Below, in pieces: positions 1 through 64,000 of a stretch of 64,000 bases of DNA (position 1 is the first letter of the stretch; every line of letters begins with the position of its first letter). A program made the position numbers and the translations under genes. The DNA is from Clostridia bacterium (GTDB lineage Bacteria > Bacillota > Clostridia > Monoglobales > Monoglobaceae): positions 1-64,000 of the forward strand of contig JAFQSM010000080.1 in assembly GCA_017409575.1 (NCBI GenBank), given 5' to 3'. The notes under the pieces were generated by a model. It had not been told where the DNA came from. It searched no databases and saw only the letters and a list, made by a program, of their open reading frames with translations.

Positions 1-37
1 CTAGAGGTCGTCGGTTCGACTCCGACTATCCACCCCA
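1..37 (+). tRNA. tRNA-His, 3' end (partial)
   Basis: The window opens inside a tRNA. A T-arm (GTCGG stem, TTCGACT loop, CCGAC stem) is followed by the 3' acceptor strand TATCCAC, a C discriminator base and CCA. A C at the discriminator position with a run of C before the A is typical of bacterial tRNA-His. The anticodon is outside the window, so identity is inferred from the acceptor end only. Confidence 0.65.
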
Positions 38-104
38 CTTTATACAACTTTTCAAAGATAAATTTGGGATTTATCATCAGGCAAGGTTGTCAGGCTTTAT
101 ATAC

Positions 105-181
105 TGGGCTGTAGCCAAGTCGGTAAGGCACCAGACTTTGACTCTGGCATTTCGTAGGTTCGAGTCCTGCCAGCCCAGCCA
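105..181 (+). tRNA. tRNA-Gln (anticodon TTG)
   Basis: A full cloverleaf can be folded. Acceptor strands TGGGCTG and CAGCCCA pair perfectly, the anticodon stem CCAGA/TCTGG encloses the loop CTTTGAC with anticodon TTG, and the T-arm contains GTTCGAGTC. CCA is encoded at 179-181. It lies in a tRNA cluster between the His and Lys tRNAs. Confidence 0.95.
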
Positions 182-202
182 CTTCTTTAAAAAACTTAAT
201 AT

Positions 203-278
203 GGTCCATTAGCTCAGTTGGCAGAGCACTTGACTTTTAATCAAGGTGTCCCGCGTTCGAATCGCGGATGGATCACCA
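203..278 (+). tRNA. tRNA-Lys (anticodon TTT)
   Basis: Acceptor strands GGTCCAT and ATGGATC pair with one G-T wobble. The anticodon stem CTTGA/TCAAG encloses CTTTTAA, giving anticodon TTT, and the T-arm carries GTTCGAATC. The CCA end is encoded at 276-278. This is the last tRNA of the cluster and is followed at once by a terminator. Confidence 0.95.
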
Positions 279-283
279 GAAAA

Positions 284-325
284 AGAGAACGATATAGATG
301 CAATCTATATCGTTCTTTTCTTTTC
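284..325 (+). terminator. Rho-independent terminator of the tRNA cluster
   Basis: A long perfect stem (AGAACGATATAGAT with its complement) closes a short GCA loop and is followed by TTTCTTTTC. It sits six bases after the tRNA-Lys CCA end and ends the tRNA transcript. Confidence 0.9.
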
Positions 326-463
326 GAGTAATTATGCGGGTTTGAGAGAATTTAGGTAAAAAGTTAGAAAAATAATTATTATATACGAATGGTAGATACA
401 CCCACCGTTTGGATAGGACTTGAACAGGGAACAGAAATTTTTTGGTATATTTTTCAAAAATTA

Positions 464-492
464 TTGAAAGATTGAAGAATGTGTGATACAAT
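464..492 (+). promoter_or_regulatory. Sigma-A type promoter for the secreted hydrolase
   Basis: TTGAAA (464-469) and TACAAT (487-492) are separated by exactly 17 bases. The next gene on this strand starts at 697, so the transcript would carry a leader of about 200 bases. The leader holds only minimal reading frames and a short hairpin (CCTCT...AGAGG, near 640-656). No known riboswitch was recognised in it. Confidence 0.65.
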
Positions 493-696
493 ATATTTGA
501 CATCAACGTGGGAGGCGATAACAATGGTTTAGTTATTTTCAAAGAGGTACGGCCTTGCGAATGTGCTACTTTTGTTGTGTGCTTCTGAGAAATCAGAAAA
601 TAAAAAAGTAAATAAAAGTTTAGTACAGCGTGTGGATAGCCTCTTTGTGTAGAGAGGTAGGATTACATGCTTTTTTATAATTTAGGAGGAAAATTT
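493..696 (+). other. Untranslated leader, no gene seen
   Basis: About 200 bases between a good promoter and the ATG at 697. A ribosome-binding-like GGGAGG near 511 precedes an ATG followed two codons later by a stop, and an ATG at 560 opens only 16 codons. Neither looks like a real gene. The AT-rich composition matches the accessory genes that follow. Confidence 0.4.
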
Positions 697-1407
697 ATGA
701 AGAAATTTTTATCAGTTGTATTATGTATATCATTATTAATATGTTCGAGCATTCTGGTATATGCTGACGAATTTTCATATAACTATGGAATTTCTCCAAA
801 ACTTATTGAAAGAGAGCAGAACTTACTTAGCGAGATAGAAAGTAACCTTGATGAAATTCATGCACAAATTGCAGAGTATCAGCAAAATACTATTCAACCA
901 CGAGGTGTTCAATATGGAGGTTTCCAGTATTTGGATGGCGATATATTGGTAACAAAGAGCACAATATTATGGGGTCTTACTGGTCATGCTGGAATTCTCG
1001 TAGGAGACAAGGTCTTAGAAATAACGCCAACATATAATAACGGAGTACCAGCAGCAATTCCGATGGCTACATGGTTTTCAAGATATCCAGAAACCATGGT
1101 AGTTAGATACAATGGGGAAAGAGATATTCCTGTTGATGCAGCATGGTATGGTCATACTTTCTACGTAAATGGCGCCGGTGCGGATAATGAATACTCTCTT
1201 GTTAGCTCTCTAACTTCACTTGATAAAGACTATTGTTCATCATTGGTTTGGAAGTGTTATCATTATGGAGCCAATTTTGATTATGAGGTGCTTGATGGTG
1301 GAACATTGGAATGGACAATTCCTGTGACAATTTTACCATATGATTTTATTATGGATGGATATTATCAACATAATAATTTTTCCATTGTTCATAGTGTCAA
1401 TTGGTGA
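697..1407 (+). CDS. Secreted YiiX/permuted NlpC-P60-like cysteine hydrolase
   Basis: This 236-residue protein starts at the ATG behind TAGGAGGAAAATTT, 30 bases after an upstream in-frame start that has no ribosome site. Residues 1-24 form a signal peptide ending in VYADE. After a short helical stretch, the body carries GDILV, then GHAGILVGD (a candidate catalytic His), then DYCSSLVWKCY (a candidate nucleophile Cys). His before Cys is the order of the circularly permuted papain-like YiiX/YebB group, which act on amide or ester bonds, often in envelope peptides or lipids. The substrate is unknown. It is followed by a small membrane protein after five bases, probably co-transcribed. Composition is AT-rich relative to the core genes, and it sits directly behind a tRNA cluster. 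Confidence 0.7.
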   Translation: MKKFLSVVLCISLLICSSILVYADEFSYNYGISPKLIEREQNLLSEIESNLDEIHAQIAEYQQNTIQPRGVQYGGFQYLDGDILVTKSTILWGLTGHAGILVGDKVLEITPTYNNGVPAAIPMATWFSRYPETMVVRYNGERDIPVDAAWYGHTFYVNGAGADNEYSLVSSLTSLDKDYCSSLVWKCYHYGANFDYEVLDGGTLEWTIPVTILPYDFIMDGYYQHNNFSIVHSVNW

Positions 1408-1412
1408 TTTAA

Positions 1413-1778
1413 ATGAAAAAGATAATTTTTTTGTATCTATTGCCCACTATATTTCTTGGCATGATTTTGGTCTATTGGAGAGAAAACCTATTAACGTGGA
1501 TGGCATTTCTGTTGGGAGTCATTTTTCCTGTTTTTGTTACTTACTCATATGTTAAAAAAAATGAAAACATAAAAATGGTTTTAGTAGGAAATATAATGTT
1601 TTTTGCTACGAATATGTTTTTAATAAGGTGTATTAATAGCATTGGATTGGTAAAAAAATCGGGATTGATGTGGCATGGATATTTTAAGCCTTTTTACACA
1701 GAACAGTTTTTTGTTATAATTTTTATAATTTTGCTTATTATAGAATTGGTATGCTATAGAATAGTGAAACATAAATAG
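1413..1778 (+). CDS. Small four-helix membrane protein, unknown function
   Basis: A 121-residue protein with about four hydrophobic helices (roughly residues 3-22, 27-46, 53-72 and 96-116) and a short basic tail VKHK. No family was recognised. It begins five bases after the stop of the secreted hydrolase, behind only a weak GGTGAT site, so translation may be coupled. The pairing suggests an accessory or immunity-like partner of the hydrolase, but nothing in the sequence proves that. Confidence 0.6.
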   Translation: MKKIIFLYLLPTIFLGMILVYWRENLLTWMAFLLGVIFPVFVTYSYVKKNENIKMVLVGNIMFFATNMFLIRCINSIGLVKKSGLMWHGYFKPFYTEQFFVIIFIILLIIELVCYRIVKHK

Positions 1779-1877
1779 TATTTCAAAATTCGTCTAAGTA
1801 AGCATAGAAAGAAAATTAAGTCCAAAGTATTTCTTTCAAAGTGAAAATTAGTGGCATCCAAATCATTCGTTTTTTCA
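1779..1877. other. Intergenic stretch leading into the hairpin array
   Basis: No gene or clear terminator is seen. It contains GGCATCCAAATCATTCG (1853-1869), which recurs with small changes at 2300-2315 in the linker between the second and third hairpin units. It is therefore probably the degraded left linker of the array. Confidence 0.5.
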
Positions 1878-2044
1878 GTTATATTTGCCTTCGGCAAGTT
1901 ATATTGCTACGCAGTTATATTCGACTTTTCCGAGTGGTATTGTGCTTCGCACAGTTAAAGGCAAATATAATATCACTGAAACCGAAGGTTTTAATATCAC
2001 TTTTGCTTTGCAAAAATATAACTCCAACAGAGTTGGAATATCAC
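1878..2044. repeat. Hairpin-array unit 1 (GTTATAT/ATATCAC version)
   Basis: Short hairpins with TTC or TAC loops, such as TTGCC-TTC-GGCAA at 1885-1897, TGC-TAC-GCA at 1905-1913 and TGTGC-TTC-GCACA at 1941-1953, are separated by the heptamer GTTATAT (1878, 1898, 1914; GTGGTAT at 1934). In the right half the spacers are the inverted form, ATATCAC or ATATAAC (around 1970, 1994, 2016 and 2038). GGCAAATATAA at 1960-1970 is the reverse complement of 1879-1889. The unit ends in ATATCACTAAAAA. Reading frames crossing it are fortuitous. Confidence 0.75.
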
Positions 2045-2081
2045 TAAAAATACTTGCATCCATTTTGTACGCGAAAGCCAG

Positions 2082-2112
2082 AAAAAGACTATTCTTCGGA
2101 ATAGTCTTTTTT
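2082..2112. terminator. Terminator-like hairpin before array unit 2
   Basis: A perfect stem AAAAGACTATTC/GAATAGTCTTTT with a short TTCG-type loop is flanked by A and T runs, so it could terminate in either direction. It is placed immediately before hairpin unit 2, in the same relative position as the hairpin at 2327-2356 before unit 3, so it appears to be part of the repeated element. Confidence 0.7.
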
Positions 2113-2114
2113 CA

Positions 2115-2289
2115 ACGAAATAAATCCTGCGGATTTGTGAAATGCCCTACGGGCGTGAAATACACCTGCGGTGTGTGAAATATTCTCTACGCGAATGTGG
2201 ATTTATTTCATTTCACAGAAAACTTTAGTTTCCTATTTCACAATTTACGAAGTAAATTATTTCATATCGAGCAAAGCGAGATATTTCAC
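2115..2289. repeat. Hairpin-array unit 2 (GTGAAAT/ATTTCAC version)
   Basis: Left half: ACGAAAT (2115), GTGAAAT (2137, 2155, 2175) separating AAATCC-TGC-GGATTT, GCCC-TAC-GGGC and ACACC-TGC-GGTGT hairpins. Right half: ATTTCAC (2210, 2235, 2283) and ATTTCAT (2259) separating AATTTACGAAGTAAATT and ATCGAGCAAAGCGAGAT. The layout matches unit 1, but both the left spacer and its right-hand complement have changed. It ends in ATTTCACTAAAAA. Confidence 0.8.
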
Positions 2290-2326
2290 TAAAAAAGTGT
2301 CATCTAAATCATTCGGCTCTTTCAAG

Positions 2327-2356
2327 AAAAAAGCACTTCTTTTGAAGTGCTTTTTT
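2327..2356. terminator. Terminator-like hairpin before array unit 3
   Basis: AAAAAAGCACTTC pairs with GAAGTGCTTTTTT around a TTTT loop, flanked by A and T runs. Its sequence differs from the hairpin at 2082-2112 while its position relative to the following unit is the same, so the shape is kept and the sequence is not. Confidence 0.7.
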
Positions 2357-2358
2357 CA

Positions 2359-2533
2359 ATGAAATTTGCCTGCAGCAAGTGAAATACACTGCGTTTATGA
2401 AATATTGCTTCGCAATATGAAATATGCCTTACGGCATATGAAAAGCAAATTTTATTTCACAGAAATTGAAAGCTTTCTATTTCACAATTTACGAAGTAAA
2501 TTATTTCATATCGAGCAATGCGAGATATCTCAT
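2359..2533. repeat. Hairpin-array unit 3
   Basis: The same design as unit 2: ATGAAAT or GTGAAAT spacers on the left around TTGCCTGCAGCAA, ATTGC-TTC-GCAAT and ATGCC-TTAC-GGCAT, and ATTTCAC, ATTTCAC, ATTTCAT, ATCTCAT on the right around AATTTACGAAGTAAATT and ATCGAGCAATGCGAGAT. The right half (about 2455-2535) is nearly identical to that of unit 2. Unit starts are spaced 237 and 244 bases apart, so this is a tandem array of about 240-base repeats. Confidence 0.8.
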
Positions 2534-2549
2534 TAAAAACATAACTTTA

Positions 2550-3134
2550 CTAATAATCAAAAACCATCGGCTGTAGCTGTTTTCCGTCAAGAGCCATCTC
2601 AATCGTCGGGATTATAAGTTCCATATTAGCAACCAGAGAATTTTCTTTTTCCTTAAAATCATCCTGTCCAAATGGAACAAAATATATATTTTTCATATTT
2701 GCCAGGATTCCTATATTTTTTGCATTATTCCCAAGTCCGTCATTTGTCGAAACTCCAATCACCACCGGGCGTTTGTTGCGAAGGTGGGATTTTACTGCCA
2801 GTGTCACACTTGAATCTGCAATCCCGTTTGCAAGCTTTGATATTGTGTTGCCGGTACAAGGTGCAACAACAAGCAAATCAAGCAGTTTTTTGGGCCCGAT
2901 TGGTTCGGCATCTTTGATTTTGCCAATAACCTTCTCTCCCGTAACATTTTCAAGAAAATCTATATGCTCCTCAGCTTTGCCAAATCTGGTATCAGTAGTA
3001 TAACTGATTTCTGACATTATCGGTATGATTTTCGCCCCGCAGGCTCTAAGTTCTTCAATTTGAGGGAAAACGCGTTTAAATGTGCAAAAAGAGCCTGTTA
3101 TGGCAAAGCCTATGGTCTTTTGGTTTACAGTCAT
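2550..3134 (-). CDS. dpaB: Dipicolinate synthase subunit B
   Basis: A 194-residue flavoprotein-fold protein matching SpoVFB/DpaB. With DpaA it converts dihydrodipicolinate to dipicolinic acid, the calcium-chelated spore-core metabolite, in the mother cell. The N-terminus reads GFAITGSFCTFKRVFP, with VVAPCTGNTISKLANG in the middle, as in phosphopantothenoylcysteine-decarboxylase-like folds. It abuts dpaA exactly (dpaA stop at 3135, this ATG at 3134), so the two are translationally coupled. The pair shows that the organism makes spores. Confidence in the family is high. Confidence 0.93.
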   Translation of the reverse strand: MTVNQKTIGFAITGSFCTFKRVFPQIEELRACGAKIIPIMSEISYTTDTRFGKAEEHIDFLENVTGEKVIGKIKDAEPIGPKKLLDLLVVAPCTGNTISKLANGIADSSVTLAVKSHLRNKRPVVIGVSTNDGLGNNAKNIGILANMKNIYFVPFGQDDFKEKENSLVANMELIIPTIEMALDGKQLQPMVFDY

Positions 3135-4028
3135 CTACTTCACCTCCAATTCATCAAGAATAGTCAGTATTGTCTTTCCTATTATATCCCCTGCAGTATC
3201 GGGTGCAACCTTACCCGGTAGTGACAGCGCCCAAATTACCTTTATTCCAAGTTTTCTTGCACTTTCAAAATCAACGCCGCCGGGTTTTGATGCCAAATCA
3301 ATCACAAGGGCATTTCTTCTTGTTTTTATAAGCAAATCCGAATCCAGAATCAAGCTTGGAACAGTATTGAAAATGATGTCAAACTCGCCTATTTTCTCGT
3401 ACAAACCGCATATCGAAGTGCTTTTAAATCCATTTGCAAACGCATGAACATGGTCCCGATTTTTTCGAGCAGCAATGGTGACCTCTGCTCCAATCCCGGC
3501 AAGCATTCTGGCAAGAATTTTGCCGATACGACCATTCCCTACAATCAAACATTTCGAGGAATGTATTGTATGCTTAGTCTCCTGCATCGCAATCTGAATG
3601 GCTCCCTCTGCGGTCGGGATTGCATTAAGCAACTGCAAATCCTCTCTTTCAAGATAATCAACAAGCTGAATTCCGCTCTTTTCTGCCTCTTTTGCAATTT
3701 TTCTGTCGCACTTTCCTGCCAGAACAACCAAAGGTTTGGGAAGCTTTCTGAATATCTCCGAAATCTCTATTTTTTCGCATCCCTCAGCTGTGTTTATGTT
3801 CTCGCCGTCTGTCGTATAAGGAAGCGGCAAAACCACCGCATCAAATCCATCAATTTCTTCAAGGTTTTCAAGTCTTCCTATCCCTTCCGAAAATTTTTCG
3901 CTGTCTGTCATATTAAAACCAAATATATAAACCCTATTCCCACATTCTGCAATTCGGTTGGCGGCGCGTATCTGGCGCGTATCTCCGCCTATAAAAAGCA
4001 AACTTTTAGGAGTTTTTTTTATTCCCAT
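3135..4028 (-). CDS. dpaA: Dipicolinate synthase subunit A
   Basis: 297 residues from the ATG behind GGAGGAAAGGAAA, the same length as the Bacillus subtilis protein. An upstream start at 4130 would add 34 residues without a ribosome site and was rejected. It has an N-terminal domain beginning FIGGDTRQIRAANRIAECG and a second Rossmann domain with VGNGRIGKILARML (about residues 155-168) for NAD(P). It partners dpaB in making dipicolinate from the lysine-pathway intermediate. Upstream lie CATAATATG and CATAGTATG, loosely like the -10 of mother-cell sigma factors, but I cannot establish a promoter. First gene of the dpaA-dpaB unit. Confidence 0.93.
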   Translation of the reverse strand: MGIKKTPKSLLFIGGDTRQIRAANRIAECGNRVYIFGFNMTDSEKFSEGIGRLENLEEIDGFDAVVLPLPYTTDGENINTAEGCEKIEISEIFRKLPKPLVVLAGKCDRKIAKEAEKSGIQLVDYLEREDLQLLNAIPTAEGAIQIAMQETKHTIHSSKCLIVGNGRIGKILARMLAGIGAEVTIAARKNRDHVHAFANGFKSTSICGLYEKIGEFDIIFNTVPSLILDSDLLIKTRRNALVIDLASKPGGVDFESARKLGIKVIWALSLPGKVAPDTAGDIIGKTILTILDELEVK

Positions 4029-4103
4029 TTTCCTTTCCTCCAAAATCAATTTACATACTATGTTACATATTATGCCAAACTGCCTTTTTGGTGTTATTAT
4101 AAC

Positions 4104-4146
4104 AAAAAACGCCCGAGCGGCAAAATTCACCGCTTAGGCATTTTTG
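4104..4146 (-). terminator. Terminator after the nicotinamidase-like gene
   Basis: GCCTAAGCGG on the minus strand pairs imperfectly with CCGCTCGGGC and is followed by TTTTTTG. It begins about ten bases after the stop at 4156 and also has an A run on its other side. Confidence 0.75.
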
Positions 4147-4155
4147 TTTATAGTC

Positions 4156-4680
4156 TTATTTAACTTCAATCTGGCACGAGCGCATGGTTTCAAGTGCCGC
4201 TTTGTGTTTCTCGGGTGTGACTCCGGCACAGCAGCTTGAGTCAACCGATATATCCATCTCGGGGAATTCGGCTTTCAAAATCATTGCGTTTGACACAACG
4301 CATATATCCGTGCAAAGTCCCACAAGCTCGATGCTGAGGTTTTTTGTATTATATTTTTCTTTTATCAGCTTTGGTAATTCGACCGAGCCAAAGGTCGGTT
4401 TTTCAATCATTCTGAAGCCTTTTTGTTTGAGTGCCGACTTTACTTTGGCGTTTATTTTCCAGCCTTCTGTGTCCTTTATACAATGTGCAACCGGCAAAAA
4501 TCTGCCCTCGCGCGTGTCAGGATAGTCATCTCGGTGAGTGTCAAGCGTTGCAATAATCGGACCGTCAAACTCCTCTACCTTTTTTATCACATTTTCGACA
4601 ATTGCCTGCGCTTCTTTTGTGCCAAGTGCTCCGTCAATAAAGTCGTTTTGCATATCTACCACTATCAAAAGTTTTTCCAT
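4156..4680 (-). CDS. Isochorismatase-family cysteine hydrolase, nicotinamidase-like
   Basis: A 174-residue protein of the isochorismatase-like fold. VVDMQNDF supplies the catalytic Asp (about residue 9), the conserved Lys lies in IEKPTFGS, and the nucleophile Cys in GLCTDICVVSNA (about residue 127). DTHRDDY and PVAHC resemble the metal site and HC motif of nicotinamidases, which turn nicotinamide into nicotinate for NAD salvage. Other amidases share these features, so the substrate is inferred. The ATG has AGAGGAAG upstream. It lies in its own transcript between hairpins at 4104-4146 and 4694-4737. Confidence 0.75.
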   Translation of the reverse strand: MEKLLIVVDMQNDFIDGALGTKEAQAIVENVIKKVEEFDGPIIATLDTHRDDYPDTREGRFLPVAHCIKDTEGWKINAKVKSALKQKGFRMIEKPTFGSVELPKLIKEKYNTKNLSIELVGLCTDICVVSNAMILKAEFPEMDISVDSSCCAGVTPEKHKAALETMRSCQIEVK

Positions 4681-4693
4681 TTTTTACTTCCTC

Positions 4694-4737
4694 TTTTCCC
4701 ATAAAGAAGCCGCCCACTGTTTGCAGACGGCTCAAGC
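4694..4737 (-). terminator. Terminator after the lipoprotein gene
   Basis: AGCCGTCTG pairs with TGGGCGGCT (wobbles allowed) around CAAACAG on the minus strand, followed by TCTTTAT. It lies just past the stop at 4741. Confidence 0.65.
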
Positions 4738-4740
4738 TTG

Positions 4741-5316
4741 CTATTTCTCAATTGCAGGTATTGACGAAAATCTTCGGTTTATTCCGCCTTCTGTTACACT
4801 CTGCGTATCAAACACCACTTCCTCAGTATATGCGGCCTTTTCGCTTTCAAAGATATAATTTTTAAGTGAAAGTCCTGCACCTGTCGAAACTGTAACCAGA
4901 ATTTTGGGAACTGCTCCGTCTTTTAAGTAATAATCTGCTACATCAAAGTACACACTTCCTGCCTGGACAAACCTATTAAACAATACATAAGCATCCTCTG
5001 CTCCGTCCTGGACATAAAGCGCCCATTGTTGACCGTCATTCCACAAAAATTCGCCTTTTTCGTCGCGTTCGGCAGAGGTTACAAGAACTACTCTTTCGTC
5101 TGTGCCGTCGGCATCTGTGTCGCCTGTATACGAGGTTATCTCATGAAGGACAGCGATATCATCCGGAAGGCTTTGAGCCTTGATTTCTGCCACACCGGTC
5201 GAAGTTTTGTCTTCTTCAGACAATGTTCCCCGGTCGGTAACTGCATCATTTTTTCCACAAGCTGAAAAAATCAGAACCATCGACAAAACAAGAAAACTCA
5301 ATTTAATTTTTTTCAT
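4741..5316 (-). CDS. Putative lipoprotein, unknown function
   Basis: 191 residues. The N-terminus is a lipoprotein signal with a lipobox ending FSAC at about residue 20, so the mature protein should be lipid-anchored on the outer face of the membrane. The rest is acidic and soluble, with a segment resembling the VCBS- or EF-hand-like TDADGTDERVVLV found in secreted proteins that begin SYTGDTDADG. No family was recognised with confidence. It lies 26 bases downstream of clpX on the same strand and may share its transcript. Confidence 0.7.
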   Translation of the reverse strand: MKKIKLSFLVLSMVLIFSACGKNDAVTDRGTLSEEDKTSTGVAEIKAQSLPDDIAVLHEITSYTGDTDADGTDERVVLVTSAERDEKGEFLWNDGQQWALYVQDGAEDAYVLFNRFVQAGSVYFDVADYYLKDGAVPKILVTVSTGAGLSLKNYIFESEKAAYTEEVVFDTQSVTEGGINRRFSSIPAIEK

Positions 5317-5342
5317 AACTCAAAGCACTCCTTTCGCCGCAA

Positions 5343-6641
5343 TTAAGCGGTTTTATCATCTTCTGCCGACTTTGGCCTTGGGGGCTTTTTTACAGCCTTT
5401 TTCTCGTGATAAAAAAGTTCCGCTTTTGCCTTGTTGTCGACACAATCCTTTGTAACAACTACAGTTTTTATGGTCTGGTCTGAGGGGATTTCAAACATAA
5501 TGTCCTGCATAATTTCCTCGAGGATAGTCCTGAGTCCGCGCGCACCGGTATTTCGTTTGATTGCCTTTTCGGCAATTGCATCGATTGCCTCGTCATCAAA
5601 CTTAAGTTCGGCACCGTCCATCTCAATAAGCTTTGCATATTGCTTTGTAAGTGCATTTTTCGGCTCGGTAAGTATTTTTTTGAGAGCCTCTTTGTCAAGA
5701 GAATCAAGAGTGGTAACAACCGGTACACGACCGATAAATTCGGGGATAAGACCGAATTTGAGCAAATCGTCGGGTATTAGATCTTTAAGAACATCGCCGC
5801 GATTTTTGTCTTTTTTGCTTTCAACAACTGCTCCAAAGCCCAAAGACTTGCTGTTTACACGGCTTTCGATAATTTTGTCTATCCCTTCAAAAGCACCGCC
5901 GCAAATAAAGAGAATGTTGGTTGTATCAATCTGTATAAACTCCTGATGCGGATGCTTTCTTCCACCTGTCGGCGGTACGGACGCAACTGTTCCTTCAAGA
6001 ATTTTGAGGAGTGTCTGCTGAACACCCTCGCCGCTTACATCACGGGTAATTGACGGGTTTTCGGATTTTCGCGAAATCTTGTCAATTTCATCAATATAAA
6101 TAATACCCTTTTCGGCTTTTTCGATATTATAATCTGCCGCCTGAATAAGCTTGAGAAGTATATTTTCAACATCCTCACCCACATAGCCTGCCTCGGTCAA
6201 TGAAGTTGCATCAGCAATGACAAACGGAACCTGCATAACCTTTGCAAGTGTCTGTGCCAGAAAGGTCTTGCCCACACCTGTTGGACCAAGCAGCAAAATG
6301 TTGCTTTTTTGAAGCTCTATATCGTCTTTCTCGCCATTATAACCAATTCGTTTATAATGATTGTAAATAGCAACCGAAAGTGCTTTTTTTGCTGCCTCCT
6401 GCCCGATTATATAGTCGTCAAGAAACGCCTTTATTTCTTTTGGTTTTGGAAGGCTTGTCATTTCGGAAGCTTCGTTTTCAGGTGCTTCTTCATAAAATTC
6501 GTCTTCAAAAATTTCGAAGCACAAATCAACACATTCGTTACAGATATATACCCCGGGGCCTTCTATAAGTTTTTTAACCTGGTCCTCTGTCTTGCCGCAA
6601 AACGAACAGCGCAGCGGCCTTACATCATTGTTGTTTGACAT
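5343..6641 (-). CDS. clpX: ATP-dependent Clp protease ATP-binding subunit ClpX
   Basis: 432 residues, full length. An N-terminal zinc-binding domain (CSFC at about 13-16, CNEC at about 34-37) recognises substrates and adaptors. The AAA+ domain shows Walker A GPTGVGKT, Walker B IIYIDEID, and the RPPTGG-type pore region as [10 protein letters not shown]. The ClpP-docking loop appears as the usual IGF-type segment within LGFGAV. ClpX unfolds tagged proteins and feeds them into ClpP, encoded just upstream. The start follows AAAGGAGTTTTTTAAA. The tig-clpP-clpX order is the standard bacterial one. Confidence 0.97.
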
Positions 6642-6681
6642 TTTAAAAAACTCCTTTAATCAACTCTTTCTTTAAACACAA

Positions 6682-7269
6682 TTATCTCTTTTCGACAATT
6701 TTGTCAATAAGTCCGTACTTAAGCGCTTCTTCTGCTGACATAAAGTTGTCACGCTCTGTATCCTTTTGAATTACCTCAAGCGGCTGACCTGTATGCTCGG
6801 CAAGCATATGATTGAGTTTGTCTTTCATTTTGATTATGCGCTCGGCATGAATCTGAATATCTGTCGCCTGACCCTGAGTTCCTCCAAGGGGCTGATGAAT
6901 CATAATTTCGCTGTTGGGAAGTGCAAATCTTTTGCCTTTTGCACCTGCCGAAAGCAAAAATGCACCCATTGAAGCCGCCATACCCACACATATTGTAGAT
7001 ACATCAGCTTTGGTATAACGCATAGTGTCATAAATAGCCATACCGGCAGTAATAGAGCCACCCGGGCTGTTGATGTAGAGGTTTATATCTTTGTCCGGGT
7101 CCTCGCTGTCAAGGAACAAAAGCTGCGCAACAACAAGGCTTGCTGTTGCATCGTTTACTTCGTCAGACAAAAAGATAATTCTGTCCTTTAAAAGTCTTGA
7201 GAATATATCATAAGACCTTTCTCCACGGCTTGTTTGTTCGATTACATATGGTACCAATGCATTGTTCAT
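6682..7269 (-). CDS. clpP: ATP-dependent Clp protease proteolytic subunit ClpP
   Basis: 195 residues, the usual length. The serine-protease triad is visible: Ser in GMAASMGAF (about residue 98), His in MIHQPLGG (about 123), and Asp in the [10 protein letters not shown] segment (about 172). The tetradecameric barrel degrades proteins delivered by ClpX. The ATG follows CGGAGGGTGATAAT. It lies 40 bases upstream of clpX and 94 bases after tig, with a 10-base-pair hairpin in the latter gap. Confidence 0.97.
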
Positions 7270-7310
7270 ATTATCACCCTCCGTTTTTTTATTTCCTGTA
7301 TAATGAAAGC

Positions 7311-7336
7311 AAGGTTAATCGAAATTGATTAACCTT
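7311..7336 (-). terminator. Hairpin between tig and clpP
   Basis: AAGGTTAATC and GATTAACCTT form a perfect 10-base-pair stem with a six-base loop. The tail on the minus strand (GCTTTCATT) is poor in T, so it may be a weak terminator, an RNA-processing or stability element, or a partial attenuator between tig and clpP. Confidence 0.5.
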
Positions 7337-7363
7337 AGTTTCTATATTTGTTATCAGCAATGA

Positions 7364-8638
7364 TTATTTCAAAGAAGCATTCTTTACAACAAAATCAATT
7401 GTCTTTTCAATCTTCTTGCTTTCTTTGATATCGTCGGCGTTGATGTACTTTTTAACATCTTCAACCTTCATTTTGCTCTGCTCTGCCATTTTTTCGATTT
7501 CGGCATCGACTTCTTTGTCACTAACCTCTATGCCTTCAACCTTAGCAATCTTTTCAAGCACGAGCGAAGTCTTAACCTTCTTCTCTGCGTCAGGTCTTAT
7601 CTGAGCCTTCATAGCGTCCAAGGTAACGCCTGTGTACTGTGCGTACTGCTCGATTGTAAGTCCCTGATATCTGAGCTGCATTGCAAATTCGCGAATCTGG
7701 TTATCAACAGCTGTTTCAAACATAGCTTCCGGAATATCAATTTCGGTATTATTAGAAATTATTTCCAAAATCTGGTCTTCTAATTCTTTTTTAGCCTTAT
7801 CTTTTTTCTGTTCCTTCAATTTTTTGGTCATATCAGCCTTGAATTCTTCAAATGTGTCAAATTCGCTGACATCCTTTGCAAATTCGTCATCAAGTTCGGG
7901 AAGTTCCTGAGTCTTGATTTCGTTGATTTTTACTTTGAATACAGCGTCCTTACCCTTGAGGTCAGCAGCATGGTATTCTGTCGGGAAGGTAACATTTACT
8001 TCTGTCTCTTCGCCTGCATTTTTGCCAACAAGCTGGTCCTCAAAGCCGGGGATAAACTGACCCGAGCCAAGCTTCAAATCAAAGTTTTCGCCTTTTCCGC
8101 CTTCAAAAGCAACTCCATCGCAAAAACCTTCGAAGTCAATTGTCACGGTATCATTAAGAGCTGCTGCTCTGTCTTCTACTGCAACAAGTCTGCCGTTTCT
8201 TTCGCGGATTTTTTCGATTTCGGCATTAACTTCTTTTTCGGTGGTTCTGTATGTGATTTTCTTAGCCTCTACGCCTTTATATTCGCCAAGTTCAAATTCG
8301 GGTTTTACAGCAACCTTTGCAGTGAAAACAACGCCCTCTTCTTTTGAGATGCTTTTAACATCTATCTCGGGCTGAGCAACTGCCTGGATATCCTGCTCTT
8401 CTATAGCCTTATCATATGCATCGGGAAGAACAATGTTTACTGCATCTTCATAAAAAACTTCGCTTCCGTAGAATTTTTCAATAATCTGACGGGGAGCCTT
8501 GCCTTTTCTGAATCCCGGTATGCTGATCTGGCCTACATTTTTTTTGTATGCCTTTTCGATTCCTGCTTTAAACTCATCAGCAGAAACTGAAAATTCGAAC
8601 TCTACAACATTTTTTTCTGTTTTTTCAACTTTACTCAT
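7364..8638 (-). CDS. tig: Trigger factor
   Basis: 424 residues, the standard length. The ribosome-binding tail contains the signature FRKGKAPRQIIEKFYG (about residues 43-58), followed by an FKBP-type prolyl isomerase domain (TIDFEGFCDGVAFEGGKG, about 165-182) and a C-terminal chaperone domain of long charged helices. It binds the ribosome exit tunnel and shields nascent chains. The ATG follows GAGAGGGATGTTCAA, and a consensus promoter lies at 8709-8737. It heads the tig-clpP-clpX group. Confidence 0.97.
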   Translation of the reverse strand: MSKVEKTEKNVVEFEFSVSADEFKAGIEKAYKKNVGQISIPGFRKGKAPRQIIEKFYGSEVFYEDAVNIVLPDAYDKAIEEQDIQAVAQPEIDVKSISKEEGVVFTAKVAVKPEFELGEYKGVEAKKITYRTTEKEVNAEIEKIRERNGRLVAVEDRAAALNDTVTIDFEGFCDGVAFEGGKGENFDLKLGSGQFIPGFEDQLVGKNAGEETEVNVTFPTEYHAADLKGKDAVFKVKINEIKTQELPELDDEFAKDVSEFDTFEEFKADMTKKLKEQKKDKAKKELEDQILEIISNNTEIDIPEAMFETAVDNQIREFAMQLRYQGLTIEQYAQYTGVTLDAMKAQIRPDAEKKVKTSLVLEKIAKVEGIEVSDKEVDAEIEKMAEQSKMKVEDVKKYINADDIKESKKIEKTIDFVVKNASLK

Positions 8639-8708
8639 TTGAACATCCCTCTCTAACTTCTGTTACAATCCTTAGAAAAGTTAAATCTTTTCCAGCCATA
8701 ATGAAGAC

Positions 8709-8737
8709 ATTATATCACAAGTATTTCCTCTTGGCAA
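8709..8737 (-). promoter_or_regulatory. Sigma-A promoter for tig
   Basis: On the minus strand TTGCCA (8732-8737) and TATAAT (8709-8714) are 17 bases apart, about 70 bases before the tig ATG. Confidence 0.8.
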
Positions 8738-8786
8738 GTGGCATTTTAATATTTTTTTTGCTTGTTTTCGCCCTTTTTTTAGTTGT

Positions 8787-9479
8787 TTATACTAAAATCG
8801 GCTCAAAATTTACAAAATCACCCGATACAAGCTTAAGTTTAATCCCCTCCACCTCGCCGACAATTGCATTTTTGTGTGCGAAAGAATGAAGATGTCCATA
8901 AACACAAGTGTCAACATTATATGCTTTCAGTATGTCAAAAAAATCTCTGTTTTCGCTTTCTTTGTCAAGCGGAGGATAGTGTAATCCGACGATAATTTTG
9001 TCCTTTTTAAGCTTCGAGGCAGCCTCGAGTGCAAGTACAAGTCGCTTTCTTTCTCTGTCAAGGATTTTTTCGTCTTCTTCTTTTTGGCCCTCTTTGTACC
9101 ACCAGCCTCTTGTTCCGCAAATTGCAGTGTCCTCAAATTCGGTTGCAGTATTGTTGAGGATTTTTATACTGGTCAAACCATTTTCAGTCAAAAAGTTTTC
9201 CATTTTATTCAGGGTAGTCCACCAATAATCGTGATTGCCTTTGATAATAAACTTTTTTCCGGGGAGACTTTGTATAAACTTGAAATCATCAAGGGCATCT
9301 TCAATATAGGTTGCCCACGATACATCACCCGGGATAATGACTGCATCATCCGGTGTCACAAGTCTCTCCCAATTTGTTTTTATTTTGTTTGTATAATCCC
9401 CCCACGCATCGCCAAATACATCCATTGGCTTGTCTGTTCCAAACGACAAATGCAGGTCTGCCAGAGCATAAATTGCCAC
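8787..9479 (-). CDS. Calcineurin-like metallophosphoesterase
   Basis: 230 residues with the complete metallophosphoesterase motif series: ADLHLSFG (about residue 7), PGDVSWA (about 51), GNHDYWW (about 81), GLHYPPL (about 168) and YGHLHSF (about 198). These bind two metals and hydrolyse phosphoesters in the cytoplasm. The substrate cannot be told from sequence. It is encoded downstream of thrC, separated from it by a terminator at 9503-9542, so it probably has its own promoter. The final residues run into the AT-rich gap before tig. Confidence 0.85.
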   Translation of the reverse strand: MAIYALADLHLSFGTDKPMDVFGDAWGDYTNKIKTNWERLVTPDDAVIIPGDVSWATYIEDALDDFKFIQSLPGKKFIIKGNHDYWWTTLNKMENFLTENGLTSIKILNNTATEFEDTAICGTRGWWYKEGQKEEDEKILDRERKRLVLALEAASKLKKDKIIVGLHYPPLDKESENRDFFDILKAYNVDTCVYGHLHSFAHKNAIVGEVEGIKLKLVSGDFVNFEPILV

Positions 9480-9502
9480 GAAGCCTCACCTCCTTGCTTT
9501 CC

Positions 9503-9542
9503 TAAAAAACTCGGCTCACCAAAAAAGCGAGCCGATTTTTTT
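9503..9542 (-). terminator. Terminator after thrC
   Basis: TCGGCTC and GAGCCGA form the stem, with A-rich and T-rich flanks on both sides, so it can work in both directions. It starts six bases beyond the thrC stop. Confidence 0.85.
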
Positions 9543-9547
9543 AACTT

Positions 9548-11047
9548 TTACTTGCTTAAAAAGTCTTTTACCGTTTCAAGAAGCTCATCTTTTCCGCATA
9601 TACCGCAGAAACGCTTTTCGGCATTTTTGAGTTCCTTAAGGGACTTTGGAATTTCCATCTTTGCTTCCTTTGACAGCAAATCAAGAAGTTCAAAATCATC
9701 AAGCTGCTCAATTTCGCTGCCCTTGCCCAAAGCCGAAAGAACACTTTGATTAAACTTAAACGGGCTTGCAGTAGAAACAATTACCGCAGGGGTCAAGTCA
9801 CCGGTTTCTTCCTTGTATTGGTTGTATACATTAACGGCAACCGCAGTATGAGTATCAATTGTATAATCATACTCTTCTTTTACCTTGCCGATAGTTTCCT
9901 TTGTCATCAAATCGTCACAGCATCCTGCCCAGAAAATATCCTTGATTTTCTGTTTTATTTCTTCTTCAACCTGATATCCGCCATTCTTTGCCAAACCATT
10001 CATCCAAGCCGAAACCTTTTTGTCATCATTTTCGCAAAGGTCAAACAAAAGTCTTTCAAGGTTGCTTGATATAAGTATGTCCATAGATGGTGAAATAGTG
10101 GTGTGAAACTCGCGGTTTTTGTTGTATTTGCCTGTGTTTATAAAATCTGTCAGGACGTTGTTCGCATTTGATGCACAAACAAGCTTGTTTATCGGAACAC
10201 CCATCTTTTTAGCATAATAAGCCGCAAGGATATTACCAAAATTGCCTGTGGGAACACAAACATTTATGCTCTCGCCAAGCTCTGTCTCGCCGTTTGCAAC
10301 CATGTCACAATAAGCCGAAACATAATAAACAATTTGCGGTACAAGTCTTCCCCAGTTGATAGAATTTGCAGAAGACATAACGCAATTGTTTTCCAAAAAC
10401 GCTTTGTTTGCCTCTTCGTCTGTGAAAATCTTTTTAACTCCGGACTGAGCGTCATCAAAGTTGCCCCTTATGCCCGAGACAAACACATTGTCACCCTTTT
10501 GGGTAATCATCTGAAGCTTTTGAATGTCACTTACACCATCGCTTGGATAAAACACAATAATTTTTGTACCGTCAACATCGCTGAAGCCTTCAAGTGCAGC
10601 TTTGCCTGTGTCACCCGATGTTGCAACCAAAATAACAACAGTCTTATCTTCGCCTGTTTTCTTCATTGACTTTGTTAAAAAGTACGGAAGAATCTGAAGT
10701 GCCATATCCTTAAAAGCACAGGTCGGACCATGCCAGAGTTCAAGAACTCCAAAGCCTTTTTCAAGAATAGCAAGCGGAGCCGGACTTTGTGCCGAAAATT
10801 TCTCACCACCGTATGCGCCCTCGGCACATTCTTTGAGTTCTTCCTCCGAGAAATCTGTCAGATATTTTTTAAGAACATAAACTGCTCTATCTATGTATGA
10901 CATAGAAACCATATCATTTATTTCTTCCAAGGAGAGTGTCGGTATCTGATTTGGAACAAAAAGTCCTCCCTCTGCCGACAATCCTTTTTTTATAGCAGCC
11001 GCAGACAACGTGCTGAGGCTTTTGTTTCGTGTGCTTATGTACTGCAT
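9548..11047 (-). CDS. thrC: Threonine synthase
   Basis: 499 residues from the ATG (MQYISTRNK) behind GGAAAGGAATTG; a start at 11128 would add 27 residues without support. It is the longer form of threonine synthase, beginning YISTRNKSLSTLSAAAIKKG. The pyridoxal-phosphate Lys lies in WHGPTCAFKDMALQ (about residue 110), and SGDTGKAALEG forms part of the phosphate-binding site. It converts O-phosphohomoserine to threonine. No homoserine dehydrogenase or kinase lies in the window, so the pathway is scattered. An imperfect hairpin at 11068-11118 precedes it. Confidence 0.95.
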   Translation of the reverse strand: MQYISTRNKSLSTLSAAAIKKGLSAEGGLFVPNQIPTLSLEEINDMVSMSYIDRAVYVLKKYLTDFSEEELKECAEGAYGGEKFSAQSPAPLAILEKGFGVLELWHGPTCAFKDMALQILPYFLTKSMKKTGEDKTVVILVATSGDTGKAALEGFSDVDGTKIIVFYPSDGVSDIQKLQMITQKGDNVFVSGIRGNFDDAQSGVKKIFTDEEANKAFLENNCVMSSANSINWGRLVPQIVYYVSAYCDMVANGETELGESINVCVPTGNFGNILAAYYAKKMGVPINKLVCASNANNVLTDFINTGKYNKNREFHTTISPSMDILISSNLERLLFDLCENDDKKVSAWMNGLAKNGGYQVEEEIKQKIKDIFWAGCCDDLMTKETIGKVKEEYDYTIDTHTAVAVNVYNQYKEETGDLTPAVIVSTASPFKFNQSVLSALGKGSEIEQLDDFELLDLLSKEAKMEIPKSLKELKNAEKRFCGICGKDELLETVKDFLSK

Positions 11048-11067
11048 CTTTTTCAATTCCTTTCCGT

Positions 11068-11118
11068 ATTTAAACGCAGAAAGGAGCGAAGTCGATTTCA
11101 AACCGACCGAGCCCCTTT
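11068..11118 (-). terminator. Imperfect hairpin between the P-loop gene and thrC
   Basis: On the minus strand GGGGC...GCTCC with inner GGTCG...CGACT form an interrupted stem followed by TTTCTGCGTTT. It could end the transcript of the upstream P-loop gene or attenuate thrC. No T-box or known riboswitch signature was found. Confidence 0.45.
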
Positions 11119-11151
11119 TTTGTAGCAAATTTTTTGATAATAAACTACCTG

Positions 11152-11565
11152 TTAAGCAATGTATTTTTTAACAAGCTCGGTTGCTTCGGCTGCATCGGCA
11201 CTTACCATAACAGTAAACGAAACGCCAAATTCTTCTTCAAGCTTCTCAAGAGCTGTCACAAGTTCGTCTATGTTTGTCATATTGCCCGACGGAACACTCT
11301 TAAATACACTGTCGATAAAGATATGAGTAACATCAAAGTCCTGAGCTATAATTCCGCAAAGAAGACCAGTAAACATATCAAAATTCTTTATATCAAAAGG
11401 TTTGGTGTCAACCATTCTGGCACTTCTGTCAATGTCATGCATAAGACGATTGCCTTCTGTAATGCAAACAACATTTCCCTTCTCCAACGAAATAGCATTG
11501 TTCACATCATCAATTATTCTTTTTGTTTTTCCGCTGCCCTTAAGACCAATGTGAATTTTAATCAT
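11152..11565 (-). CDS. Small P-loop protein, unknown function
   Basis: 137 residues. The N-terminus IHIGLKGSGKTKRIID is a clear Walker A motif, and HIFIDSVF (about residues 84-91) could be a Walker B-type strand. The protein is too short for a full ATPase domain of a known large family, and no partner gene is adjacent. Similar short ATP-binding proteins occur as hypotheticals in Clostridia, sometimes labelled as PilT-like. It has its own sigma-A promoter at 11670-11698. A conserved nucleotide-binding role is likely; its process is unknown. Confidence 0.7.
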   Translation of the reverse strand: MIKIHIGLKGSGKTKRIIDDVNNAISLEKGNVVCITEGNRLMHDIDRSARMVDTKPFDIKNFDMFTGLLCGIIAQDFDVTHIFIDSVFKSVPSGNMTNIDELVTALEKLEEEFGVSFTVMVSADAAEATELVKKYIA

Positions 11566-11669
11566 AATAGCATACCGCCTTTCTTTATTTAATACATAAA
11601 ATGTATTTTATCTTTGATAAACAGATCTTTTGAAAACCAATGTTTCAAAGACTGCTTTTCTCTGTCTCT

Positions 11670-11698
11670 ATTATAACATAGATTTTGGAAATAGACAA
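11670..11698 (-). promoter_or_regulatory. Sigma-A promoter for the small P-loop gene
   Basis: On the minus strand TTGTCT (11693-11698) and a perfect TATAAT (11670-11675) are 17 bases apart, about 100 bases before the ATG at 11565. Confidence 0.75.
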
Positions 11699-11710
11699 TA
11701 GTTTTTTTTA

Positions 11711-13045
11711 TTATTTCAGTCTTTTTTCCAAAATTTCCTTTTCTGCCTCGTATCCGGGCTTTCCAAGCAGAGCAAACATATTCTTTTTGTAGCTTTCCAC
11801 GCCCGGTTGATTGAAAGGATTTACCCCAAGAACATATCCACTTATACCGCACGCTTTTTCGAAGAAATAAACAAGCTGTCCAAGAGTATATTCATCAAGT
11901 GCCTTTATTTTGACCAAAAGATTGGGAACGCCACCGTCTGTATGAGCAAGAAGCGTACCCTCAAAGGCTTTTTTATTTACAAAATCTACGGTTTTTCCGG
12001 CAAGAAAATTAAGGCCGTCAATATTGTCGGGCGTCTCGGTCAAAGTAATGTCATCCTTTGAATTTTCCACATACAAAACCGTCTCAAAAAGGTTTCTGAG
12101 ACCATCCTGGATGTACTGACCCATAGAATGAAGATCGGTCGAAAAGCTTGCACCCGAAGGGAATATTCCTTTGCCGTCTTTGCCCTCACTTTCGCCAAAA
12201 AGCTGTTTCCACCATTCAATAAAATACTGAAGCTCCGGCTCGTAATTTACCAGCATTTCCACTGTTTTGCCCTTGCGGTAAAGTATATTGCGAACAGCTG
12301 CATACTGATAACACTCATTTTCTTCAAGATTGTCATTCGAGTATAACTCAGATGCCTTTTCAGCACCCTCCATTATTTTGTCTATATCAGCTCCGCAAAC
12401 AGCAATCGGCAAAAGACCTACAGCTGTAAGGACAGAAAATCTTCCGCCTACATCATCAGGCACAACAAAAGTTTCATATCCCTCTGCGTCAGCAAGCTTT
12501 TTAAGAGCGCCTTTCTCTTTGTCGGTTGTTGCAAAAATTCGCTCTTTTGCGCCCTCTTTGCCGTACTTGTTTTCAAGATATTCTTTAAAAATTCTGAAAG
12601 CAACGGCAGGCTCGGTAGTTGTTCCTGACTTGGAAATTATATTTACCGAAACATCTTTTCCCTCAATTGTTTTAAGCAGTCCTTTCAAATAATTGGGGCT
12701 GATGCTGTTGCCTGCAAAAAATATCTGAGTTTTAGAATTGAAGTTGTAAAACGGACCCTTTAAAAAATCAATCGCAGCCTTTGCCCCAAGATATGACCCG
12801 CCTATTCCTATTACAATCAAAACTTCCGAATTATTTCTTATCTTCTCGGCTGCCTTTTTTATACGGTCAAACTCATTTCTGTCATAATTTCGAGGAAGGT
12901 CTGTCCAACCCAAAAAATCACTTCCGGCCCCGGTTCTGTTGTGGAGAAGGTCATGTGCTTCTTTGATTTGACCCTTTATTTCCAAAACTTCTTCACGGCT
13001 TACAAATTTTTCAGCCTTACTATAATCAAATGTAATATTTTTCAT
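11711..13045 (-). CDS. pgi: Glucose-6-phosphate isomerase
   Basis: 444 residues, the short Firmicutes form. [18 protein letters not shown] (about residues 78-95), the SIS-like [14 protein letters not shown] (about 138-151), and the C-terminal [20 protein letters not shown] signature (about 404-423) are all present. It interconverts glucose-6-phosphate and fructose-6-phosphate in glycolysis. It stands alone between a lipoprotein gene and a P-loop gene on the same strand. Confidence 0.97.
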
Positions 13046-13108
13046 GCAAAATCCTCCGTTTTAATCTACTGCTTTATATTTCAGCATATTCACCTGAGAA
13101 CATTATTA

Positions 13109-13729
13109 TCAATTATTATTTGTATTATTTACAAAATTGTCATCAGTGTCTACTTTTTGAGCAAGTATTTTTTCGAAGTCAACATAATATTCCATCGTCT
13201 TTACCATAGCCGCATACTCTTCCTGGCAAGATTTGTTTGTGTATTTATTAAGGCACAAAAACAAATCAGATGCAGCCCAGGAATTTACTTTGTGCAAATA
13301 AGTTTTTTCCTCTGTTGTTTCTACTTCATAATTTCCAACCAGGTATGTACCCTCCTGATCCATTATAAACACAGGTGCATCATGATATTCCTTAAAAAAA
13401 GCATAAGCATCCGACAAAACTCTGCCCTTATTCTTCCGAGACGAATAAACACTGAAAACATTAAACTCAAATTCATTGTATGGGTCTTTAAACTGATTTG
13501 TTTTGTTGTCAAATTCCAAATGAATATATGTAATTTCTTCACCATAAATATCTTCCAGAATCGAAACAAGCTGCTCCGGATCGGTGCATTTTTCAATAGT
13601 TATGATCTTTTGATACATCGGGTCATTTTTAAAATCCCCCGAATATTCCGCATCATCCGATTTTTTAAATATGCAACCTGACAAAACAAGAGTCAAAATT
13701 ATCATTACTGCAATAATAATTTTTTTCAC
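13109..13729 (-). CDS. Putative lipoprotein, unknown function
   Basis: 206 residues. A lipoprotein signal peptide ends with a lipobox LVLSGC (Cys at about residue 19). The mature part is soluble, acidic and rich in Tyr and Phe, and ends in an Asn-rich tail NNTNNN. A weakly repeated DPMYQKIITIEKC..., in which a cysteine pair could form, is visible, but no family was recognised. The ATG is preceded by GAGGTGATATTAAG. It is probably anchored outside the cell. Neighbours do not suggest a role. Confidence 0.7.
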   Translation of the reverse strand: MKKIIIAVMIILTLVLSGCIFKKSDDAEYSGDFKNDPMYQKIITIEKCTDPEQLVSILEDIYGEEITYIHLEFDNKTNQFKDPYNEFEFNVFSVYSSRKNKGRVLSDAYAFFKEYHDAPVFIMDQEGTYLVGNYEVETTEEKTYLHKVNSWAASDLFLCLNKYTNKSCQEEYAAMVKTMEYYVDFEKILAQKVDTDDNFVNNTNNN

Positions 13730-13798
13730 TTAATATCACCTCATTTATATATTATTTTTCAAAATTTGTTTTAGTCTATTTTTCAGTCTTTTATTTGT

Positions 13799-14581
13799 TC
13801 AAACGAAAGGAATATTAATCAATTCCGGTTTTCCTGTGTAATTAAGATTATATCTTTTCACCATATCTTTTGCTTTCAAAAGCGAGTCTTCATCAAAGGT
13901 GGTTTGTGCATCATGAGCATCAAATCCAAATGTAACAGGCGTTTTTTCTTCTCCTGCAATTTTCCAGAACTCTTCATTGGGGTAATTTCTGTTGTCGCGC
14001 ATACCCAAAAAATTGATTTCCAAAGGAACATTATATTCTTTTGCTGCCCGGCAAATCTCTCGCATATTCTTGTCATAAAGTTTCATATTTCCGCAAAAGT
14101 TCAAGACATCCGGATGCGCAACATAAGTAAACACTCCGCTTTCTATTCCGCTTATAACGCAATCTGTGTAGTCCTGCAAATCATCTTCAGCCTCAGTTGG
14201 AGTCCCCACATACTTTCCTGCAGGGTATTCATTGTAAAGAAAGTGCTGTCCCAAAATAAGATACTCGCATCCAACCAAAACGGAGTTTTGCAACATTTGC
14301 TCAAAATACTCAGGATAATATTCCATTTCAAACCCGATTTTTATATCAATCTGATTTTTATATTTCTCACGCAAATTATAAAGTGTGCAAAAATAATCCT
14401 GCGTTTCAGAAACAGGCAATCTGTATCCGGATTCGTGGCCATCGGGAAATATAAAAGGAATATGTTCAGAAAAACCCATATACTTTACGCCACACTCTAT
14501 TGCTCTTTTAATGTATTCTTCTTCCGTTCCCGAAGCATGACTGCAACGATATGTATGTGTGTGATAATTATAGTCCATCAT
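13799..14581 (-). CDS. hisK: Histidinol-phosphatase, PHP family
   Basis: 260 residues of the PHP fold. YHTHTYRCSHASG (about residues 5-17), GFSEHIPF (about 36-43), GFEMEYYP (about 83-90), ILGQHFL, YVAHPDVLNFCG (about 154-165) and FGFDAHDAQ (about 218-226) supply the metal ligands of the trinuclear site. The family removes phosphate from histidinol phosphate in histidine synthesis. It is an orphan here, with no other his genes in the window, so another phosphoester substrate remains possible. Two ATGs in tandem follow GAGGTATT; the first is used. Confidence 0.85.
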   Translation of the reverse strand: MMDYNYHTHTYRCSHASGTEEEYIKRAIECGVKYMGFSEHIPFIFPDGHESGYRLPVSETQDYFCTLYNLREKYKNQIDIKIGFEMEYYPEYFEQMLQNSVLVGCEYLILGQHFLYNEYPAGKYVGTPTEAEDDLQDYTDCVISGIESGVFTYVAHPDVLNFCGNMKLYDKNMREICRAAKEYNVPLEINFLGMRDNRNYPNEEFWKIAGEEKTPVTFGFDAHDAQTTFDEDSLLKAKDMVKRYNLNYTGKPELINIPFV

Positions 14582-14607
14582 AATACCTCATATAAAACTC
14601 GCATTAT

Positions 14608-15087
14608 CTATTCAATGTTTTCATATTCCTTGCAAACATCAATCCATTTTTCATATCCGGAGGTTTTTTCAAGCTCCGCTATAGTAAGCTTTATCGCGCT
14701 GTTGGAACTTCCGCAGGCAGGATAGACCATTTCAAACCGTTTTAAAGATTCGTCAAGATAGACAGTTGCATTTTCTTTTATGCCAAAAGGGCAAACACCC
14801 CCGACTTTGTGTCCGACAATTTCCTCCACACTTTCAAATGGAATCATTTTAGCCTTTGTCAAAAATTCCTTTTTATATTTTGCATTATCAATTTTGCAAT
14901 CCCCTGCAACAACAATCAGCACCGGCTTGTCTGCCACAAGAAAAGATAAGGTTTTTGCAATTTCGCCTTCGGTGCAATTTGCCGCTTTTGCCGCTTCGCA
15001 AACTGTTGCCGAGGATGTCCCAAATTCTAATATTCTTCCATCCATTCCATATTGCTTCAGATGTTCTCTGGCTTTTTCCAAAGACAT
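14608..15087 (-). CDS. YbaK/EbsC-family aminoacyl-tRNA deacylase
   Basis: 159 residues from the ATG (MSLEKAREHLKQYG) behind AGGTGAGAATAATT; an upstream in-frame start at 15216 runs through a terminator hairpin and was rejected. Family signatures include the TVCEAAKAANC segment, the Lys in EGEIAKTLSFLV, and HKVGGVCPFGIKE (about residues 101-113). This cytoplasmic family hydrolyses mischarged tRNAs such as Cys- or Ala-tRNAPro. The exact tRNA cannot be told. It is followed after 26 bases by hisK, perhaps co-transcribed. Confidence 0.88.
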   Translation of the reverse strand: MSLEKAREHLKQYGMDGRILEFGTSSATVCEAAKAANCTEGEIAKTLSFLVADKPVLIVVAGDCKIDNAKYKKEFLTKAKMIPFESVEEIVGHKVGGVCPFGIKENATVYLDESLKRFEMVYPACGSSNSAIKLTIAELEKTSGYEKWIDVCKEYENIE

Positions 15088-15167
15088 AATTATTCTCACC
15101 TTTTTCTTCCTTATATCTTCCTGTTTTCTGATCCAATGTTTTGCAAATTTATTATACAACAAAAAGC

Positions 15168-15208
15168 AAAAAAAGGCAACCTTTTTAAAGAAGGTTGCCT
15201 CTTTTTCT
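15168..15208. terminator. Bidirectional terminator downstream of the madM remnant
   Basis: GGCAACC (15175-15181) pairs with GGTTGCC (15193-15199), with A-rich and T-rich flanks on both sides. On the minus strand it would end the madM transcript, about 30 bases beyond the remnant's stop. Confidence 0.8.
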
Positions 15209-15239
15209 TTTATCAAAGTTTTGCCTCAAATAAAGCCTT

Positions 15240-15805
15240 TTAACCCAATATCAGTTTTATTATTGTAAATAAAACAGACGGGCACAGCAAACATCCAATT
15301 CCTGTATGAAAAGTTGCTATCATAGCACCATAAGGATTCAGTTTGGGCTCTGTTCACTTGTTCCGCTTGTTGTCCCCATAATTCCGCCATAAATCATCGC
15401 TGACTGAGGTGTCACAAGTCCTATTTTTTTAGCAAAAAGTGGTGTCAGAATCATAACCGCAATCGACTTTATAAGTCCTGCCCCTATTGAAACAGCCACA
15501 ACAACTGACGCTACGCCCAAAGCCGCCCCGGTCACCGGGCCCACAACAAAAGAAACCGTTCCTGCCACAATTGTAGTCACATTTACAGCATCATGATATC
15601 CAAAGGCATACGCAGCTATCCCACCCACTATAAATGGTAAAATTACCCCTATCAGTGGAGAAAGAACACCTATCAATCCGCATTTTTTTATTTCCGACAT
15701 TTTTGCTCCATAGGCAGTTGATATAATAGCAAAATCCCGCAAAGAAGATCCGCCAAGAATGCCAAGTCCTGCAAACATAACGGCAGCAAGCAAATCTACT
15801 CCATT
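15240..15805 (-). pseudogene. madM: madM remnant (malonate transporter subunit), truncated and frameshifted
   Basis: The open part reads NGVDLLAAVMFAGLGILGG and onward, resembling the membrane subunit MadM of the malonate:sodium symporter, but the first 100 or so residues are missing. Near 15341-15362 the frame breaks after GGIMGTTSGT, giving an early stop at 15338. One frame over, the sequence continues KLNPYGAMIATFHTGIGCL and ends PSVLFTIIKLILG with TAA at 15240, matching the normal C-terminus. Its companion madL is absent. It runs head-to-head into a LysR remnant at about 15806-15811. It is certainly non-functional as a two-subunit transporter. Confidence 0.85.
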
Positions 15806-15810
15806 GCAAC

Positions 15811-16230
15811 GCAGCCGAAACAGAAAATTTTTCTAAAGCAGCAAAAACTTACAGTGACCCTGCTTCAAATATCTCTCAAAGCATTCACCGTCTGGAAAAA
15901 GAACGATTTATTACAATGGGCAACAAAAGCGAACTCTTTAAACCGACAAACGAAACATGCAAGTCCGGAGGTTTTACCCACAACATCGTGGTCCAGAGTG
16001 ATGACCATGATTATATAAGAAAATATATCGAAATGGGTCTTGGTATCTCTTTTGTCCCCTCTCCGTCATGGAAAGGTACATTTTCTGAAAATGTCGCATA
16101 CAGACAACCTGTCAACATAAAAAGATATACTTTTGTTTATCTTAACACACAAAAGTATATCTCCAAGGCAATATATTTGTTTTTGGATTCTTTGTTGAAC
16201 ATAGCTAAAGAATATTCTGAAAGTAACTAA
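15811..16230 (+). pseudogene. LysR-family regulator remnant with internal deletion
   Basis: An open frame without an early start codon reads AAETENFSKAAKTYSDPASN followed by ISQSIHRLEKERFI, the LysR helix-turn-helix without its first residues. It then jumps in frame to VVQSDDHDYIRKYIEMGLGI and SFVPSPSWKG, the end of a LysR effector domain. Roughly 150-170 residues in between are missing. The first ATG (15916) lies after the DNA-binding helices. Together with the madM remnant on the opposite strand it looks like the scar of a divergent lysR/mad locus after a large deletion, plus a second deletion inside lysR. Confidence 0.8.
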
Positions 16231-16234
16231 TATA

Positions 16235-16274
16235 AAAAGACGACAACCTTTCCAAACAGGCTGCCGTCTTTTTG
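16235..16274. terminator. Bidirectional terminator between the LysR remnant and permease
   Basis: AAAAAGACG...CGTCTTTTT with an imperfect inner stem. It lies just past the permease stop (16288, minus strand) and just past the LysR remnant stop (16230, plus strand). Confidence 0.8.
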
Positions 16275-16287
16275 TTATCTTTTTAAA

Positions 16288-17685
16288 CTATTCCGCATTT
16301 TTTTTCGAAGATTTTCTAAAAATCGCACCCAAAATCATAATTACCGCAAAAATGATCAGATAGAAAAGTACGGGGAATGCAAATCTTCCCTCAGCTTTTG
16401 CAGCCAGATATGGAGTAATACCATGAGCATATACTGCTGCAAAAACCATAAACAAACAAGCAACAATAGAAATTGACGGCAAGATAAAGCGTTTGAATAC
16501 ACCCATTTCTTTTTCCTTTTTCATCCAAACAATAAACATCGGAATATACATTGCATAAATAGTGATGATAGGAAGTTCTGACGAATCAAAGTTGAAAAGT
16601 CCAAACCAACCGCTTGTAAGGTTTGCTCCGTAGAAATAAAGCAACCATACAGCGCATACAAACAAGCCCCAAACCGATGAATTTGTTGTCATGTTGGTAG
16701 CCTTGTCAACCTGACCAAAAACATTTGGCATAGGACCTTCTTCGCGTGCAGCGATTGCATACATACCACGGGTTGCACCAACCATAAGACCATTAAGCGT
16801 TCCTAGACAAGATACAACAATGCAAATATTAAGAAGTGTACCTCCAACACCGCCAAAAATATTTACAAACGCTGTTGTTGCGCCTTCTTCAATCAAAACA
16901 GCATTGCTTGCACCGCCTGCAACACCGATAAAATACAAAACATATGCAGCAACAACAATGAGTGAACCTATAATCAAAGCGATAGGAAGATTTTTCTTCG
17001 GATTTTTAAGTTCGGCATTGATGGATGTAGCAACAATCCAGCCCTCATATGCAAATACTGTTGCAACAATCGCTGCAAAAAGACCGCTGCTTGCTGTTCC
17101 TCCAACTGCTTCGGTAACAACTGTTACAAAATTGTTTGTAAGTGTACCGTTTGCAAGTCCGGCTATAGTTCCGACAATAGCCATCAACACGATAGGTATA
17201 AGCTTAATAACAGTTGCGCTTATCTGAAACTTTCCGGCAAGCTTGGGTGAAAGGGCATTCATGGTATAAGAAGCTATAAGGAAAAATCCTGCCAAAGCCA
17301 AAACCTCGGCTCCAACCATACTCCAACCAAACAAAACACCAAAGTATCTTGCCGAAACCCATGCAAGAACTGATGTCATTCCGGGGTAATAAACGTTTAC
17401 CATAAACCAAGCCAGGTAGTAACCATAGCCTTTGCCGCAAGTAGCCTCGGCATAGTCAACAACACCGCTGACTTTTTCGTACTTTGTTGCCATAGAAGCA
17501 AACTGAAGCGAACAAATAATCATCAAAATACCGGTAATCAGCCAGGCAGCAATACCAAGAGGCATATTTCCGCCGGTAGCCACCAGGACGTTCTGAGCCT
17601 TAAAGAAGACACCGGAACCGATTACAGTTCCTACTACCATACAAATAGCGGTAGCCAAACCATACTTTTGTACAAGTTTTTCCAT
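16288..17685 (-). CDS. APC-superfamily amino acid permease
   Basis: 465 residues with about twelve hydrophobic helices. The N-terminus has the APC signature ICMVVGTVIGSGVFFKAQNV (about residues 15-34), and helix 6-8 segments such as FAYEGWIVATSINAELKNPK (about 211-230) are typical of the family. It imports or exchanges amino acids across the plasma membrane; the substrate cannot be read. It has its own promoter (17737-17765), and is the only intact gene in a stretch of remnants. No amino-acid catabolic gene lies next to it. Confidence 0.88.
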   Translation of the reverse strand: MEKLVQKYGLATAICMVVGTVIGSGVFFKAQNVLVATGGNMPLGIAAWLITGILMIICSLQFASMATKYEKVSGVVDYAEATCGKGYGYYLAWFMVNVYYPGMTSVLAWVSARYFGVLFGWSMVGAEVLALAGFFLIASYTMNALSPKLAGKFQISATVIKLIPIVLMAIVGTIAGLANGTLTNNFVTVVTEAVGGTASSGLFAAIVATVFAYEGWIVATSINAELKNPKKNLPIALIIGSLIVVAAYVLYFIGVAGGASNAVLIEEGATTAFVNIFGGVGGTLLNICIVVSCLGTLNGLMVGATRGMYAIAAREEGPMPNVFGQVDKATNMTTNSSVWGLFVCAVWLLYFYGANLTSGWFGLFNFDSSELPIITIYAMYIPMFIVWMKKEKEMGVFKRFILPSISIVACLFMVFAAVYAHGITPYLAAKAEGRFAFPVLFYLIIFAVIMILGAIFRKSSKKNAE

Positions 17686-17736
17686 ATAAATTTCTCCTTT
17701 TTACAAATGTTTTTTGTCAAAAACCTTGTTTTCGAC

Positions 17737-17765
17737 ATTATAACACACTTTCAATAAGTTGTAAA
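17737..17765 (-). promoter_or_regulatory. Sigma-A promoter for the permease
   Basis: On the minus strand TTTACA (17760-17765) and TATAAT (17737-17742) are 17 bases apart, about 50 bases before the ATG. Confidence 0.78.
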
Positions 17766-17823
17766 TATTTCACTTAAAAAAAACTGCTTAATTTCCTTAT
17801 TATTGTAGAAATATAGTTATTCA

Positions 17824-17866
17824 AGCAAAAAAAGGGGCTGTTTAAAACTCTGTTTTTAAACAGCCT
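17824..17866 (-). terminator. Strong hairpin with minus-strand T tail
   Basis: GGCTGTTTAAA pairs with TTTAAACAGCC, and on the minus strand it is followed by CCTTTTTTTGC. It may be a second stop for the operon ending at 18201 or a leftover of the decayed region. Confidence 0.7.
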
Positions 17867-17963
17867 TCCACTATTGATTCAGAACACGCAAACCGATCCA
17901 AAGTCAAGACTTTGGGTTATCCGAAGGTGTACTTGTGTACACCAAAAGGCAAGGGTTGTGCGT

Positions 17964-18152
17964 AGCAAAAAGACCATAAAAACAGAACGCGCTAAGGAAT
18001 TGCTTCTTCATATTCCCGAACAGACAGTTGAAGAAATTTGGGATATGCTTGGTTTTTGCCCGCTCTCGTATTTTTGCAGGCTTTTTAAAAGCAAGGTAGG
18101 TATGTCCCCTGTAGAATATAAAAAATCAGTTGACAAAAGATTGGAAATATAA
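17964..18152 (+). pseudogene. AraC-family regulator, C-terminal remnant
   Basis: About 62 codons read KTERAKELLLHIPEQTVEEI, then FCRLFKSKVGMSPVEYKKS, the second helix-turn-helix of an AraC protein with the usual GMSPxEYR-type signature. The first helix-turn-helix and the sensor domain are missing, and the sequence before it (17874-17963) is made of short hairpins (CCAAAGTCAAGACTTTGG, GGTGTACTTGTGTACACC) that do not encode an AraC protein. Most likely a relic of a regulator. Confidence 0.75.
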
Positions 18153-18184
18153 AAAAGCAGAACTTAAAGCAGTTCTGCTTTTTT
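18151..18184. terminator. Bidirectional terminator at the end of the Flx/Hdr/Frd operon
   Basis: AAAAAAGCAGAACT and AGTTCTGCTTTTTT form a perfect stem around TAAAGC. It lies 17 bases beyond the last operon stop (18201, minus strand) and just past the AraC remnant stop on the plus strand. Confidence 0.88.
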
Positions 18185-18200
18185 GATTAAGTATGTAATT

Positions 18201-19430
18201 TTAAAATAAAATTATAATAAATTGTGAAGCAAACACTACAGTCACAAGTGCGATTGGATAGGTAGCCGCATAAGCTGCTGCCACATCCTCTGTTCCTGCA
18301 ACATGGATAAGTGTGCCTAATGCCGGAGTGCTTGTCATACCTCCTGTAATTGAGCCAAGTATGTTAAGCAGGCTGATTTTAAGAATATATTTTGCAAAAA
18401 CAAAACCAATTATCATAGGTACAATTGTCATTACTACACCATATACAAAATAGTCAATCTTAAATTCCTGTACAAATCTTGCGCCACCCGAAATTCCGGC
18501 ACCGGTAAGGAAAAGAACAAGACCCAGTTCTCTGAACACTTTAAGAGTTGTTACAGAGGGCATAAGGTTTACCTTGTCGATTTTTCCAAAATGGCCAAAA
18601 ACAAGAGAAGCCAAAAGGCATCCGCCCGTTGTGGTCAACGAGAAGGTTGTTCCATCCAGGCCTTTGCTTGAAAGGGGAATCTTTATCATACCGATGAAGA
18701 TTCCGATAACTGCCGCAATAGCAAAGGGCGCAATTCCAAAATCATCAAGTTCTATCAGATTGCCGGTTTGTTTTTTAGCTGTCGCTTGTTCGGCAGCAAC
18801 CAGTTTTTCGCGTTCTTCGTCCATATTAACCTTTAAAAGTTTGGGCATAAGCTGAACAAACAAAACAACACCGATAACGCCAAAGATATAGGCAATACCA
18901 TAACCAACCGAAACAAGCTGCTCAAGCTCAGGACTTGCAACAGAAGCCTTAGCCGCAGAAAACGCCGGGGTTGAAGTAAGTGCTCCGGCAAAAAGTCCTG
19001 ATACGATTGCCGAAAGCTTTTCCATATCAGTTTCGCCCATCAACTTGCCAACATACACACAAGCCAATGCAACAAGTGCGCCTGATATTATGATAACCAA
19101 CCCCAACAATACATATGAAGTGAAGTTTTTCTTCATATTGCTGAAAAACTTGGGTCCTGCAATAAATCCAACCGACGAAACAAAAAGGATAAGTCCCAAA
19201 TTTTCAACAATCTTCAAAGCATTTGTTGTGTAATCGGGAAGTTGCGCCTCCAGGTTGTCGTAAAACAAACACCCAAACACCAATGCTGCAAGAAATACTC
19301 CGGCAGAGCCTAATGATATACCTTTTATTGTTATTCTTCCAAGTGCGTATCCTACGGCTAAAATAGCGAATATGCAAAATACCAGAAATGTTATTCCTGT
19401 AACAGGAACAACACCACCAAATAAACTCAT
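18201..19430 (-). CDS. AspT/YidE-family exchanger (aspartate:alanine exchanger family)
   Basis: 409 residues built of two similar membrane halves (about residues 12-190 and 235-408). Each carries the repeat-specific motif: FAGALTSTPAFSAA in the first half and ITGGMTSTPALGTL in the second. That duplicated TSTPA signature marks the aspartate:alanine exchanger family. Classical members of about 560 residues hold two RCK_C-type domains between the halves; here only a charged loop (about 195-230) remains. It starts 17 bases after frdA and ends the eleven-gene operon, so it probably exchanges the acid used or made by the reductase, for example fumarate, malate, succinate or aspartate. The substrate is inference. 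Confidence 0.82.
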   Translation of the reverse strand: MSLFGGVVPVTGITFLVFCIFAILAVGYALGRITIKGISLGSAGVFLAALVFGCLFYDNLEAQLPDYTTNALKIVENLGLILFVSSVGFIAGPKFFSNMKKNFTSYVLLGLVIIISGALVALACVYVGKLMGETDMEKLSAIVSGLFAGALTSTPAFSAAKASVASPELEQLVSVGYGIAYIFGVIGVVLFVQLMPKLLKVNMDEEREKLVAAEQATAKKQTGNLIELDDFGIAPFAIAAVIGIFIGMIKIPLSSKGLDGTTFSLTTTGGCLLASLVFGHFGKIDKVNLMPSVTTLKVFRELGLVLFLTGAGISGGARFVQEFKIDYFVYGVVMTIVPMIIGFVFAKYILKISLLNILGSITGGMTSTPALGTLIHVAGTEDVAAAYAATYPIALVTVVFASQFIIILF

Positions 19431-19447
19431 TATACCGCCTCCAAATA

Positions 19448-21046
19448 TTATTTTTGTCTTGTATAATCCGGCAGAAGTTTTGGAGAGGTCATATCGGTAA
19501 CAATACCTGCATCGACAATTTCCTTTTCAAACTTCTCGATATGCGAAAGGGTAAGCTTGCCAACCTTGACATCCTTAGCTTTGGCTGCGGCATTTTTGCC
19601 TGCACTTCTGCCAAATACTATGATATCAAGAAGTGAGTTGCCCATAAGTCTGTTCTTGCCGTGAATTCCGCCAACCGCTTCACCTGCTACAAACAGGTTT
19701 TCAATATTGGTTGTCATACAGTTTGCATCAATATCAAGTCCACCGTTCTGATAATGAAGTGTGGGGTAAACCAAAATTGGTTCCTTGCGGATATCAATGC
19801 CGTATTTCTCAAACATTCTCCACATAGCAGGAATTCTCCTCATGATAGTACCTTCGCCACCGATTTTTTCTATCATAGGTGTATCAAGCCATACACCCTT
19901 TCCGTTTCCGGTATCTACACCGTTACCGCGTTCGGAGCATTCACGGATAATCGAAGCCGCTGCAACATCACGGGTCTCAAGCGGATGCATAAATACTTCG
20001 CCTTTTGCATTTACAAGCTTTGCGCCGATTGAGCGAACCTTTTCGGTAACAAGTGCACCAAAAATCTGCTCAGGATAAGCTGCGCCTGTCGGATGATACT
20101 GAAGAGTTTCGGCATAAAGAAGCTTTGCCCCTGCTCTGTAGCCCAGAACAAGGCCGTCTGCAGTTGCGCCGTAATGGTTTGAAGTCGGGAACCCCTGATA
20201 GTGCATACGACCTGCACCACCGGTTGCAATAATAACTGTTTTTGCCTTTGCAACAAGTAGTTCTTTGGTCTCCATATTCATAAGCACAGCACCTGCAGCA
20301 TTACCGTTTTCGTCAAGAATAAGCTCTATCGCAGAGGTAAAATCAACAACCGGAATATTGCGGTTTAAAACCTCATCGCGAAGAGTCCTCATAATCTCTG
20401 CACCGGAATAGTCTTTTGCTGCGTGCATTCTTTTTCTTGAAGTTCCGCCGCCGTGGGTTGTTACCATTGTTCCGTCAGCTTCTTTATCAAACTCAACGCC
20501 CAGATTGCTGAGCCACAAAATAGCCTCGGGTGCATCGCAAACAAGCTTTGACAAAAGCTCTCTTTTAGCAGCAAAATGACCGCCGCCAAAAGCATCTACA
20601 AAATGAATTGCAGGCGAATCGTTCGGTTTGTCCGCTGCCTGAATTCCGCCCTCTGCCATCATAGTGTTTGCATCACCCATTCTGAGCTTTGTGACAATCA
20701 TAACATCGGCTCTTGCTTCGTGAGCTTCAATCGCAGCTGCTGTACCGGCACCTCCTCCGCCGATTATAAGAACATCGGTTTCGTAGTCGGGATTTTCAAG
20801 ACTTACACTGTCTTTGGTTATACGGCTGTGTGCCTGCAGGATTTCGGCAAGCTCGGTCGGGACTTTTTCGCCCTTGTTGGGACCGATTTTCAGCACATCA
20901 AATTCGTCTTGTTTGTAGTCCGGGTGAAAAGATGCAAGCAAATCTTCTTTCTGCTTTGCAGTCATACGTTCCGGCTCTAATGTAATATTCTTTTCTCTTG
21001 CTGCTTCAACTGCGGCAATAGATTTTTGAAAATTTTCCGAATACAT
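19448..21046 (-). CDS. Soluble fumarate reductase/succinate dehydrogenase-type flavoprotein
   Basis: 532 residues. After an unusual N-terminal extension of about 90 residues comes the FAD-binding VLIIGGGGAGTAAAIEA. Active-site landmarks of the family are present: RMHAAKDYSG, IATGGAGRM, QYHPTGA, ETRDVAAA and LHYQNGGLDID, matching the His, Arg and His that bind and protonate fumarate. At the place where FrdA or SdhA has the His covalently linked to FAD, the sequence is ANTMMAEGG, so the flavin should be non-covalent, as in NadB and soluble reductases. It follows the iron-sulfur gene by 13 bases. No membrane anchor genes are present. Fumarate is the most likely acceptor; related unsaturated acids cannot be excluded. 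Confidence 0.85.
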   Translation of the reverse strand: MYSENFQKSIAAVEAAREKNITLEPERMTAKQKEDLLASFHPDYKQDEFDVLKIGPNKGEKVPTELAEILQAHSRITKDSVSLENPDYETDVLIIGGGGAGTAAAIEAHEARADVMIVTKLRMGDANTMMAEGGIQAADKPNDSPAIHFVDAFGGGHFAAKRELLSKLVCDAPEAILWLSNLGVEFDKEADGTMVTTHGGGTSRKRMHAAKDYSGAEIMRTLRDEVLNRNIPVVDFTSAIELILDENGNAAGAVLMNMETKELLVAKAKTVIIATGGAGRMHYQGFPTSNHYGATADGLVLGYRAGAKLLYAETLQYHPTGAAYPEQIFGALVTEKVRSIGAKLVNAKGEVFMHPLETRDVAAASIIRECSERGNGVDTGNGKGVWLDTPMIEKIGGEGTIMRRIPAMWRMFEKYGIDIRKEPILVYPTLHYQNGGLDIDANCMTTNIENLFVAGEAVGGIHGKNRLMGNSLLDIIVFGRSAGKNAAAKAKDVKVGKLTLSHIEKFEKEIVDAGIVTDMTSPKLLPDYTRQK

Positions 21047-21059
21047 ATTCTTTTCCTCC

Positions 21060-21734
21060 TTACTTTTCTATTTCTCTGGTGTTGTAAAGCTCTTTCATTT
21101 CCTCAACGGGTTTTTGCATAAGAGCTTCTATAAGTTCTTTAAAATCACCGTTTTCAATCTCTTTTACACGATCTTCAAGATGACCGCATCCCGGAGCCAG
21201 ATATTTTCCGTTAATTCTTCTTGCAAGCATCGCAACCTGAGGATGTGAAATTCCTGCAGGACATCTTGAAGAACATACACCGCACATCACGCAGTCAAAG
21301 GATTCCTCGGCGCATTTTTCAAAATCACCGCGCTGAGCGTATGCAATATACTGCATAACATTAAGTCCCTGAGTACAGCTTTTTGTGCAGGCGTTACAAC
21401 CGATACATGCATAAATTTCGGGGTAAAGCTGCATCATAACAGACTCATTAACAGGAATGTTTTCGATATCATAGCCCTCTTTAACAAGTGGGAAGAAAGG
21501 CAGAGTTGCAATATACATATTGTCCTCAACCTTGGTCTGACAAGCAAGGCACGCCTTAAGCTCCTTGTCACCTTTTATGCGGTAAATGGTCGCACAGGCA
21601 CCGCAAAAGCCATTGCGGCAACCGCAACCGCGGACCAGCTGATATCCGGCATATTCCATAGCAGTCATAATTGTCAAATTTTCGGGCACTTCATATTTTT
21701 TGCCAAAAAGAAATATACTAACTAACTTTTCCAT
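21060..21734 (-). CDS. Fumarate reductase-type iron-sulfur subunit
   Basis: 224 residues. The N-terminal ferredoxin domain shows the [2Fe-2S] pattern GCGCRNGFCGAC with a fourth Cys in CLAC (about residues 36-66). The C-terminal part has two complete four-Cys sites, CIGCNACTKSC (about 109-119) and CVMCGVCSSRC (about 148-158), thus two [4Fe-4S] clusters rather than the [4Fe-4S] plus [3Fe-4S] of quinone-linked FrdB. That resembles TfrB-like soluble enzymes. The CCG domains of thiol:fumarate reductase TfrB are absent, but HdrB in the same operon has them. It should wire the flavoprotein to the Flx/Hdr module. The ATG follows AAAGGAGAGATAAT. Confidence 0.85.
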   Translation of the reverse strand: MEKLVSIFLFGKKYEVPENLTIMTAMEYAGYQLVRGCGCRNGFCGACATIYRIKGDKELKACLACQTKVEDNMYIATLPFFPLVKEGYDIENIPVNESVMMQLYPEIYACIGCNACTKSCTQGLNVMQYIAYAQRGDFEKCAEESFDCVMCGVCSSRCPAGISHPQVAMLARRINGKYLAPGCGHLEDRVKEIENGDFKELIEALMQKPVEEMKELYNTREIEK

Positions 21735-21746
21735 ATTATCTCTCCT

Positions 21747-22580
21747 TTAATACTCATCCGGAAGCTCGTCAAGCTCGTCGCATCTGAATACCGGTCCGTC
21801 TTTGCAAACATATTTTGCTCCAACATTACATCTTCCGCATTTGCCGACTCCGCACTTCATTCTCAGTTCAAGCGTTGTATAAACCTGAGTCTTGTCAAAG
21901 CCAAGTTCTGTAAGTCCCTCAAGTGTAAACTTAATCATAATTGGGGGTCCGCAGATAATTGCTGTTTTGTTTGTATCAAAACCGAGCTCTTTTACGAAGT
22001 TTGGAACAAATCCTACATGTCCGTCCCAACCCTCTTGCGGATTGTCAATGGTCAGATGAACATTCACGCCTGCGTCGGTTGCCCACTCGTCAATGATTTC
22101 CTTATAATCAAGCAAATCGTCCTTGCTTCTTGAGCCATAAACAATATCAATCTCGCCATAACGGTCACGATAGTGTCTGCAATAATTGATAACACTGCGA
22201 AGTGGCGCAAGTCCAACACCCCCGGCAATAAACAAAAGATTTTTGCCTGCAAACACATCATCAACAGGGAACGGCTTTCCGTAAGGTCCCCTGATGGTTA
22301 TCTGCTGACCAACCTCTGCCTGATGAAGCCAGTCGGTTACGCATCCGCATTTTTTGATAGAGAATTCCATATACTCTTCATTGGTAGGAGACGAGGTGAT
22401 TGAAAACATTGCCTCACCCACACCCGGGACAGAGAGCATTGCACATTGTCCGGGTTGGTGGTCAAAAGCCTTTTTGCCGTCCGGAGTCACAACCCTAAAA
22501 GTTTTGATATCCGGAGTATCGATACGGACATCGGTTATAACACCGATTTTGGGAATTAAAGTTTCTTCTCTCTTATTCAC
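21747..22580 (-). CDS. flxA: FlxA-like FAD/NAD(P)H-binding electron-transfer subunit
   Basis: 277 residues from the GTG at 22580, which sits correctly behind GGAGGGG; a TTG start five codons earlier overlaps that ribosome site. It is a ferredoxin-reductase-fold protein: RGPYGKPFPVDD for FAD, FIAGGVGLAPLRSVI (about residues 112-126) for the pyridine nucleotide, and a PyrK-like [2Fe-2S] site KCGVGKCGRCNVG with a later Cys. It probably oxidises NADH and passes electrons to FlxB/FlxC. It overlaps flxB by eight bases. The same fold occurs in AsrB and PyrK; the Hdr neighbours favour FlxA. Confidence 0.82.
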   Translation of the reverse strand: MNKREETLIPKIGVITDVRIDTPDIKTFRVVTPDGKKAFDHQPGQCAMLSVPGVGEAMFSITSSPTNEEYMEFSIKKCGCVTDWLHQAEVGQQITIRGPYGKPFPVDDVFAGKNLLFIAGGVGLAPLRSVINYCRHYRDRYGEIDIVYGSRSKDDLLDYKEIIDEWATDAGVNVHLTIDNPQEGWDGHVGFVPNFVKELGFDTNKTAIICGPPIMIKFTLEGLTELGFDKTQVYTTLELRMKCGVGKCGRCNVGAKYVCKDGPVFRCDELDELPDEY

Positions 22581-23601
22581 TTTGCTCCCCTCCAATCTTT
22601 TTCATTACTTTGACAATATTCATAGAAACCGGACACTTCGCAAGACATCTTCCGCAACCCACACAGCTGAACAATCCGTCATTGTTTTCGGGATAGTAAA
22701 CGAGCTTGTGCATAAATCTTTGACGGAAGCGCTCCTTTTGAGTAAGTCTGTTATTACCGTGAGCCATTTTTGTAAAATCAGAATACATACACGAATCCCA
22801 GCATCTGAATCTTATAATGCCCTTACCTGTATTAAAGTCTTTAATGTCATAGCACTGACAGGTAGGACATACAAATGTGCAAGTTCCGCAGCCAAGACAA
22901 GCTTCAGAAAGTTCATCCCAAGCCGGATGGTTAAAGAATTCATCTGTTTTTCCACCGCCAAAAGAATCTGTGCTAAGCTCTTTAAGTGGAAGTCTGTCCA
23001 TAACTCTTGAAATCTTTTCTTTCTGCTCGTCCACCGAAGTTTCGTCACATTCTTCGGTAAATGCTTCGATTTTTCTTAGAAGAGCTTCACCTTTTTCGGT
23101 GTTTGCTTTAAAAAATATTTCACTTTCTGTCTTCCAGGTCGAAACATCCCCCCGGGGTTCTTCGGGAGAAATGCCAAAAGTCTTGCAGAAGCAGGTTTCG
23201 GCAGGTTTCGAGCAGGCAGTCGACACAATAACACCTTTTTCGCGTCTTGAAGCATAGTAGCTGTCAACAGGTTCATTAAGGAAAACTCTGTCCAGAATTT
23301 CAAAGCTCTTTACATCACAGGCACGAACTCCAAATATAACAAAATCCTCTGTTTCGCATCGAGTATCAATAACCTCGATGTTCTTTCCTTCTGTTTTAAA
23401 TTCCATCAGGTTTTCCATCTGAGGAAAGAAAAAATCCTTAGGACTTCTTACAGTATTTAAAGCATCGCTCCACTCAAGACCATCTTCCCACTGTTTGTAA
23501 ACAGCGTTTCCGTCTTTTTCATCTAACGGAACATATAGTTTTGCAGTTTTTGCAATTTCTTCAAATACAGAATATATTTTGTCAAGAGAACATTTACGCA
23601 T
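22573..23601 (-). CDS. flxB: FlxB-like [4Fe-4S] electron-transfer protein
   Basis: 342 residues from the ATG (MRKCSLDKIY) seven bases behind AGGAGGG; an upstream start at 23628 was rejected. The N-terminal part contains FGVRACDVKSFEILDRVF (about residues 90-107), as in AsrA and sulfhydrogenase beta subunits. Two ferredoxin sites follow: CLGCGTCTFVCP (about 235-246) and CVGCGRCLAKCP (about 320-331). It should carry electrons between FlxA and FlxC/FlxD. It overlaps flxC and flxA by eight bases each. The B and C labels are assigned by order and resemblance, so they might be swapped. Confidence 0.75.
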   Translation of the reverse strand: MRKCSLDKIYSVFEEIAKTAKLYVPLDEKDGNAVYKQWEDGLEWSDALNTVRSPKDFFFPQMENLMEFKTEGKNIEVIDTRCETEDFVIFGVRACDVKSFEILDRVFLNEPVDSYYASRREKGVIVSTACSKPAETCFCKTFGISPEEPRGDVSTWKTESEIFFKANTEKGEALLRKIEAFTEECDETSVDEQKEKISRVMDRLPLKELSTDSFGGGKTDEFFNHPAWDELSEACLGCGTCTFVCPTCQCYDIKDFNTGKGIIRFRCWDSCMYSDFTKMAHGNNRLTQKERFRQRFMHKLVYYPENNDGLFSCVGCGRCLAKCPVSMNIVKVMKKIGGEQSE

Positions 23602-24592
23602 CAATATCCCTCCTGTCAAATACTTCACCCGGCTCTAAGTCCTCGGTAGTGTAATCCACAAGCGGAGCTCTTGAGCCAACCTCGGCACCCGCCTGATATT
23701 CGCCATAAAATTCATTTATATCCTTTATGAATTTTCGGTTTAAAAGATGAAGCGGAATATTTTGAGGACAAACCCTTGAACATTCTCCGCAGTCTGTGCA
23801 ACGGCCTGCCACATGGTATGCTCTTATAATATGGAACATTTTTTCTTCAAAGCTGTTTGCCGGAGCTTTGTTTTCGACGCCCGATGCAGGATTGTCAAAC
23901 ACGCACTTTTCGCAGGTGCATGCAGGGCAGGCATCACGGCAAGCATTGCAACGGATGCAACGCGAAAGCTCATTCTGCCAGAAAGCAAATCTCTCATCCG
24001 GAGTCATAGCCTCAATCTTTGCAACTTCATCAAATCTTGCCGAGTCAATGATTTCGCCTTCATCACCCATAAGTTCGTCATAAGCCACATGCTTTTTGCT
24101 CTTGCAGTTTATGCAGCGTTCCAAAAGAACATCTTTAAAAGAAACTGCAATTGCCTTATCTTCATAAATGGTTGAAACTAATATGTTTTCGCTCGTCTCT
24201 TTAATTTCACTTATTCCTTCGCCCGTTACTGCTTTCAGTTTTGAAACATCAACCATACCATCGCAGGGAATACCAACCGCATAAACCTTTTCGCGGTCAA
24301 AACGATGCTCTGTCAAAAGCTGATTAAAGCTGTAGGTATCACACGGTTTTAAGAAAACAAGTATTTTCCCATCAAATCTGTCTGTTTTTGAGACAAGATA
24401 TTTCGAGAAGTTCGCTCCACAGAAGTCATTCCATACAAAATCTTGTCTTAACTCTTTTTCTGTTTTAAACATTTTAGGTGTTACATCGTAGCCAAATTCG
24501 CCCTTGCTCCATCCAAGAACAGCCGAAACAGTACCATCTGCAAGCAAAGAAACTGCTTTGTCTATCAACTGGTTCTGAGTTATTTTTTGCAT
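23594..24592 (-). CDS. flxC: FlxC-like [4Fe-4S] electron-transfer protein
   Basis: 332 residues. The N-terminal region resembles FrhB-type domains (FLKPCDTYSFNQLL, AVGIPCDGMVDV). RCINCKSKKH (about residue 158) adds a CxxC, and two clusters follow in RCIRCNACRDACP (about 211-223) and RCTDCGECSRVCP (about 268-280). CPACTCEKC gives extra cysteines. It is a soluble electron carrier expected between FlxB and FlxD/HdrA. It overlaps flxD by 13 bases and starts behind GAGGATCTGCG. The overall domain set is that of FlxC as described for the Desulfovibrio Flx-Hdr cluster. Confidence 0.75.
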   Translation of the reverse strand: MQKITQNQLIDKAVSLLADGTVSAVLGWSKGEFGYDVTPKMFKTEKELRQDFVWNDFCGANFSKYLVSKTDRFDGKILVFLKPCDTYSFNQLLTEHRFDREKVYAVGIPCDGMVDVSKLKAVTGEGISEIKETSENILVSTIYEDKAIAVSFKDVLLERCINCKSKKHVAYDELMGDEGEIIDSARFDEVAKIEAMTPDERFAFWQNELSRCIRCNACRDACPACTCEKCVFDNPASGVENKAPANSFEEKMFHIIRAYHVAGRCTDCGECSRVCPQNIPLHLLNRKFIKDINEFYGEYQAGAEVGSRAPLVDYTTEDLEPGEVFDRRDIDA

Positions 24593-25014
24593 CGCAGATC
24601 CTCCAATCTCTTGTTTTCTCCAAGTGCTGTTACTTTTTCGACAAAGTCATTCATTGTAGCGGCAAATTTTGCACCTTCTGCCGCCGAAACCCATTCAACA
24701 CGGGTGCGTTCTTTTTCAATTCCCAAAAAATCCAACATTGAGAAGAGAGCCGCCATTCTTCTTCTGGTGTAGTAGTTCCCCGATGTATAGTGACAATCGC
24801 CCGGGTGGCAGCCACAGATTATAACTCCGTCAGCGCCCCTTTGGAATGCACGAAGAACAAACATCGGGTTGACACGACAAGAGCACGGAACTCTTATAAT
24901 TTTTACATCAGCAGGGTAATTGAGACGGTTGTTTCCTGCAAGGTCTGCACCTGCATAAGAACACCAGTTGCAGCAAAAAGCAACGATTAAAGGTTTATGT
25001 TCATTTATTTGCAT
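24580..25014 (-). CDS. flxD: MvhD/FlxD-like [2Fe-2S] adaptor subunit
   Basis: 144 residues of the MvhD family: CCNWCSYAGADLAG (about residues 13-26), VPCSCRVNP (about 43-51) and GCHPGDCHY (about 71-79) carry the conserved cysteines. In methanogens MvhD passes electrons from the hydrogenase to HdrA; in Flx clusters the homologue links the NADH-oxidising side to HdrA. It sits between hdrA and flxC, as that role demands. The ATG follows GGAGGTGGATGCAAT, within the last codons of hdrA (ten-base overlap). Confidence 0.9.
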   Translation of the reverse strand: MQINEHKPLIVAFCCNWCSYAGADLAGNNRLNYPADVKIIRVPCSCRVNPMFVLRAFQRGADGVIICGCHPGDCHYTSGNYYTRRRMAALFSMLDFLGIEKERTRVEWVSAAEGAKFAATMNDFVEKVTALGENKRLEDLRCKK

Positions 25015-26999
25015 ATTGCATCCACCTCCGCCATAATCTGATTGCTTGCAAATCCGTTAAGGTCCATAGCCCCTGACGGACAAGCAACTGTACATGCACC
25101 GCATCCCTGACAAACCGCAGGATTTACAACAGCAACTCTTCTTATTTTAGTTGTTCTGTCCGGCATACGGAATTCTTTATCTTCATAAGTAATAGCGCCA
25201 TAAGGACAAACCCTCTCGCACGAAGAACAACCGTTGCACATAAGCTCGTTTGAGTGAGCTACGCAAGGATTGCCTGTTAACTTATCTTTTGCCAGAAGTC
25301 CAATAACCTTAGATGCCGCAGCACCTGCCTGGGAAACTGTCTCGGGAATATCTTTTGGTCCCTGGCAAGCACCCGAAAGGAATACACCTGCAGTCGGGCT
25401 TTCTACCGGTCGGAGTTTTGGATGGGCTTCGGTAAAGAAGTCATTTGTATCCATACTTGCAGTAAGCATGGTAGCAAGAGGTCTTGCCGATTTGTCAGGC
25501 TCTATTGCCGCTGCCAGCACAACAAGGTCTGCATCAATATGAAGCTGCTTGTTCTCGATAAGGTCTGACGCCTGAACCTTAAGCTTGTCCCCTTCGGGCG
25601 TAACCTTGCCGACCATACCCTTTACATATTTAACACCATACTCTTCAACTGCTCGACGATAAAATTCGTCAAAGTTTTTACCCGGTGTTCTGACATCTAT
25701 ATAGAATACATATACATCTGTATCAGGATACTTGTCTCTTACAAGCATCGCGTGCTTTGCCGTGTACATACAGCAGATTTTGGAGCAATATTCTTTGCCT
25801 TTTTCAGCACAAGCATCACATCTTGACCCTACGCACTGAACAAATACAATTGTCTTTGGTGACTTGCCGTCAGACGGTCTTTCAAGATGCCCAGCAGTCG
25901 GACCTGCCGCATTTGTAAGACGCTCAAACTCAAGAGATGTGATAACATCCTTTGACTGGTTGTAGGCAAACTCATCAAACTTATCCATACTGATAGGATT
26001 GAAGCCGGTTGCAACAACGATTGCGCCGTATTTTTCCTGAATATATTCATCTTTTTGTGTGTAATCAATAGCACCAGCCGCACAAACTTTTGAACAAAGA
26101 CCGCATTTTCCGTTTTTGAGCATATTGCACGCACTTGGGTCAATTGTTGCAACCTTTGGCACTGCCTGAGCAAACGGAATATATATCGCACTGCGGTTGT
26201 CCATTCCAAGATTGAATTCGTTTGGTACCTTTTTCATAGGACACTTTTCTACACAAGCACCGCAACCCGTACATATATCCTCTTTTACATATCGGGCATT
26301 CTTTTTGATGGTTACATCAAAATTACCCACAAAGCCCTTAATTTCGGACACTTCGCTGTAAGAGAAAATACGGATATTTTCATTTTGAGCAACATCCACC
26401 ATTTTGGGTGTCAAAATACACGCTGCACAGTCAAGTGTCGGGAATGTTTTGTCAAGCTGTGCCATTTTTCCGCCGATTGTAGGCTTTTTTTCTACAATAT
26501 CAACAGGAAACCCTGCGTCAGCAATATCAAGCGCAGTCTGAATACCGGCTATACCGCCGCCGATAACAAGTGCTCTTTTTGTAACAGGTGATTCTCCCGG
26601 CGTAAGGGGTGTGTTGAGGTTAACCTTAGCGACAGCCGCTTTGCCCAGAATAATAGCCTTTTCTGTACCTGTCTGGATATCCTTGTGTACCCAGGAACAT
26701 TGTTCTCTTATGTTTGCAATTTCAACCATATAAGGATTGAGCCCTGCAGCAGCCGCAGTTTTTCTGAATGTTGCCTCGTGCATACGGGGTGAGCACGAAC
26801 AAACAACTATGCCGGTAAGGTTATGTTCCTTTACCGCATCTTTAATCATATCCTGTCCTGCCTGAGAACACATATATTGATAATTGGTGGAAAAAACAAC
26901 ACCGGGTTCGTTTTTCAGAGCATCTGACACTGCCTGCACATCAACTGTACCTGCAATATTACTGCCGCACCAACATACAAAAACACCAACTCTTTGCAT
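25005..26999 (-). CDS. hdrA: Heterodisulfide reductase subunit A-like flavin protein
   Basis: 664 residues, normal for HdrA. VGVFVCWCGSNIAG at the start, then the FAD-binding VIGGGIAGIQTALDIADAGF (about residues 147-166) followed by IGGKMAQLDKTFPTLDCAAC. Ferredoxin sites include CTGCGACVEKCP (about 240-251), CGLCSKVCAAG, and near the end CNGCSSCERVCP and CQGCGACTVACP. HdrA holds the FAD that bifurcates electrons between a low-potential ferredoxin and the HdrBC side in known complexes. It is flanked by hdrC (14 bases) and flxD (overlap). Bifurcation here is inferred from family and context, not proven by the sequence. Confidence 0.92.
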   Translation of the reverse strand: MQRVGVFVCWCGSNIAGTVDVQAVSDALKNEPGVVFSTNYQYMCSQAGQDMIKDAVKEHNLTGIVVCSCSPRMHEATFRKTAAAAGLNPYMVEIANIREQCSWVHKDIQTGTEKAIILGKAAVAKVNLNTPLTPGESPVTKRALVIGGGIAGIQTALDIADAGFPVDIVEKKPTIGGKMAQLDKTFPTLDCAACILTPKMVDVAQNENIRIFSYSEVSEIKGFVGNFDVTIKKNARYVKEDICTGCGACVEKCPMKKVPNEFNLGMDNRSAIYIPFAQAVPKVATIDPSACNMLKNGKCGLCSKVCAAGAIDYTQKDEYIQEKYGAIVVATGFNPISMDKFDEFAYNQSKDVITSLEFERLTNAAGPTAGHLERPSDGKSPKTIVFVQCVGSRCDACAEKGKEYCSKICCMYTAKHAMLVRDKYPDTDVYVFYIDVRTPGKNFDEFYRRAVEEYGVKYVKGMVGKVTPEGDKLKVQASDLIENKQLHIDADLVVLAAAIEPDKSARPLATMLTASMDTNDFFTEAHPKLRPVESPTAGVFLSGACQGPKDIPETVSQAGAAASKVIGLLAKDKLTGNPCVAHSNELMCNGCSSCERVCPYGAITYEDKEFRMPDRTTKIRRVAVVNPAVCQGCGACTVACPSGAMDLNGFASNQIMAEVDAICK

Positions 27000-27013
27000 T
27001 TGTCTTTTCCTCC

Positions 27014-27400
27014 TTATTTACTGTATTTTCTGAATGCACTGACAATCAGCTGCTGCGGAACATCTTCATCAAGGAACTCCGCAACATCGTTTGCCGTCAT
27101 TCTGTTTTCGCCTTGTTTTCTGATAGCCGCAAGCCGAACAGCCTCTACCAGTTTGGCAGGCTCGACACCTCTTGGGCATCTTTCGATACATGCAAAACAA
27201 GACAAACATTTGTAAAGCGATTCTGACTGAAGAAGCGGCTGTATGTCTCCGCTTTCAACCATACTTACAAACTGATGGGGATGATATTCCATCTCATCAT
27301 AAGCCGGACATGTTGCCGAGCATTTACCGCATTTCATACATTTTTTTGGATTTACTCCGCTTTCTCGGATTAACTCCTCACGAAGATACTTATTGTTCAT
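27014..27400 (-). CDS. hdrC: Heterodisulfide reductase subunit C-like ferredoxin
   Basis: 128 residues, with two [4Fe-4S] motifs CMKCGKCSATCP (about residues 20-31) and CLSCFACIERCP (about 64-75). It connects HdrA to the noncubane clusters of HdrB. It overlaps hdrB by eleven bases and precedes hdrA. Length and motif spacing are those of separate HdrC proteins rather than the fused HdrD. Confidence 0.9.
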   Translation of the reverse strand: MNNKYLREELIRESGVNPKKCMKCGKCSATCPAYDEMEYHPHQFVSMVESGDIQPLLQSESLYKCLSCFACIERCPRGVEPAKLVEAVRLAAIRKQGENRMTANDVAEFLDEDVPQQLIVSAFRKYSK

Positions 27401-28184
27401 CTGTATCCTCCTTTACGCCAAGTGCTTCAGCTAAAAGTTCGGTAAAATAAACCACCGGAATATCCGCACCGTTTTTCAAAAGATTATATTTGCAAAGCGG
27501 GCAGGCTGTTATAATCATTTCAGCCCCCTGCATCTTTGCATTCTGCACTACCTGATTGCTGCTCTTTTTTGCCAAATCAGGACTTTCGACACTTACATAT
27601 CCGCCGCAGCACTCATTTCGTTTTGCATAAACAACCGGCTGTGCCCCAAGAGCTTTTATAAAATCTTCCATAATGCTTGGATTTTCAGGGTCATCCATCT
27701 TCATAACACTGCCCGGTCTTAAAAGCAGACAGCCATAATATGCCGCTATCTTTTTACCTTTTAAAGGATTTACCACTTTTTCTTTCAGTGCATCAAATCC
27801 AACCAAATCACGCAGCATTTCAAGATAATGATAAACCTCTGCTTCACCAAAGTATCCGCCATCCTCTCCCATATAGCGGTTTACCTTGTCAGAAAACTCC
27901 TTATCATTTTGCACAGCATGGTTTGTTTGCTTTATAACATTGTGGCAAGCCGAACATACCGTTACAAGAGGCTGCTCCTTTGAGAAAGCCTCTTTCAGTG
28001 CGCGAACAGAAGAAAGCTTTGTTGCCACCTCGTCTCTTGCAGTTGTAAACACTCCGCCGCAGCATTGCCAGTTTTCAATTTCTTCAAGAGTAACACCCAA
28101 AGCTTCTGCCGACTTGTATGCATACAAATCAAGGTCTTTGGCTTTGTTTTTCAAAGTGCACCCGGGGAAATAACTAACCTTCAT
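27390..28184 (-). CDS. hdrB: Heterodisulfide reductase subunit B-like catalytic protein
   Basis: 264 residues with two complete CCG domains: first CTLKNKAKD...CCGG...CSAC (Cys at about residues 9, 41-42 and 78-81), then CLLLRPG...CCGG...CPLC in the second half (about 151-232). These cysteines bind the two noncubane [4Fe-4S] clusters that reduce disulfides in methanogen HdrB. All ligands appear kept, so it should be active toward a disulfide or an equivalent partner. The thiol partner in this organism is unknown; electrons may instead pass to the FrdAB-like subunits encoded downstream. It is the second gene of the operon. Confidence 0.92.
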   Translation of the reverse strand: MKVSYFPGCTLKNKAKDLDLYAYKSAEALGVTLEEIENWQCCGGVFTTARDEVATKLSSVRALKEAFSKEQPLVTVCSACHNVIKQTNHAVQNDKEFSDKVNRYMGEDGGYFGEAEVYHYLEMLRDLVGFDALKEKVVNPLKGKKIAAYYGCLLLRPGSVMKMDDPENPSIMEDFIKALGAQPVVYAKRNECCGGYVSVESPDLAKKSSNQVVQNAKMQGAEMIITACPLCKYNLLKNGADIPVVYFTELLAEALGVKEDTDEQ

Positions 28185-28201
28185 CTTTATCCCATCCCTT
28201 T

Positions 28202-29146
28202 TTAGTATATACTGATACCCTTTATCAAATCTTTTAAAACCTTTGCGCTATTGTGAAGTGCCGCAATTTCCTGATCATTCAGGGGAAGCAATATCTTGCT
28301 GTGTGCGCCCTTGTTTCCCACAATACTCAAAAGGCTTAAACATACATCATCAATTCCATATTCGCCGTTAAGCAAGGTTGACACGGTAAGAGTTGTGTCT
28401 ATTCCGCTGAGAAGGCAATGACACACATGGCATACCGACATTGACACGGCATAAAAAGTTGCACCTTTGCGTTCTATAACCCGGGCGCCTGATTTTTTAA
28501 CATATTCTTCAACATCTCCCCGTCTGAACTCAGGATAATCTGCACCCGTCTGTACTGCATGCTGATAATCCTCAATCGGCACATTGGAAATATTTGAAAT
28601 AGACCACGGAACAAAAGAACTGTCTCCATGTTCTCCCAAAACGTAAGCATGCACATTTTTCTGGTTTACAGAGTAATATTCGGCAATTCTTGAACGGAGT
28701 CTTGCCGTATCCAATATGGTACCAGAACCGATAACACGCTCCTGAGGAAGACCTGTATGCTTTAAAAACACATAAGTCAAAATATCAACAGGGTTGCTGA
28801 CAATAACGTATGTTGCTTCCGGTGCAACAGGAACAATTTTGTCCGCAATACTTTTTATAATATCAACATTAATCTGTGCAAGGTCAAGCCTTGATTGTCC
28901 TGGTTTTCTTGCCATACCTGATGTAATAATGACGATGTCCGAATCCTTGGCATCTTCATAAGATCCTGCGTAAACACTTGCCGGGTGGCAAAAGGGGACA
29001 CCCTGCTGTATGTCAAGAGCTTCGCCAAATGCTTTTTCTTCGTTTATATCAATCATAACAGTCTCAGACGAAAGTCCCATGACTGTAAGAGTATACGCAA
29101 TTGTTGAGCCCACATTTCCCGAACCGATTACCGTAATTTTGTTCAT
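28202..29146 (-). CDS. LDH/MDH-family 2-hydroxyacid dehydrogenase, probably malate-type
   Basis: 314 residues of the L-lactate/malate dehydrogenase family, with VIGSGNVGSTIAYTL for NAD, SNPVDILTYV, GSGTILDTARLR and the catalytic His in LGEHGDSSFVPWS (about residue 178). The substrate loop reads GMARKPGQSRLDL. The residue before KPG, Gln in lactate dehydrogenases and Arg in malate dehydrogenases (position 102 in the standard numbering), is Arg here. That favours oxaloacetate/malate, although the rest of the sequence is lactate-dehydrogenase-like. As the first gene of the Flx/Hdr/Frd operon, a malate role fits well. Another 2-hydroxyacid is possible. The start follows AAAGAAAGGAATAATT. Confidence 0.8.
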   Translation of the reverse strand: MNKITVIGSGNVGSTIAYTLTVMGLSSETVMIDINEEKAFGEALDIQQGVPFCHPASVYAGSYEDAKDSDIVIITSGMARKPGQSRLDLAQINVDIIKSIADKIVPVAPEATYVIVSNPVDILTYVFLKHTGLPQERVIGSGTILDTARLRSRIAEYYSVNQKNVHAYVLGEHGDSSFVPWSISNISNVPIEDYQHAVQTGADYPEFRRGDVEEYVKKSGARVIERKGATFYAVSMSVCHVCHCLLSGIDTTLTVSTLLNGEYGIDDVCLSLLSIVGNKGAHSKILLPLNDQEIAALHNSAKVLKDLIKGISIY

Positions 29147-29232
29147 AATTATTCCTTTCTTTTTGCAACCATATTTTTTACATAAAACTCACTTTTCGGG
29201 CAGTCAAACGCAAACCACCCCAATTTAATTTT

Positions 29233-29261
29233 AATATAACACAAATCTCGCCAATAATCAA
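29233..29261 (-). promoter_or_regulatory. Sigma-A promoter of the eleven-gene operon, with overlapping palindrome
   Basis: On the minus strand TTGATT (29256-29261) and TATATT (29233-29238) are 17 bases apart, 87 bases before the dehydrogenase ATG. A 7-1-7 palindrome ATAATCAATGATTAT (29254-29268) covers the -35 box and is a candidate operator. It does not match the Rex consensus. Confidence 0.7.
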
Positions 29262-29371
29262 TGATTATCTGTCATTTTCGTCATATTGACAAAAATTTCA
29301 CAATTTCTGCTATGGTATATGTTTAATTTTTAGCAAATATTCTTCAAGCCGACCGACCTTTTACGCGATTC

Positions 29372-29989
29372 TCAGCTTTGTTTTTTTCCTTTGATACGGT
29401 ACTTAAGTATCGGGCTGAGTGGCTTGTAAATAAAAGCTGTAATAACCGAAACAAGAACTGCCTTTAACAGATTGAACGGAACAACGCAAAGCAAAACCAA
29501 TTTTGAAAGGCTGTCAACCGCAGGGAATATAGCTTTTCCCATATCCACAATTGCATCCATTGGAATATTGAGCATTTTGCTGTAGGTTGGAATCAATACA
29601 AAAGCATTTACAAATCCTGCAAATACAGCCATTGTGATACTTCCGACAACCATACCCATTATCGCATTTTTCTTGTTTTTTTTGTGTCTGTAAATCATTT
29701 CGGCGGGAAGTATAAACGATACACCAACCAGAAAGTTAGCAAACTCGCCCACTCCTGCGGTTATAGTTCCGTTTATCAACAAATTCAAAAGTATTTTCAA
29801 AAACTCAATCGCAATTCCTGCAACCGGGCCCAATGCAAATGCGCCCACCAGCACAGGTACTTCGCTGAAGTCAAGCTCGTAAAAAGCCGGTGCAATAAAC
29901 GGCAGTGGAAACTCAAACAGCATCAAAACCATTGCTGCCGCCGAAAGCATTGCAATTTTTGTCATCCATTCAATTTTGTTTTTTCTCAT
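29372..29989 (-). CDS. ribU: Riboflavin ECF transporter substrate-binding subunit RibU
   Basis: 205 residues from the ATG (MRKNKIEW) behind AAAGGAGCTGATTTGG; the earlier in-frame start at 30052 lies inside the riboswitch terminator. It has about six hydrophobic helices, an N-terminal MTKIAMLSAAAMVLMLFEF segment and YELDFSEVPVLVGAF, typical of RibU. As the S-component it binds riboflavin and works with the energising module EcfAA'T encoded elsewhere. An FMN riboswitch (30071-30180) directly upstream confirms the substrate. The C-terminal tail is strongly basic. Confidence 0.93.
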   Translation of the reverse strand: MRKNKIEWMTKIAMLSAAAMVLMLFEFPLPFIAPAFYELDFSEVPVLVGAFALGPVAGIAIEFLKILLNLLINGTITAGVGEFANFLVGVSFILPAEMIYRHKKNKKNAIMGMVVGSITMAVFAGFVNAFVLIPTYSKMLNIPMDAIVDMGKAIFPAVDSLSKLVLLCVVPFNLLKAVLVSVITAFIYKPLSPILKYRIKGKKQS

Positions 29990-30004
29990 CCAAATCAGCT
30001 CCTT

Positions 30005-30035
30005 TAAAAAATATCGCCCCGACAAAAGTCGGGGC
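30005..30035 (-). terminator. FMN riboswitch expression-platform terminator
   Basis: GCCCCGAC and GTCGGGGC around TTTT, followed on the minus strand by GATATTTTTTAAAGG. It sits between the FMN aptamer and ribU and would form when FMN is bound. Confidence 0.88.
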
Positions 30036-30070
30036 AACAAATCTATACTCAAAGCATATCAGCCATAAGT

Positions 30071-30180
30071 ATTCTTCTTCCATCCGGACTTTACCGTCGG
30101 TTTTGGAATTTCACCAAATCAACCAGTTTTCTGGCTCGCGGACTTTACCGCCGGTCAGGAATTTCACCCTGCCCCAAAGA
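30071..30180 (-). promoter_or_regulatory. FMN riboswitch (RFN element)
   Basis: The minus strand shows the RFN consensus: GGGGCAGGGTGAAATTCC, ACCGGCGGTAAAGTCCGCGA, then TTTGGTGAAATTCC, ACCGACGGTAAAGTCCGGAT and GAAGAAGA. It folds into the six-helix aptamer that binds FMN and controls ribU through the terminator at 30005-30035. Confidence 0.96.
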
Positions 30181-30195
30181 ATATTTTGTATTCAA

Positions 30196-32556
30196 TTATT
30201 TTTTCATAAGTATTCCGTCTTTTTCAAGCCTCAAGGTAACAGACTCGACAATCGCCATTGTTTCCTCTTTGGTAAGAGTGCGCTCGGGATGCGAAAATAC
30301 CAGTCTTACGGTTATCGACTTGCCGCTTTCGTCAGTATAGGTATCAACGACCGACACCGACTTGATAAGCGGTGAATTTTCTGCCTTTATTGCATCGTTT
30401 ATGGGTGCAAATTTTTCGCTTACAAACGAAATGTCAATTTCCATTTCGGGGAAGCGTGACGGCTCTTTGTACAAAATTCCCGCATTTTCTATCTTTGCAA
30501 ATACTTCCATATCAATTTCAGTATATACAATAGCAGCTTTTTTGTCAATCTTCTTTGCCACAATGGGATGTACAATACCAATTTCGCCTATCTCTGTACC
30601 CCCACAGAAAATCTTGTTCAGGTTTTTAAGATGCTGATAGGAATGTGTAGCTTCCATCGCCTCAAAGCTGAGTTCCTGATGATTTATGTCATCTGCAACA
30701 ACCGCCAGCATATCACGAAGTTCAAAATAAAGCTGCTCATAAGTTTTTGTTTTTGAGAACAAAGTAATTGCAAGCTTTTTATGCTCGTTGCAGCTGTTAT
30801 CCGACTTCAGCCCTTCAACCACTCTTCCGACTTCAAACACGCCAAAATCATTTGCATAAGCAGTATTATATTTTACCTGGCAAAGCTGTGTCGGCACTAT
30901 CGAGCGGCGGATTGTTTCGATATTGGGGTTGGTCGCATTTATAAGCTTGATACTCTCCTCGACATCAATTCCCAAAGCCTTATACTCATCATAGTAAGCC
31001 CAGATATAAGAATGAAGCTCGTGAAGTGAATATCTTTTTACCAAAATATCCTTTACTCTGTCTTCTACAGTTTTTACAACATCTGCTCTTACCGGATAAA
31101 GCGGAGCTTCGGCTGTGTTGATATCAAAGTTGTCATAGCCGTAAATTCTTGTGATTTCTTCGATAATATCCGCTTTGATGGTTACATCCTTTGTAGCTCT
31201 CCAGCTTGGAACGGTAACCTTGAATTCATCACCGCAAAGTTCAACCGCAAAGCCAAGAGACTTAAGAGTTTTTACGATCGTATCATTGCCTATTTCTATT
31301 CCTGTATAGCGGTCAACGAACTTTTTGTCAAACTCAAGATTTATTGTATCATACTTGACAGCATATTCATCTGTAAGTGCCGAAACAACCTTTACTCCCC
31401 CGTCAATCTCGGTAAGAAGCTTTAAAAACCTTCCTATAGCAGTAACAGTCATCTCGGGGTCAAGACATTTTTCGTAGCGCATCGAAGCATCTGTACGATG
31501 TGCCAGACGGACAGTTGATTTGCGGATCGAAACAGCGTCAAAGGTTGCCGACTCAAGCGTAAGGGTTGTTGTATCCTCCACTATTTCAGAGTCAAGACCG
31601 CCCATAACACCTGCAATTGCAACAGGTGTGTCCGCATTGCAAATCATAAGAGTATTTTCGTCAATATTTCTGTCAATTCCGTCAAGGGTTTTGAATGTAA
31701 ACGGCTTGTCAAAACGCTTTATGCGAAGCTTTTCAACCTTGCGCGAGTCAAATGCGTGCATTGGCTGACCCATTTCAAGCATAAGGTAATTTGTAAGGTC
31801 TGCAAGAAGATTAATTCCTCTCATTCCGCAATAGAAAAGACGGATACGCATATTTACCGGACTTATGTGCTTGGTAATGTTCTCAACCTGAATACACGAA
31901 TATCTTTGACAAAGCTTGTCCTCAATCTTCATATCAACTTTGGGAAGAGAATCGTACTTGTCAAGGCTCACACATTCAAGGGGTTTAAGTTCTCTGCCTG
32001 CAAGTGCAGCAAATTCGCGCGCGATACCATAATGTCCCCAAAGGTCGGGGCGGTTGGTGAGCGACTTGTTGTCCACCTCAAATATAATATCGTCAATATC
32101 ATATATTTCTTTTACATCAGTTCCACAGGGTACATCCTCAAGGATTTCCATAATCCCCGAGTGGTCATCCGAAACACCAAGTTCTTTTTCGCTGCAGCAC
32201 ATACCATAAGATGTGTATCCTGCCAAATCCCTTGGGGTAATATCAATTTCTCCTATTTTTGCGCCCACTTTGGCAAAGGCGGTCTTCATACCGACTCTTA
32301 CATTTGGTGCGCCGCAAACAACATCTGTAAGCTTGCCGTCACCGGCATCAACTTTCAGAAGATGCAGCTTTTTTGAATCGGGATGGGCCGAAATCTCTTT
32401 AATTTCAGCTACCACAATACCCGAAATATCGCTGCCCTTTTGGAAAATATCGTTTTCCACTTCGGCAGTCGAAAGCGAAAATCTTGCAATAAGCTCCATT
32501 TTGTCAAGACCTGTCAGATCAACAAAGTCCGAAATCCAGTTCATAGATAAAAACAT
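30196..32556 (-). CDS. pheT: Phenylalanine-tRNA ligase beta subunit
   Basis: 786 residues, the full bacterial length. An EMAP-type tRNA-binding domain with EISAHPDSKKLHLLKVDAG (about residues 55-73) is followed by B3/B4 editing (MLEMGQPMHAFDSRKV), B5, the core and a C-terminal FDX-ACB domain (PSRFPEMEIDISFV, about 690-703) that binds the tRNA anticodon. With PheS it charges tRNAPhe. It starts 18 bases after pheS and shares the T-box control. Confidence 0.97.
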   Translation of the reverse strand: MFLSMNWISDFVDLTGLDKMELIARFSLSTAEVENDIFQKGSDISGIVVAEIKEISAHPDSKKLHLLKVDAGDGKLTDVVCGAPNVRVGMKTAFAKVGAKIGEIDITPRDLAGYTSYGMCCSEKELGVSDDHSGIMEILEDVPCGTDVKEIYDIDDIIFEVDNKSLTNRPDLWGHYGIAREFAALAGRELKPLECVSLDKYDSLPKVDMKIEDKLCQRYSCIQVENITKHISPVNMRIRLFYCGMRGINLLADLTNYLMLEMGQPMHAFDSRKVEKLRIKRFDKPFTFKTLDGIDRNIDENTLMICNADTPVAIAGVMGGLDSEIVEDTTTLTLESATFDAVSIRKSTVRLAHRTDASMRYEKCLDPEMTVTAIGRFLKLLTEIDGGVKVVSALTDEYAVKYDTINLEFDKKFVDRYTGIEIGNDTIVKTLKSLGFAVELCGDEFKVTVPSWRATKDVTIKADIIEEITRIYGYDNFDINTAEAPLYPVRADVVKTVEDRVKDILVKRYSLHELHSYIWAYYDEYKALGIDVEESIKLINATNPNIETIRRSIVPTQLCQVKYNTAYANDFGVFEVGRVVEGLKSDNSCNEHKKLAITLFSKTKTYEQLYFELRDMLAVVADDINHQELSFEAMEATHSYQHLKNLNKIFCGGTEIGEIGIVHPIVAKKIDKKAAIVYTEIDMEVFAKIENAGILYKEPSRFPEMEIDISFVSEKFAPINDAIKAENSPLIKSVSVVDTYTDESGKSITVRLVFSHPERTLTKEETMAIVESVTLRLEKDGILMKK

Positions 32557-32574
32557 TTATATTCTCCCCCTTCC

Positions 32575-33627
32575 CTATTCGTCATCAGTAAACTGCGACA
32601 AAGTCTTGAGGCTGCCGCTGTTTAAATCTCTGATATCTTTTACGCCATACTTCATCATTGCAAGACGGGTAAGTCCAAGGCCAAAGGCAAATCCGGTATA
32701 CTCGTCAGGGTCAATACCACCTGCTTTAAGAACCTCGGGGTGTATCATACCGCAAGGACAAAGTTCCAGCCATCCGCTGTGCTTGCATGACGGACATCCG
32801 TCACCACCACAAATAAGACAGCTTATATCAAGTTCAAAGCCCGGCTCCACAAAGGGGAAAAATCCCGGACGAAGTCTGACCTTTATATCCTTCTGAAAAA
32901 CTTCTGAAAGCATTGTCTTCATAAAGAATATAAGGTTTGATATCGAAATGTTTTTGTCAACCATTACACCTTCCATCTGGAAGAATGTGTTTTCGTGGCA
33001 GGCGTCTGTCGCTTCATTACGGAAGCATCTGCCGGGGAAGATTGCCTTAATCGGCACGCCATCGTTCACAAGTGCATCCTTATACTTTTTGTAAATTGCA
33101 TTCTGTGCCGCTGATGTCTGCGACTTAAGAAGCTGACCATTCTCAAGGTAATAAGTATCCTGCATATCACGCGCCGGATGATGCTTTGGAATATTAAGTG
33201 ACTCAAAGCATTCGTAATCCGTAACAACCTCACTGTAATCCTCAACCGTAAATCCCATTGACTTGAAGATTTTTTCGCACTGGCGCTGTACCAGAGTAAT
33301 CGGATGATACGAGCCGCGCTCAAGATTTGCCGGCATTGATATATCGAATTCGGGCATTTTGTTTATTTCTGCCAGAATCTCAGCATTTTTAAGTTCTTCA
33401 CCCTTTTCGGCAATCATATCTGCCGCTGTGTTTTTAAGCACATTAACCTCTTGTCCAAAAGTCTTTTTTTCCTCAATGGACAAATCCTTCATTCCTTTAA
33501 GAAGTCCTGTTATAAGACCGCTTTTGCCCAAAAACTCGACACGGATTTGTTCAAGTTCCTGAACATCCTTTGCCAAAGCAAGCTTTTCTTCAAGTTGCTT
33601 CTGAAGCATGATAGTTTGTTCTGCCAT
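32575..33627 (-). CDS. pheS: Phenylalanine-tRNA ligase alpha subunit
   Basis: 350 residues from the ATG (MAEQTIML) behind AGAAAGGAAATTTGGT; an upstream start at 33717 would read through the T-box terminator. An N-terminal coiled coil precedes the class II core with HHPARDMQDTYYL, FRNEATDACHENTFFQMEG (about residues 205-223) and FGLGLTRLAMMKYG near the end. A four-Cys insert CLICGGDGCPSCKHSGW (about 274-290) could bind zinc, as in other clostridial PheS proteins. It charges tRNAPhe with PheT. Confidence 0.97.
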   Translation of the reverse strand: MAEQTIMLQKQLEEKLALAKDVQELEQIRVEFLGKSGLITGLLKGMKDLSIEEKKTFGQEVNVLKNTAADMIAEKGEELKNAEILAEINKMPEFDISMPANLERGSYHPITLVQRQCEKIFKSMGFTVEDYSEVVTDYECFESLNIPKHHPARDMQDTYYLENGQLLKSQTSAAQNAIYKKYKDALVNDGVPIKAIFPGRCFRNEATDACHENTFFQMEGVMVDKNISISNLIFFMKTMLSEVFQKDIKVRLRPGFFPFVEPGFELDISCLICGGDGCPSCKHSGWLELCPCGMIHPEVLKAGGIDPDEYTGFAFGLGLTRLAMMKYGVKDIRDLNSGSLKTLSQFTDDE

Positions 33628-33659
33628 ACCAAATTTCCTTTCTCGTTTAAATACTAAAA

Positions 33660-33695
33660 AACAAAAAGCCCGTCCCTTAAACTCTAAGGGACGAG
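33660..33695 (-). terminator. T-box terminator of pheST
   Basis: CGTCCCTTA and TAAGGGACG pair around GAGTT, followed on the minus strand by GGGCTTTTTGTTTTT. It competes with the antiterminator formed with TGGGTGGTACCGCGG just upstream. Confidence 0.92.
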
Positions 33696-33918
33696 CATAA
33701 TTTACCCGCGGTACCACCCAAATTCAAAAAGCTTTACTTTTTGCACTTTTGGCGCTTTTTCGTGTGCGCAACACTCTGCTTAACTCGTACTGATTTTCGC
33801 AGAACACTCCAATGCTGAAATTCACATCCGTATTTCCCGCAATCGTTTACAGCCTGTGACGATTACTCTCTTTTGAAAATATAATCCGGTCGCTACTTAC
33901 ACATTTTCATCATGTGAC
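33696..33918 (-). promoter_or_regulatory. T-box riboswitch (tRNA-Phe sensing) for pheST
   Basis: The minus strand carries the T-box bulge sequence TGGGTGGTACCGCGG (33706-33720) before the terminator. Upstream lie AGAGAGTAATCG, a GA-motif region, and a specifier segment GAATTTCAGC in which TTC is a Phe codon. Uncharged tRNAPhe would pair with TTC and the T-box and stop termination. Stem boundaries are approximate. Confidence 0.92.
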
Positions 33919-33924
33919 CATCTT

Positions 33925-33953
33925 AGTATATCACTCAAAATGGGCAATGTCAA
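33925..33953 (-). promoter_or_regulatory. Sigma-A promoter of the pheST T-box transcript
   Basis: On the minus strand TTGACA (33948-33953) and TATACT (33925-33930) are 17 bases apart, just upstream of the T-box leader. Confidence 0.85.
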
Positions 33954-33965
33954 GGCTTTTATTTG

Positions 33966-34211
33966 TTATTCTGCCATTACTTCATAAAGTGTTGCGGCTT
34001 CGCTTTTGCCGACCTGTTCGCGCACATCGGTCACTTTTATTCTGAGAGTCCGGCTTCCGAATCTGATTTCCATCTCGTCACCCACTTTTACATCATACGA
34101 CGCCTTTACCACCTTGCCGTTTACCGAAATTCTTCCGGCATCACACGCCTCGTTGGCTATGGTGCGGCGTTTAATCAGACGCGAAACTTTTAAATATTTA
34201 TCAATTCTCAT
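33966..34211 (-). CDS. rqcP: S4-domain RNA-binding protein, RqcP/YabO type
   Basis: 81 residues from the ATG (MRIDKYLKVSRLIKRR), with GAGGAATAGGACT just upstream overlapping the end of mazG. The whole protein is one S4 domain: SRLIKRRTIANEACDAG, RISVNGKVVKASYDVKVGD and a short tail. RqcP binds the 50S subunit and tRNA in the alanine-tailing quality-control pathway with RqcH. Its placement after spoVB-mazG is the usual Firmicutes order (spoVT/yabM-yabN-yabO), which supports the call. Confidence 0.88.
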   Translation of the reverse strand: MRIDKYLKVSRLIKRRTIANEACDAGRISVNGKVVKASYDVKVGDEMEIRFGSRTLRIKVTDVREQVGKSEAATLYEVMAE

Positions 34212-34215
34212 AGTC

Positions 34216-34905
34216 CTATTCCTCGTGTTTTGAAAATTCCTCAACAAAAGAGTTTGTGTATCTGCTGAGCGCTGTCTCGGCATCCACATCAAGAGCTTTG
34301 GCAACCGAAACAAGCTCGAAGAGCATTTTTCCGATATATTTTTCCGAAACCTCTTTTGTATCATTTCCGCTTAGAACATTTGTCATCTTGGATATACTTT
34401 CGGCAACTACCTGAGGGGTATTGAATATATATCCTCCTTTTTCAGCCTTTGACTGAACTTTTTCTGCACGCATCAATGCCGGAAGGCTTTTTGCAATACC
34501 TTCCATATCCTCACCGATGGTCTTTTGACCTCGTTCTTCGCGTTTTATACGGCTCCAGTTGTCCAGAACCTCGGCGCTGTCTTTGACCTCAACATCACCA
34601 AATACATGCGGATGCCTTGTTATAAGCTTGCTGCACACAGCCGATATAACATCATCAATATTATATTCATTGTTTTCCTTGCCTATCTGGGCATGGAAAA
34701 CCACCTGCAAAATAAGGTCTCCGCTTTCGTCTGCCATTTTTTCAAAATCCTTGCTTTCCAGAACTTCAATAAGCTCATAACCCTCTTCAATTATACTGTG
34801 CTTTATGCTTTCGTGGGTTTGTTCCCTGTCCCATGGACAGCCGTTCTCGCCCCTAAGCTTTTCAACAATATCCAGCAAATCCTGAAATGTGTATTTTTTA
34901 TCCAT
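34216..34905 (-). CDS. mazG: MazG nucleoside triphosphate pyrophosphohydrolase
   Basis: 229 residues. The first domain has the MazG signature: CPWDREQTHESIKHSIIEEG (about residues 23-42), EEGYELIEVLES, and the DESGDLILQVVFHA segment with the metal-binding EExxE/D pattern (about 58-72). A shorter second MazG-like half follows. It hydrolyses nucleoside triphosphates such as dUTP or oxidised NTPs. Unlike Bacillus YabN it lacks the N-terminal methylase domain. It is co-transcribed with spoVB and rqcP. Confidence 0.93.
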   Translation of the reverse strand: MDKKYTFQDLLDIVEKLRGENGCPWDREQTHESIKHSIIEEGYELIEVLESKDFEKMADESGDLILQVVFHAQIGKENNEYNIDDVISAVCSKLITRHPHVFGDVEVKDSAEVLDNWSRIKREERGQKTIGEDMEGIAKSLPALMRAEKVQSKAEKGGYIFNTPQVVAESISKMTNVLSGNDTKEVSEKYIGKMLFELVSVAKALDVDAETALSRYTNSFVEEFSKHEE

Positions 34906-34937
34906 AGTAATTCCCCTTCCAAAATCTTTGCGAATAT

Positions 34938-36668
34938 TTAAATCAATCGGTATCTTTCTAAAATTTCTGCAAGCTTTGCGCCTTTTGGCAAATTAAGAAT
35001 ATCTTCTTTGCTGAGGCATCTTACAAACACCAATGCTGCGGCATATACTGCTGCTGCTATTCCTATAGCCATAAAGGTAACAATTCTTGAGCCGGGAATA
35101 AGCTGCGAAAGCAGATTGTAAGAAAGCAGTGCCGCCGCACCCATTATAACAGATGCAACAAGTGGCTTTATAACCATATAAACAAAGCTGAGTCTTATTT
35201 TAAGCATACTGATAATGCAAATTATATTCAAAACTGCAATAACTCCGTAGCAAGCCGTTGTGGCAATGGGTGCCGCATCAATACCCCACACAGGGATAAG
35301 AAAATAATTCATCAAAACCTTTATTACTCCGCCTACAAGCATATTCACTACCGGAACATACACTTTTCCGTATGCCTGCAAAACCGCATTGCTTACCGAA
35401 ACAAGCGCAACAAAAACAACTGCAAGCGAAAGTCTTTGAAGCAGAATACTTGCATTTGCATCACTGTAAAGCACCCTTAAAATCGGCTCGGACAAAAGGA
35501 AAAATCCCATTGCGCAAGGCAGAGCAAAAAGCACCGTTATTCTAAGCACACTGGCGGTTATTGTTTTAGCCTGGTTAAGATTTTTTTCGGCTATTGCAGT
35601 AGATATCGCAGGGACAATACTCATGCTGAGTGCCACTACAATAGTAAGAGGCAAATTGAACATTGTCTGCGCCTGCCCGGTATACATACCATAAAGGGAA
35701 TTTGCCTTCTTTTGCAAAAGAACGAGTCCATCCCAGCCTTCCTCTGCCGCCGAACGCGCAAACTCTGTACCTTCGGCAAATATATAAGAATACTTTTCAA
35801 AAACATCGGAGTTTACCACAAGCCTGTTCATAATTGTCGCAAGGTCAACAAGGCTTGTAAGGCTTGAAACTGACGCCCCTATTGTAATAGGTATGGCAAT
35901 CAGTACCAGATTCTTCATTATATTCATCCGGCTTCGGACAACTTGCCCCTGTAATGGTCTTACCTTTTTTTCGCGGCAGGTATAGATAATCATCATAAGT
36001 AAAAGTGCAAGAAAGGTACCTGCTGTCACACCAAAAATCGCACCTGTTGCAGAATACACCGTGCGGTTGTGTATGGATGAAATCTGGTTGGCTGAAAAAT
36101 CAACCACTTTTGCAATGTCTGGGTTTACCGCCATTCTGACAAACAGAAGCGCTGCCGCAATTCCCAAAACCAGCTTTGTCAAAGACTCGACAACTTCGGA
36201 CGCGGCGGTCGGGTACATATTTTGCTTGCCCTGAAAATATCCGCGGTAAGCAGACACAATCGATACAAAAAAAACTGCAGGAGAAATAACCCTTATACCC
36301 ATAGCGGAGTCGGGATTTCCCAAAAGCCCGGCAAGGCTGTCTGCAAACGCATAAAGAACGATGCTTCCAACAATTCCAATGGTACCAAGCAGTACAAAGG
36401 CTGTTTCAAAAATTCGTCTGGCATCATATTCGTCTTCCTTTGCTATACTTTCTGCAACCATTTTCGAAACTGCAATCGGAAAGCCCGCTGTCGCAATTAT
36501 AAACATAAATGTATAAATCTGATAAGCAACATTAAAAATGCCGTTGCCCTCTTTGCCGATAAGCTCATAAAGCGGCACTTTGAAAAAGGCACCTATTATT
36601 TTAACCAAAAAATTTGCTGCCGCCAAAATCAAAGCGCCTTTCAAGAATTTACTTCCCTTATCTTTCAA
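34938..36668 (-). CDS. spoVB: SpoVB/MurJ-type flippase of the MOP superfamily
   Basis: 576 residues with about 14 membrane helices. From the TTG at 36668, nine bases behind GGAAAGG, the protein begins KDKGSKFLKGALILAAANFL, like other SpoVB proteins. A TTG start at 36692 would add eight residues with a poorer ribosome site. The segment ATAGFPIAVSKMVAE (about residues 62-76) is typical. It is likely to flip lipid-linked peptidoglycan or spore-cortex precursors. It is first in spoVB-mazG-rqcP. Confidence 0.88.
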   Translation of the reverse strand: MKDKGSKFLKGALILAAANFLVKIIGAFFKVPLYELIGKEGNGIFNVAYQIYTFMFIIATAGFPIAVSKMVAESIAKEDEYDARRIFETAFVLLGTIGIVGSIVLYAFADSLAGLLGNPDSAMGIRVISPAVFFVSIVSAYRGYFQGKQNMYPTAASEVVESLTKLVLGIAAALLFVRMAVNPDIAKVVDFSANQISSIHNRTVYSATGAIFGVTAGTFLALLLMMIIYTCREKKVRPLQGQVVRSRMNIMKNLVLIAIPITIGASVSSLTSLVDLATIMNRLVVNSDVFEKYSYIFAEGTEFARSAAEEGWDGLVLLQKKANSLYGMYTGQAQTMFNLPLTIVVALSMSIVPAISTAIAEKNLNQAKTITASVLRITVLFALPCAMGFFLLSEPILRVLYSDANASILLQRLSLAVVFVALVSVSNAVLQAYGKVYVPVVNMLVGGVIKVLMNYFLIPVWGIDAAPIATTACYGVIAVLNIICIISMLKIRLSFVYMVIKPLVASVIMGAAALLSYNLLSQLIPGSRIVTFMAIGIAAAVYAAALVFVRCLSKEDILNLPKGAKLAEILERYRLI

Positions 36669-37025
36669 AAGTTTCACCCTTTCCTGTGGCAAAATCCTAT
36701 TTTTATTTATATTATCACGGTCTGATATTTTATTCTGATTTATATGCTATATTTTCGCCAATTCCCCAAATAGAATACTACAAATTCCCAAACTCGTCAA
36801 GTCGCCCGAGCTCTTGCAAAAACAGCTTTTTATTAGATTTCTTCAAAAAAACTTTGCCTTTAGTTTACATAACTTTTAGCTTGTTTCGCAAAATTCTCCT
36901 CTATTGCCTGTTTTTACTGCATTTTTTTATTTGTCGAATTTTGTAAATCATATTGTGTGGTAATATTTTCCGTGTGCTATAAAATGTTTTATAAGACTTA
37001 AAAACTTTCACGGAGGTAAATCTAA
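36669..37025. other. Intergenic region between divergent spoVB and the small plus-strand gene
   Basis: About 355 bases with no gene. The plus-strand gene is led by CACGGAGGTAAATCTAA. A TATAAA at about 36979 lacks a -35 box at good spacing, so no promoter is called with confidence. T-rich runs dominate the middle. Confidence 0.4.
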
Positions 37026-37289
37026 ATGAACGAAAGTTTAGAAAAAACACTGGTTTTGACTGCGCACCAGATAAACTACTTCACCATACGCAGCAACAAA
37101 TCTACAAATAATCGTCTTTATGGAATTATGGCAGAAGCAACAAACGACAAAACTGACTTTGGAATTGCAGAAAATCTTTTCTTTACGCAAGCCGAAGCAG
37201 CCGAATACTGCAAATGGCTTGCAGACAATGAAGTTTATCCAATCACACTTTGCGATGTTCTGGGCAATATCTATCATCTCCAAATCTGA
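37026..37289 (+). CDS. Small DUF6514-like protein, unknown function
   Basis: 87 residues. The pattern NRLYGIMAEATND, then ENLFFTQAEAAEYCKWLADN and EVYPITLCDVLGNIYHL, resembles the short DUF6514 proteins common in Clostridia. No catalytic motif or membrane segment is seen. The start follows CACGGAGGTAAATCTAA. A 12-base-pair inverted repeat (37316-37357) lies downstream, doubling as its likely terminator. Its role is unknown. It is transcribed in the same direction as the MntR-type regulator. Confidence 0.65.
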   Translation: MNESLEKTLVLTAHQINYFTIRSNKSTNNRLYGIMAEATNDKTDFGIAENLFFTQAEAAEYCKWLADNEVYPITLCDVLGNIYHLQI

Positions 37290-37315
37290 CCTTTTGATTT
37301 GCCCTGATGCAACGA

Positions 37316-37364
37316 GAATACTTGTCATTTTCTTTTTAAGATATTTGACAAGTATTCTTTATTT
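37316..37364 (+). terminator. 12-bp inverted repeat: terminator of the DUF6514 gene and possible operator
   Basis: GAATACTTGTCA (37316-37327) and TGACAAGTATTC (37346-37357) are perfect complements with an 18-base loop, followed by TTTATTTT. The right arm contains most of the TTGACA box of the next promoter, so the same repeat may serve as the regulator's operator. Confidence 0.7.
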
Positions 37365-37373
37365 TGGTATAAT
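37345..37373 (+). promoter_or_regulatory. Consensus sigma-A promoter for the MntR-type regulator
   Basis: TTGACA (37345-37350) and TATAAT (37368-37373) are both perfect and 17 bases apart, 42 bases before the ATG at 37415. The inverted repeat 37316-37357 overlaps the -35 box. Confidence 0.9.
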
Positions 37374-37414
37374 AAATAATAACATATTCAAATTTTATTT
37401 TTGAGGTGAACGAA

Positions 37415-37825
37415 ATGAAACACACCGAATCCACCGAAAACTATCTTAAGACTATACTTATTTTATCCGAGCGAAACGGATATGTCCGCAGCATAGATAT
37501 CGTTCGTGAGCTTTCGTTTTCAAAGCCCAGCGTTTCGGCTGCCATGAAAAGCTTTCGCGAAAAAGACTATATTAATGTAGACGATGACGGCAAAATAACA
37601 CTTACTCCGTCAGGACTTAAAATTGCCGAAGAGGTTTATGAAAGGTATCTGATTTTGTCAGCCGCACTTATCGCTTTGGGAGTTGACGAAGAAACTGCCT
37701 TTGAAGACAGTTGCAGACTTGAACATTCATTAAGCGAAAAAAGCTTTGACAAAATCAAACGCCATTTCGAAAATCAAAAGACACCCTCAAGTCATTCCAG
37801 GGACATAGATGTTGTTCTTTTATAA
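37415..37825 (+). CDS. DtxR/MntR-family metal-dependent regulator
   Basis: 136 residues from the ATG behind GAGGTGAACGAA; the in-frame GTG nine bases earlier lies inside that ribosome site. KHTESTENYLKTILILSERN is the MntR-like N-terminus, then a winged helix (VRSIDIVRELSFSKPSVSAAMK), and the dimer/metal region with EDSCRLEHSLSEKSFDKI, where the E..xEH pattern resembles the MntR metal site. It has no C-terminal SH3 domain, as in MntR. It should sense manganese or iron in the cytoplasm and repress metal uptake genes. No transporter is adjacent; it may regulate itself through the overlapping repeat. Confidence 0.85.
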   Translation: MKHTESTENYLKTILILSERNGYVRSIDIVRELSFSKPSVSAAMKSFREKDYINVDDDGKITLTPSGLKIAEEVYERYLILSAALIALGVDEETAFEDSCRLEHSLSEKSFDKIKRHFENQKTPSSHSRDIDVVLL

Positions 37826-37843
37826 GAGTTATTTACTGCAAAG

Positions 37844-37876
37844 AAAAAGACAGAAACGAATGTTTCTGTCTTTTTT
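37844..37876. terminator. Bidirectional terminator between mntR-like gene and rubrerythrin
   Basis: AAAAAGACAGAAAC and GTTTCTGTCTTTTT around GAAT, with T and A runs on opposite sides. It serves the convergent regulator (plus) and rubrerythrin (minus) genes. Confidence 0.9.
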
Positions 37877-37888
37877 GTATCTTGTATC

Positions 37889-38425
37889 TTAGTAATTCTC
37901 TGCGTGAATTTCGAAATAGCTTTTCGGATGTGCACAAGTCGGGCAAAGTTCGGGGGCAGAGGTTCCTACTATAATATGTCCGCAGTTGCGACATTCCCAA
38001 ACCTTTACTTCGCTCTTTGCAAATACTTCTTCCATCTCAACATTCTTAAGAAGTGCACGATAGCGTTCTTCGTGATGCTTTTCGATTGCTGCTACCAGTC
38101 TGAACTTTGCAGCAAGTTCCTTAAAGCCTTCTTCTTCTGCGGTCTTGGCAAATTCTGCATACATATCTGTCCATTCGTAGTTTTCACCCTCTGCTGCGTG
38201 TAGAAGATTTTCAGCAGTATCGCCTATGCCGTTTAACTCTTTAAACCACATTTTTGCATGTTCTTTTTCGTTGTCGGCTGTCTTCAAGAACAAAGCAGCA
38301 ATTTGCTCAAAGCCCTCTTTTTTTGCTTTTGATGCAAAATATGTATACTTGTTTCTTGCCTGTGACTCCCCTGCAAAAGCAGCCTCAAGATTTTTTTCTG
38401 TCTGTGTTCCTGCGTATTTGTTCAT
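37889..38425 (-). CDS. rbr: Rubrerythrin
   Basis: 178 residues. A ferritin-like diiron domain with [18 protein letters not shown] (about residues 9-26) and paired EKEH and EKHHEER motifs precedes a C-terminal rubredoxin domain with CRNCGH and CPTCAH (about 145-166). It reduces hydrogen peroxide with electrons from NADH through a rubredoxin, protecting an anaerobe from oxygen. The ATG follows AAGGAGGAACAAAA. It appears to be transcribed after the VanZ gene or alone. Confidence 0.96.
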
Positions 38426-38445
38426 TTTTTGTTCCTCCTTATATT

Positions 38446-38916
38446 TTATTTATATTGTTTTTTGGATTGAAAAATAAAAATTACCAGCAGCAAAGCACCT
38501 GCCCCACACAGCGCCCCTGCCGTGTCAATTAAAACATCGCTTATTCTTCCGGCACGCCCGGGCACAAAAATCTGATGAATTTCGTCGCTGCAGGCATAAA
38601 GCATGGATAAAAGCACGGAATTAATCAGCGGTTTCAAAAGACCTGATCTGTATTGCCCTATAAGCAAAAATATCAGTCCGCCAAGTACCGCATATATCGA
38701 AAAATGTGCCCCTTTGCGAACTATGTGATTAAGTCTTGCGGCAATCTGACTTACTGTCTCATCATCAAGTGAATTGTCTGCATCAAGAAATCTTATAATC
38801 ATCGACATAAACGATGTGCTGGTCTGGTCCGACTCGTTTGCCTCCTGTGCCGAAAATCCAAAAATCAATGACATACACAAAATCACCAGTATCCAAAGGA
38901 TTATTTTTTTGCACAT
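38446..38916 (-). CDS. VanZ-family membrane protein
   Basis: 156 residues from the ATG behind TAGGTGAAGATT; the GTG nine bases earlier is inside that site. Four hydrophobic helices, with [15 protein letters not shown] (about residues 88-102) and [20 protein letters not shown] (about 127-146), the VanZ signature. The family is linked to glycopeptide resistance in enterococci, but most clostridial members have unknown function. It starts ten bases after the creatininase stop, so the two are co-transcribed. Confidence 0.9.
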
Positions 38917-38925
38917 AATCTTCAC

Positions 38926-39783
38926 CTATTTCGAATGTGGTCTTTGCTTTTCAAGCCATTCACGCTTATATTCTTCGGATATAGTTTCTTCTTTTAAAAA
39001 TTTAAGGACCCCACAAAGTCTTCCAACCGAATAATCAAGCATAGCTCTTGCAATGCGCTCGTTCATACCATCGTGCATATCGCCTTCGCACGAATTTGGG
39101 AAGTTTGCCATCCAGGCAAAAGGCGTGTTTATTCTTCGGTTTGAGAATTCATCAAAACGATGTGTCGACAAATTGCTTTCCTGATTTACCTTGTCAAGCC
39201 GTACGGTCTCGGGCCTGACGCCATAAACCCACCCTGTCTCAATAAAATCAGCGTGTCCAAATCGCTTTTTTTCATCTATATAACTTTGCAGAATTTTGCG
39301 GTCCTCTGTTGTAAGGTATTCATACCCCTCGTTGAGTATCTTTTTGGGAGTAGCAAAATCCGACCCAAGTGAATAATCAAAAACTGAATATGGCGTCTTT
39401 TCATAAAGCAACGATCTGAGAAAGTACGAAATCATGGCCTGATTTCCGCCATGCCCGTTATAAAGCAGAATTTTGTCAAACCCATTCCGATAAATCTCGT
39501 CGCAGGTCTCTTTGAGAATTTGAAGTCTTAAACTTGGGCTAAAAATTACTGTCCCCAAAAATTCCCCCGCACCTGTCTTTTCGCCAAAGTACATTGAAGG
39601 AAACACACAAGCTGTCTCTTCTTCCGCTGCACGACGGGCAATCTCTGTAATATGAATTACATCGGTCCCAACCGGAAGATGCTGTCCGTGTTTTTCAAGG
39701 CATCCTACCGGAACAATACAAAGCCCGGCAGATTTTTGTATCGCCTCTTTAAATTCTTCTTCTCGCAGATTCTCCCACAACAT
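38926..39783 (-). CDS. Creatininase-family amidohydrolase
   Basis: 285 residues from the ATG (MLWENLREEEFKEA) behind GGGTGATAGTATTT. Metal ligands are visible in VPVGCLEKHGQHLPVGTD (about residues 25-42) and LYNGHGGNQAM (about 112-122), and in MHDGMNERIA near the end. The family hydrolyses cyclic or linear amides; members include creatininase, FAPy deformylase and MftE. The substrate is not evident. It is followed by the VanZ gene. Confidence 0.87.
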   Translation of the reverse strand: MLWENLREEEFKEAIQKSAGLCIVPVGCLEKHGQHLPVGTDVIHITEIARRAAEEETACVFPSMYFGEKTGAGEFLGTVIFSPSLRLQILKETCDEIYRNGFDKILLYNGHGGNQAMISYFLRSLLYEKTPYSVFDYSLGSDFATPKKILNEGYEYLTTEDRKILQSYIDEKKRFGHADFIETGWVYGVRPETVRLDKVNQESNLSTHRFDEFSNRRINTPFAWMANFPNSCEGDMHDGMNERIARAMLDYSVGRLCGVLKFLKEETISEEYKREWLEKQRPHSK

Positions 39784-39817
39784 AAATACTATCACCCAAT
39801 ACTAATAAATATTATCC

Positions 39818-41113
39818 TTATTTATCTTCTTTTTTCACCTTTTCAAGCAAAGTTACTCTTCGGTTTTTAACCTCTTCAGACATAGGTGTTATTTCGCCTG
39901 CAGCAGTGAGTGCCATTTTTGTCATAAGTGGTCCAAAAAGTTCGTAGATAAGAACTGCAAACAAGGTGATGTTTCGTATCAGATGGCCCTCAGCGCCAAG
40001 TTGCATTGCTGTTGCACACATACCAAGTGCCACACCTGCCTGAGGAAGAAGCGTTATACCAAGATACCTGCAAATCTCTTTTGAACATTTCGTTACTTTT
40101 GCGCTTGCAAATGACCCAAAATATTTACCTAACGAGCGGAAAATAATATATACAATACCTATTACCACAATTGCCGAATCAGTAAACACTCCCAACTCGA
40201 GAGCCGCACCGCTTACAACAAAGAATACAGCGAAGAGCGGTGAAGTCCATTTGTCTGCCGCTTCCATAAGATTTTCGGAAAGCGGACATATGTTACAAAA
40301 TACGGTTCCTAGCATCATACAGGTAAGAAGCGAAGAAAATGCAATATGCACTGGTCCTGCCGAAAAACTGATTGTAGAAAGCGCAACGGTAAGAAGTACC
40401 ACCGCTATCGTCAGATTCAATCTGTTTGTATTTGAGTTAAAGAATTTTTCAAGCCAGGTAAGAATACATCCCATAACCGCGCCCAATCCCAATGAGCATG
40501 CAATCTCAATCAAAGGATTAAGGAAAATTGACGCCATATCAGCCGAGCCGACCATCAAAGTTTTTGCAATTCCAAAAGATACTGCAAAAACAATCAAGCC
40601 AACTGCATCATCAAGGGCAACAATTGGCAAAAGAAGCCTTGTAAGCGGGCCCTTTGCCTTGTATTGACGCACAACCATCAGTGTCGCAGCCGGGGCTGTT
40701 GCTGTTGCAATTGCACCCAATGTAATAAGCTGAGGAACAGAAAGTTTGTCAGGCATCATAAGATGAACAACATAAAGTGCCAAATCCACCAGCAAAGTTG
40801 CGGTAAGCGCCTGGAAAATTCCAATTATCAACGCCTGCTTTCCGGTTTTTTTCAATTCACTCGTTCTGAATTCGTTACCAATCGAAAATGCAATAAATCC
40901 AAGAGCTACATCCGAAAGCATCGACAAACTCTCAACATCTGCTGCAGTATGAAAGCCGATTCCCTGAAGTTTCAGAGCGCCCAAACAGTGCGGTCCTATC
41001 AAGACGCCTGCGATAAGATAGGATGTCACCGCAGGAAGTTTGAAAATTTTAAATACTCTTGTCATAAGAAGTCCTGCAAGTAAAGCCACAGAAACAGATA
41101 TGATACCATTCAT
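39818..41113 (-). CDS. CPA2-type cation:proton antiporter
   Basis: 431 residues from the ATG (MNGIISVSVA) about ten bases behind AGAGG. About 12 membrane helices; the repeat motifs GVLIGPHCLGAL, ATATAPAATLMVV and LDDAVGLIVFAVSFG (about residues 164-178, with the Asp-Asp pair near the ion site) fit the Kef/NapA group. There is no RCK or TrkA regulatory domain, so it is a simple antiporter for Na+ or K+. It stands alone in the operon-poor stretch between a creatininase and a radical SAM gene. Confidence 0.85.
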   Translation of the reverse strand: MNGIISVSVALLAGLLMTRVFKIFKLPAVTSYLIAGVLIGPHCLGALKLQGIGFHTAADVESLSMLSDVALGFIAFSIGNEFRTSELKKTGKQALIIGIFQALTATLLVDLALYVVHLMMPDKLSVPQLITLGAIATATAPAATLMVVRQYKAKGPLTRLLLPIVALDDAVGLIVFAVSFGIAKTLMVGSADMASIFLNPLIEIACSLGLGAVMGCILTWLEKFFNSNTNRLNLTIAVVLLTVALSTISFSAGPVHIAFSSLLTCMMLGTVFCNICPLSENLMEAADKWTSPLFAVFFVVSGAALELGVFTDSAIVVIGIVYIIFRSLGKYFGSFASAKVTKCSKEICRYLGITLLPQAGVALGMCATAMQLGAEGHLIRNITLFAVLIYELFGPLMTKMALTAAGEITPMSEEVKNRRVTLLEKVKKEDK

Positions 41114-41211
41114 GAAACATATGCCTCTTTTCTCTTTTAATGTCATTAGAATAATTTTTTTACAAAAACATTATACATCAAAATTTTTAAAAGTCAATGA
41201 AATTAAGCTTT

Positions 41212-42675
41212 TTAATAAATTTTGTACCAGTCGGGTGTACCCACGCCGCTTGAATGCCACATTTCAAACTCGGTTTTCATTGTTTTCATAACCTTGGCAA
41301 GCTCTTTTTCACAGAGCCGGTCTTTTAAAAACTCATACAGATGCGAATACAAGCTTATTCTCTTTACACCCTGACCAAAAAGGTCTTTAGCCTTCCAGTA
41401 CCCGGATAATTCAAGGTAAAAATCAAACGGTGTTTCAAAGTATCCTGTTGCTTTTTTCAAGGTTTCTTTAAATCTTCCCGAATTAAAGTATCTTTCAAGG
41501 ACATCTTCAACTTCTTTAAGCCTGATCACATCATCAAAACTCAGGTCATTTGTAAAAAACACTTCATATGGGGATTCCTGACAAAACTCAATTCCGTAAT
41601 TTCCGGCATTCTTTCTTAAAGCTGAGCCTTTTAAAAGTTTTAAAAATCCCAACTGCAAAACATCCGGTGAAAGGTTGTAAACATCGTTGAAAGACTTCTT
41701 AAACGACAAAAAATCCTCACACGGAAGTCCGGCAATCAAATCAAGATGCAGCATCACATTTGTCTCGTTTTTAAGCCTTGATACATTTTTTGCAAGCTTT
41801 TCCAGATTCATAGTCCTGCTTATTTCCGAAATCGTCCTTTGATTTGTGGTCTGCACTCCGATTTCAAACTGAATTTGCCCCGGCTTTGCCATCTTAAGCA
41901 AATCAATTTCGGCATCTGACAAAAGATCTGCACCTATTTCAAAGTGGAAGCAGGTCTCGCCCTCCAGGCTTAAACAATGCTCCCAAATCCGTATAGCCCT
42001 GTTTTTGTCGGCATTGAATGTTCTGTCCACAAACTTGATTGTCTTTGCTCCGCTTTTTACAAATCTTTCGATTTCCTCTTTGACTCTCTCAAGCGGCAAG
42101 AATCTGACTCCCGATGATGCCGACGACAAACAATACGAGCACGAAAACGGACATCCCCGGCTTGTTTCATAATAAACCAATTTTTCGCCCTTAACGGTCC
42201 TTTTCAGGTCATCGTCCGCATACGGAAAAGGCAACAGATTCATATCTTCAATTCTTTCACCGTACAAAACACATCGTTCGTCAGGTGGCATTTTTATCAG
42301 GTCGGCGACGCAGTTTTCGCCCTCGCCGCAGATTATGTAATCAACAAACGGATTTTCACTCAAAATCTCTTCTGCATCAAACGAAACATCAGGGCCGCCC
42401 AAAAAGATTTTTCGCTCGGGTCTTAACTTTTTAAGACTTTTACAAAGTTTCAAAACGGTTCCTATGTTCCATATATAGCAAGAAAAGCCATACGCATCAC
42501 AATCCTGTGCGTAAAGCTTCGAAATTATATTAAACTGTGGCTCATTGATGGTAAATTCGCAAAATCCACAGTCAAGTCCCTGTTCTTTGCAAACCTGCGA
42601 AATATACCTCACCGCAATATTTGTGTGAACATACTTTGCATTAACCGCAACAAGCATTGTCTTAAGGCTTTTCAT
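41212..42675 (-). CDS. B12-binding radical SAM protein with DUF4080-like tail
   Basis: 487 residues. An N-terminal cobalamin-binding Rossmann region has the YGFSCYIWNIG and LGGPDVSFDAEEIL segments (about residues 61-105). The radical SAM cluster motif is SRGCPFSCSYCLSS (about 168-181), followed by GGE-type and FEIGADLL segments. The C-terminal part resembles DUF4080, found on such proteins in Clostridia. The reaction, probably a methylation or methylthiolation, is unknown. It is 17 bases after luxS and likely in its operon. Confidence 0.87.
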   Translation of the reverse strand: MKSLKTMLVAVNAKYVHTNIAVRYISQVCKEQGLDCGFCEFTINEPQFNIISKLYAQDCDAYGFSCYIWNIGTVLKLCKSLKKLRPERKIFLGGPDVSFDAEEILSENPFVDYIICGEGENCVADLIKMPPDERCVLYGERIEDMNLLPFPYADDDLKRTVKGEKLVYYETSRGCPFSCSYCLSSASSGVRFLPLERVKEEIERFVKSGAKTIKFVDRTFNADKNRAIRIWEHCLSLEGETCFHFEIGADLLSDAEIDLLKMAKPGQIQFEIGVQTTNQRTISEISRTMNLEKLAKNVSRLKNETNVMLHLDLIAGLPCEDFLSFKKSFNDVYNLSPDVLQLGFLKLLKGSALRKNAGNYGIEFCQESPYEVFFTNDLSFDDVIRLKEVEDVLERYFNSGRFKETLKKATGYFETPFDFYLELSGYWKAKDLFGQGVKRISLYSHLYEFLKDRLCEKELAKVMKTMKTEFEMWHSSGVGTPDWYKIY

Positions 42676-42692
42676 TTTTCTCTCCGTTTTTC

Positions 42693-43145
42693 TCAGTAAT
42701 TTAAATCATTTTCGGTCTCATTCTTTATTTTTTCAAGATACTCTGCTGCCTCTTTTGCAGCAATACTGCAGTCGAGGTTTTGATAATTTCCACACTCAAT
42801 CTCGCTGCTGCCCGGCATCTCGCCTTTATAATCCGCGATCTCTTCAAAAACTCTTTTTATCTCGGCAAGGACCGCCTTGTTGTCAGCATCTCTTACCAGC
42901 AAATAAAACCCCGTCTGGCATCCCATCGGTCCCACATATATTGTTTGCTCCGCAAGCACTCCATTCCGCATAAAAGTAGCAAAAAGATGCTCAAACGAAT
43001 GCATAAGAGCATTTGACATAAGATTTCCGGTATTTGGTTTTCGCATACGTATATCATAAGTCGTGATATCCCCATCAATCCGTGAAATATATACCCATTC
43101 TTTTATAAATCGATGATCCACCGTAAAGCTTGCAATTTTTTTCAC
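42693..43145 (-). CDS. luxS: S-ribosylhomocysteine lyase
   Basis: 150 residues from the GTG (MKKIASFTVDH) behind CGGAGGGACGAACT; the longer start at 43184 lies in the preceding gene. Metal ligands are in HSFEHLFATF (HxxEH, about residues 50-54), and the second Cys in PMGCQTGFYL (about 91). It cleaves S-ribosylhomocysteine to homocysteine and the autoinducer-2 precursor DPD, recycling the S-adenosylmethionine by-product. No pfs nucleosidase lies nearby. It sits between two radical SAM genes, both of which use S-adenosylmethionine. Confidence 0.95.
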   Translation of the reverse strand: MKKIASFTVDHRFIKEWVYISRIDGDITTYDIRMRKPNTGNLMSNALMHSFEHLFATFMRNGVLAEQTIYVGPMGCQTGFYLLVRDADNKAVLAEIKRVFEEIADYKGEMPGSSEIECGNYQNLDCSIAAKEAAEYLEKIKNETENDLNY

Positions 43146-43162
43146 AGTTCGTCCCTCCGCTT

Positions 43163-44134
43163 TCAATCCTTTGCCAGAACGCAAAGCTCTGTATTGTATT
43201 TTTCTCTAAAATAAATCTTGTTCGCCTTTTTGTGTCCTACAGCCTTTGAAACATCACTCTTGTCGGCATAAAACACAAGCTTCCCGCTTTCTGTTCCTTC
43301 ATCCAAAAGTTTTTTCTCCATTATATCTCTGAAAACAAGTCCCTCCACAATTTCACCAAAAGCAGGGTGGTATGGTCCTGCCACTATTGTTTCACCGTCT
43401 TCAAGGTCCTCGGACGAGTGAAGTCCTATGCGTATGACTTCGATATCTGCATCTCTGAACATAAGTCTTGCTTTCTTGGCAAGCTCTGCTGCTTTTTCAA
43501 TGGAATATGGCTTGTATTCTCCGTTTTCAAACAAGCGTTCAAGCTTTGTACCTTTGAGTGTCAACACCGGATAAATCCTTACACAATCCGGTGCAAGTGC
43601 GATTATATCTTTTACTGTTTTTAAATCCTTTTCGGGGGTTGAGGCATACATTCCAAGCATCATCTGATGACCCAAAGCTATCCCCCTGTCTTTTATCAAT
43701 TCGGACGCTTTTTTTACATCATCAAAACTATGCCCTCTATCGTTCATCTCAAGCACCGCATCATCGCTGCTTTGAACACCAAGTTCAACTGTTGTGACAC
43801 CATATTCTTCAAGAAGGTCCAAGATTTCGCCGTCTATGCAATCTGGTCGGGTAGAAAGTCTTATGCCCGAAATCTGCGGTTTAAATTCTTTTGCAACTTT
43901 CAAAAACTCTTCCTGAAGTTCTTTTTTAAGTCCTGTAAAGCTGCCTCCAAAAAAAGCTACTTCTACAGACGAACTTTTCAAATCAATTGTTTTTAAAAAG
44001 TTTTTGATAAGTTCGCGCACCTCTGCCGGTGTTACATCGGTGTCAATTCCGGTAATTTTTTTTTGACTGCAGAAAGCACAATCATGTGGACAACCCCGAT
44101 GCGGTATAAAAATAGGTAAATTATATTTTCTCAT
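43163..44134 (-). CDS. Elp3-like radical SAM protein
   Basis: 323 residues. The radical SAM motif is PHRGCPHDCAFCSQKK (about residues 11-26), followed by VAFFGGSFTGL, LSTRPDCIDGEIL and TVELGVQSSDD (about 117-127), as in the elongator-like Elp3/TIGR01210-1212 groups but without an acetyltransferase domain. It is commonly found next to rnc in Clostridia, as here, where it overlaps rnc by four bases. A tRNA-modification role is plausible but not shown. Confidence 0.85.
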   Translation of the reverse strand: MRKYNLPIFIPHRGCPHDCAFCSQKKITGIDTDVTPAEVRELIKNFLKTIDLKSSSVEVAFFGGSFTGLKKELQEEFLKVAKEFKPQISGIRLSTRPDCIDGEILDLLEEYGVTTVELGVQSSDDAVLEMNDRGHSFDDVKKASELIKDRGIALGHQMMLGMYASTPEKDLKTVKDIIALAPDCVRIYPVLTLKGTKLERLFENGEYKPYSIEKAAELAKKARLMFRDADIEVIRIGLHSSEDLEDGETIVAGPYHPAFGEIVEGLVFRDIMEKKLLDEGTESGKLVFYADKSDVSKAVGHKKANKIYFREKYNTELCVLAKD

Positions 44135-44796
44135 TGTTTTTGATTCAATCCTTCAAAAGCTTGCTTCGCTGCATTTTGCTCGGCAATTTTGCGGTTTTTG
44201 CCATTTCCCGCACCGATTACCTTTCCATCATACAACGCTTCCACAAAAAATTCGGGATCGTGGTCGGGACCTTTTTTTTCTTTCAGGCGATAGCTGACTA
44301 CTTCGTTGCCTTTGTCACGCTTCTGAAAAAATATCTGCAGTTCTGATTTGTAATTAGGCTCGGCAAATACCTGTATATTTTCTATTTTGTCATCAAACAC
44401 ATCAAGCACCCATTTGGTTGCTTCTTCAATCCCGGAATCAAGGTATATCGCACCCAAAACAGCCTCGAAAGTATCAGCAAGGACAGAATCTTTTCTGTCC
44501 CCTCCACTTCTGGCCTCTGATTTGCCAAGCTTAAGTCCGCTGCCCAAGTCCATTTGCCTTGCCAGCTCGGCAAGAGACTTTTCACAGACCAATGCCGCAC
44601 GGATTTTTGTCAGGTCACCCTCGTCACAGTTTGGGTATATGCTGAAAATCTTCGACGCTATGACATATGACAAAACGCTGTCTCCCAAAAATTCCAGTCG
44701 TTGATTACTTTGTATCTTTGCATCGTTTGCCAAAGATATGTGTGTAAGTGCCAAATCAAGCAATTTTTTATTTTTGAATTTATATTTTATATCCAA
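44131..44796 (-). CDS. rnc: Ribonuclease III
   Basis: 221 residues. The catalytic domain holds NQRLEFLGDSVLSYVIAS (about residues 31-48) and the second acidic patch DTFEAVLGAIYLD (about 108-120). A C-terminal double-stranded RNA-binding domain ends with RKIAEQNAAKQAFEGL. It processes rRNA and structured transcripts. It is downstream of acpP and upstream of the Elp3-like gene. Confidence 0.96.
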   Translation of the reverse strand: MDIKYKFKNKKLLDLALTHISLANDAKIQSNQRLEFLGDSVLSYVIASKIFSIYPNCDEGDLTKIRAALVCEKSLAELARQMDLGSGLKLGKSEARSGGDRKDSVLADTFEAVLGAIYLDSGIEEATKWVLDVFDDKIENIQVFAEPNYKSELQIFFQKRDKGNEVVSYRLKEKKGPDHDPEFFVEALYDGKVIGAGNGKNRKIAEQNAAKQAFEGLNQKQ

Positions 44797-44873
44797 AGCC
44801 TATCAGTTCCTTTTTCCTCAAAATCAAACGAACTGCCATTTTTTGAAAAACAGCAGTCCGAATTTTTAAATTT

Positions 44874-45104
44874 TTAGCATTTGGTATTGATGTAATTTAC
44901 TGCATCGCCTACAGTCGAAATCTCGTCTGCATCTTCGTCAGGGATTTCCACATCAAATTCTTCTTCCAACGCCATCATCAACTGCACCAAAGCAAGTGAG
45001 TCAGCTTCGAGGTCATTGATAAAAGATGATTCCATTGTTATAATGCTTTCATCAATATCAAGTTGCTCTGCTGTAATTTCTTTTACTTTTTCAAAAACAT
45101 CCAT
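44874..45104 (-). CDS. acpP: Acyl carrier protein
   Basis: 76 residues, typical ACP size. The phosphopantetheine Ser is in [19 protein letters not shown] (Asp-Ser-Leu at about residues 35-37). It carries acyl chains in fatty acid synthesis. It precedes rnc as in many bacteria, and has its own promoter at 45145-45174. The ATG is behind AGGAGGGTTTCTAAAAA. Confidence 0.95.
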
Positions 45105-45144
45105 TTTTTAGAAACCCTCCTATATAGTCTATATGTTTTCTAAT

Positions 45145-45174
45145 AATATAACATACAAACCGTCGTGTCGTCAA
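45145..45174 (-). promoter_or_regulatory. Sigma-A promoter for acpP
   Basis: On the minus strand TTGACG (45169-45174) and TATATT (45145-45150) are 18 bases apart. No FapR-type operator was recognised. Confidence 0.72.
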
Positions 45175-45212
45175 TACAATTTTTTTCTATTTTGCCATCA
45201 AACACCATTTTT

Positions 45213-45755
45213 TTATTTGAATGTAATTAATTGTCGATTTTTGACAACATAATCAATCCCCGAATACACTGTCAAAACTACTGCCAGCAGCACAAGCCAG
45301 AATGTGAGCGAAAAGCCACCCCAGCAAAGAGGATAAATCAAATCAATCATAACTCCGATAATAGCCGCCATCTGCGAAACAGTTTTTGCCTTGCCCCATT
45401 TGCTTGCCGCAATAACGGTATTTTCACCCATAGCAAGCTGTCTTATCCCTGTAACAATCAATTCTCTGGCAATTATAATCATTACCACCCAAGAATTTAT
45501 CAGTTCGGCTTCCTTAACCTCCATCAAACAAACAAGAGCTGAAATTGTAAGGATTTTGTCTGCAAGAGGGTCCATAAGCTTGCCAAAGGTCGTAACCTGA
45601 TTGTTTCTTCTTGCCAGAAATCCGTCCAGTTGGTCGGTAAGCGAAGCAAGTACAAAAATCACAATTGCCGCAATATAAAATCCCGAAAGAAGTGCCCACA
45701 TAAAAACCGGTACCATTATTACTCTTAAAAATGTAAGCTTATTGGGTGTATTCAT
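45213..45755 (-). CDS. pgsA: CDP-diacylglycerol-glycerol-3-phosphate 3-phosphatidyltransferase
   Basis: 180 residues with about five membrane helices. The CDP-alcohol phosphotransferase motif reads DQLDGFLARRNNQ followed by GKLMDPLAD (about residues 41-66), with all Asp and Gly residues kept. It makes phosphatidylglycerol phosphate in the membrane. It begins at the base after the rimO stop and is last in recA-recX-rimO-pgsA. Confidence 0.95.
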   Translation of the reverse strand: MNTPNKLTFLRVIMVPVFMWALLSGFYIAAIVIFVLASLTDQLDGFLARRNNQVTTFGKLMDPLADKILTISALVCLMEVKEAELINSWVVMIIIARELIVTGIRQLAMGENTVIAASKWGKAKTVSQMAAIIGVMIDLIYPLCWGGFSLTFWLVLLAVVLTVYSGIDYVVKNRQLITFK

Positions 45756-47084
45756 TTAATCTTCCTCCATTTTTCCATACAAATCAAACTCTGTATAATC
45801 TTCAATTTTTACCAAAACAAACTCTCCGGAACTTAGCTTTTTTGATGCCGTAAAAAACACCTTTCCGTCGATTTCTTCCGAGTCCCCGTATGTTCTGCCA
45901 TAATACTGTTTTATAATAGCATCATATCCCTCGACCAAAACCTCAAAGGCCTTACCTTTTCGCCTCATATTAAGTTCTTCCGAAACTGCCGCCTGGTCAA
46001 CCATTATGGTTTCCTGACGAACAAGCTTTGTTTCTTCATCAATCTGGCCATCAAGCTTTGCAGCCGGTGTTCCTTCCTCCTGCGAATAAGCAAATGCCCC
46101 AAGCCTGTCAAATTCTGCTGTGGTAACAAACTCCCTCAGTTCTTCAAACTGTTCGTCCGTCTCGCCGGGGAATCCCACTATCAAGGTTGTCCGTATCACC
46201 GCATTTGGTATGTTGGTGCGGATTTTTTCAATCAGACTGATTATTTGTTTTTTGTTTGTTCTGCGACCCATCCGTTTGAGCACATCATTGTTACAATGCT
46301 GAATCGGTATATCAAAATAGTTGCAGATTTTATCGTTTTTGGCAATTGTTTCTATCAGTTCATCGGTCAAAAGTTCGGGGTAAAGATAGTGAAGTCTTAT
46401 CCATCTGAGACTTTCAATTTCAGCAAGTCTTTCCAAAAGTTCGCCCAGCTTGTACTCGCCATACAAATCAATGCCATACCGCGTGGTATCCTGTGCTATA
46501 ACAACAAGCTCTTTTGCGCCTTCCTCAACCAAAGACTTTGCCTCAACCAGAATATCTTCAATGCTGCGGCTTCTGTACTTTCCTCTGATTGATGGTATAA
46601 CACAATAAGTACAATGATTATCACAACCCTCGGCAATCTTTAAATATGCCATATATGACGGGGTTGTTGTGGTGCGCGGCAAGCCGTCTTCATTTGCATA
46701 AGCATCCGAACAATAAATATTAGCTTTTTCTGCATCATAACTTTTGAGAATTTCTGCAATCCTCGGGTAGTCATTTGTGCCAATTACAATATCTGCTTCG
46801 GGAAGTTCTGCCTTAAGTTCTTCTTTATATCTTTGACTCATACATCCCGTAACAACCAAAATCTTGTTTTTATCTTTTTCTTTGTACTGTGCATGCTCCA
46901 GTATGCAGTCAATTGATTCCTGTTTTGCAGAATCAATAAAAGCACAGGTGTTGACAATCATTATGTCAGCTTCTTCCTCGTCGGCAACAATCGAAAATCC
47001 GTTATCCTCCAAAATGCCAAGCATCTGTTCGGCGTCTACCAGATTTTTAGAACAACCCAACGAAACAACCGAGACCTTTTTCAA
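45756..47084 (-). CDS. rimO: Ribosomal protein S12 methylthiotransferase
   Basis: 442 residues. An N-terminal UPF0004 domain with VVSLGCSKNLVDAEQMLG (about residues 5-22) and CAFIDSAKQESID, then the radical SAM motif EGCDNHCTYCVIPSIRGKYR (about 150-169), and a TRAM domain at the end. It adds a methylthio group to an Asp of ribosomal protein S12 using two [4Fe-4S] clusters. It overlaps recX by four bases. Confidence 0.96.
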   Translation of the reverse strand: MKKVSVVSLGCSKNLVDAEQMLGILEDNGFSIVADEEEADIMIVNTCAFIDSAKQESIDCILEHAQYKEKDKNKILVVTGCMSQRYKEELKAELPEADIVIGTNDYPRIAEILKSYDAEKANIYCSDAYANEDGLPRTTTTPSYMAYLKIAEGCDNHCTYCVIPSIRGKYRSRSIEDILVEAKSLVEEGAKELVVIAQDTTRYGIDLYGEYKLGELLERLAEIESLRWIRLHYLYPELLTDELIETIAKNDKICNYFDIPIQHCNNDVLKRMGRRTNKKQIISLIEKIRTNIPNAVIRTTLIVGFPGETDEQFEELREFVTTAEFDRLGAFAYSQEEGTPAAKLDGQIDEETKLVRQETIMVDQAAVSEELNMRRKGKAFEVLVEGYDAIIKQYYGRTYGDSEEIDGKVFFTASKKLSSGEFVLVKIEDYTEFDLYGKMEED

Positions 47085-47560
47085 TCCATATCACCTCTGT
47101 CTACACATATATCAAGTTTTTTGAAGCATTTGTTTATATCATAAATACTGTAGCCACGCCTTACAAGATGCATTTTGGCTTTTTCCAATTCCTTAAAATC
47201 CAAAAACCGGGTATCGCCAAACCGGATTGAAACATATTTTTCAAGGCTTTCTTCTTCATTTGCTTCGGCTTCTTCCGCCGCTTTTTCAACAATCCCCGGG
47301 GATATTCCCTTTGCAACAAGCTCCTGCCTTATGCGATACATCCCCTTAAGTTCGATGTTTAAAGCATCATGTATATACATTTTTGCATATTCGTGGTCAT
47401 CAAGTATCCCGGCGCTGCAAAATTCGGCAATTGTTCTTTCGGCAATCTCTTTTTCGCAGCCGTTTTGAACAAGCTTGCGATATATTTCCTGACAGGTATA
47501 TGCCTTAAATCCCAATCGCTTGGCAACAAATTTTTTCGCTTGTTCAATGTCCATATGCAT
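47081..47560 (-). CDS. recX: Regulatory protein RecX
   Basis: 159 residues made of tandem three-helix RecX repeats. FVAKRLGFKAYTCQEIYRKL, GILDDHEYAKMYIHDA (about residues 51-66), LKGMYRIRQELVAKGI and the terminal MHLVRRGYSIYDINKC are typical. It binds RecA filaments and limits their activity. It lies 23 bases after recA. Two in-frame ATGs (47560, 47554) follow a GGAG; the first is used. Confidence 0.9.
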   Translation of the reverse strand: MHMDIEQAKKFVAKRLGFKAYTCQEIYRKLVQNGCEKEIAERTIAEFCSAGILDDHEYAKMYIHDALNIELKGMYRIRQELVAKGISPGIVEKAAEEAEANEEESLEKYVSIRFGDTRFLDFKELEKAKMHLVRRGYSIYDINKCFKKLDICVDRGDMD

Positions 47561-47583
47561 TCTTTACACAATCTCCACAGAAT

Positions 47584-48651
47584 TTATTTTTTCTTGGCAG
47601 GCTTGGGTACCGGTCTGAATTCTGTCGGAACCACATCACCCGATTCGCTTGTTTCGCTTGACATCTTAAGTCCTGCTTTTTCGCGGATTTTTGCTTCAAG
47701 TTCTGCGCACAAAACAGCATCACTTTCAAGAAGTTTCTTTACTGCCTCTCTGCCCTGTCCTAATTTTTCGTCATTGTACGAAAACCACGAACCTGACTTT
47801 TGGATAACTCCAAAATCTACGCCTACATCAATGATGTTTCCTTCTTTGGATATTCCCTCGCCATAGATAATGTCAAACTCTGCTTCTTTAAACGGCGGTG
47901 CAACCTTATTTTTGACAACCTTAACGCGTGTATGGTTGCCCACTGCTCCTTCATCGCCTTTCACTGTTTCGGTGCGTCTTACATCAAGTCTTACCGAAGC
48001 ATAATATTTAAGAGCCCGACCGCCCGCAGTTGTTTCGGGGTTGCCAAACATAACTCCAACCTTTTCGCGCAGCTGATTGATAAATATTGCTGTTGTGTTT
48101 GATTTGCTGACAACCGAGGTAAGCTTTCTGAGTGCCTGCGACATAAGTCTTGCCTGAAGACCAACATGTGAATCTCCCATCAAGCCTTCGATTTCCTGTT
48201 TTGGAACAAGCGCCGCAACAGAGTCAATAACAATTACATCAATCGCACCCGAGCGTACAAGCTGTTCGGTAATTTCAAGAGCCTGCTCACCGGTATCGGG
48301 CTGTGAAACAATCAAATCATCAATTCTGACGCCAAGCTTTTCGGCATAAACCGGGTCCAAAGCATGTTCAGCATCTATAAATGCAGCTTCGCCACCAAGC
48401 TTTTGTGCCTCAGCAACAATGTGCAACGCAACAGTTGTTTTTCCCGAAGATTCAGGACCGTAAATTTCGATAATTCTTCCTCTGGGAACACCACCAATAC
48501 CAAGCGCAATATCAAGAGACATTGATCCTGTCGGGATAGCCTCAACCTCTACACTTGTCTTTTCTCCCAGACGCATAACTGCACCTGCACCATATTGCTT
48601 TTCTATCTGTCCGAAGACACTTTCAAGTGCCTTTCTTTTCTCGTCCTGCAT
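47584..48651 (-). CDS. recA: Recombinase RecA
   Basis: 355 residues from the ATG ([14 protein letters not shown]) behind AAAGGTGGTATTTTTA. Walker A is GPESSGKTT (about residues 63-71), with the Walker B strand [10 protein letters not shown] (about 137-146) and the DNA-binding loop [17 protein letters not shown] (about 210-226). It catalyses strand exchange and triggers LexA cleavage. It is the first gene of recA-recX-rimO-pgsA, from a clear promoter (48728-48756). No LexA box was recognised. Confidence 0.98.
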
Positions 48652-48727
48652 TAAAAATACCACCTTTCAGGCTGATTTTGATTTTGCCGCATCAAATCAC
48701 GCATAATTTTCCTTATAATCTCTATAT

Positions 48728-48756
48728 ATTGTATCACACTTGATATTCAAAGTCAA
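48728..48756 (-). promoter_or_regulatory. Sigma-A promoter for recA
   Basis: On the minus strand TTGACT (48751-48756) and TACAAT (48728-48733) are 17 bases apart, about 75 bases upstream of the recA ATG. Confidence 0.82.
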
Positions 48757-48769
48757 GATATGCTGCTTT

Positions 48770-48813
48770 ATAAAAAAGAAAAAGGTCGAATTTTATCAAT
48801 TCAACCTTTTAAA
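48770..48813 (-). terminator. Terminator of the capsule operon
   Basis: AAAGGTTGAATT and AATTCGACCTTT (one mismatch) pair around GATAA, followed by TTCTTTTTT on the minus strand, overlapping the last codons' 3' flank of the 48817 gene. Confidence 0.85.
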
Positions 48814-48816
48814 ATT

Positions 48817-50676
48817 TTATACATTCAATTTCGACATTTCCTGGTCCTGCAAATCCCCTGTATATGTTGGCACAACCTCCATCATAACAGCCTTTATATC
48901 ATCGGTTGTCATGCTGAGTGCCGTTTTCAGTTTTTCAAGTTTTGCATCAAGTTCCTCAGGGGTTATCTCTATCGGTTTCCCTACAAATATTTTGCTGTGC
49001 GCAGTTTTTTGCAGACCTTCTTCGTCCATAAGAAGTTCTTCATAAAGTTTTTCTCCGGGTCTTAGTCCAGTAAATTCAATCTTTATGTCAAGATCCGGTC
49101 TGTATCCCGAAAGACTTATCATTTTTCTTGCCAGGTCATAAATTTTTACCGGATATCCCATATCAAGAACAAATATTTCGCCGCCTTTGGCATAAGCACC
49201 TGCCTGAAGCACAAGCTGAGCCGCCTCGGAAATAGTCATGAAAAATCTTGTTATTTCGGGATGAGTAACGGTAACCGGGCCACCCTCTGCAATCTGCTTT
49301 GCAAATCTTGGAACAACCGAGCCGTGCGAGCCCAATACATTGCCAAATCTTACCGCAACAAACCCTGTTTTAGCGGTATTTTGAAGTGTCTGAACTATCA
49401 TTTCGCACATTCTTTTTGTTGCGCCCATTATATTTGTTGGGTTTACTGCCTTGTCTGTGGAAATCATTACAAATCTCTTTACCCCATACCTGGCAGATGC
49501 TTTTGCTGTGTTGTATGTTCCAAAAACATTGTTTTTTATAGCTTCCGCAGGGCTGAATTCCATAAGAGGCACGTGTTTGTGCGCCGCTGCATGAAATACT
49601 ATTTCGGGTCTGTATTTATCAAAAATTTCTTCCAGCCTTGCCTGGTCTCTGACAGAAGCAATCAGGACAACTATATCAAGGTCGGGAAATGTTTTTTCAA
49701 GTTCGTTTTGGAGCTCATAGGTAGTATTTTCATAAATATCCAAAACCATCAATCTCTTTGGTCTGAACTTGGCAATCTGTCTGCAAAGCTCAGAGCCAAT
49801 CGAACCTCCGCCACCGGTAACAAGTATGGTCTTGCCGCAAATATCATCTTCCAGCAGTTTGTTTTCAAGCACAATCGGTTCGCGTTCAAGAAGGTCCTCG
49901 ATATTTATTTCTCTTATTTTTTTAAGTTTGTTGTCAGCAGTCAAAGTATCTGCAACTGCGGGCAGAATTTTTACTTTTTTGCCGGTAGAACTGCAGATAT
50001 CCAAAATTTCAGCTTTCTGCTTGCTGTCAATTGTATGTATTGCGAAAATAATTTCATCAACATACATAAGTTCGCATATGCGGGCTATATCATTTCTGTT
50101 GCCCAAAACCTTGGTGCCGTACATATGGCTGCCTCTTTTTTGGCGGTCATCATCAATAAGTCCCACAACCTGATAATTAAGTCTGTGGTTTTCCAGAATT
50201 TCGCGCATAAGCACAAGAGCAAGTCTGCCTGCACCTATAATCAAAACCTTTTTTCCGCCTTCAACATAATATTCGTGTGCCGCTTTATACATAAGCCGCT
50301 GCAAAAATCTTAGGGCACATATAAGGGTCGAAACCGCAATATTGGCTGCAATATTGAACTTTAAGAAGAATACCTCTGTCGAGAAAAACTCTCCGCAAAT
50401 GATTGAAATCACCGACGCGGTCAAGCAGGCAAACAAAAGTCTTGTATAGTCTCTGTGTGCAGCCCTTACCCAGTCAGTTTTGTAAATCGAAAAAAGAGTC
50501 AATGCTACAATATACGCCCACGCTGTAGCTATTATCATTGTATTTCCGCCCCACAAGTGTTCCCACAGTGTATCAGCCGGAAAAACGAAGAAACTCATTG
50601 CAGCAAACGCTGCAATTGTCAAAACAATATCCATAACAAAAAGATATCTGTTTCTTACCCTCTTAAAAGTTTTCAT
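48817..50676 (-). CDS. Membrane nucleotide-sugar 4,6-dehydratase (CapD/PglF type)
   Basis: 619 residues. Four membrane helices in the first 130 residues lead to a first Rossmann domain (VLIIGAGRLALVLM, about 144-157). Then a second one follows with VTGGGGSIGSELCRQIAKF (about 290-308), HAAAHKHVPLME and the active-site STDKAVNPTNIMGATKR (about 408-424). It should form a 4-keto-6-deoxy UDP-N-acetyl sugar from UDP-GlcNAc, feeding bacillosamine-type or fucosamine-type sugars. It is the last gene of the capsule operon. Confidence 0.9.
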   Translation of the reverse strand: MKTFKRVRNRYLFVMDIVLTIAAFAAMSFFVFPADTLWEHLWGGNTMIIATAWAYIVALTLFSIYKTDWVRAAHRDYTRLLFACLTASVISIICGEFFSTEVFFLKFNIAANIAVSTLICALRFLQRLMYKAAHEYYVEGGKKVLIIGAGRLALVLMREILENHRLNYQVVGLIDDDRQKRGSHMYGTKVLGNRNDIARICELMYVDEIIFAIHTIDSKQKAEILDICSSTGKKVKILPAVADTLTADNKLKKIREINIEDLLEREPIVLENKLLEDDICGKTILVTGGGGSIGSELCRQIAKFRPKRLMVLDIYENTTYELQNELEKTFPDLDIVVLIASVRDQARLEEIFDKYRPEIVFHAAAHKHVPLMEFSPAEAIKNNVFGTYNTAKASARYGVKRFVMISTDKAVNPTNIMGATKRMCEMIVQTLQNTAKTGFVAVRFGNVLGSHGSVVPRFAKQIAEGGPVTVTHPEITRFFMTISEAAQLVLQAGAYAKGGEIFVLDMGYPVKIYDLARKMISLSGYRPDLDIKIEFTGLRPGEKLYEELLMDEEGLQKTAHSKIFVGKPIEITPEELDAKLEKLKTALSMTTDDIKAVMMEVVPTYTGDLQDQEMSKLNV

Positions 50677-50696
50677 ATCAGGCTTATTCCTTTACT

Positions 50697-51851
50697 TTAA
50701 TTCTTTCTCCATACCATTTTGTCTACTATATTGGTATAGGATTGTATAATTTTAATCACCTTGTCTGAAACATTTTCGTCAATATAATCCGGCACAGGAA
50801 CTCCAAATTGGCCGTTTTTCTTCATTTCAACCTCTGTTTCAACTGCCCTCAGCAGGTTGTCCCCATCTATTCCCGCAAGGGTGAAGCAACCTTTATCAAC
50901 AGCCTCGGGGCGTTCGGTTGATGTTCTTATGCAAATTGAAGGAAAGGCCTTTCCTATACTTGTAAAAAAGCTGCTTTCTTCTGGCAGAGTTCCCGAATCT
51001 GATACAACTGCAAAAGCATTCATCTGCAAGCAGTTATAATCGTGAAATCCCATAGGTTCGTGACGGATAACTCTTTCGTCAAGTTTGAATCCGCTTTCCT
51101 CCAAGCGTTTTTTCGAACGCGGATGGCACGAATACAGTATTGGCATATCATACTTTTCTGCCAATTTGTTTATTGCACCAAAAAGGCTTTCAAAGTTTTT
51201 CTTTGTGTCTATATTCTCTTCGCGGTGCGCGGACAACAGAATATATTTTCCTTTTTCAAGTCCAAGTCTTTTATGCACATCGCTACCTTGGATTTTTTCA
51301 AGATTTTTCCTAAGAACCTCTGCCATGGGCGAACCTGTCACAAAAGTCCGTTCTTTTGGCAAGCCGCAATCTGCAAGGTATCTTCTTGCATGCTCAGAAT
51401 AAGCCAGATTAACATCTGATATGATATCCACTATCCGACGGTTTGTCTCCTCGGGCAAGCACTCGTCTTTACAACGGTTTCCTGCCTCCATATGAAAAAT
51501 AGGTATGTGCAGGCGTTTTGCCGGAATCACCGACAAGCACGAATTTGTATCGCCCAGAACAAGTACTGCATCGGGCTTTATTTCTGCCATAAGCTTGTAA
51601 GACTTCGCTATAATATTTCCCATTGTTTCGCCCAAATCAGCACCAACAGCATCAAGATATACATCCGGCATTTCAAGGGCCAGGTCTTCAAAAAATATTC
51701 CATTTAAAGTATAGTCATAATTTTGACCGGTATGTGCAAGAACAGTATCAAAATACTTTCTGCATTTGTCAATAACCGCCGAAAGACGAATTATCTCCGG
51801 TCTGGTCCCGACTATAATCAACAGTTTCAGCTTGCCGTTATTTTTAAACAC
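50697..51851 (-). CDS. capG: CapG/WecB-type UDP-N-acetylglucosamine 2-epimerase
   Basis: 384 residues from the GTG (MFKNNGKLKLLIIVGTRPE) nine bases behind GAGGAGG; the annotated-length start at 51896 would lie deep in capF. It has the GTRPEIIRLSAVIDKC start, HTGQNYDYTLNGIFF and MEAGNRCKDECLPEETNRRI (about residues 112-131), and a late HPRSKKRLEESGF and EESSFF region. Non-hydrolysing 2-epimerases of this type complete UDP-L-FucNAc synthesis in staphylococci. With CapE and CapF alongside, that role is likely. It overlaps capF by eight bases. Confidence 0.87.
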   Translation of the reverse strand: MFKNNGKLKLLIIVGTRPEIIRLSAVIDKCRKYFDTVLAHTGQNYDYTLNGIFFEDLALEMPDVYLDAVGADLGETMGNIIAKSYKLMAEIKPDAVLVLGDTNSCLSVIPAKRLHIPIFHMEAGNRCKDECLPEETNRRIVDIISDVNLAYSEHARRYLADCGLPKERTFVTGSPMAEVLRKNLEKIQGSDVHKRLGLEKGKYILLSAHREENIDTKKNFESLFGAINKLAEKYDMPILYSCHPRSKKRLEESGFKLDERVIRHEPMGFHDYNCLQMNAFAVVSDSGTLPEESSFFTSIGKAFPSICIRTSTERPEAVDKGCFTLAGIDGDNLLRAVETEVEMKKNGQFGVPVPDYIDENVSDKVIKIIQSYTNIVDKMVWRKN

Positions 51852-53052
51852 CGTGCTCAACCTCCTCGCCAAAGGTGTCCGGTTTTTGGGGGTCAAAACT
51901 TTCGTTTGCCCACATAACCGTAACCAATTCCTTGGTTTTGCTCAAGTTTATTATATTATGCGTATATCCGGGTAGCATATGGACTGCCTCTATTTTTTCG
52001 CCCGACACTTCAAAATTCAAAATCTCATCACTGCCGATTTTTCGCATCTGAATAAGCGCCTCGCCCGAAACAACCACAAAAAATTCCCACTTGCTGTGAT
52101 GCCAGTGCTCACCTTTTTTTATTCCGGGTTTCGAAATATTTACACTGACCTGTCCTGAACCCAGGCTTTTAAAAAGTTCGGTAAACGAGCCTCTGTCGTC
52201 TACATTCATTTTTAATGGGAAAGCCGTCTTCTCTTTGGGCAGATACGAAAGATAGGTTGAATAGAGCTTGCTTTCAAACGAACCTTTGGGTATGTCCGGA
52301 ATTACCAAAGTGCTTGGCTGTGCACAAAACCCGGCAAGAGTCTTTTCAATTTCACCAAGCGTAACATGATGTGTTGTTTTTGCGGCACAATATCTTCCGT
52401 TGTCGTCTAACACGGTTTTGATGCCATCAAACTCACAATGTTGTTCTTTTCCCTCAAGTGCATTCAGCATTTCTTCAACAAGGTCGTCTATATACAAAAG
52501 TTCCAGCTCAACCAAAGGGTCATTTATGGTAATCGGCAAATCATTTGCCGCATTATAACAAAATGTAGCAACCGCACTATTGTAATTTGGCCTTGCCCAT
52601 TTGCCGAATATGTTTGGAAATCTGTATACCAGAACCTTTGCCCCGGTCTCACGCCCATATTCAAAAAACAATTCTTCTCCGGCTTTTTTACTTCTGCCAT
52701 AATCGCCGTCATATCTGCCAATCAGGGTTGCCTGAATAGAACTTGACAGCATAACCGGACAGGTATTCTTGTACTTTTTAAGGGTATTTAAGAGATTTTC
52801 GGCAAAGCCAAAATTCCCTTGCAAAAACTCCTCTGCATTCTGCGGCCGGTTTACTCCTGCAAAGTTAAATACAAAATCAGCATCTTTGCAAAAACATTCC
52901 AGCTCTTCCTGTGTGGACTCGATGTCAAAGCAATAAATTTCATCAATCTTAAGTCCGGGTCTGGTTTTGTCCTTTCCCGTCTTGATACACTTAAGTGCCT
53001 CGACCATATTTTTGCCGACAAATCCTGCTGCACCGGTAACAAGAATATTCAT
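51844..53052 (-). CDS. capF: CapF-type bifunctional UDP-sugar reductase with cupin domain
   Basis: 402 residues. The N-terminal short-chain dehydrogenase domain begins NILVTGAAGFVGKNMVEALK and contains FNFAGVNRPQNAEEF and YGRSKKAGEELFF (YxxxK, about residues 135-148). The C-terminal cupin (about 275-395) has ISKPGIKKGEHWHHSKWEFF, with an HWHH zinc site. CapF is such a fusion in the UDP-L-FucNAc pathway: the cupin epimerises, the reductase gives the deoxy-talosamine product. It overlaps capG, and its start abuts the broken capE. Confidence 0.88.
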   Translation of the reverse strand: MNILVTGAAGFVGKNMVEALKCIKTGKDKTRPGLKIDEIYCFDIESTQEELECFCKDADFVFNFAGVNRPQNAEEFLQGNFGFAENLLNTLKKYKNTCPVMLSSSIQATLIGRYDGDYGRSKKAGEELFFEYGRETGAKVLVYRFPNIFGKWARPNYNSAVATFCYNAANDLPITINDPLVELELLYIDDLVEEMLNALEGKEQHCEFDGIKTVLDDNGRYCAAKTTHHVTLGEIEKTLAGFCAQPSTLVIPDIPKGSFESKLYSTYLSYLPKEKTAFPLKMNVDDRGSFTELFKSLGSGQVSVNISKPGIKKGEHWHHSKWEFFVVVSGEALIQMRKIGSDEILNFEVSGEKIEAVHMLPGYTHNIINLSKTKELVTVMWANESFDPQKPDTFGEEVEHGV

Positions 53053-54097
53053 TATTTCTCCTCCAGAGTCTTTAATTCCTCGTGAATATACGAAAGAGCC
53101 AAAAGCTTTTCTTTTACCTGTTCGACCGTCAAAAGGTCGGTGTTGTTTGAATTAAACTCGGTAAGTGTATTTCGCTTTGTATCCCCGGTCTTAAAATATT
53201 TGTCATAATTAAGGTCGCGCTTGTCACAGGGAACACGATAAAAGTCACCCATATCCGTCGCATTTGCACACTCTTCGTTTGTAAGAAGAGTTTCATACAA
53301 TTTTTCACCGTGTCTGATTCCTATAACCTTTATCTTGCTCTTATTTTCCTTATCGAACAATTCTTTAACAGCTTTTGCAAGTGTTTCAATTGTGCAGGCA
53401 GGAGCCTTTTGCACCAATATATCGCCATTAACACCATTTTCAAAAGCAAAAAGAACAAGGTCAACTGCCTCGTCAAGAGACATACAAAACGAGTCATTTG
53501 GGGTTCTGTTACCGTAATATCCTCGCCCGCCTTTATCTGATCAATCCAAAGCGGAATAACGCTGCCCCGGCTGCACATAACATTTCCGTATCTGGTGCAG
53601 CATATTTTGGTAGTCTCGGGGTTAACTGTTCTTGATTTTGCAACAACAACCTTTTCCATCATTGCTTTTGATGTACCCATCGCGTTTACCGGATACGCAG
53701 CCTTGTCTGTAGACAAGCATATCACAGCCTTGACGCCCTCATCAATAGCTGCTGTAAGCACATTTTCGGAGCCTAAGACATTTGTTTTTACTGCCTCAAT
53801 AGGGAAAAACTCACAAGACGGCACTTGCTTAAGCGCCGCTGCATGAAATATATAGTCTACTCCGTGCATAGCATTCTTAATGCTTGCAATGTCGCGTACA
53901 TCACCTATATAAAATTTTATTTTTTGCGCCTCTTGTGGCATCTTTGCCTGAAACTCGTGACGCATATCATCCTGTTTTTTTTCATCACGGGAAAAAATAC
54001 GGATTTCTTTTATGTCTGTACTCAAAAAGCGATTTAAAACTGCATTACCAAACGAGCCTGTCCCGCCTGTAATCAACAAAGTTTTTCCGCTAAACAT
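53052..54097 (-). pseudogene. capE: capE-like UDP-GlcNAc 4,6-dehydratase/5-epimerase, frameshifted
   Basis: The gene reads FSGKTLLITGGTGSFGNAVL from the ATG at 54097 and carries LSTDKAAYPVNAMGTSKAMM, the active-site pattern of CapE/FlaA1 dehydratases. At 53483-53485, after EPQMTRFV, one base is missing and the frame turns into nonsense, ending at 53330. The other frame resumes with MSLDEAVDLVLFAFENGVNG (from 53483), the normal continuation, to the stop at 53052. Without the break it would be a full-length protein of about 348 residues. Either a real mutation that kills UDP-L-FucNAc synthesis or a sequencing error; no long homopolymer sits at the break. Confidence 0.85.
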
Positions 54098-54121
54098 CTT
54101 TTACCTTCTTCCATATCCAGA

Positions 54122-54799
54122 CTAAATAATTGTGATTTCTGAAAGACACTTGTCTGCAAATTCAGGATTAATCTTTCTTGCTTTTTTAAATGCATCCTTA
54201 AGTTGGCATTTTCGGGTAGTAGTATTGTGCATATCGCTTGAAATGATGAATTTTGCATTTCTTTGAATTATCTTTTTAACCAATCTTCTTCCAAAAAATG
54301 TGAGAAAGCTTGATGAACTAAGCTCATAAACAACCTTAAGTCCTGCCAGAGCTTCCATAATGCTTTTCCAGGCAGAATAACGGTCAAGATGTGCTATTAT
54401 AACAGTAAGTCCCATAAGATTGAGCGAATATACACACTCTGCAATCCATTCGTACTTGCTTGCAAACGGAAGTTCCAGCAAAATATACGAAGACCGTCCT
54501 ATAGAAAGGTCGGATATTCCCTCGTGCTGACTTAAATCATGGTCGGTATATACCTCTGCTCCAAGCACAAGTTTGGGCACCTGTCTGTTCTTAAGATATT
54601 CCTTTAAATTTTCATATGCAGTCTGTCGCTTTGCCAAAAACCTGGGCAATGCCTGCTCGTTGTGAATAGTGCAATGCGGAGTAAGAGCGCAAACTCTTAC
54701 GCCCTGTCTGTAGCTTTCCTCCAGCATTTGTGCTGCCATTTCAAGTGTTTTTGCTCCGTCATCAATATCCGGCAATGCGTGTGTATGCAAGTCATTCAC
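54122..54799 (-). CDS. CpsB/CapC-family PHP tyrosine phosphatase
   Basis: 225 residues of the PHP fold. DLHTHALPDIDDGAKTLEMA (about residues 3-22) is the CpsB signature, followed by TPHCTIHNEQ (about 40-49), LGAEVYTDHDL, IIAHLDRYSAW and ISSDMHN (about 195-201), which supply the metal ligands. It removes phosphate from the tyrosine tail of the CapB kinase encoded next to it, resetting polymer export and length control. It lies six bases after capB. Confidence 0.9.
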   Translation of the reverse strand: MNDLHTHALPDIDDGAKTLEMAAQMLEESYRQGVRVCALTPHCTIHNEQALPRFLAKRQTAYENLKEYLKNRQVPKLVLGAEVYTDHDLSQHEGISDLSIGRSSYILLELPFASKYEWIAECVYSLNLMGLTVIIAHLDRYSAWKSIMEALAGLKVVYELSSSSFLTFFGRRLVKKIIQRNAKFIISSDMHNTTTRKCQLKDAFKKARKINPEFADKCLSEITII

Positions 54800-54805
54800 T
54801 TTCTA

Positions 54806-55627
54806 TCACTTCTTTTCCGAAACATCATCTCCGTACTTGTAGTCGCTTTTAGAAGCGATATATCCGTACTTGAATGAATTTTTATAACCATATTTGTAGT
54901 TATAGTTGCGTCTTCTGTAATAGTTGTACTTTTTCATATTTTCAGCACTACCCAAAATTACAAAGCCCAAAACTTTTACTCCGATTTTTTGGATTACTTC
55001 CATTGTTGCATCAAGCATATCATATCTTGTGACATCCTGTCTTACAACAACTGCTGTTCCTGTACAGTGTTCCATAATAAGAGCAGCATCTGTAACCAAT
55101 GTTATCGGTGGTGTATCAATGAAAATATAATCATACTTTTCTTTAAGTTCTGCCAAAAGATTTACAAACTCTTCTGTTCCCAGAAGTTCTGCAGGATTAA
55201 GCGGAATTTCACCACTTGTCAGGCAGTCCAGATTTTCTTTTACATCTCTGTGAACAGCCTTATCAAAATCACTGAATCCGCACAAAACATTTGTTACGCC
55301 ATTTTTGCGATCCAATTTAAGATATCTGTGCACACGCGGTTTTCTGAGGTCACAATCCAGCAAAATAACCTTGGCACCAAGTTGTGCAAATGTTATCGCA
55401 AGGTTTATACTGGTTGTTGTCTTTCCTTCACCAGGCGAAGCACTGGTGATGGCTATGGCTTTACCTCCTTCTGTTTTAGGCATCGAAAACATAATGTTTG
55501 TTCTCATTGCCTTAAAAGTCTCTATTGTATCAAAATCGGTCTTGTCGTTAAGGATTCGTTCTTCCCTTTCCTTTTGATACTTATAAGAATATTTTTTCTT
55601 TTTAGGCTGTACATCCTTTTTCTTCAT
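54806..55627 (-). CDS. CapB/CpsD-type tyrosine kinase
   Basis: 273 residues. Walker A SASPGEGKTTTSINL (about 62-76), Walker A' VILLDCDLRKPRVHRYL (about 89-105) and Walker B DYIFIDTPP are those of BY-kinases. The last 45 residues carry about eleven tyrosines (NYYRRRNYNYKYGYKNSF, KYGYIASKSDYKYG) for autophosphorylation, and the N-terminus also has KYSYKY. It works with the membrane partner encoded upstream (55642-56334) to control capsule assembly. It follows GGGGGAGACGGAAAA. Confidence 0.93.
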   Translation of the reverse strand: MKKKDVQPKKKKYSYKYQKEREERILNDKTDFDTIETFKAMRTNIMFSMPKTEGGKAIAITSASPGEGKTTTSINLAITFAQLGAKVILLDCDLRKPRVHRYLKLDRKNGVTNVLCGFSDFDKAVHRDVKENLDCLTSGEIPLNPAELLGTEEFVNLLAELKEKYDYIFIDTPPITLVTDAALIMEHCTGTAVVVRQDVTRYDMLDATMEVIQKIGVKVLGFVILGSAENMKKYNYYRRRNYNYKYGYKNSFKYGYIASKSDYKYGDDVSEKK

Positions 55628-55641
55628 TTTTCCGTCTCCCC

Positions 55642-56334
55642 CTATTCCGAAATCTCGCCCAGGATTGAAATATTGTATCTTTGAGCCACATCTTCGCCGC
55701 GTCTTACTCTGGTATCAAAGAAGTTGTATTCAAACGCAACAAAAGCACCCAGTACAAATCCTGCAAGCATACCAATCAAAGCATTTCTTGCAACATTTCT
55801 GTCATTTTCCTTTTCAGGATATCTGGGGGGATCAACCAGTTCAACCTCACCTTTTTTATACACAGATTTCAGCTTCCCGGGAGCCTTATCCAAAATATTC
55901 TTGGTTATAAGATATGCAAGTCTTGGATCCCTGGAGGTTGTTGTTACTTTTAAAAGTTCTGTATCATTGATTGTTGAAATTGTCACATAACGCAAAATAT
56001 CTTCATGCGTATAACTTCCTATAGCTTCACCAACCTCATCAAGAAACTTTGATGTCTTAAGTATCTCTATATATGTAGTACTCAAGGTTCTTGATGTATC
56101 AATATCACTTTTTAAAATCGCTGCATTCTCGTTTGCCTGTTCCTTTCGGTTGCTTACATACAATATACCACTTGAAGTAAAGTCCGGCTCTGTCAGATAT
56201 GCCGTCTTTATAATCATTGCAAATGCACCAATGATCATAAGTGCCAGTATAAGAAACTTATGCTTCCAGAATGTTTGAATAAGCTCAACTAAATCTATGC
56301 CTTCTTCACGCGACATACTTTGTTTTTTTGTCAT
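55642..56334 (-). CDS. CapA/Wzz-type chain-length determinant protein
   Basis: 230 residues. Two membrane helices (about residues 29-49 and 185-205) flank an extracytoplasmic domain, and a Wzz motif is visible in EGIDLVELIQTFWKHKFLIL at the start, with DPPRYPEKENDRN before the second helix, the usual Pro-rich site. It acts as membrane partner and activator of CapB. It is the first gene of the operon, from the promoter at 56381-56409. Confidence 0.9.
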   Translation of the reverse strand: MTKKQSMSREEGIDLVELIQTFWKHKFLILALMIIGAFAMIIKTAYLTEPDFTSSGILYVSNRKEQANENAAILKSDIDTSRTLSTTYIEILKTSKFLDEVGEAIGSYTHEDILRYVTISTINDTELLKVTTTSRDPRLAYLITKNILDKAPGKLKSVYKKGEVELVDPPRYPEKENDRNVARNALIGMLAGFVLGAFVAFEYNFFDTRVRRGEDVAQRYNISILGEISE

Positions 56335-56620
56335 AACTAAGTCTCCTTATCTTTTTTCTGTAAAAACTCATACAGTATTAATAATACCATAAAAATTTTT
56401 TTTCGTCAACAAAATACTTCTCTCACAATTCTACAAATTTTTTTGATTTTTTTTGTCAGTATTTTTAAAAAACTGAAATTTAGAGGGATTTCCTCTGTTT
56501 TCAATAAATTTATAATATAAGACAGCATAATAAAATGGACCCGTTTTGGTCCCACTATTTTGAAACTGAATAATATAATTAAAAAGTGCTTATTTTAGTC
56601 CAAAATGAGAGGTGATTTTT
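56335..56620. other. Divergent intergenic region between capsule operon and XRE gene
   Basis: About 285 AT-rich bases with no gene. It holds the minus-strand promoter (56381-56409), an AGAGG...CCTCT hairpin near 56480 and an inverted repeat TGGACCCGTTTTGGTCCCA (56536-56554) that could be an operator. No clear plus-strand promoter was found. Confidence 0.5.
56381..56409 (-). promoter_or_regulatory. Sigma-A promoter of the capsule operon
   Basis: On the minus strand TTGACG (56404-56409) and TATTAT (56381-56386) are 17 bases apart, with an A8T5 spacer. It is about 45 bases before the chain-length gene ATG. Confidence 0.75.
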
Positions 56621-56857
56621 GTGAACGAACAAAAAATTAAGCAAGATTCTGTTTGCATAGGTAAAAACATCAAAGAAATTCGCAAAAAAAGAAGAATTAA
56701 GCAAGTTGATATGGTAAAATATATACAGCTCCTTGGGGTAGATATAACAAGGGAGTCCTTAGTAAAAATCGAAAGAGGTTCGCAACACATTTACATAAGT
56801 CAGCTGAATGCAATCAAAGAAGTACTTCACGCATCTTATGACGAACTTTTAAAATAA
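56621..56857 (+). CDS. Small XRE-family helix-turn-helix regulator
   Basis: 78 residues from the GTG (MNEQKIKQDSV) six bases behind GAGGTG. The Cro/C1-type helix-turn-helix reads GKNIKEIRKKRRIKQVDMVK (about residues 12-31), then ITRESLVKIERGSQHIYISQ. No sensor domain. It is divergent from the capsule operon and precedes comEC by 32 bases; the inverted repeat at 56536-56554 is a candidate site. Target genes are unknown. Confidence 0.85.
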   Translation: MNEQKIKQDSVCIGKNIKEIRKKRRIKQVDMVKYIQLLGVDITRESLVKIERGSQHIYISQLNAIKEVLHASYDELLK

Positions 56858-56889
56858 TTTTACAAATCAAAAAAGGAGAAAATGGAAAA

Positions 56890-58524
56890 ATGTATAAATC
56901 ACAACATATCATAACATCGAAGCATTACCTTGTGCTTTTGGTTGCATCTTTTGCCGCAGGTATTTTTATTTCTCTTCTTCTCGATACTGTTTTTGCGTTT
57001 TATACAACAATTATTCTTTTTTCTATTTTTATTATTGCAATACTTTTTTCGGTATTTTTTAAGAAAATTTTTTTCAAAACCAAACACTATATTCTCCCTC
57101 TTTTTATGCTGCTTTCCTTTTTGGCAGGCATTTTTCGGGTCGAATTCAACGCGGTCGCGAATGAAAAATCCGTGACCCAATTTTCGGGGCAAGAAGCCTG
57201 GATATATGGAACGCTTTCAAGTGAGCCCGGTCTTACATCAAATAAGTTTTATTACAGTTTTGAACTTGATGTTTTTAAAGTTAACGAAGAACCCTCAAAC
57301 GGTACCATTATTGTTTATATTCCAAAAGCCAACGGATGCGACTTTAATATAGGAGACAGTATTTTCTTTTGGGGTGATCTGAAAAAAATTCCCATCCCCG
57401 AAAATATATCAAACTACGATTATTTTATAAACTTAAGCCGAAAAAACATTTTTTTGACAGCAAACGCAAAAAACATAAATCCATACGAAACAGACGGTCA
57501 GTTTTCTCTTATTCGCAGTATTAAAAATGCCGGCTTTTCAGTCCGGAACAAAATTTTAGTTACTGTGGACAAGCTGTTTCCCGAAAAGGCTGAACACGCT
57601 GCGATACTGAAAGGACTTTTGATTGGTGACAAAACTGACTTTGATGACGAAATGTATAACAAGTTTTCCAACGCAGGAATTTCGCATATAGTTGCCGTAT
57701 CGGGTTTGCATCTTTCGCTTTTGTTTTCATTTTTAATGACTTTGATTGGTTCTTTGCGTACAAAACGCAATCTCGTTCCTCTTATAACACTTCCTTTTAT
57801 CATCCTTTTTGTATCTGCATCAGGGTTTACTCCCTCTGTGTTAAGGGCATCAATTATGATATTCCTTATGATGCTGTCTGCTGTTTTAAGTGAAGACTAT
57901 GACCCTGTAACTTCTTTGTTTGCAGCGTTTGGAATATTGATTGCCGTTTCACCATATTCTATCTTGTCCAAGAGTCTGGTTCTGTCATTTTCGGCAACCT
58001 TGGGTATATTTGTTTATTTTCGCTACATAAACTCTTTCTTATTGTTGCCATTTGGGTCTGACATATGGAATTCAACCAAGCGCCGCAGACTTTTCAAAAA
58101 AAGCATAAGGTATCTTTCTTCTTCGCTTTCTTTATCGCTTTCTTCATTTTTGGGGACTGCATATTTCATCGTCTTGTTTTTCGGCAAGATTTCAAAAGTT
58201 CAGTTCCTTACAAACCTTTGGATTATCCCAACAGTCACGCTGATATTTTGCCTTGGGTATATAGCCTGTATCATTTTTTACATATCACCCTGGTTTTCTC
58301 TCAATGTTTTAAAGTACCCTCTTGACTGGTTCCTGGATGTAATTACTGTGACATTAGACTACTTTGGCGATAACCGTTTTTCATATAACTATCCGTATGA
58401 GGTCTCGTCTTTCGCATACACCACCGTATATTTTGGTGCCGCCCTTATCATCTATATGACACTAAAGGCATTTTCTGATATCCGGCAACAAAAGAAAAAA
58501 GCAGCCGAAAAATCCGGCTGCTGA
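56890..58524 (+). CDS. comEC: ComEC/Rec2-type DNA uptake channel, lacking the metallo-beta-lactamase domain
   Basis: 544 residues. An N-terminal DUF4131-like part with several helices (about residues 10-85) leads into an OB-like region (EAWIYGTLSSEPG) and the Competence domain: LLIGDKTDFDDEMYNKFSNA (about 246-265), GISHIVAVSGLHLSLLFSF and GFTPSVLRASIMIFLMML. It then ends at EKSGC, before the metallo-beta-lactamase domain that most ComEC proteins carry. It may be a natural short form with its nuclease elsewhere, or a truncation at the terminator of the convergent murD. It starts behind AAGGAGAAAATGGAAAA. Confidence 0.85.
   Translation: MYKSQHIITSKHYLVLLVASFAAGIFISLLLDTVFAFYTTIILFSIFIIAILFSVFFKKIFFKTKHYILPLFMLLSFLAGIFRVEFNAVANEKSVTQFSGQEAWIYGTLSSEPGLTSNKFYYSFELDVFKVNEEPSNGTIIVYIPKANGCDFNIGDSIFFWGDLKKIPIPENISNYDYFINLSRKNIFLTANAKNINPYETDGQFSLIRSIKNAGFSVRNKILVTVDKLFPEKAEHAAILKGLLIGDKTDFDDEMYNKFSNAGISHIVAVSGLHLSLLFSFLMTLIGSLRTKRNLVPLITLPFIILFVSASGFTPSVLRASIMIFLMMLSAVLSEDYDPVTSLFAAFGILIAVSPYSILSKSLVLSFSATLGIFVYFRYINSFLLLPFGSDIWNSTKRRRLFKKSIRYLSSSLSLSLSSFLGTAYFIVLFFGKISKVQFLTNLWIIPTVTLIFCLGYIACIIFYISPWFSLNVLKYPLDWFLDVITVTLDYFGDNRFSYNYPYEVSSFAYTTVYFGAALIIYMTLKAFSDIRQQKKKAAEKSGC
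58489..58521 (-). terminator. murD terminator embedded in the comEC 3' end
   Basis: GCAGCCGGATTTTTCGGCTGC on the minus strand, followed by TTTTTTCTTTTG. The stem codes for the last residues of ComEC on the plus strand. It lies 12 bases beyond the murD stop. Confidence 0.88.
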
Positions 58525-58533
58525 ATATGTTGT

Positions 58534-59907
58534 TTAAAATCCATTGACTATATCTTTAAATGTATTTCCGCGTTCTTCAAAATTTTTGAACAGGTCAAAA
58601 CTTGCACAGGCAGGCGACAAAAGAACTATGTCCCCGTTTGTTGCGCACGCTTTTGCGGTTTCTACCGCTTTTTTAAATTCTGTTTCGCGATGAATACAAA
58701 TTCCACTGTAATTGGGTGCATCTTTGACCGATTTTTCTATTTTTTCGGAAGTAAGTCCAACCAATATAAGTTCTTTTACATACTCATTTATCACCGAGCC
58801 AAATTCATCAAACGGGATTTTTTTGTCATATCCACCCGCAATCAGAATGACTTTCTTGTCAAAAGATTTAAGTCCGGCAGTTGTTCTTGCAGGACTGCTT
58901 GCTATCGAATCATTGTAATACCTGACTCCGTCAAGCTCGCGCACAAGCTCAATTCTGTGAGGCACACCGCCAAAATTCCGGGCTGTATACTTGATGGTCT
59001 CAAGCGAAACAAACGGATAAACAGCGCCAATTGCTGCCATATAATTTTCGACATTGTGAAGTCCCGGCAACTTTATATCATCACGCAAAAGCATAGTTTT
59101 TTTGTCCTCTTTTGTCTTCAATACAATTTTGCCATCTTCCAGCACAATTCCCTCATTAGGACTATTCTGTCTGCCAAAATACATGGCATTTTTTGTATCT
59201 TGATTGAATGACCTTGTAATTTCATTGTCAAAGTTCAAAATTACCCGACAATTATCATTGTTTGCAAATATATTCTTTTTAGCCTCGATATATTCGTTAA
59301 AATCCTTATGCCAATCCAGATGATTGGGAGTAACATTGGTTACAACTGCTGTGTCTGCGCTGTGTCTCATTGAAAAAAGCTGAAAGCTTGAGAGTTCGAC
59401 AACAACCATATCTTTGGGCATCATTTTTTCGACTTCGCCGACAAGAGGCTTGCCGATATTTCCGCCTATATAACAATTATACCCCTCTTTTTTAAGCATT
59501 TCACCGATAAGGGTGGTTGTTGTAGTTTTGCCGTCACTTCCGGTAACAGCAATTATCGGGCATGGACAAAGTTCAAAGAAAAGCTCCATTTCCGAGGTCA
59601 AAAACGCACCATTTCTTTCTGCTGCTAAAAGTTGAGGGACGTCGGGTCTGAGCCCCGGGGTTTTGAAAATTATTTCTGTATCAATTGGTATATTGTCAAG
59701 ATAATCGTCGCCCAAAACAAACTCTGCGCCAAAATCCTTGAGTTTGTCATAAACTTCGCCCAATTGTTCTTTTGTCCTTTTGTCATGTGCGGTAACATTT
59801 GCTCCGCCGTCAAGTAAAAATTCAACAAGTGGCACATTGCTTACACCAATTCCGACAACCGAAATTTTTTTGCCTTTTATTGATTTTTTATATTCAATCA
59901 CATTCAT
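58534..59907 (-). CDS. murD: UDP-N-acetylmuramoylalanine-D-glutamate ligase
   Basis: 457 residues from the ATG (MNVIEYKKSIKG) behind AAAGGCAGGTTTTTTTG; the start at 60021 was rejected. Domain 1 begins VVGIGVSNVPLVEFLLDGG, the ATP site is AVTGSDGKTTTTTLIGEML (about residues 114-132), and later landmarks are NVTPNHLDWH and YNDSIASSPARTTAGL (about 307-322). It adds D-glutamate to UDP-MurNAc-L-Ala in the cytoplasm. It is alone, not in a division/cell-wall cluster. Confidence 0.95.
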   Translation of the reverse strand: MNVIEYKKSIKGKKISVVGIGVSNVPLVEFLLDGGANVTAHDKRTKEQLGEVYDKLKDFGAEFVLGDDYLDNIPIDTEIIFKTPGLRPDVPQLLAAERNGAFLTSEMELFFELCPCPIIAVTGSDGKTTTTTLIGEMLKKEGYNCYIGGNIGKPLVGEVEKMMPKDMVVVELSSFQLFSMRHSADTAVVTNVTPNHLDWHKDFNEYIEAKKNIFANNDNCRVILNFDNEITRSFNQDTKNAMYFGRQNSPNEGIVLEDGKIVLKTKEDKKTMLLRDDIKLPGLHNVENYMAAIGAVYPFVSLETIKYTARNFGGVPHRIELVRELDGVRYYNDSIASSPARTTAGLKSFDKKVILIAGGYDKKIPFDEFGSVINEYVKELILVGLTSEKIEKSVKDAPNYSGICIHRETEFKKAVETAKACATNGDIVLLSPACASFDLFKNFEERGNTFKDIVNGF

Positions 59908-59990
59908 CAAAAAAACCTGCCTTTCCAAAGACTTTTTGCCAAACTCTTTCAAAAATCGGGGTTGGCAGAAAATCTTCGAAATATCAAACA

Positions 59991-60052
59991 GGCGAGCTTT
60001 GTGCCCGCCTTTAAGATTCATATTTACAAGGAGGGCACTTATGCCCTCCTTG
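59991..60052 (-). terminator. Two hairpins between ispH-S1 and murD
   Basis: AAGGAGGGC/GCCCTCCTT (60029-60052) and AGGCGGGC/GCTCGCCT (59991-60014) are two stems in a row beyond the ispH-S1 stop. The second is followed by GTTTGATATTT. They may terminate or protect the transcript; neither has a strong T tract. Confidence 0.5.
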
Positions 60053-60064
60053 ATTTATCTGTTG

Positions 60065-62344
60065 TTATTCAACATCCAGAATGTCGCCCAATGTGAATGA
60101 GCTTTCTTCTGTGTAAGATTCGTCAGCAGCAACTTCTTCTTCCTTTTCAATTTCAGGAGCATAGTCAGGGAGAAGTACCTTTCTTGAAAGACCAATCTGC
60201 TTTGTGTCATTGTTGATTTCAATAATACGAGTCTCAACCTCGTCACCGATGTTAAGAACATCCGAAGGTTTGTCTATTCTTGTGTTTGCAATCTGCGAAA
60301 CATGGATAAGACCATCAACAAAAGGAGCTATCTCTGCAAACGCGCCAAACGGCAAAATGCGAACGATTTTGCACTTTACAGTATCGCCAACCTTGATATC
60401 TTTGGTAGCCTGATACCAGGGGCTGTCTTCTTCCTTTTTGTGTCCAAGTGCAATCTTCTTTGTTTCGGGATTTACATCCTTGATATAAACTTCAATCGAA
60501 TCACCAACAGCAATTACTTCTGACGGATGCTTGATTCTGTTCCACGAAAGTTCAGAAATATGAACAAGACCGTCTACGCCGCCGATATCAACAAATGCAC
60601 CAAAATTGGTAAGAGACTTAACTGTACCTGTATAAGTCTTTCCAACCTCAATACCTGCCCAGAAAGCAGCTTCTCTTGCTTCTTTTTCAGCCTTGAGTTC
60701 TTTTACAAGAGAAATCTTGTTGTTCTCTCTGCTGAGTTCTTTGATATATACATCGATTGTGTCGCCAACCTTAACAACCTCTGACGGATGTTTGATACGG
60801 CTGTCCGAAAGTTCAGAAATATGAATAAGACCATCTGCACCACCAAGGTCAATAAATGCACCAAAGTTGGTAAGAGATTTAACAGTTCCTGTATACTTCT
60901 TGTCAACTTCTGCTGAATCCCAGAATTCATCAGCCTTCTGCTGAGAAATCTCTCTTGCAACAGATTTGATAGAGCCTACAACTCTGAGTCTGCCGCGTCT
61001 GTCCTTATCCATCTTTATAATTCTGAACGAAGCCTCTGTGCCGAGTAATGCACCAAGGTCTTCAATAAAGCGCTCTGCAGCTTCTGATGCAGGGATAAAT
61101 ACTCTGATACCTTTAGCAATTGTAACAACGCCGCCTCTTACGATTTCAGCAATTCTGCCGTTTAAAACAGTCTTGTTTTCGAAATCAGCACGAAGTTCCT
61201 GAAGTCCCTTTTCTGCATCAATCTTCTTTTTCGAAAGTGTAACAACGCCGTCACGATCCGAAACATGAACAACAAACACATCCACTTCATCGCCAATCTT
61301 AACAAGCTCTGAAAGGTTTGCCGATGAATCATTTGTCATTTCATTAAACGGAATAACGCCGTCGTACTTGCCGTCAATGTCTACCTGTACCTCTGTAGGG
61401 GTGATTCCGATAACTACACCTTTAACAATGTCTCCTGTTGTTAAGGGTTTTAAAGTTTCTTCAAGCGCCTCTGCAAAGTTCATTTCATTTGTAATTTCCG
61501 CCATGGTTAGTTTTGCCTCCTTGATTACCTTTTCCGGAGTGGATGCTCCGGCGGTAATGCCTACTTTTTTTATATTTTTTTTAAATAAATGGGCAAGCCC
61601 ATCTAATTCTTTTGCATTTTCAATTTTGTAAGTCTCCTTACAATGCTCGCGACAGATTTCAAAAAGCTTTTCGGTGTTGGAGCTGTTTTTGCCACCTAAC
61701 ACCAACATGACCTCTGATTTTTTTGCCAATCCTTTGGCAGCTTTCTGTCTTTCTTCAGTCGCACTACATATTGTATCAAAAAAAATCACATTTGTAAAAT
61801 ACTTTTTTAAAAATTTTTCAATTTTTTTTGCTTTTTCGGGTCTCAGGGTAGTTTGAGACACTATACTTATCGGAAGACTGCTGTCATTTTTTAAAATTTC
61901 TTGACAATCTTCTTCGTTCCCGACAATAAATGCGGAATTTTGGCACCAGCCGTTTATCCCTTTCACCTCGGGATGATTTTTGTCACCGGCAATTACCACC
62001 TGCCTGCCTTTTTGATGTTCTTGCTCAACAATTTTATGAATCCGTTTGACAAACGGACAGGTCGCATCTATTACATTTATGTCGTTTCCCAAAAGTTTTC
62101 GATATTCTTCTTCTGATATACCGTGTGCACGGACTATAACCGTGCTTCCGTTTGGGATTTCGCTTATTTCATCAATACAAGTTACACCCATTTGTTCAAG
62201 CTCGTTTGTCACATCGCTGTTGTGGATAAGCATACCATAGGTGTATACCTGTGATTTTTTTTCTTTTGCTGTATCGTATGCAATCTTTACTGCTCTGTCA
62301 ACGCCAAAGCAAAATCCCGCTTTTTCAGCTATCTCAATTTCCAT
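60065..62344 (-). CDS. ispH: Fused 4-hydroxy-3-methylbut-2-enyl diphosphate reductase / ribosomal S1-like protein
   Basis: 759 residues. The first 280 form IspH, with its cluster cysteines in EKAGFCFGVDRAV (about 12), DATCPFVKRIHKIV (about 96) and FDTICSATEERQKAA (about 193), making isoprenoid precursors in the MEP pathway. The rest holds five S1 domains (near 300-370, 385-455, 475-545, 560-630 and 645-720); two carry YTGTVKSLTNFGAF, another CKIVRILPFGAFAEI. This IspH-S1 fusion is a known clostridial arrangement. It overlaps plsC by 11 bases and is last in cmk-plsC-ispH. The acidic tail ends YTEESSFTLGDILDVE. Confidence 0.95.
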   Translation of the reverse strand: MEIEIAEKAGFCFGVDRAVKIAYDTAKEKKSQVYTYGMLIHNSDVTNELEQMGVTCIDEISEIPNGSTVIVRAHGISEEEYRKLLGNDINVIDATCPFVKRIHKIVEQEHQKGRQVVIAGDKNHPEVKGINGWCQNSAFIVGNEEDCQEILKNDSSLPISIVSQTTLRPEKAKKIEKFLKKYFTNVIFFDTICSATEERQKAAKGLAKKSEVMLVLGGKNSSNTEKLFEICREHCKETYKIENAKELDGLAHLFKKNIKKVGITAGASTPEKVIKEAKLTMAEITNEMNFAEALEETLKPLTTGDIVKGVVIGITPTEVQVDIDGKYDGVIPFNEMTNDSSANLSELVKIGDEVDVFVVHVSDRDGVVTLSKKKIDAEKGLQELRADFENKTVLNGRIAEIVRGGVVTIAKGIRVFIPASEAAERFIEDLGALLGTEASFRIIKMDKDRRGRLRVVGSIKSVAREISQQKADEFWDSAEVDKKYTGTVKSLTNFGAFIDLGGADGLIHISELSDSRIKHPSEVVKVGDTIDVYIKELSRENNKISLVKELKAEKEAREAAFWAGIEVGKTYTGTVKSLTNFGAFVDIGGVDGLVHISELSWNRIKHPSEVIAVGDSIEVYIKDVNPETKKIALGHKKEEDSPWYQATKDIKVGDTVKCKIVRILPFGAFAEIAPFVDGLIHVSQIANTRIDKPSDVLNIGDEVETRIIEINNDTKQIGLSRKVLLPDYAPEIEKEEEVAADESYTEESSFTLGDILDVE

Positions 62345-62933
62345 AAGTTCTGGCTCCCGAGAGTACTGCTATTTTTTCCATAACAACCTGGTCTGTAATG
62401 TTCTGGACTTCTTCCGGTGTCAATTTTTGTCCTTTATACTCCGAAAGGTCTATGTAATCACCAACTGTGACTTTTACGCGGCTTCTGAATTTGTAAGTCG
62501 CCTCTATTCCAACCGGCAAAATACCTACTTCTGCCTTTGTGGCAATCACAACAGCACCCTGCTTGCCCTTGCCCAAAACGCCGGGTGTGTGAACGCGTCT
62601 GCCCTCAGGAAACATAACAATATTTTTGCCGTCACGCAAGAATCTTATAGCGGTTTTTATAGCAGCCATACCCTCGCCTCTTTTTACAGGGAATGCCTCA
62701 AAAGCCTTGATTACCTGCGCAACTACCGGCACCTTAAAAAGAGAAGCTTTTGCCATATAAGCCACATTTTCGACAGGCAAAAATGCCGCAATTAAAGGTG
62801 GGTCAAAATTACTGAGATGATTTGGAGTAACAATAAAATTCTTATCGCAAGGGATTTTTTCTACCCCTTCAATCTCTACTTTAAAGAGAATTTTGTAAAA
62901 CAATCTTGCTGCTGCTAAAACAAATTTTTTCAT
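62334..62933 (-). CDS. plsC: 1-acyl-sn-glycerol-3-phosphate acyltransferase
   Basis: 199 residues. The acyltransferase motifs are visible: TPNHLSNFDPPL (HxxxxD, about residues 37-42) and MFPEGRRVHTPG (about 107-118). It makes phosphatidic acid at the membrane. It overlaps cmk by four bases and ispH by 11, a conserved clostridial order. Confidence 0.94.
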   Translation of the reverse strand: MKKFVLAAARLFYKILFKVEIEGVEKIPCDKNFIVTPNHLSNFDPPLIAAFLPVENVAYMAKASLFKVPVVAQVIKAFEAFPVKRGEGMAAIKTAIRFLRDGKNIVMFPEGRRVHTPGVLGKGKQGAVVIATKAEVGILPVGIEATYKFRSRVKVTVGDYIDLSEYKGQKLTPEEVQNITDQVVMEKIAVLSGARTYGN

Positions 62934-63610
62934 AAGCTTTTTCTTCTTTCATTTATTATATCCATAATAATTTTTACTGATTCTTCTAAGGAATTTCCGG
63001 TTGTGTCAACATAAACGCTGTCCTCTGCCGGTTTAAGCGGGGCAATTTCGCGCTCGGAATCGTTTTTGTCACGATACTGCATATCGCGTTTTACCTCATC
63101 AAAATCACACTCAACGCCTTTTGCCACTAGTTCTTCAAATCTTCGCATTGCCCTGTCCTCGACCGATGCAGTGAGAAAAATTTTGAGCTGGGCATCCGGC
63201 AAAACAACTGTACCAATATCTCTGCCGTCCATAATAACATCTGTTTTTTGGGCAAGTCCGCGCTGAAGCTCCAAAAGTTTTGTGCGGACAGCCGGGATTC
63301 TTGAAACATCCGACGCAGCAACCGAAACCTCGGGCAAACGTATTTCTGTCGAAACATCCTCGCCATTTAAAAAGACCTTTTGCCCGGTTTCAGAATGTGC
63401 GATTTCAACATTAATCTCGGGCAGCATCGCCTCAACTGCTGTAATATCTTTGTCAGGGGCAATACCCTTCCTTATTGCAGCAAGCCCTATTGCACGATAC
63501 ATTGCTCCGGTGTCGACATAAACAATGCCAAGCTCTTTTGCCGCAAGCTTTGCTATTGTACTTTTGCCTGCGCCTGCAGGTCCATCTATTGCGATTTTAA
63601 AAGTAGCCAT
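62930..63610 (-). CDS. cmk: Cytidylate kinase
   Basis: 226 residues. The P-loop is AIDGPAGAGKSTIAKLAA (about residues 6-23), followed by YVDTGAMYRAIGLAA and GRDIGTVVLPDAQLKIFLTA (about 129-148). It phosphorylates CMP and dCMP. It follows a small gene by 18 bases and overlaps plsC. Confidence 0.96.
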   Translation of the reverse strand: MATFKIAIDGPAGAGKSTIAKLAAKELGIVYVDTGAMYRAIGLAAIRKGIAPDKDITAVEAMLPEINVEIAHSETGQKVFLNGEDVSTEIRLPEVSVAASDVSRIPAVRTKLLELQRGLAQKTDVIMDGRDIGTVVLPDAQLKIFLTASVEDRAMRRFEELVAKGVECDFDEVKRDMQYRDKNDSEREIAPLKPAEDSVYVDTTGNSLEESVKIIMDIINERRKSL

Positions 63611-63628
63611 ATCTTTTGTACCTCTTTT

Positions 63629-63898
63629 TTAGCCAAGCTTTTTCTGCAGTTCTTCAATTTCTGCATTAAGCTTATCAATGTCAGCGCACTTATTTTCAAT
63701 AAAGTCCGCAACATTTCTGTCCTCTTTGCTTGCAAGATAAATTTCCTTGCCAATCTCAGTATATACTTTTTCGATTTCGTTCTTAAGGTCAAAAATCGAA
63801 TATTTTGTCTTGGAGTCTTCTACAAACTCACCTGTCTTTTTTGTCACTGTATGGAAAGTGTTCTCTGCCGCTTTTTTCAAATTTTCAACAAATTTCAT
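63629..63898 (-). CDS. Small helical protein, unknown function
   Basis: 89 residues, nearly all charged and helical. VENLKKAAENTFHTVTKKTG and YSIFDLKNEIEKVYTEIGKE suggest an amphipathic or coiled-coil helix, with Leu/Ile heptads toward DKLNAEIEELQKKLG. No cysteine pair, membrane helix or known domain was recognised, though a FADENKC-like DFIENKCADIDK is present. It sits between ychF and cmk and is probably co-transcribed with cmk. Start follows CGGAGGTTTATT. Confidence 0.7.
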   Translation of the reverse strand: MKFVENLKKAAENTFHTVTKKTGEFVEDSKTKYSIFDLKNEIEKVYTEIGKEIYLASKEDRNVADFIENKCADIDKLNAEIEELQKKLG

Positions 63899-63918
63899 AA
63901 TAAACCTCCGATTTTTAT

Positions 63919-64000
63919 TTATACATTAAATCTAAAGAGAATAATATCCCCGTCTTCTACAGTATATTCTTTTCCTTCACTTCTGACAAGACCTTTTTCT
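63919..64000 (-). CDS. ychF: Redox-regulated ATPase YchF, C-terminal end (partial)
   Basis: The last 26 codons read RSEGKEYTVEDGDIILFRFN followed by V and TAA. That is the end of the TGS domain of YchF/OLA1, whose C-terminus is highly conserved (GK.Y.V.DGD...F.FNV). The gene continues beyond the window. It lies 20 bases upstream of the small helical protein. Confidence 0.85.
   Translation of the reverse strand, partial: EKGLVRSEGKEYTVEDGDIILFRFNV

Follow-up and report, generated by a model that had tools for sequence, protein, structure and literature searches.

Integron attC sites are sequence-variable palindromes that are recognised by their structure and carry small strand-specific features; by this general description they resemble the element reported here, which differs in consisting of multi-hairpin rows in inverted pairs, ~170 nt in length and located behind tRNA genes. 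REPINs are doublets of REP sequences that go together with a RAYT transposase (Bertels and Rainey 2011, PMC3116915). With REPIN/BIME repeats the element shares an inverted pair of hairpin repeats that is extragenic, dispersed and sharply bounded, occurs in tandem clusters including the flanks and is predicted to fold as single-stranded DNA. It differs from them in having 3–4 hairpins per half, where a REPIN has one, a heptamer instead of the GTAG/CGTC tag, almost fully variable stems and no link to RAYT genes. A further described system is Gut-1 RNA (Rfam RF01706), which Weinberg et al. 2010 presented as a probable RNA (RNA 'Y'), reported from human gut DNA only (PMC2864571); among the papers covered by a full-text search, no other mentions the accession.

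The window, i.e. the entire 64-kb stretch of DNA analysed here, belongs to a 1.78-Mb draft genome of 101 contigs and contains three units of ~170 bases at spacings of 237 and 244 bases, as the original prediction had stated and the unit starts confirm (Table 1). No named family had been recognised in them at that stage. Searches with the Rfam covariance model, however, placed the left halves of units 2 and 3 above the Gut-1 gathering score of 50 bits, i.e. within RF01706, with the same GUGAAAU spacers and hairpins. Unit 1 and the right halves of units 2 and 3 remained below this score, the latter with 37.5–40 bits on the minus strand. Since Gut-1 is also matched by the right halves, on the opposite strand, its model captures one half of a symmetric element. 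The left half of this element is Gut-1 RNA, which is most likely not an RNA gene in its own right. The two also differ in extent and range: the Rfam model describes an sRNA of 77 nt on a single strand, whereas the element is symmetric, ~170 nt long and uses more heptamer families, and Gut-1 was reported from the human gut only, whereas the named contigs with matches here often come from ruminants.

Table 1 Features of the 64-kb window, with positions counted from its first letter
Feature	Position	Strand	Description	Basis
ORF upstream of the arrays	667–1407		Signal peptide; NlpC/P60-like	By eye
Motif M variant	1853–1877			
Unit 1	1878–2044	+	4 left hairpins (GTTATAT/GTGGTAT), centre GGCAAATATA, 3 right hairpins (ATATCAC)	Element parser (L318 826–992); weak Gut-1 match 1876–1945, 35.1 bits; inverted repeat I5, 1879–1891/1958–1970
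Motif M, GCATC..GCCA variant, before hp0 of unit 2	2055–2081	+		Direct repeats D3
hp0 of unit 2	2082–2111	+	Terminator-like, AAAAAGACTATTC-TTCG-GAATAGTCTTTTT, CCAG before	Inverted repeat I6
Gut-1 match, unit 2 left half	2113–2186		73.9 bits, E 7.8e-15	Rfam covariance model
Unit 2	2115–2289	+	Complete, 4 left + 3 right hairpins, heptamers GTGAAAT/ATTTCAC	Parser and Gut-1 matches
Unit 2 centre	2199–2209	+	GGATTTATTTC, complementary to unit start GAAATAAATCC, 2117–2127	Inverted repeat I7
Gut-1 match, unit 2	2205–2291	−	E 2.9e-6	Rfam covariance model
Motif M variant	2298–2325			
hp0 of unit 3	2326–2357	+	Terminator-like, GAAAAAAGCACTTC-TTTT-GAAGTGCTTTTTTC	Inverted repeat I2
Gut-1 match, unit 3 left half	2357–2428		57.7 bits, E 1e-10	Rfam covariance model
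Unit 3	2359–2533	+	Complete, 4 left + 3 right hairpins, heptamers RTGAAAT/ATTTCAY	Parser and Gut-1 matches
Gut-1 match, unit 3	2449–2535	−	E 1.3e-5	Rfam covariance model
FMN riboswitch	30068–30185	−	120.2 bits	

In unit 2, a copy of the heptamer GTGAAAT stands before each of the four left hairpins (hp1 to hp4), the last of which runs into the centre; beyond the centre, ATTTCAC stands before each of the three right hairpins (hpR1 to hpR3) and once more after the last. The exceptions are the first heptamer, which reads ACGAAAT, and one right copy, which reads ATTTCAT. Unit 3 follows the same plan, and the right halves of the two units are 88% identical. Each is preceded by a perfect terminator hairpin flanked by A and T, and the full repeating block consists of terminator plus array. 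The claim that the right heptamer is the reverse complement of the left stands for units 2 and 3 and fails for unit 1, where GTTATAT and ATATCAC agree at 6 of 7 positions and are thus not exact reverse complements. Hairpin loops of the TTC, TAC or TGC type, as originally described, prevail in the left halves, those of the right halves being mostly their complements (GAA/GCA type). Open reading frames over the array are unconvincing, as had been noted before, and protein coding was rejected. A heptamer-blind detector, which counted spacer–hairpin arrays of at least two hairpins, found exactly three in the window, all within 1970–2443; in five dinucleotide-matched random sequences of equal length it found 0, 0, 0, 1 and 1, and these random arrays were in every case shorter and weaker. 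The Gut-1 matches at 2113–2186 and 2357–2428 are independent confirmation that the units are significant. A detector built on chains of hairpins alone, with no heptamer, lacked power. The three hairpin-array units seen initially are real.

Across genomes, a parser with symmetric scoring, in which G.T counted as a mismatch and detection was tuned to about ten heptamer families, collected 172 non-redundant elements, mostly from Clostridia; an earlier version of it found no elements in Markov-shuffled copies of the same loci. Since the parser demands a right heptamer resembling the reverse complement of the left, and so builds in heptamer complementarity, the left–right relation was tested separately. 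Among 69 adjacent arrays found without the complementarity rule, 54 pairs were inverted matches and 4 were direct ones (z = 9.3 for the left–right match versus re-paired arrays), in agreement with the initial observation that left and right spacers change together. The heptamers fall into about nine families (including GTGAAAT, GTGATAT, GTTATAT, GCGATAT, TCGATAT, GTGAAGT, GCTAAAT, ATGAATT and ATGATAT), three of which occur within one tandem cluster of a single genome (G005), where at least three tandem elements carry GTGAAAT, GCTAAAT and ATGAATT side by side (L356, 500–1420). Because elements inherit their heptamer family from common ancestors, independent changes number closer to ten than to 172.

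Of the 134 elements whose centre sequence gave their orientation, 87 have precisely four heptamers on each side; the stems between the heptamers are almost fully variable in sequence yet base-paired. In 80% of 111 elements, with 27 different arms among them, the centre is complementary to the 5' arm of the same element's first hairpin (mean longest match 5.37, versus 3.90 with shuffled centres, sd 0.09); the same test detected no complementarity to the centre for hairpins 2 and 3. The original prediction had taken the covariation as an argument for a paired structure or for copying by repeated inversion. Pairing of left with right spacers is not supported, as the match between nested heptamer partners within elements is not above that of permuted partners (p = 0.48; p = 0.69 for the innermost pair). 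A nested ladder (S0–R3, S1–R2, S2–R1, S3–R0), attractive for its four-to-four numbers, was rejected on the same values.

TNC loops in the 5' half together with GNA loops in the 3' half characterise 153 of the 172 elements (score ≥2), with 3 reversed. This rule reads alike on both strands, so that the right half is of the left half's kind turned round, loops included. As both the loops and the spacers are reverse-complemented there, inversion or copying of a hairpin row, already raised in the original prediction as copying by repeated inversion, is a better fit than one long RNA helix. On the 3'-half strand, the loops of 586 distinct hairpins included 206 GNA and 136 GNNA, closed by C-G in 307 of 342 cases. 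DNA mini-hairpins of unusual stability follow a GNA/GNNA loop rule (PMC4686876). In the GNNA loops, a purine occupied the third position in 71 of 136, i.e. without purine preference, which fits this DNA rule better than the RNA GNRA rule. Among stem mismatches on the same strand, G.A outnumbered C.T by 124 to 4, and still by 31 to 4 after related stems were collapsed into families. For G.T versus A.C, the count of 51 to 23 weakened to 32 versus 22 (p = 0.22) as a result of the same collapsing. Tested over a continuous single strand, G.T and A.C stood at 42 and 32 (p = 0.30), and a single continuous RNA over both halves is not favoured. As RNA, unit 2 with its terminator gives a strong fold (z = −5.5). 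With RNA energy parameters the opposite (TNC) strand is the more stable one by 2.7–3.8 kcal/mol per half, in our opinion largely through an extra U.G pair that the ends of the heptamer can form; with DNA energy parameters the strands differ little. We consider folded single-stranded DNA more likely than RNA, short of proof.

For 192 pairs of similar 4+4 elements at different loci, homology stops sharply at the element ends. On the left it ends mostly 6–14 nt before the first heptamer, inside the terminator T-run, or alternatively 34–41 nt before it, ahead of the terminator hairpin; on the right it ends mostly between −2 and +10 nt from the last heptamer. Ends of this kind are typical of a unit that has been moved or copied to new sites, and gene conversion between copies could contribute to the boundary pattern. 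Within the genus, the orthologous tmRNA site carries a complete element in G007, a truncated one in G000 and the left half only in G005, while six genomes (G001, G002, G003, G004, G006 and G008) have the tmRNA without the element and with a different terminator. The window's own site, beside the gene for dipicolinate synthase subunit B (DpaB), lacks the element in seven same-genus genomes. Neither a transposition event nor an empty site clean at base level was seen, and neither a target duplication nor a mobilising enzyme was found.

The position of the elements is strongly one-sided. A tRNA or tmRNA gene lies ahead of 49 of the 134 oriented elements, 45 of them 29–47 nt from the gene end, and in 49 of 49 cases it is the gene's 3' end that faces the element's left end; these genes represent 15 amino acids plus tmRNA. 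When all elements were counted, the left side had 66 tRNA 3' ends and no 5' ends, and the right side three tRNA 5' ends. In 94 of 107 elements the first heptamer lies next to a hairpin with a stem of at least 8 bp, mostly terminator-like. This hairpin (hp0) starts at CCA or within 4 nt of it in 45 of the 49 tRNA cases and in 19 of the 45 remaining ones; the background is 5%. Some of the non-tRNA cases appear to follow broken tRNA 3' ends and some follow motif M (GCATCTAAACCATTCGGCTCTTCCA), variants of which precede all three units in the window. Motif M adjoins elements in other genomes, and stands before terminator hairpins whether or not a hairpin array follows (also in L548–L550). It consists of a 5-bp stem, a loop and a 3' CCA, and resembles a degenerate tRNA 3' end. 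Ten of the 134 elements lie inside an ORF of at least 90 aa. Where a right neighbour was called (113 cases), its transcription runs towards the element in 48.

The covariance-model search, a check proposed with the original prediction, revealed related units in many other Clostridia; the description of a structured, covarying, non-coding feature is supported. The window's genome has 11 Gut-1 matches on six contigs. Matches occur in 27 of 100 relatives and, within a sample of 391 genomes from the class, in 64, spread over 45 of 222 genera, the genomes being draft MAGs with one per species; 14 named control genomes had none above the cut-off. Most of the named contigs that contain elements belong to Clostridia MAGs from guts, those of ruminants among them. 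One near-complete element lies in a record classed as viral (L240); a plasmid search gave no match, and a phage search a single 32-base match only. A scan with the GTGAAAT pattern returned many matches outside Clostridia, many of which are probably chance or other repeats. The parser also found repeated hairpin rows of the GTTATAT type in an Akkermansia MAG (L042), which may be another repeat.

We lean towards regarding the units as members of a dispersed family of palindromic DNA repeats that are non-autonomous and act in the manner of REPIN/BIME. The observations behind this reading are the 4+4 plan, the concerted heptamers, the variable but paired stems, the sharp ends, presence and absence at orthologous sites and the one-way association with tRNA genes and terminators. 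Each half would be recognised as folded single-stranded DNA, on the strand with the GNA/GNNA loops, and a host recombinase or transposase would read hairpin plus heptamer. Given such a reader, a new heptamer would appear in all eight places at once, and a single protein reading the heptamer would account for concerted change of all heptamers without covariation between individual partners. Copying or movement would bring the element to positions that follow CCA ends and terminators, where it would do little harm and may add a transcription barrier. It is best read as mobile-looking DNA and not as a trans-acting RNA gene. We suggest only tentatively, and with considerable reservation, that it exemplifies a class of mobile DNA in gut Clostridia, the ends of which are single-stranded mini-hairpin rows read by structure and a co-changing heptamer, and which lands one-way at the CCA end of tRNA genes or at a motif like a tRNA 3' end. 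On the REPIN/BIME-like reading, an Rfam RNA family unexplained since 2010 would be re-classed as half of a mobile-looking DNA element. The palindromic repeat is common among uncultured gut Clostridia and lies outside the RAYT/REP tags known so far. It also offers a testable case of structure-based DNA recognition, in which several heptamer families of the same fold within one genome predict matching recognition proteins, and the one-way preference for tRNA ends makes the landing rule directly testable.

The fixed orientation behind tRNA genes and terminators, an inverted symmetry that offers the same structure to transcripts from either side, and the small number of copies in coding sequence would suit a bidirectional transcription barrier or RNA 3'-end protector, made of terminator and hairpin rows and selected behind tRNA and other genes. 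We find this doubtful as the explanation of the element, given that copies are gained and lost at orthologous sites, that termination gives heptamer conservation no role and that the right neighbour points towards the element in fewer than half of the cases. The fixed orientation behind tRNA genes could nonetheless reflect a transcription role, which may well coexist with mobility. It is unlikely that the unit is a structured non-coding RNA in the Rfam sense, transcribed whole from the + strand and joining hairpins and left–right spacer helices in one fold. An Rfam family with covarying stems, the listing as RNA 'Y' (PMC2864571) and the RNA fold of unit 2 with its terminator speak for it; against it, a mostly terminator-like hairpin stands directly ahead of the element, nested spacer pairing is unsupported, loop and mismatch types switch strand between the halves, with little G.T excess on a single strand, and orthologous tmRNA and DpaB sites exist without the element.

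Array structure, concerted heptamers and tandem units might also arise neutrally, by replication slippage and template switching at quasi-palindromes, with neither mobility nor function. The recurrence of the 4+4 plan and of the centre rule (80% of elements), and near-identical subfamilies at different loci and in different genera, make this improbable. Least credible to us is a SINE-like retroelement copied from tRNA read-through transcripts and landing with tRNA 3' fragments. The start of hp0 at or near CCA behind tRNA genes, and the CCA that remains at that place in other cases well above background, speak for it, but the reverse transcriptase family PF00078 had no match in the drafts of G000 or its eight same-genus relatives (G000–G008), several of which carry elements, and a reverse transcriptase was rejected as the driver.

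Turning to enzymes that might move a DNA repeat of the REPIN/BIME kind, RAYT/Y1 genes do not track the elements (9 of 19 genomes with Gut-1 matches versus 12 of 31 without), and six Y1 genes inspected had no such hairpin arrays within 650 nt. A RAYT/Y1 transposase was rejected as the driver in view of this lack of association and of the different repeat, GGGGACGGTTCT, that flanks the Y1 genes. An autonomous element between paired copies (L059, L436) was likewise set aside, the intervening ORFs showing no obvious recombinase by eye. By the features that define REP/REPIN sequences, the element is an inverted extragenic hairpin doublet with defined ends; its spacers are GTGAAAT-type heptamers, with no GTAG or CGTC tag beside the hairpin, and neither the carrier counts nor the six inspected genes point to a RAYT (Y1) gene flanked by the repeat. 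As REP tags and the RAYT link are both missing, we do not file the element as REP. In the window's genome and its relatives, RAYT-like Y1 genes of 250–262 aa are flanked by the REP-like GGGGACGGTTCT/AGAACCGTCCCC, as at about 7492–7827 of L388 and about 4096–4431 of L389, and also in L390–L392.
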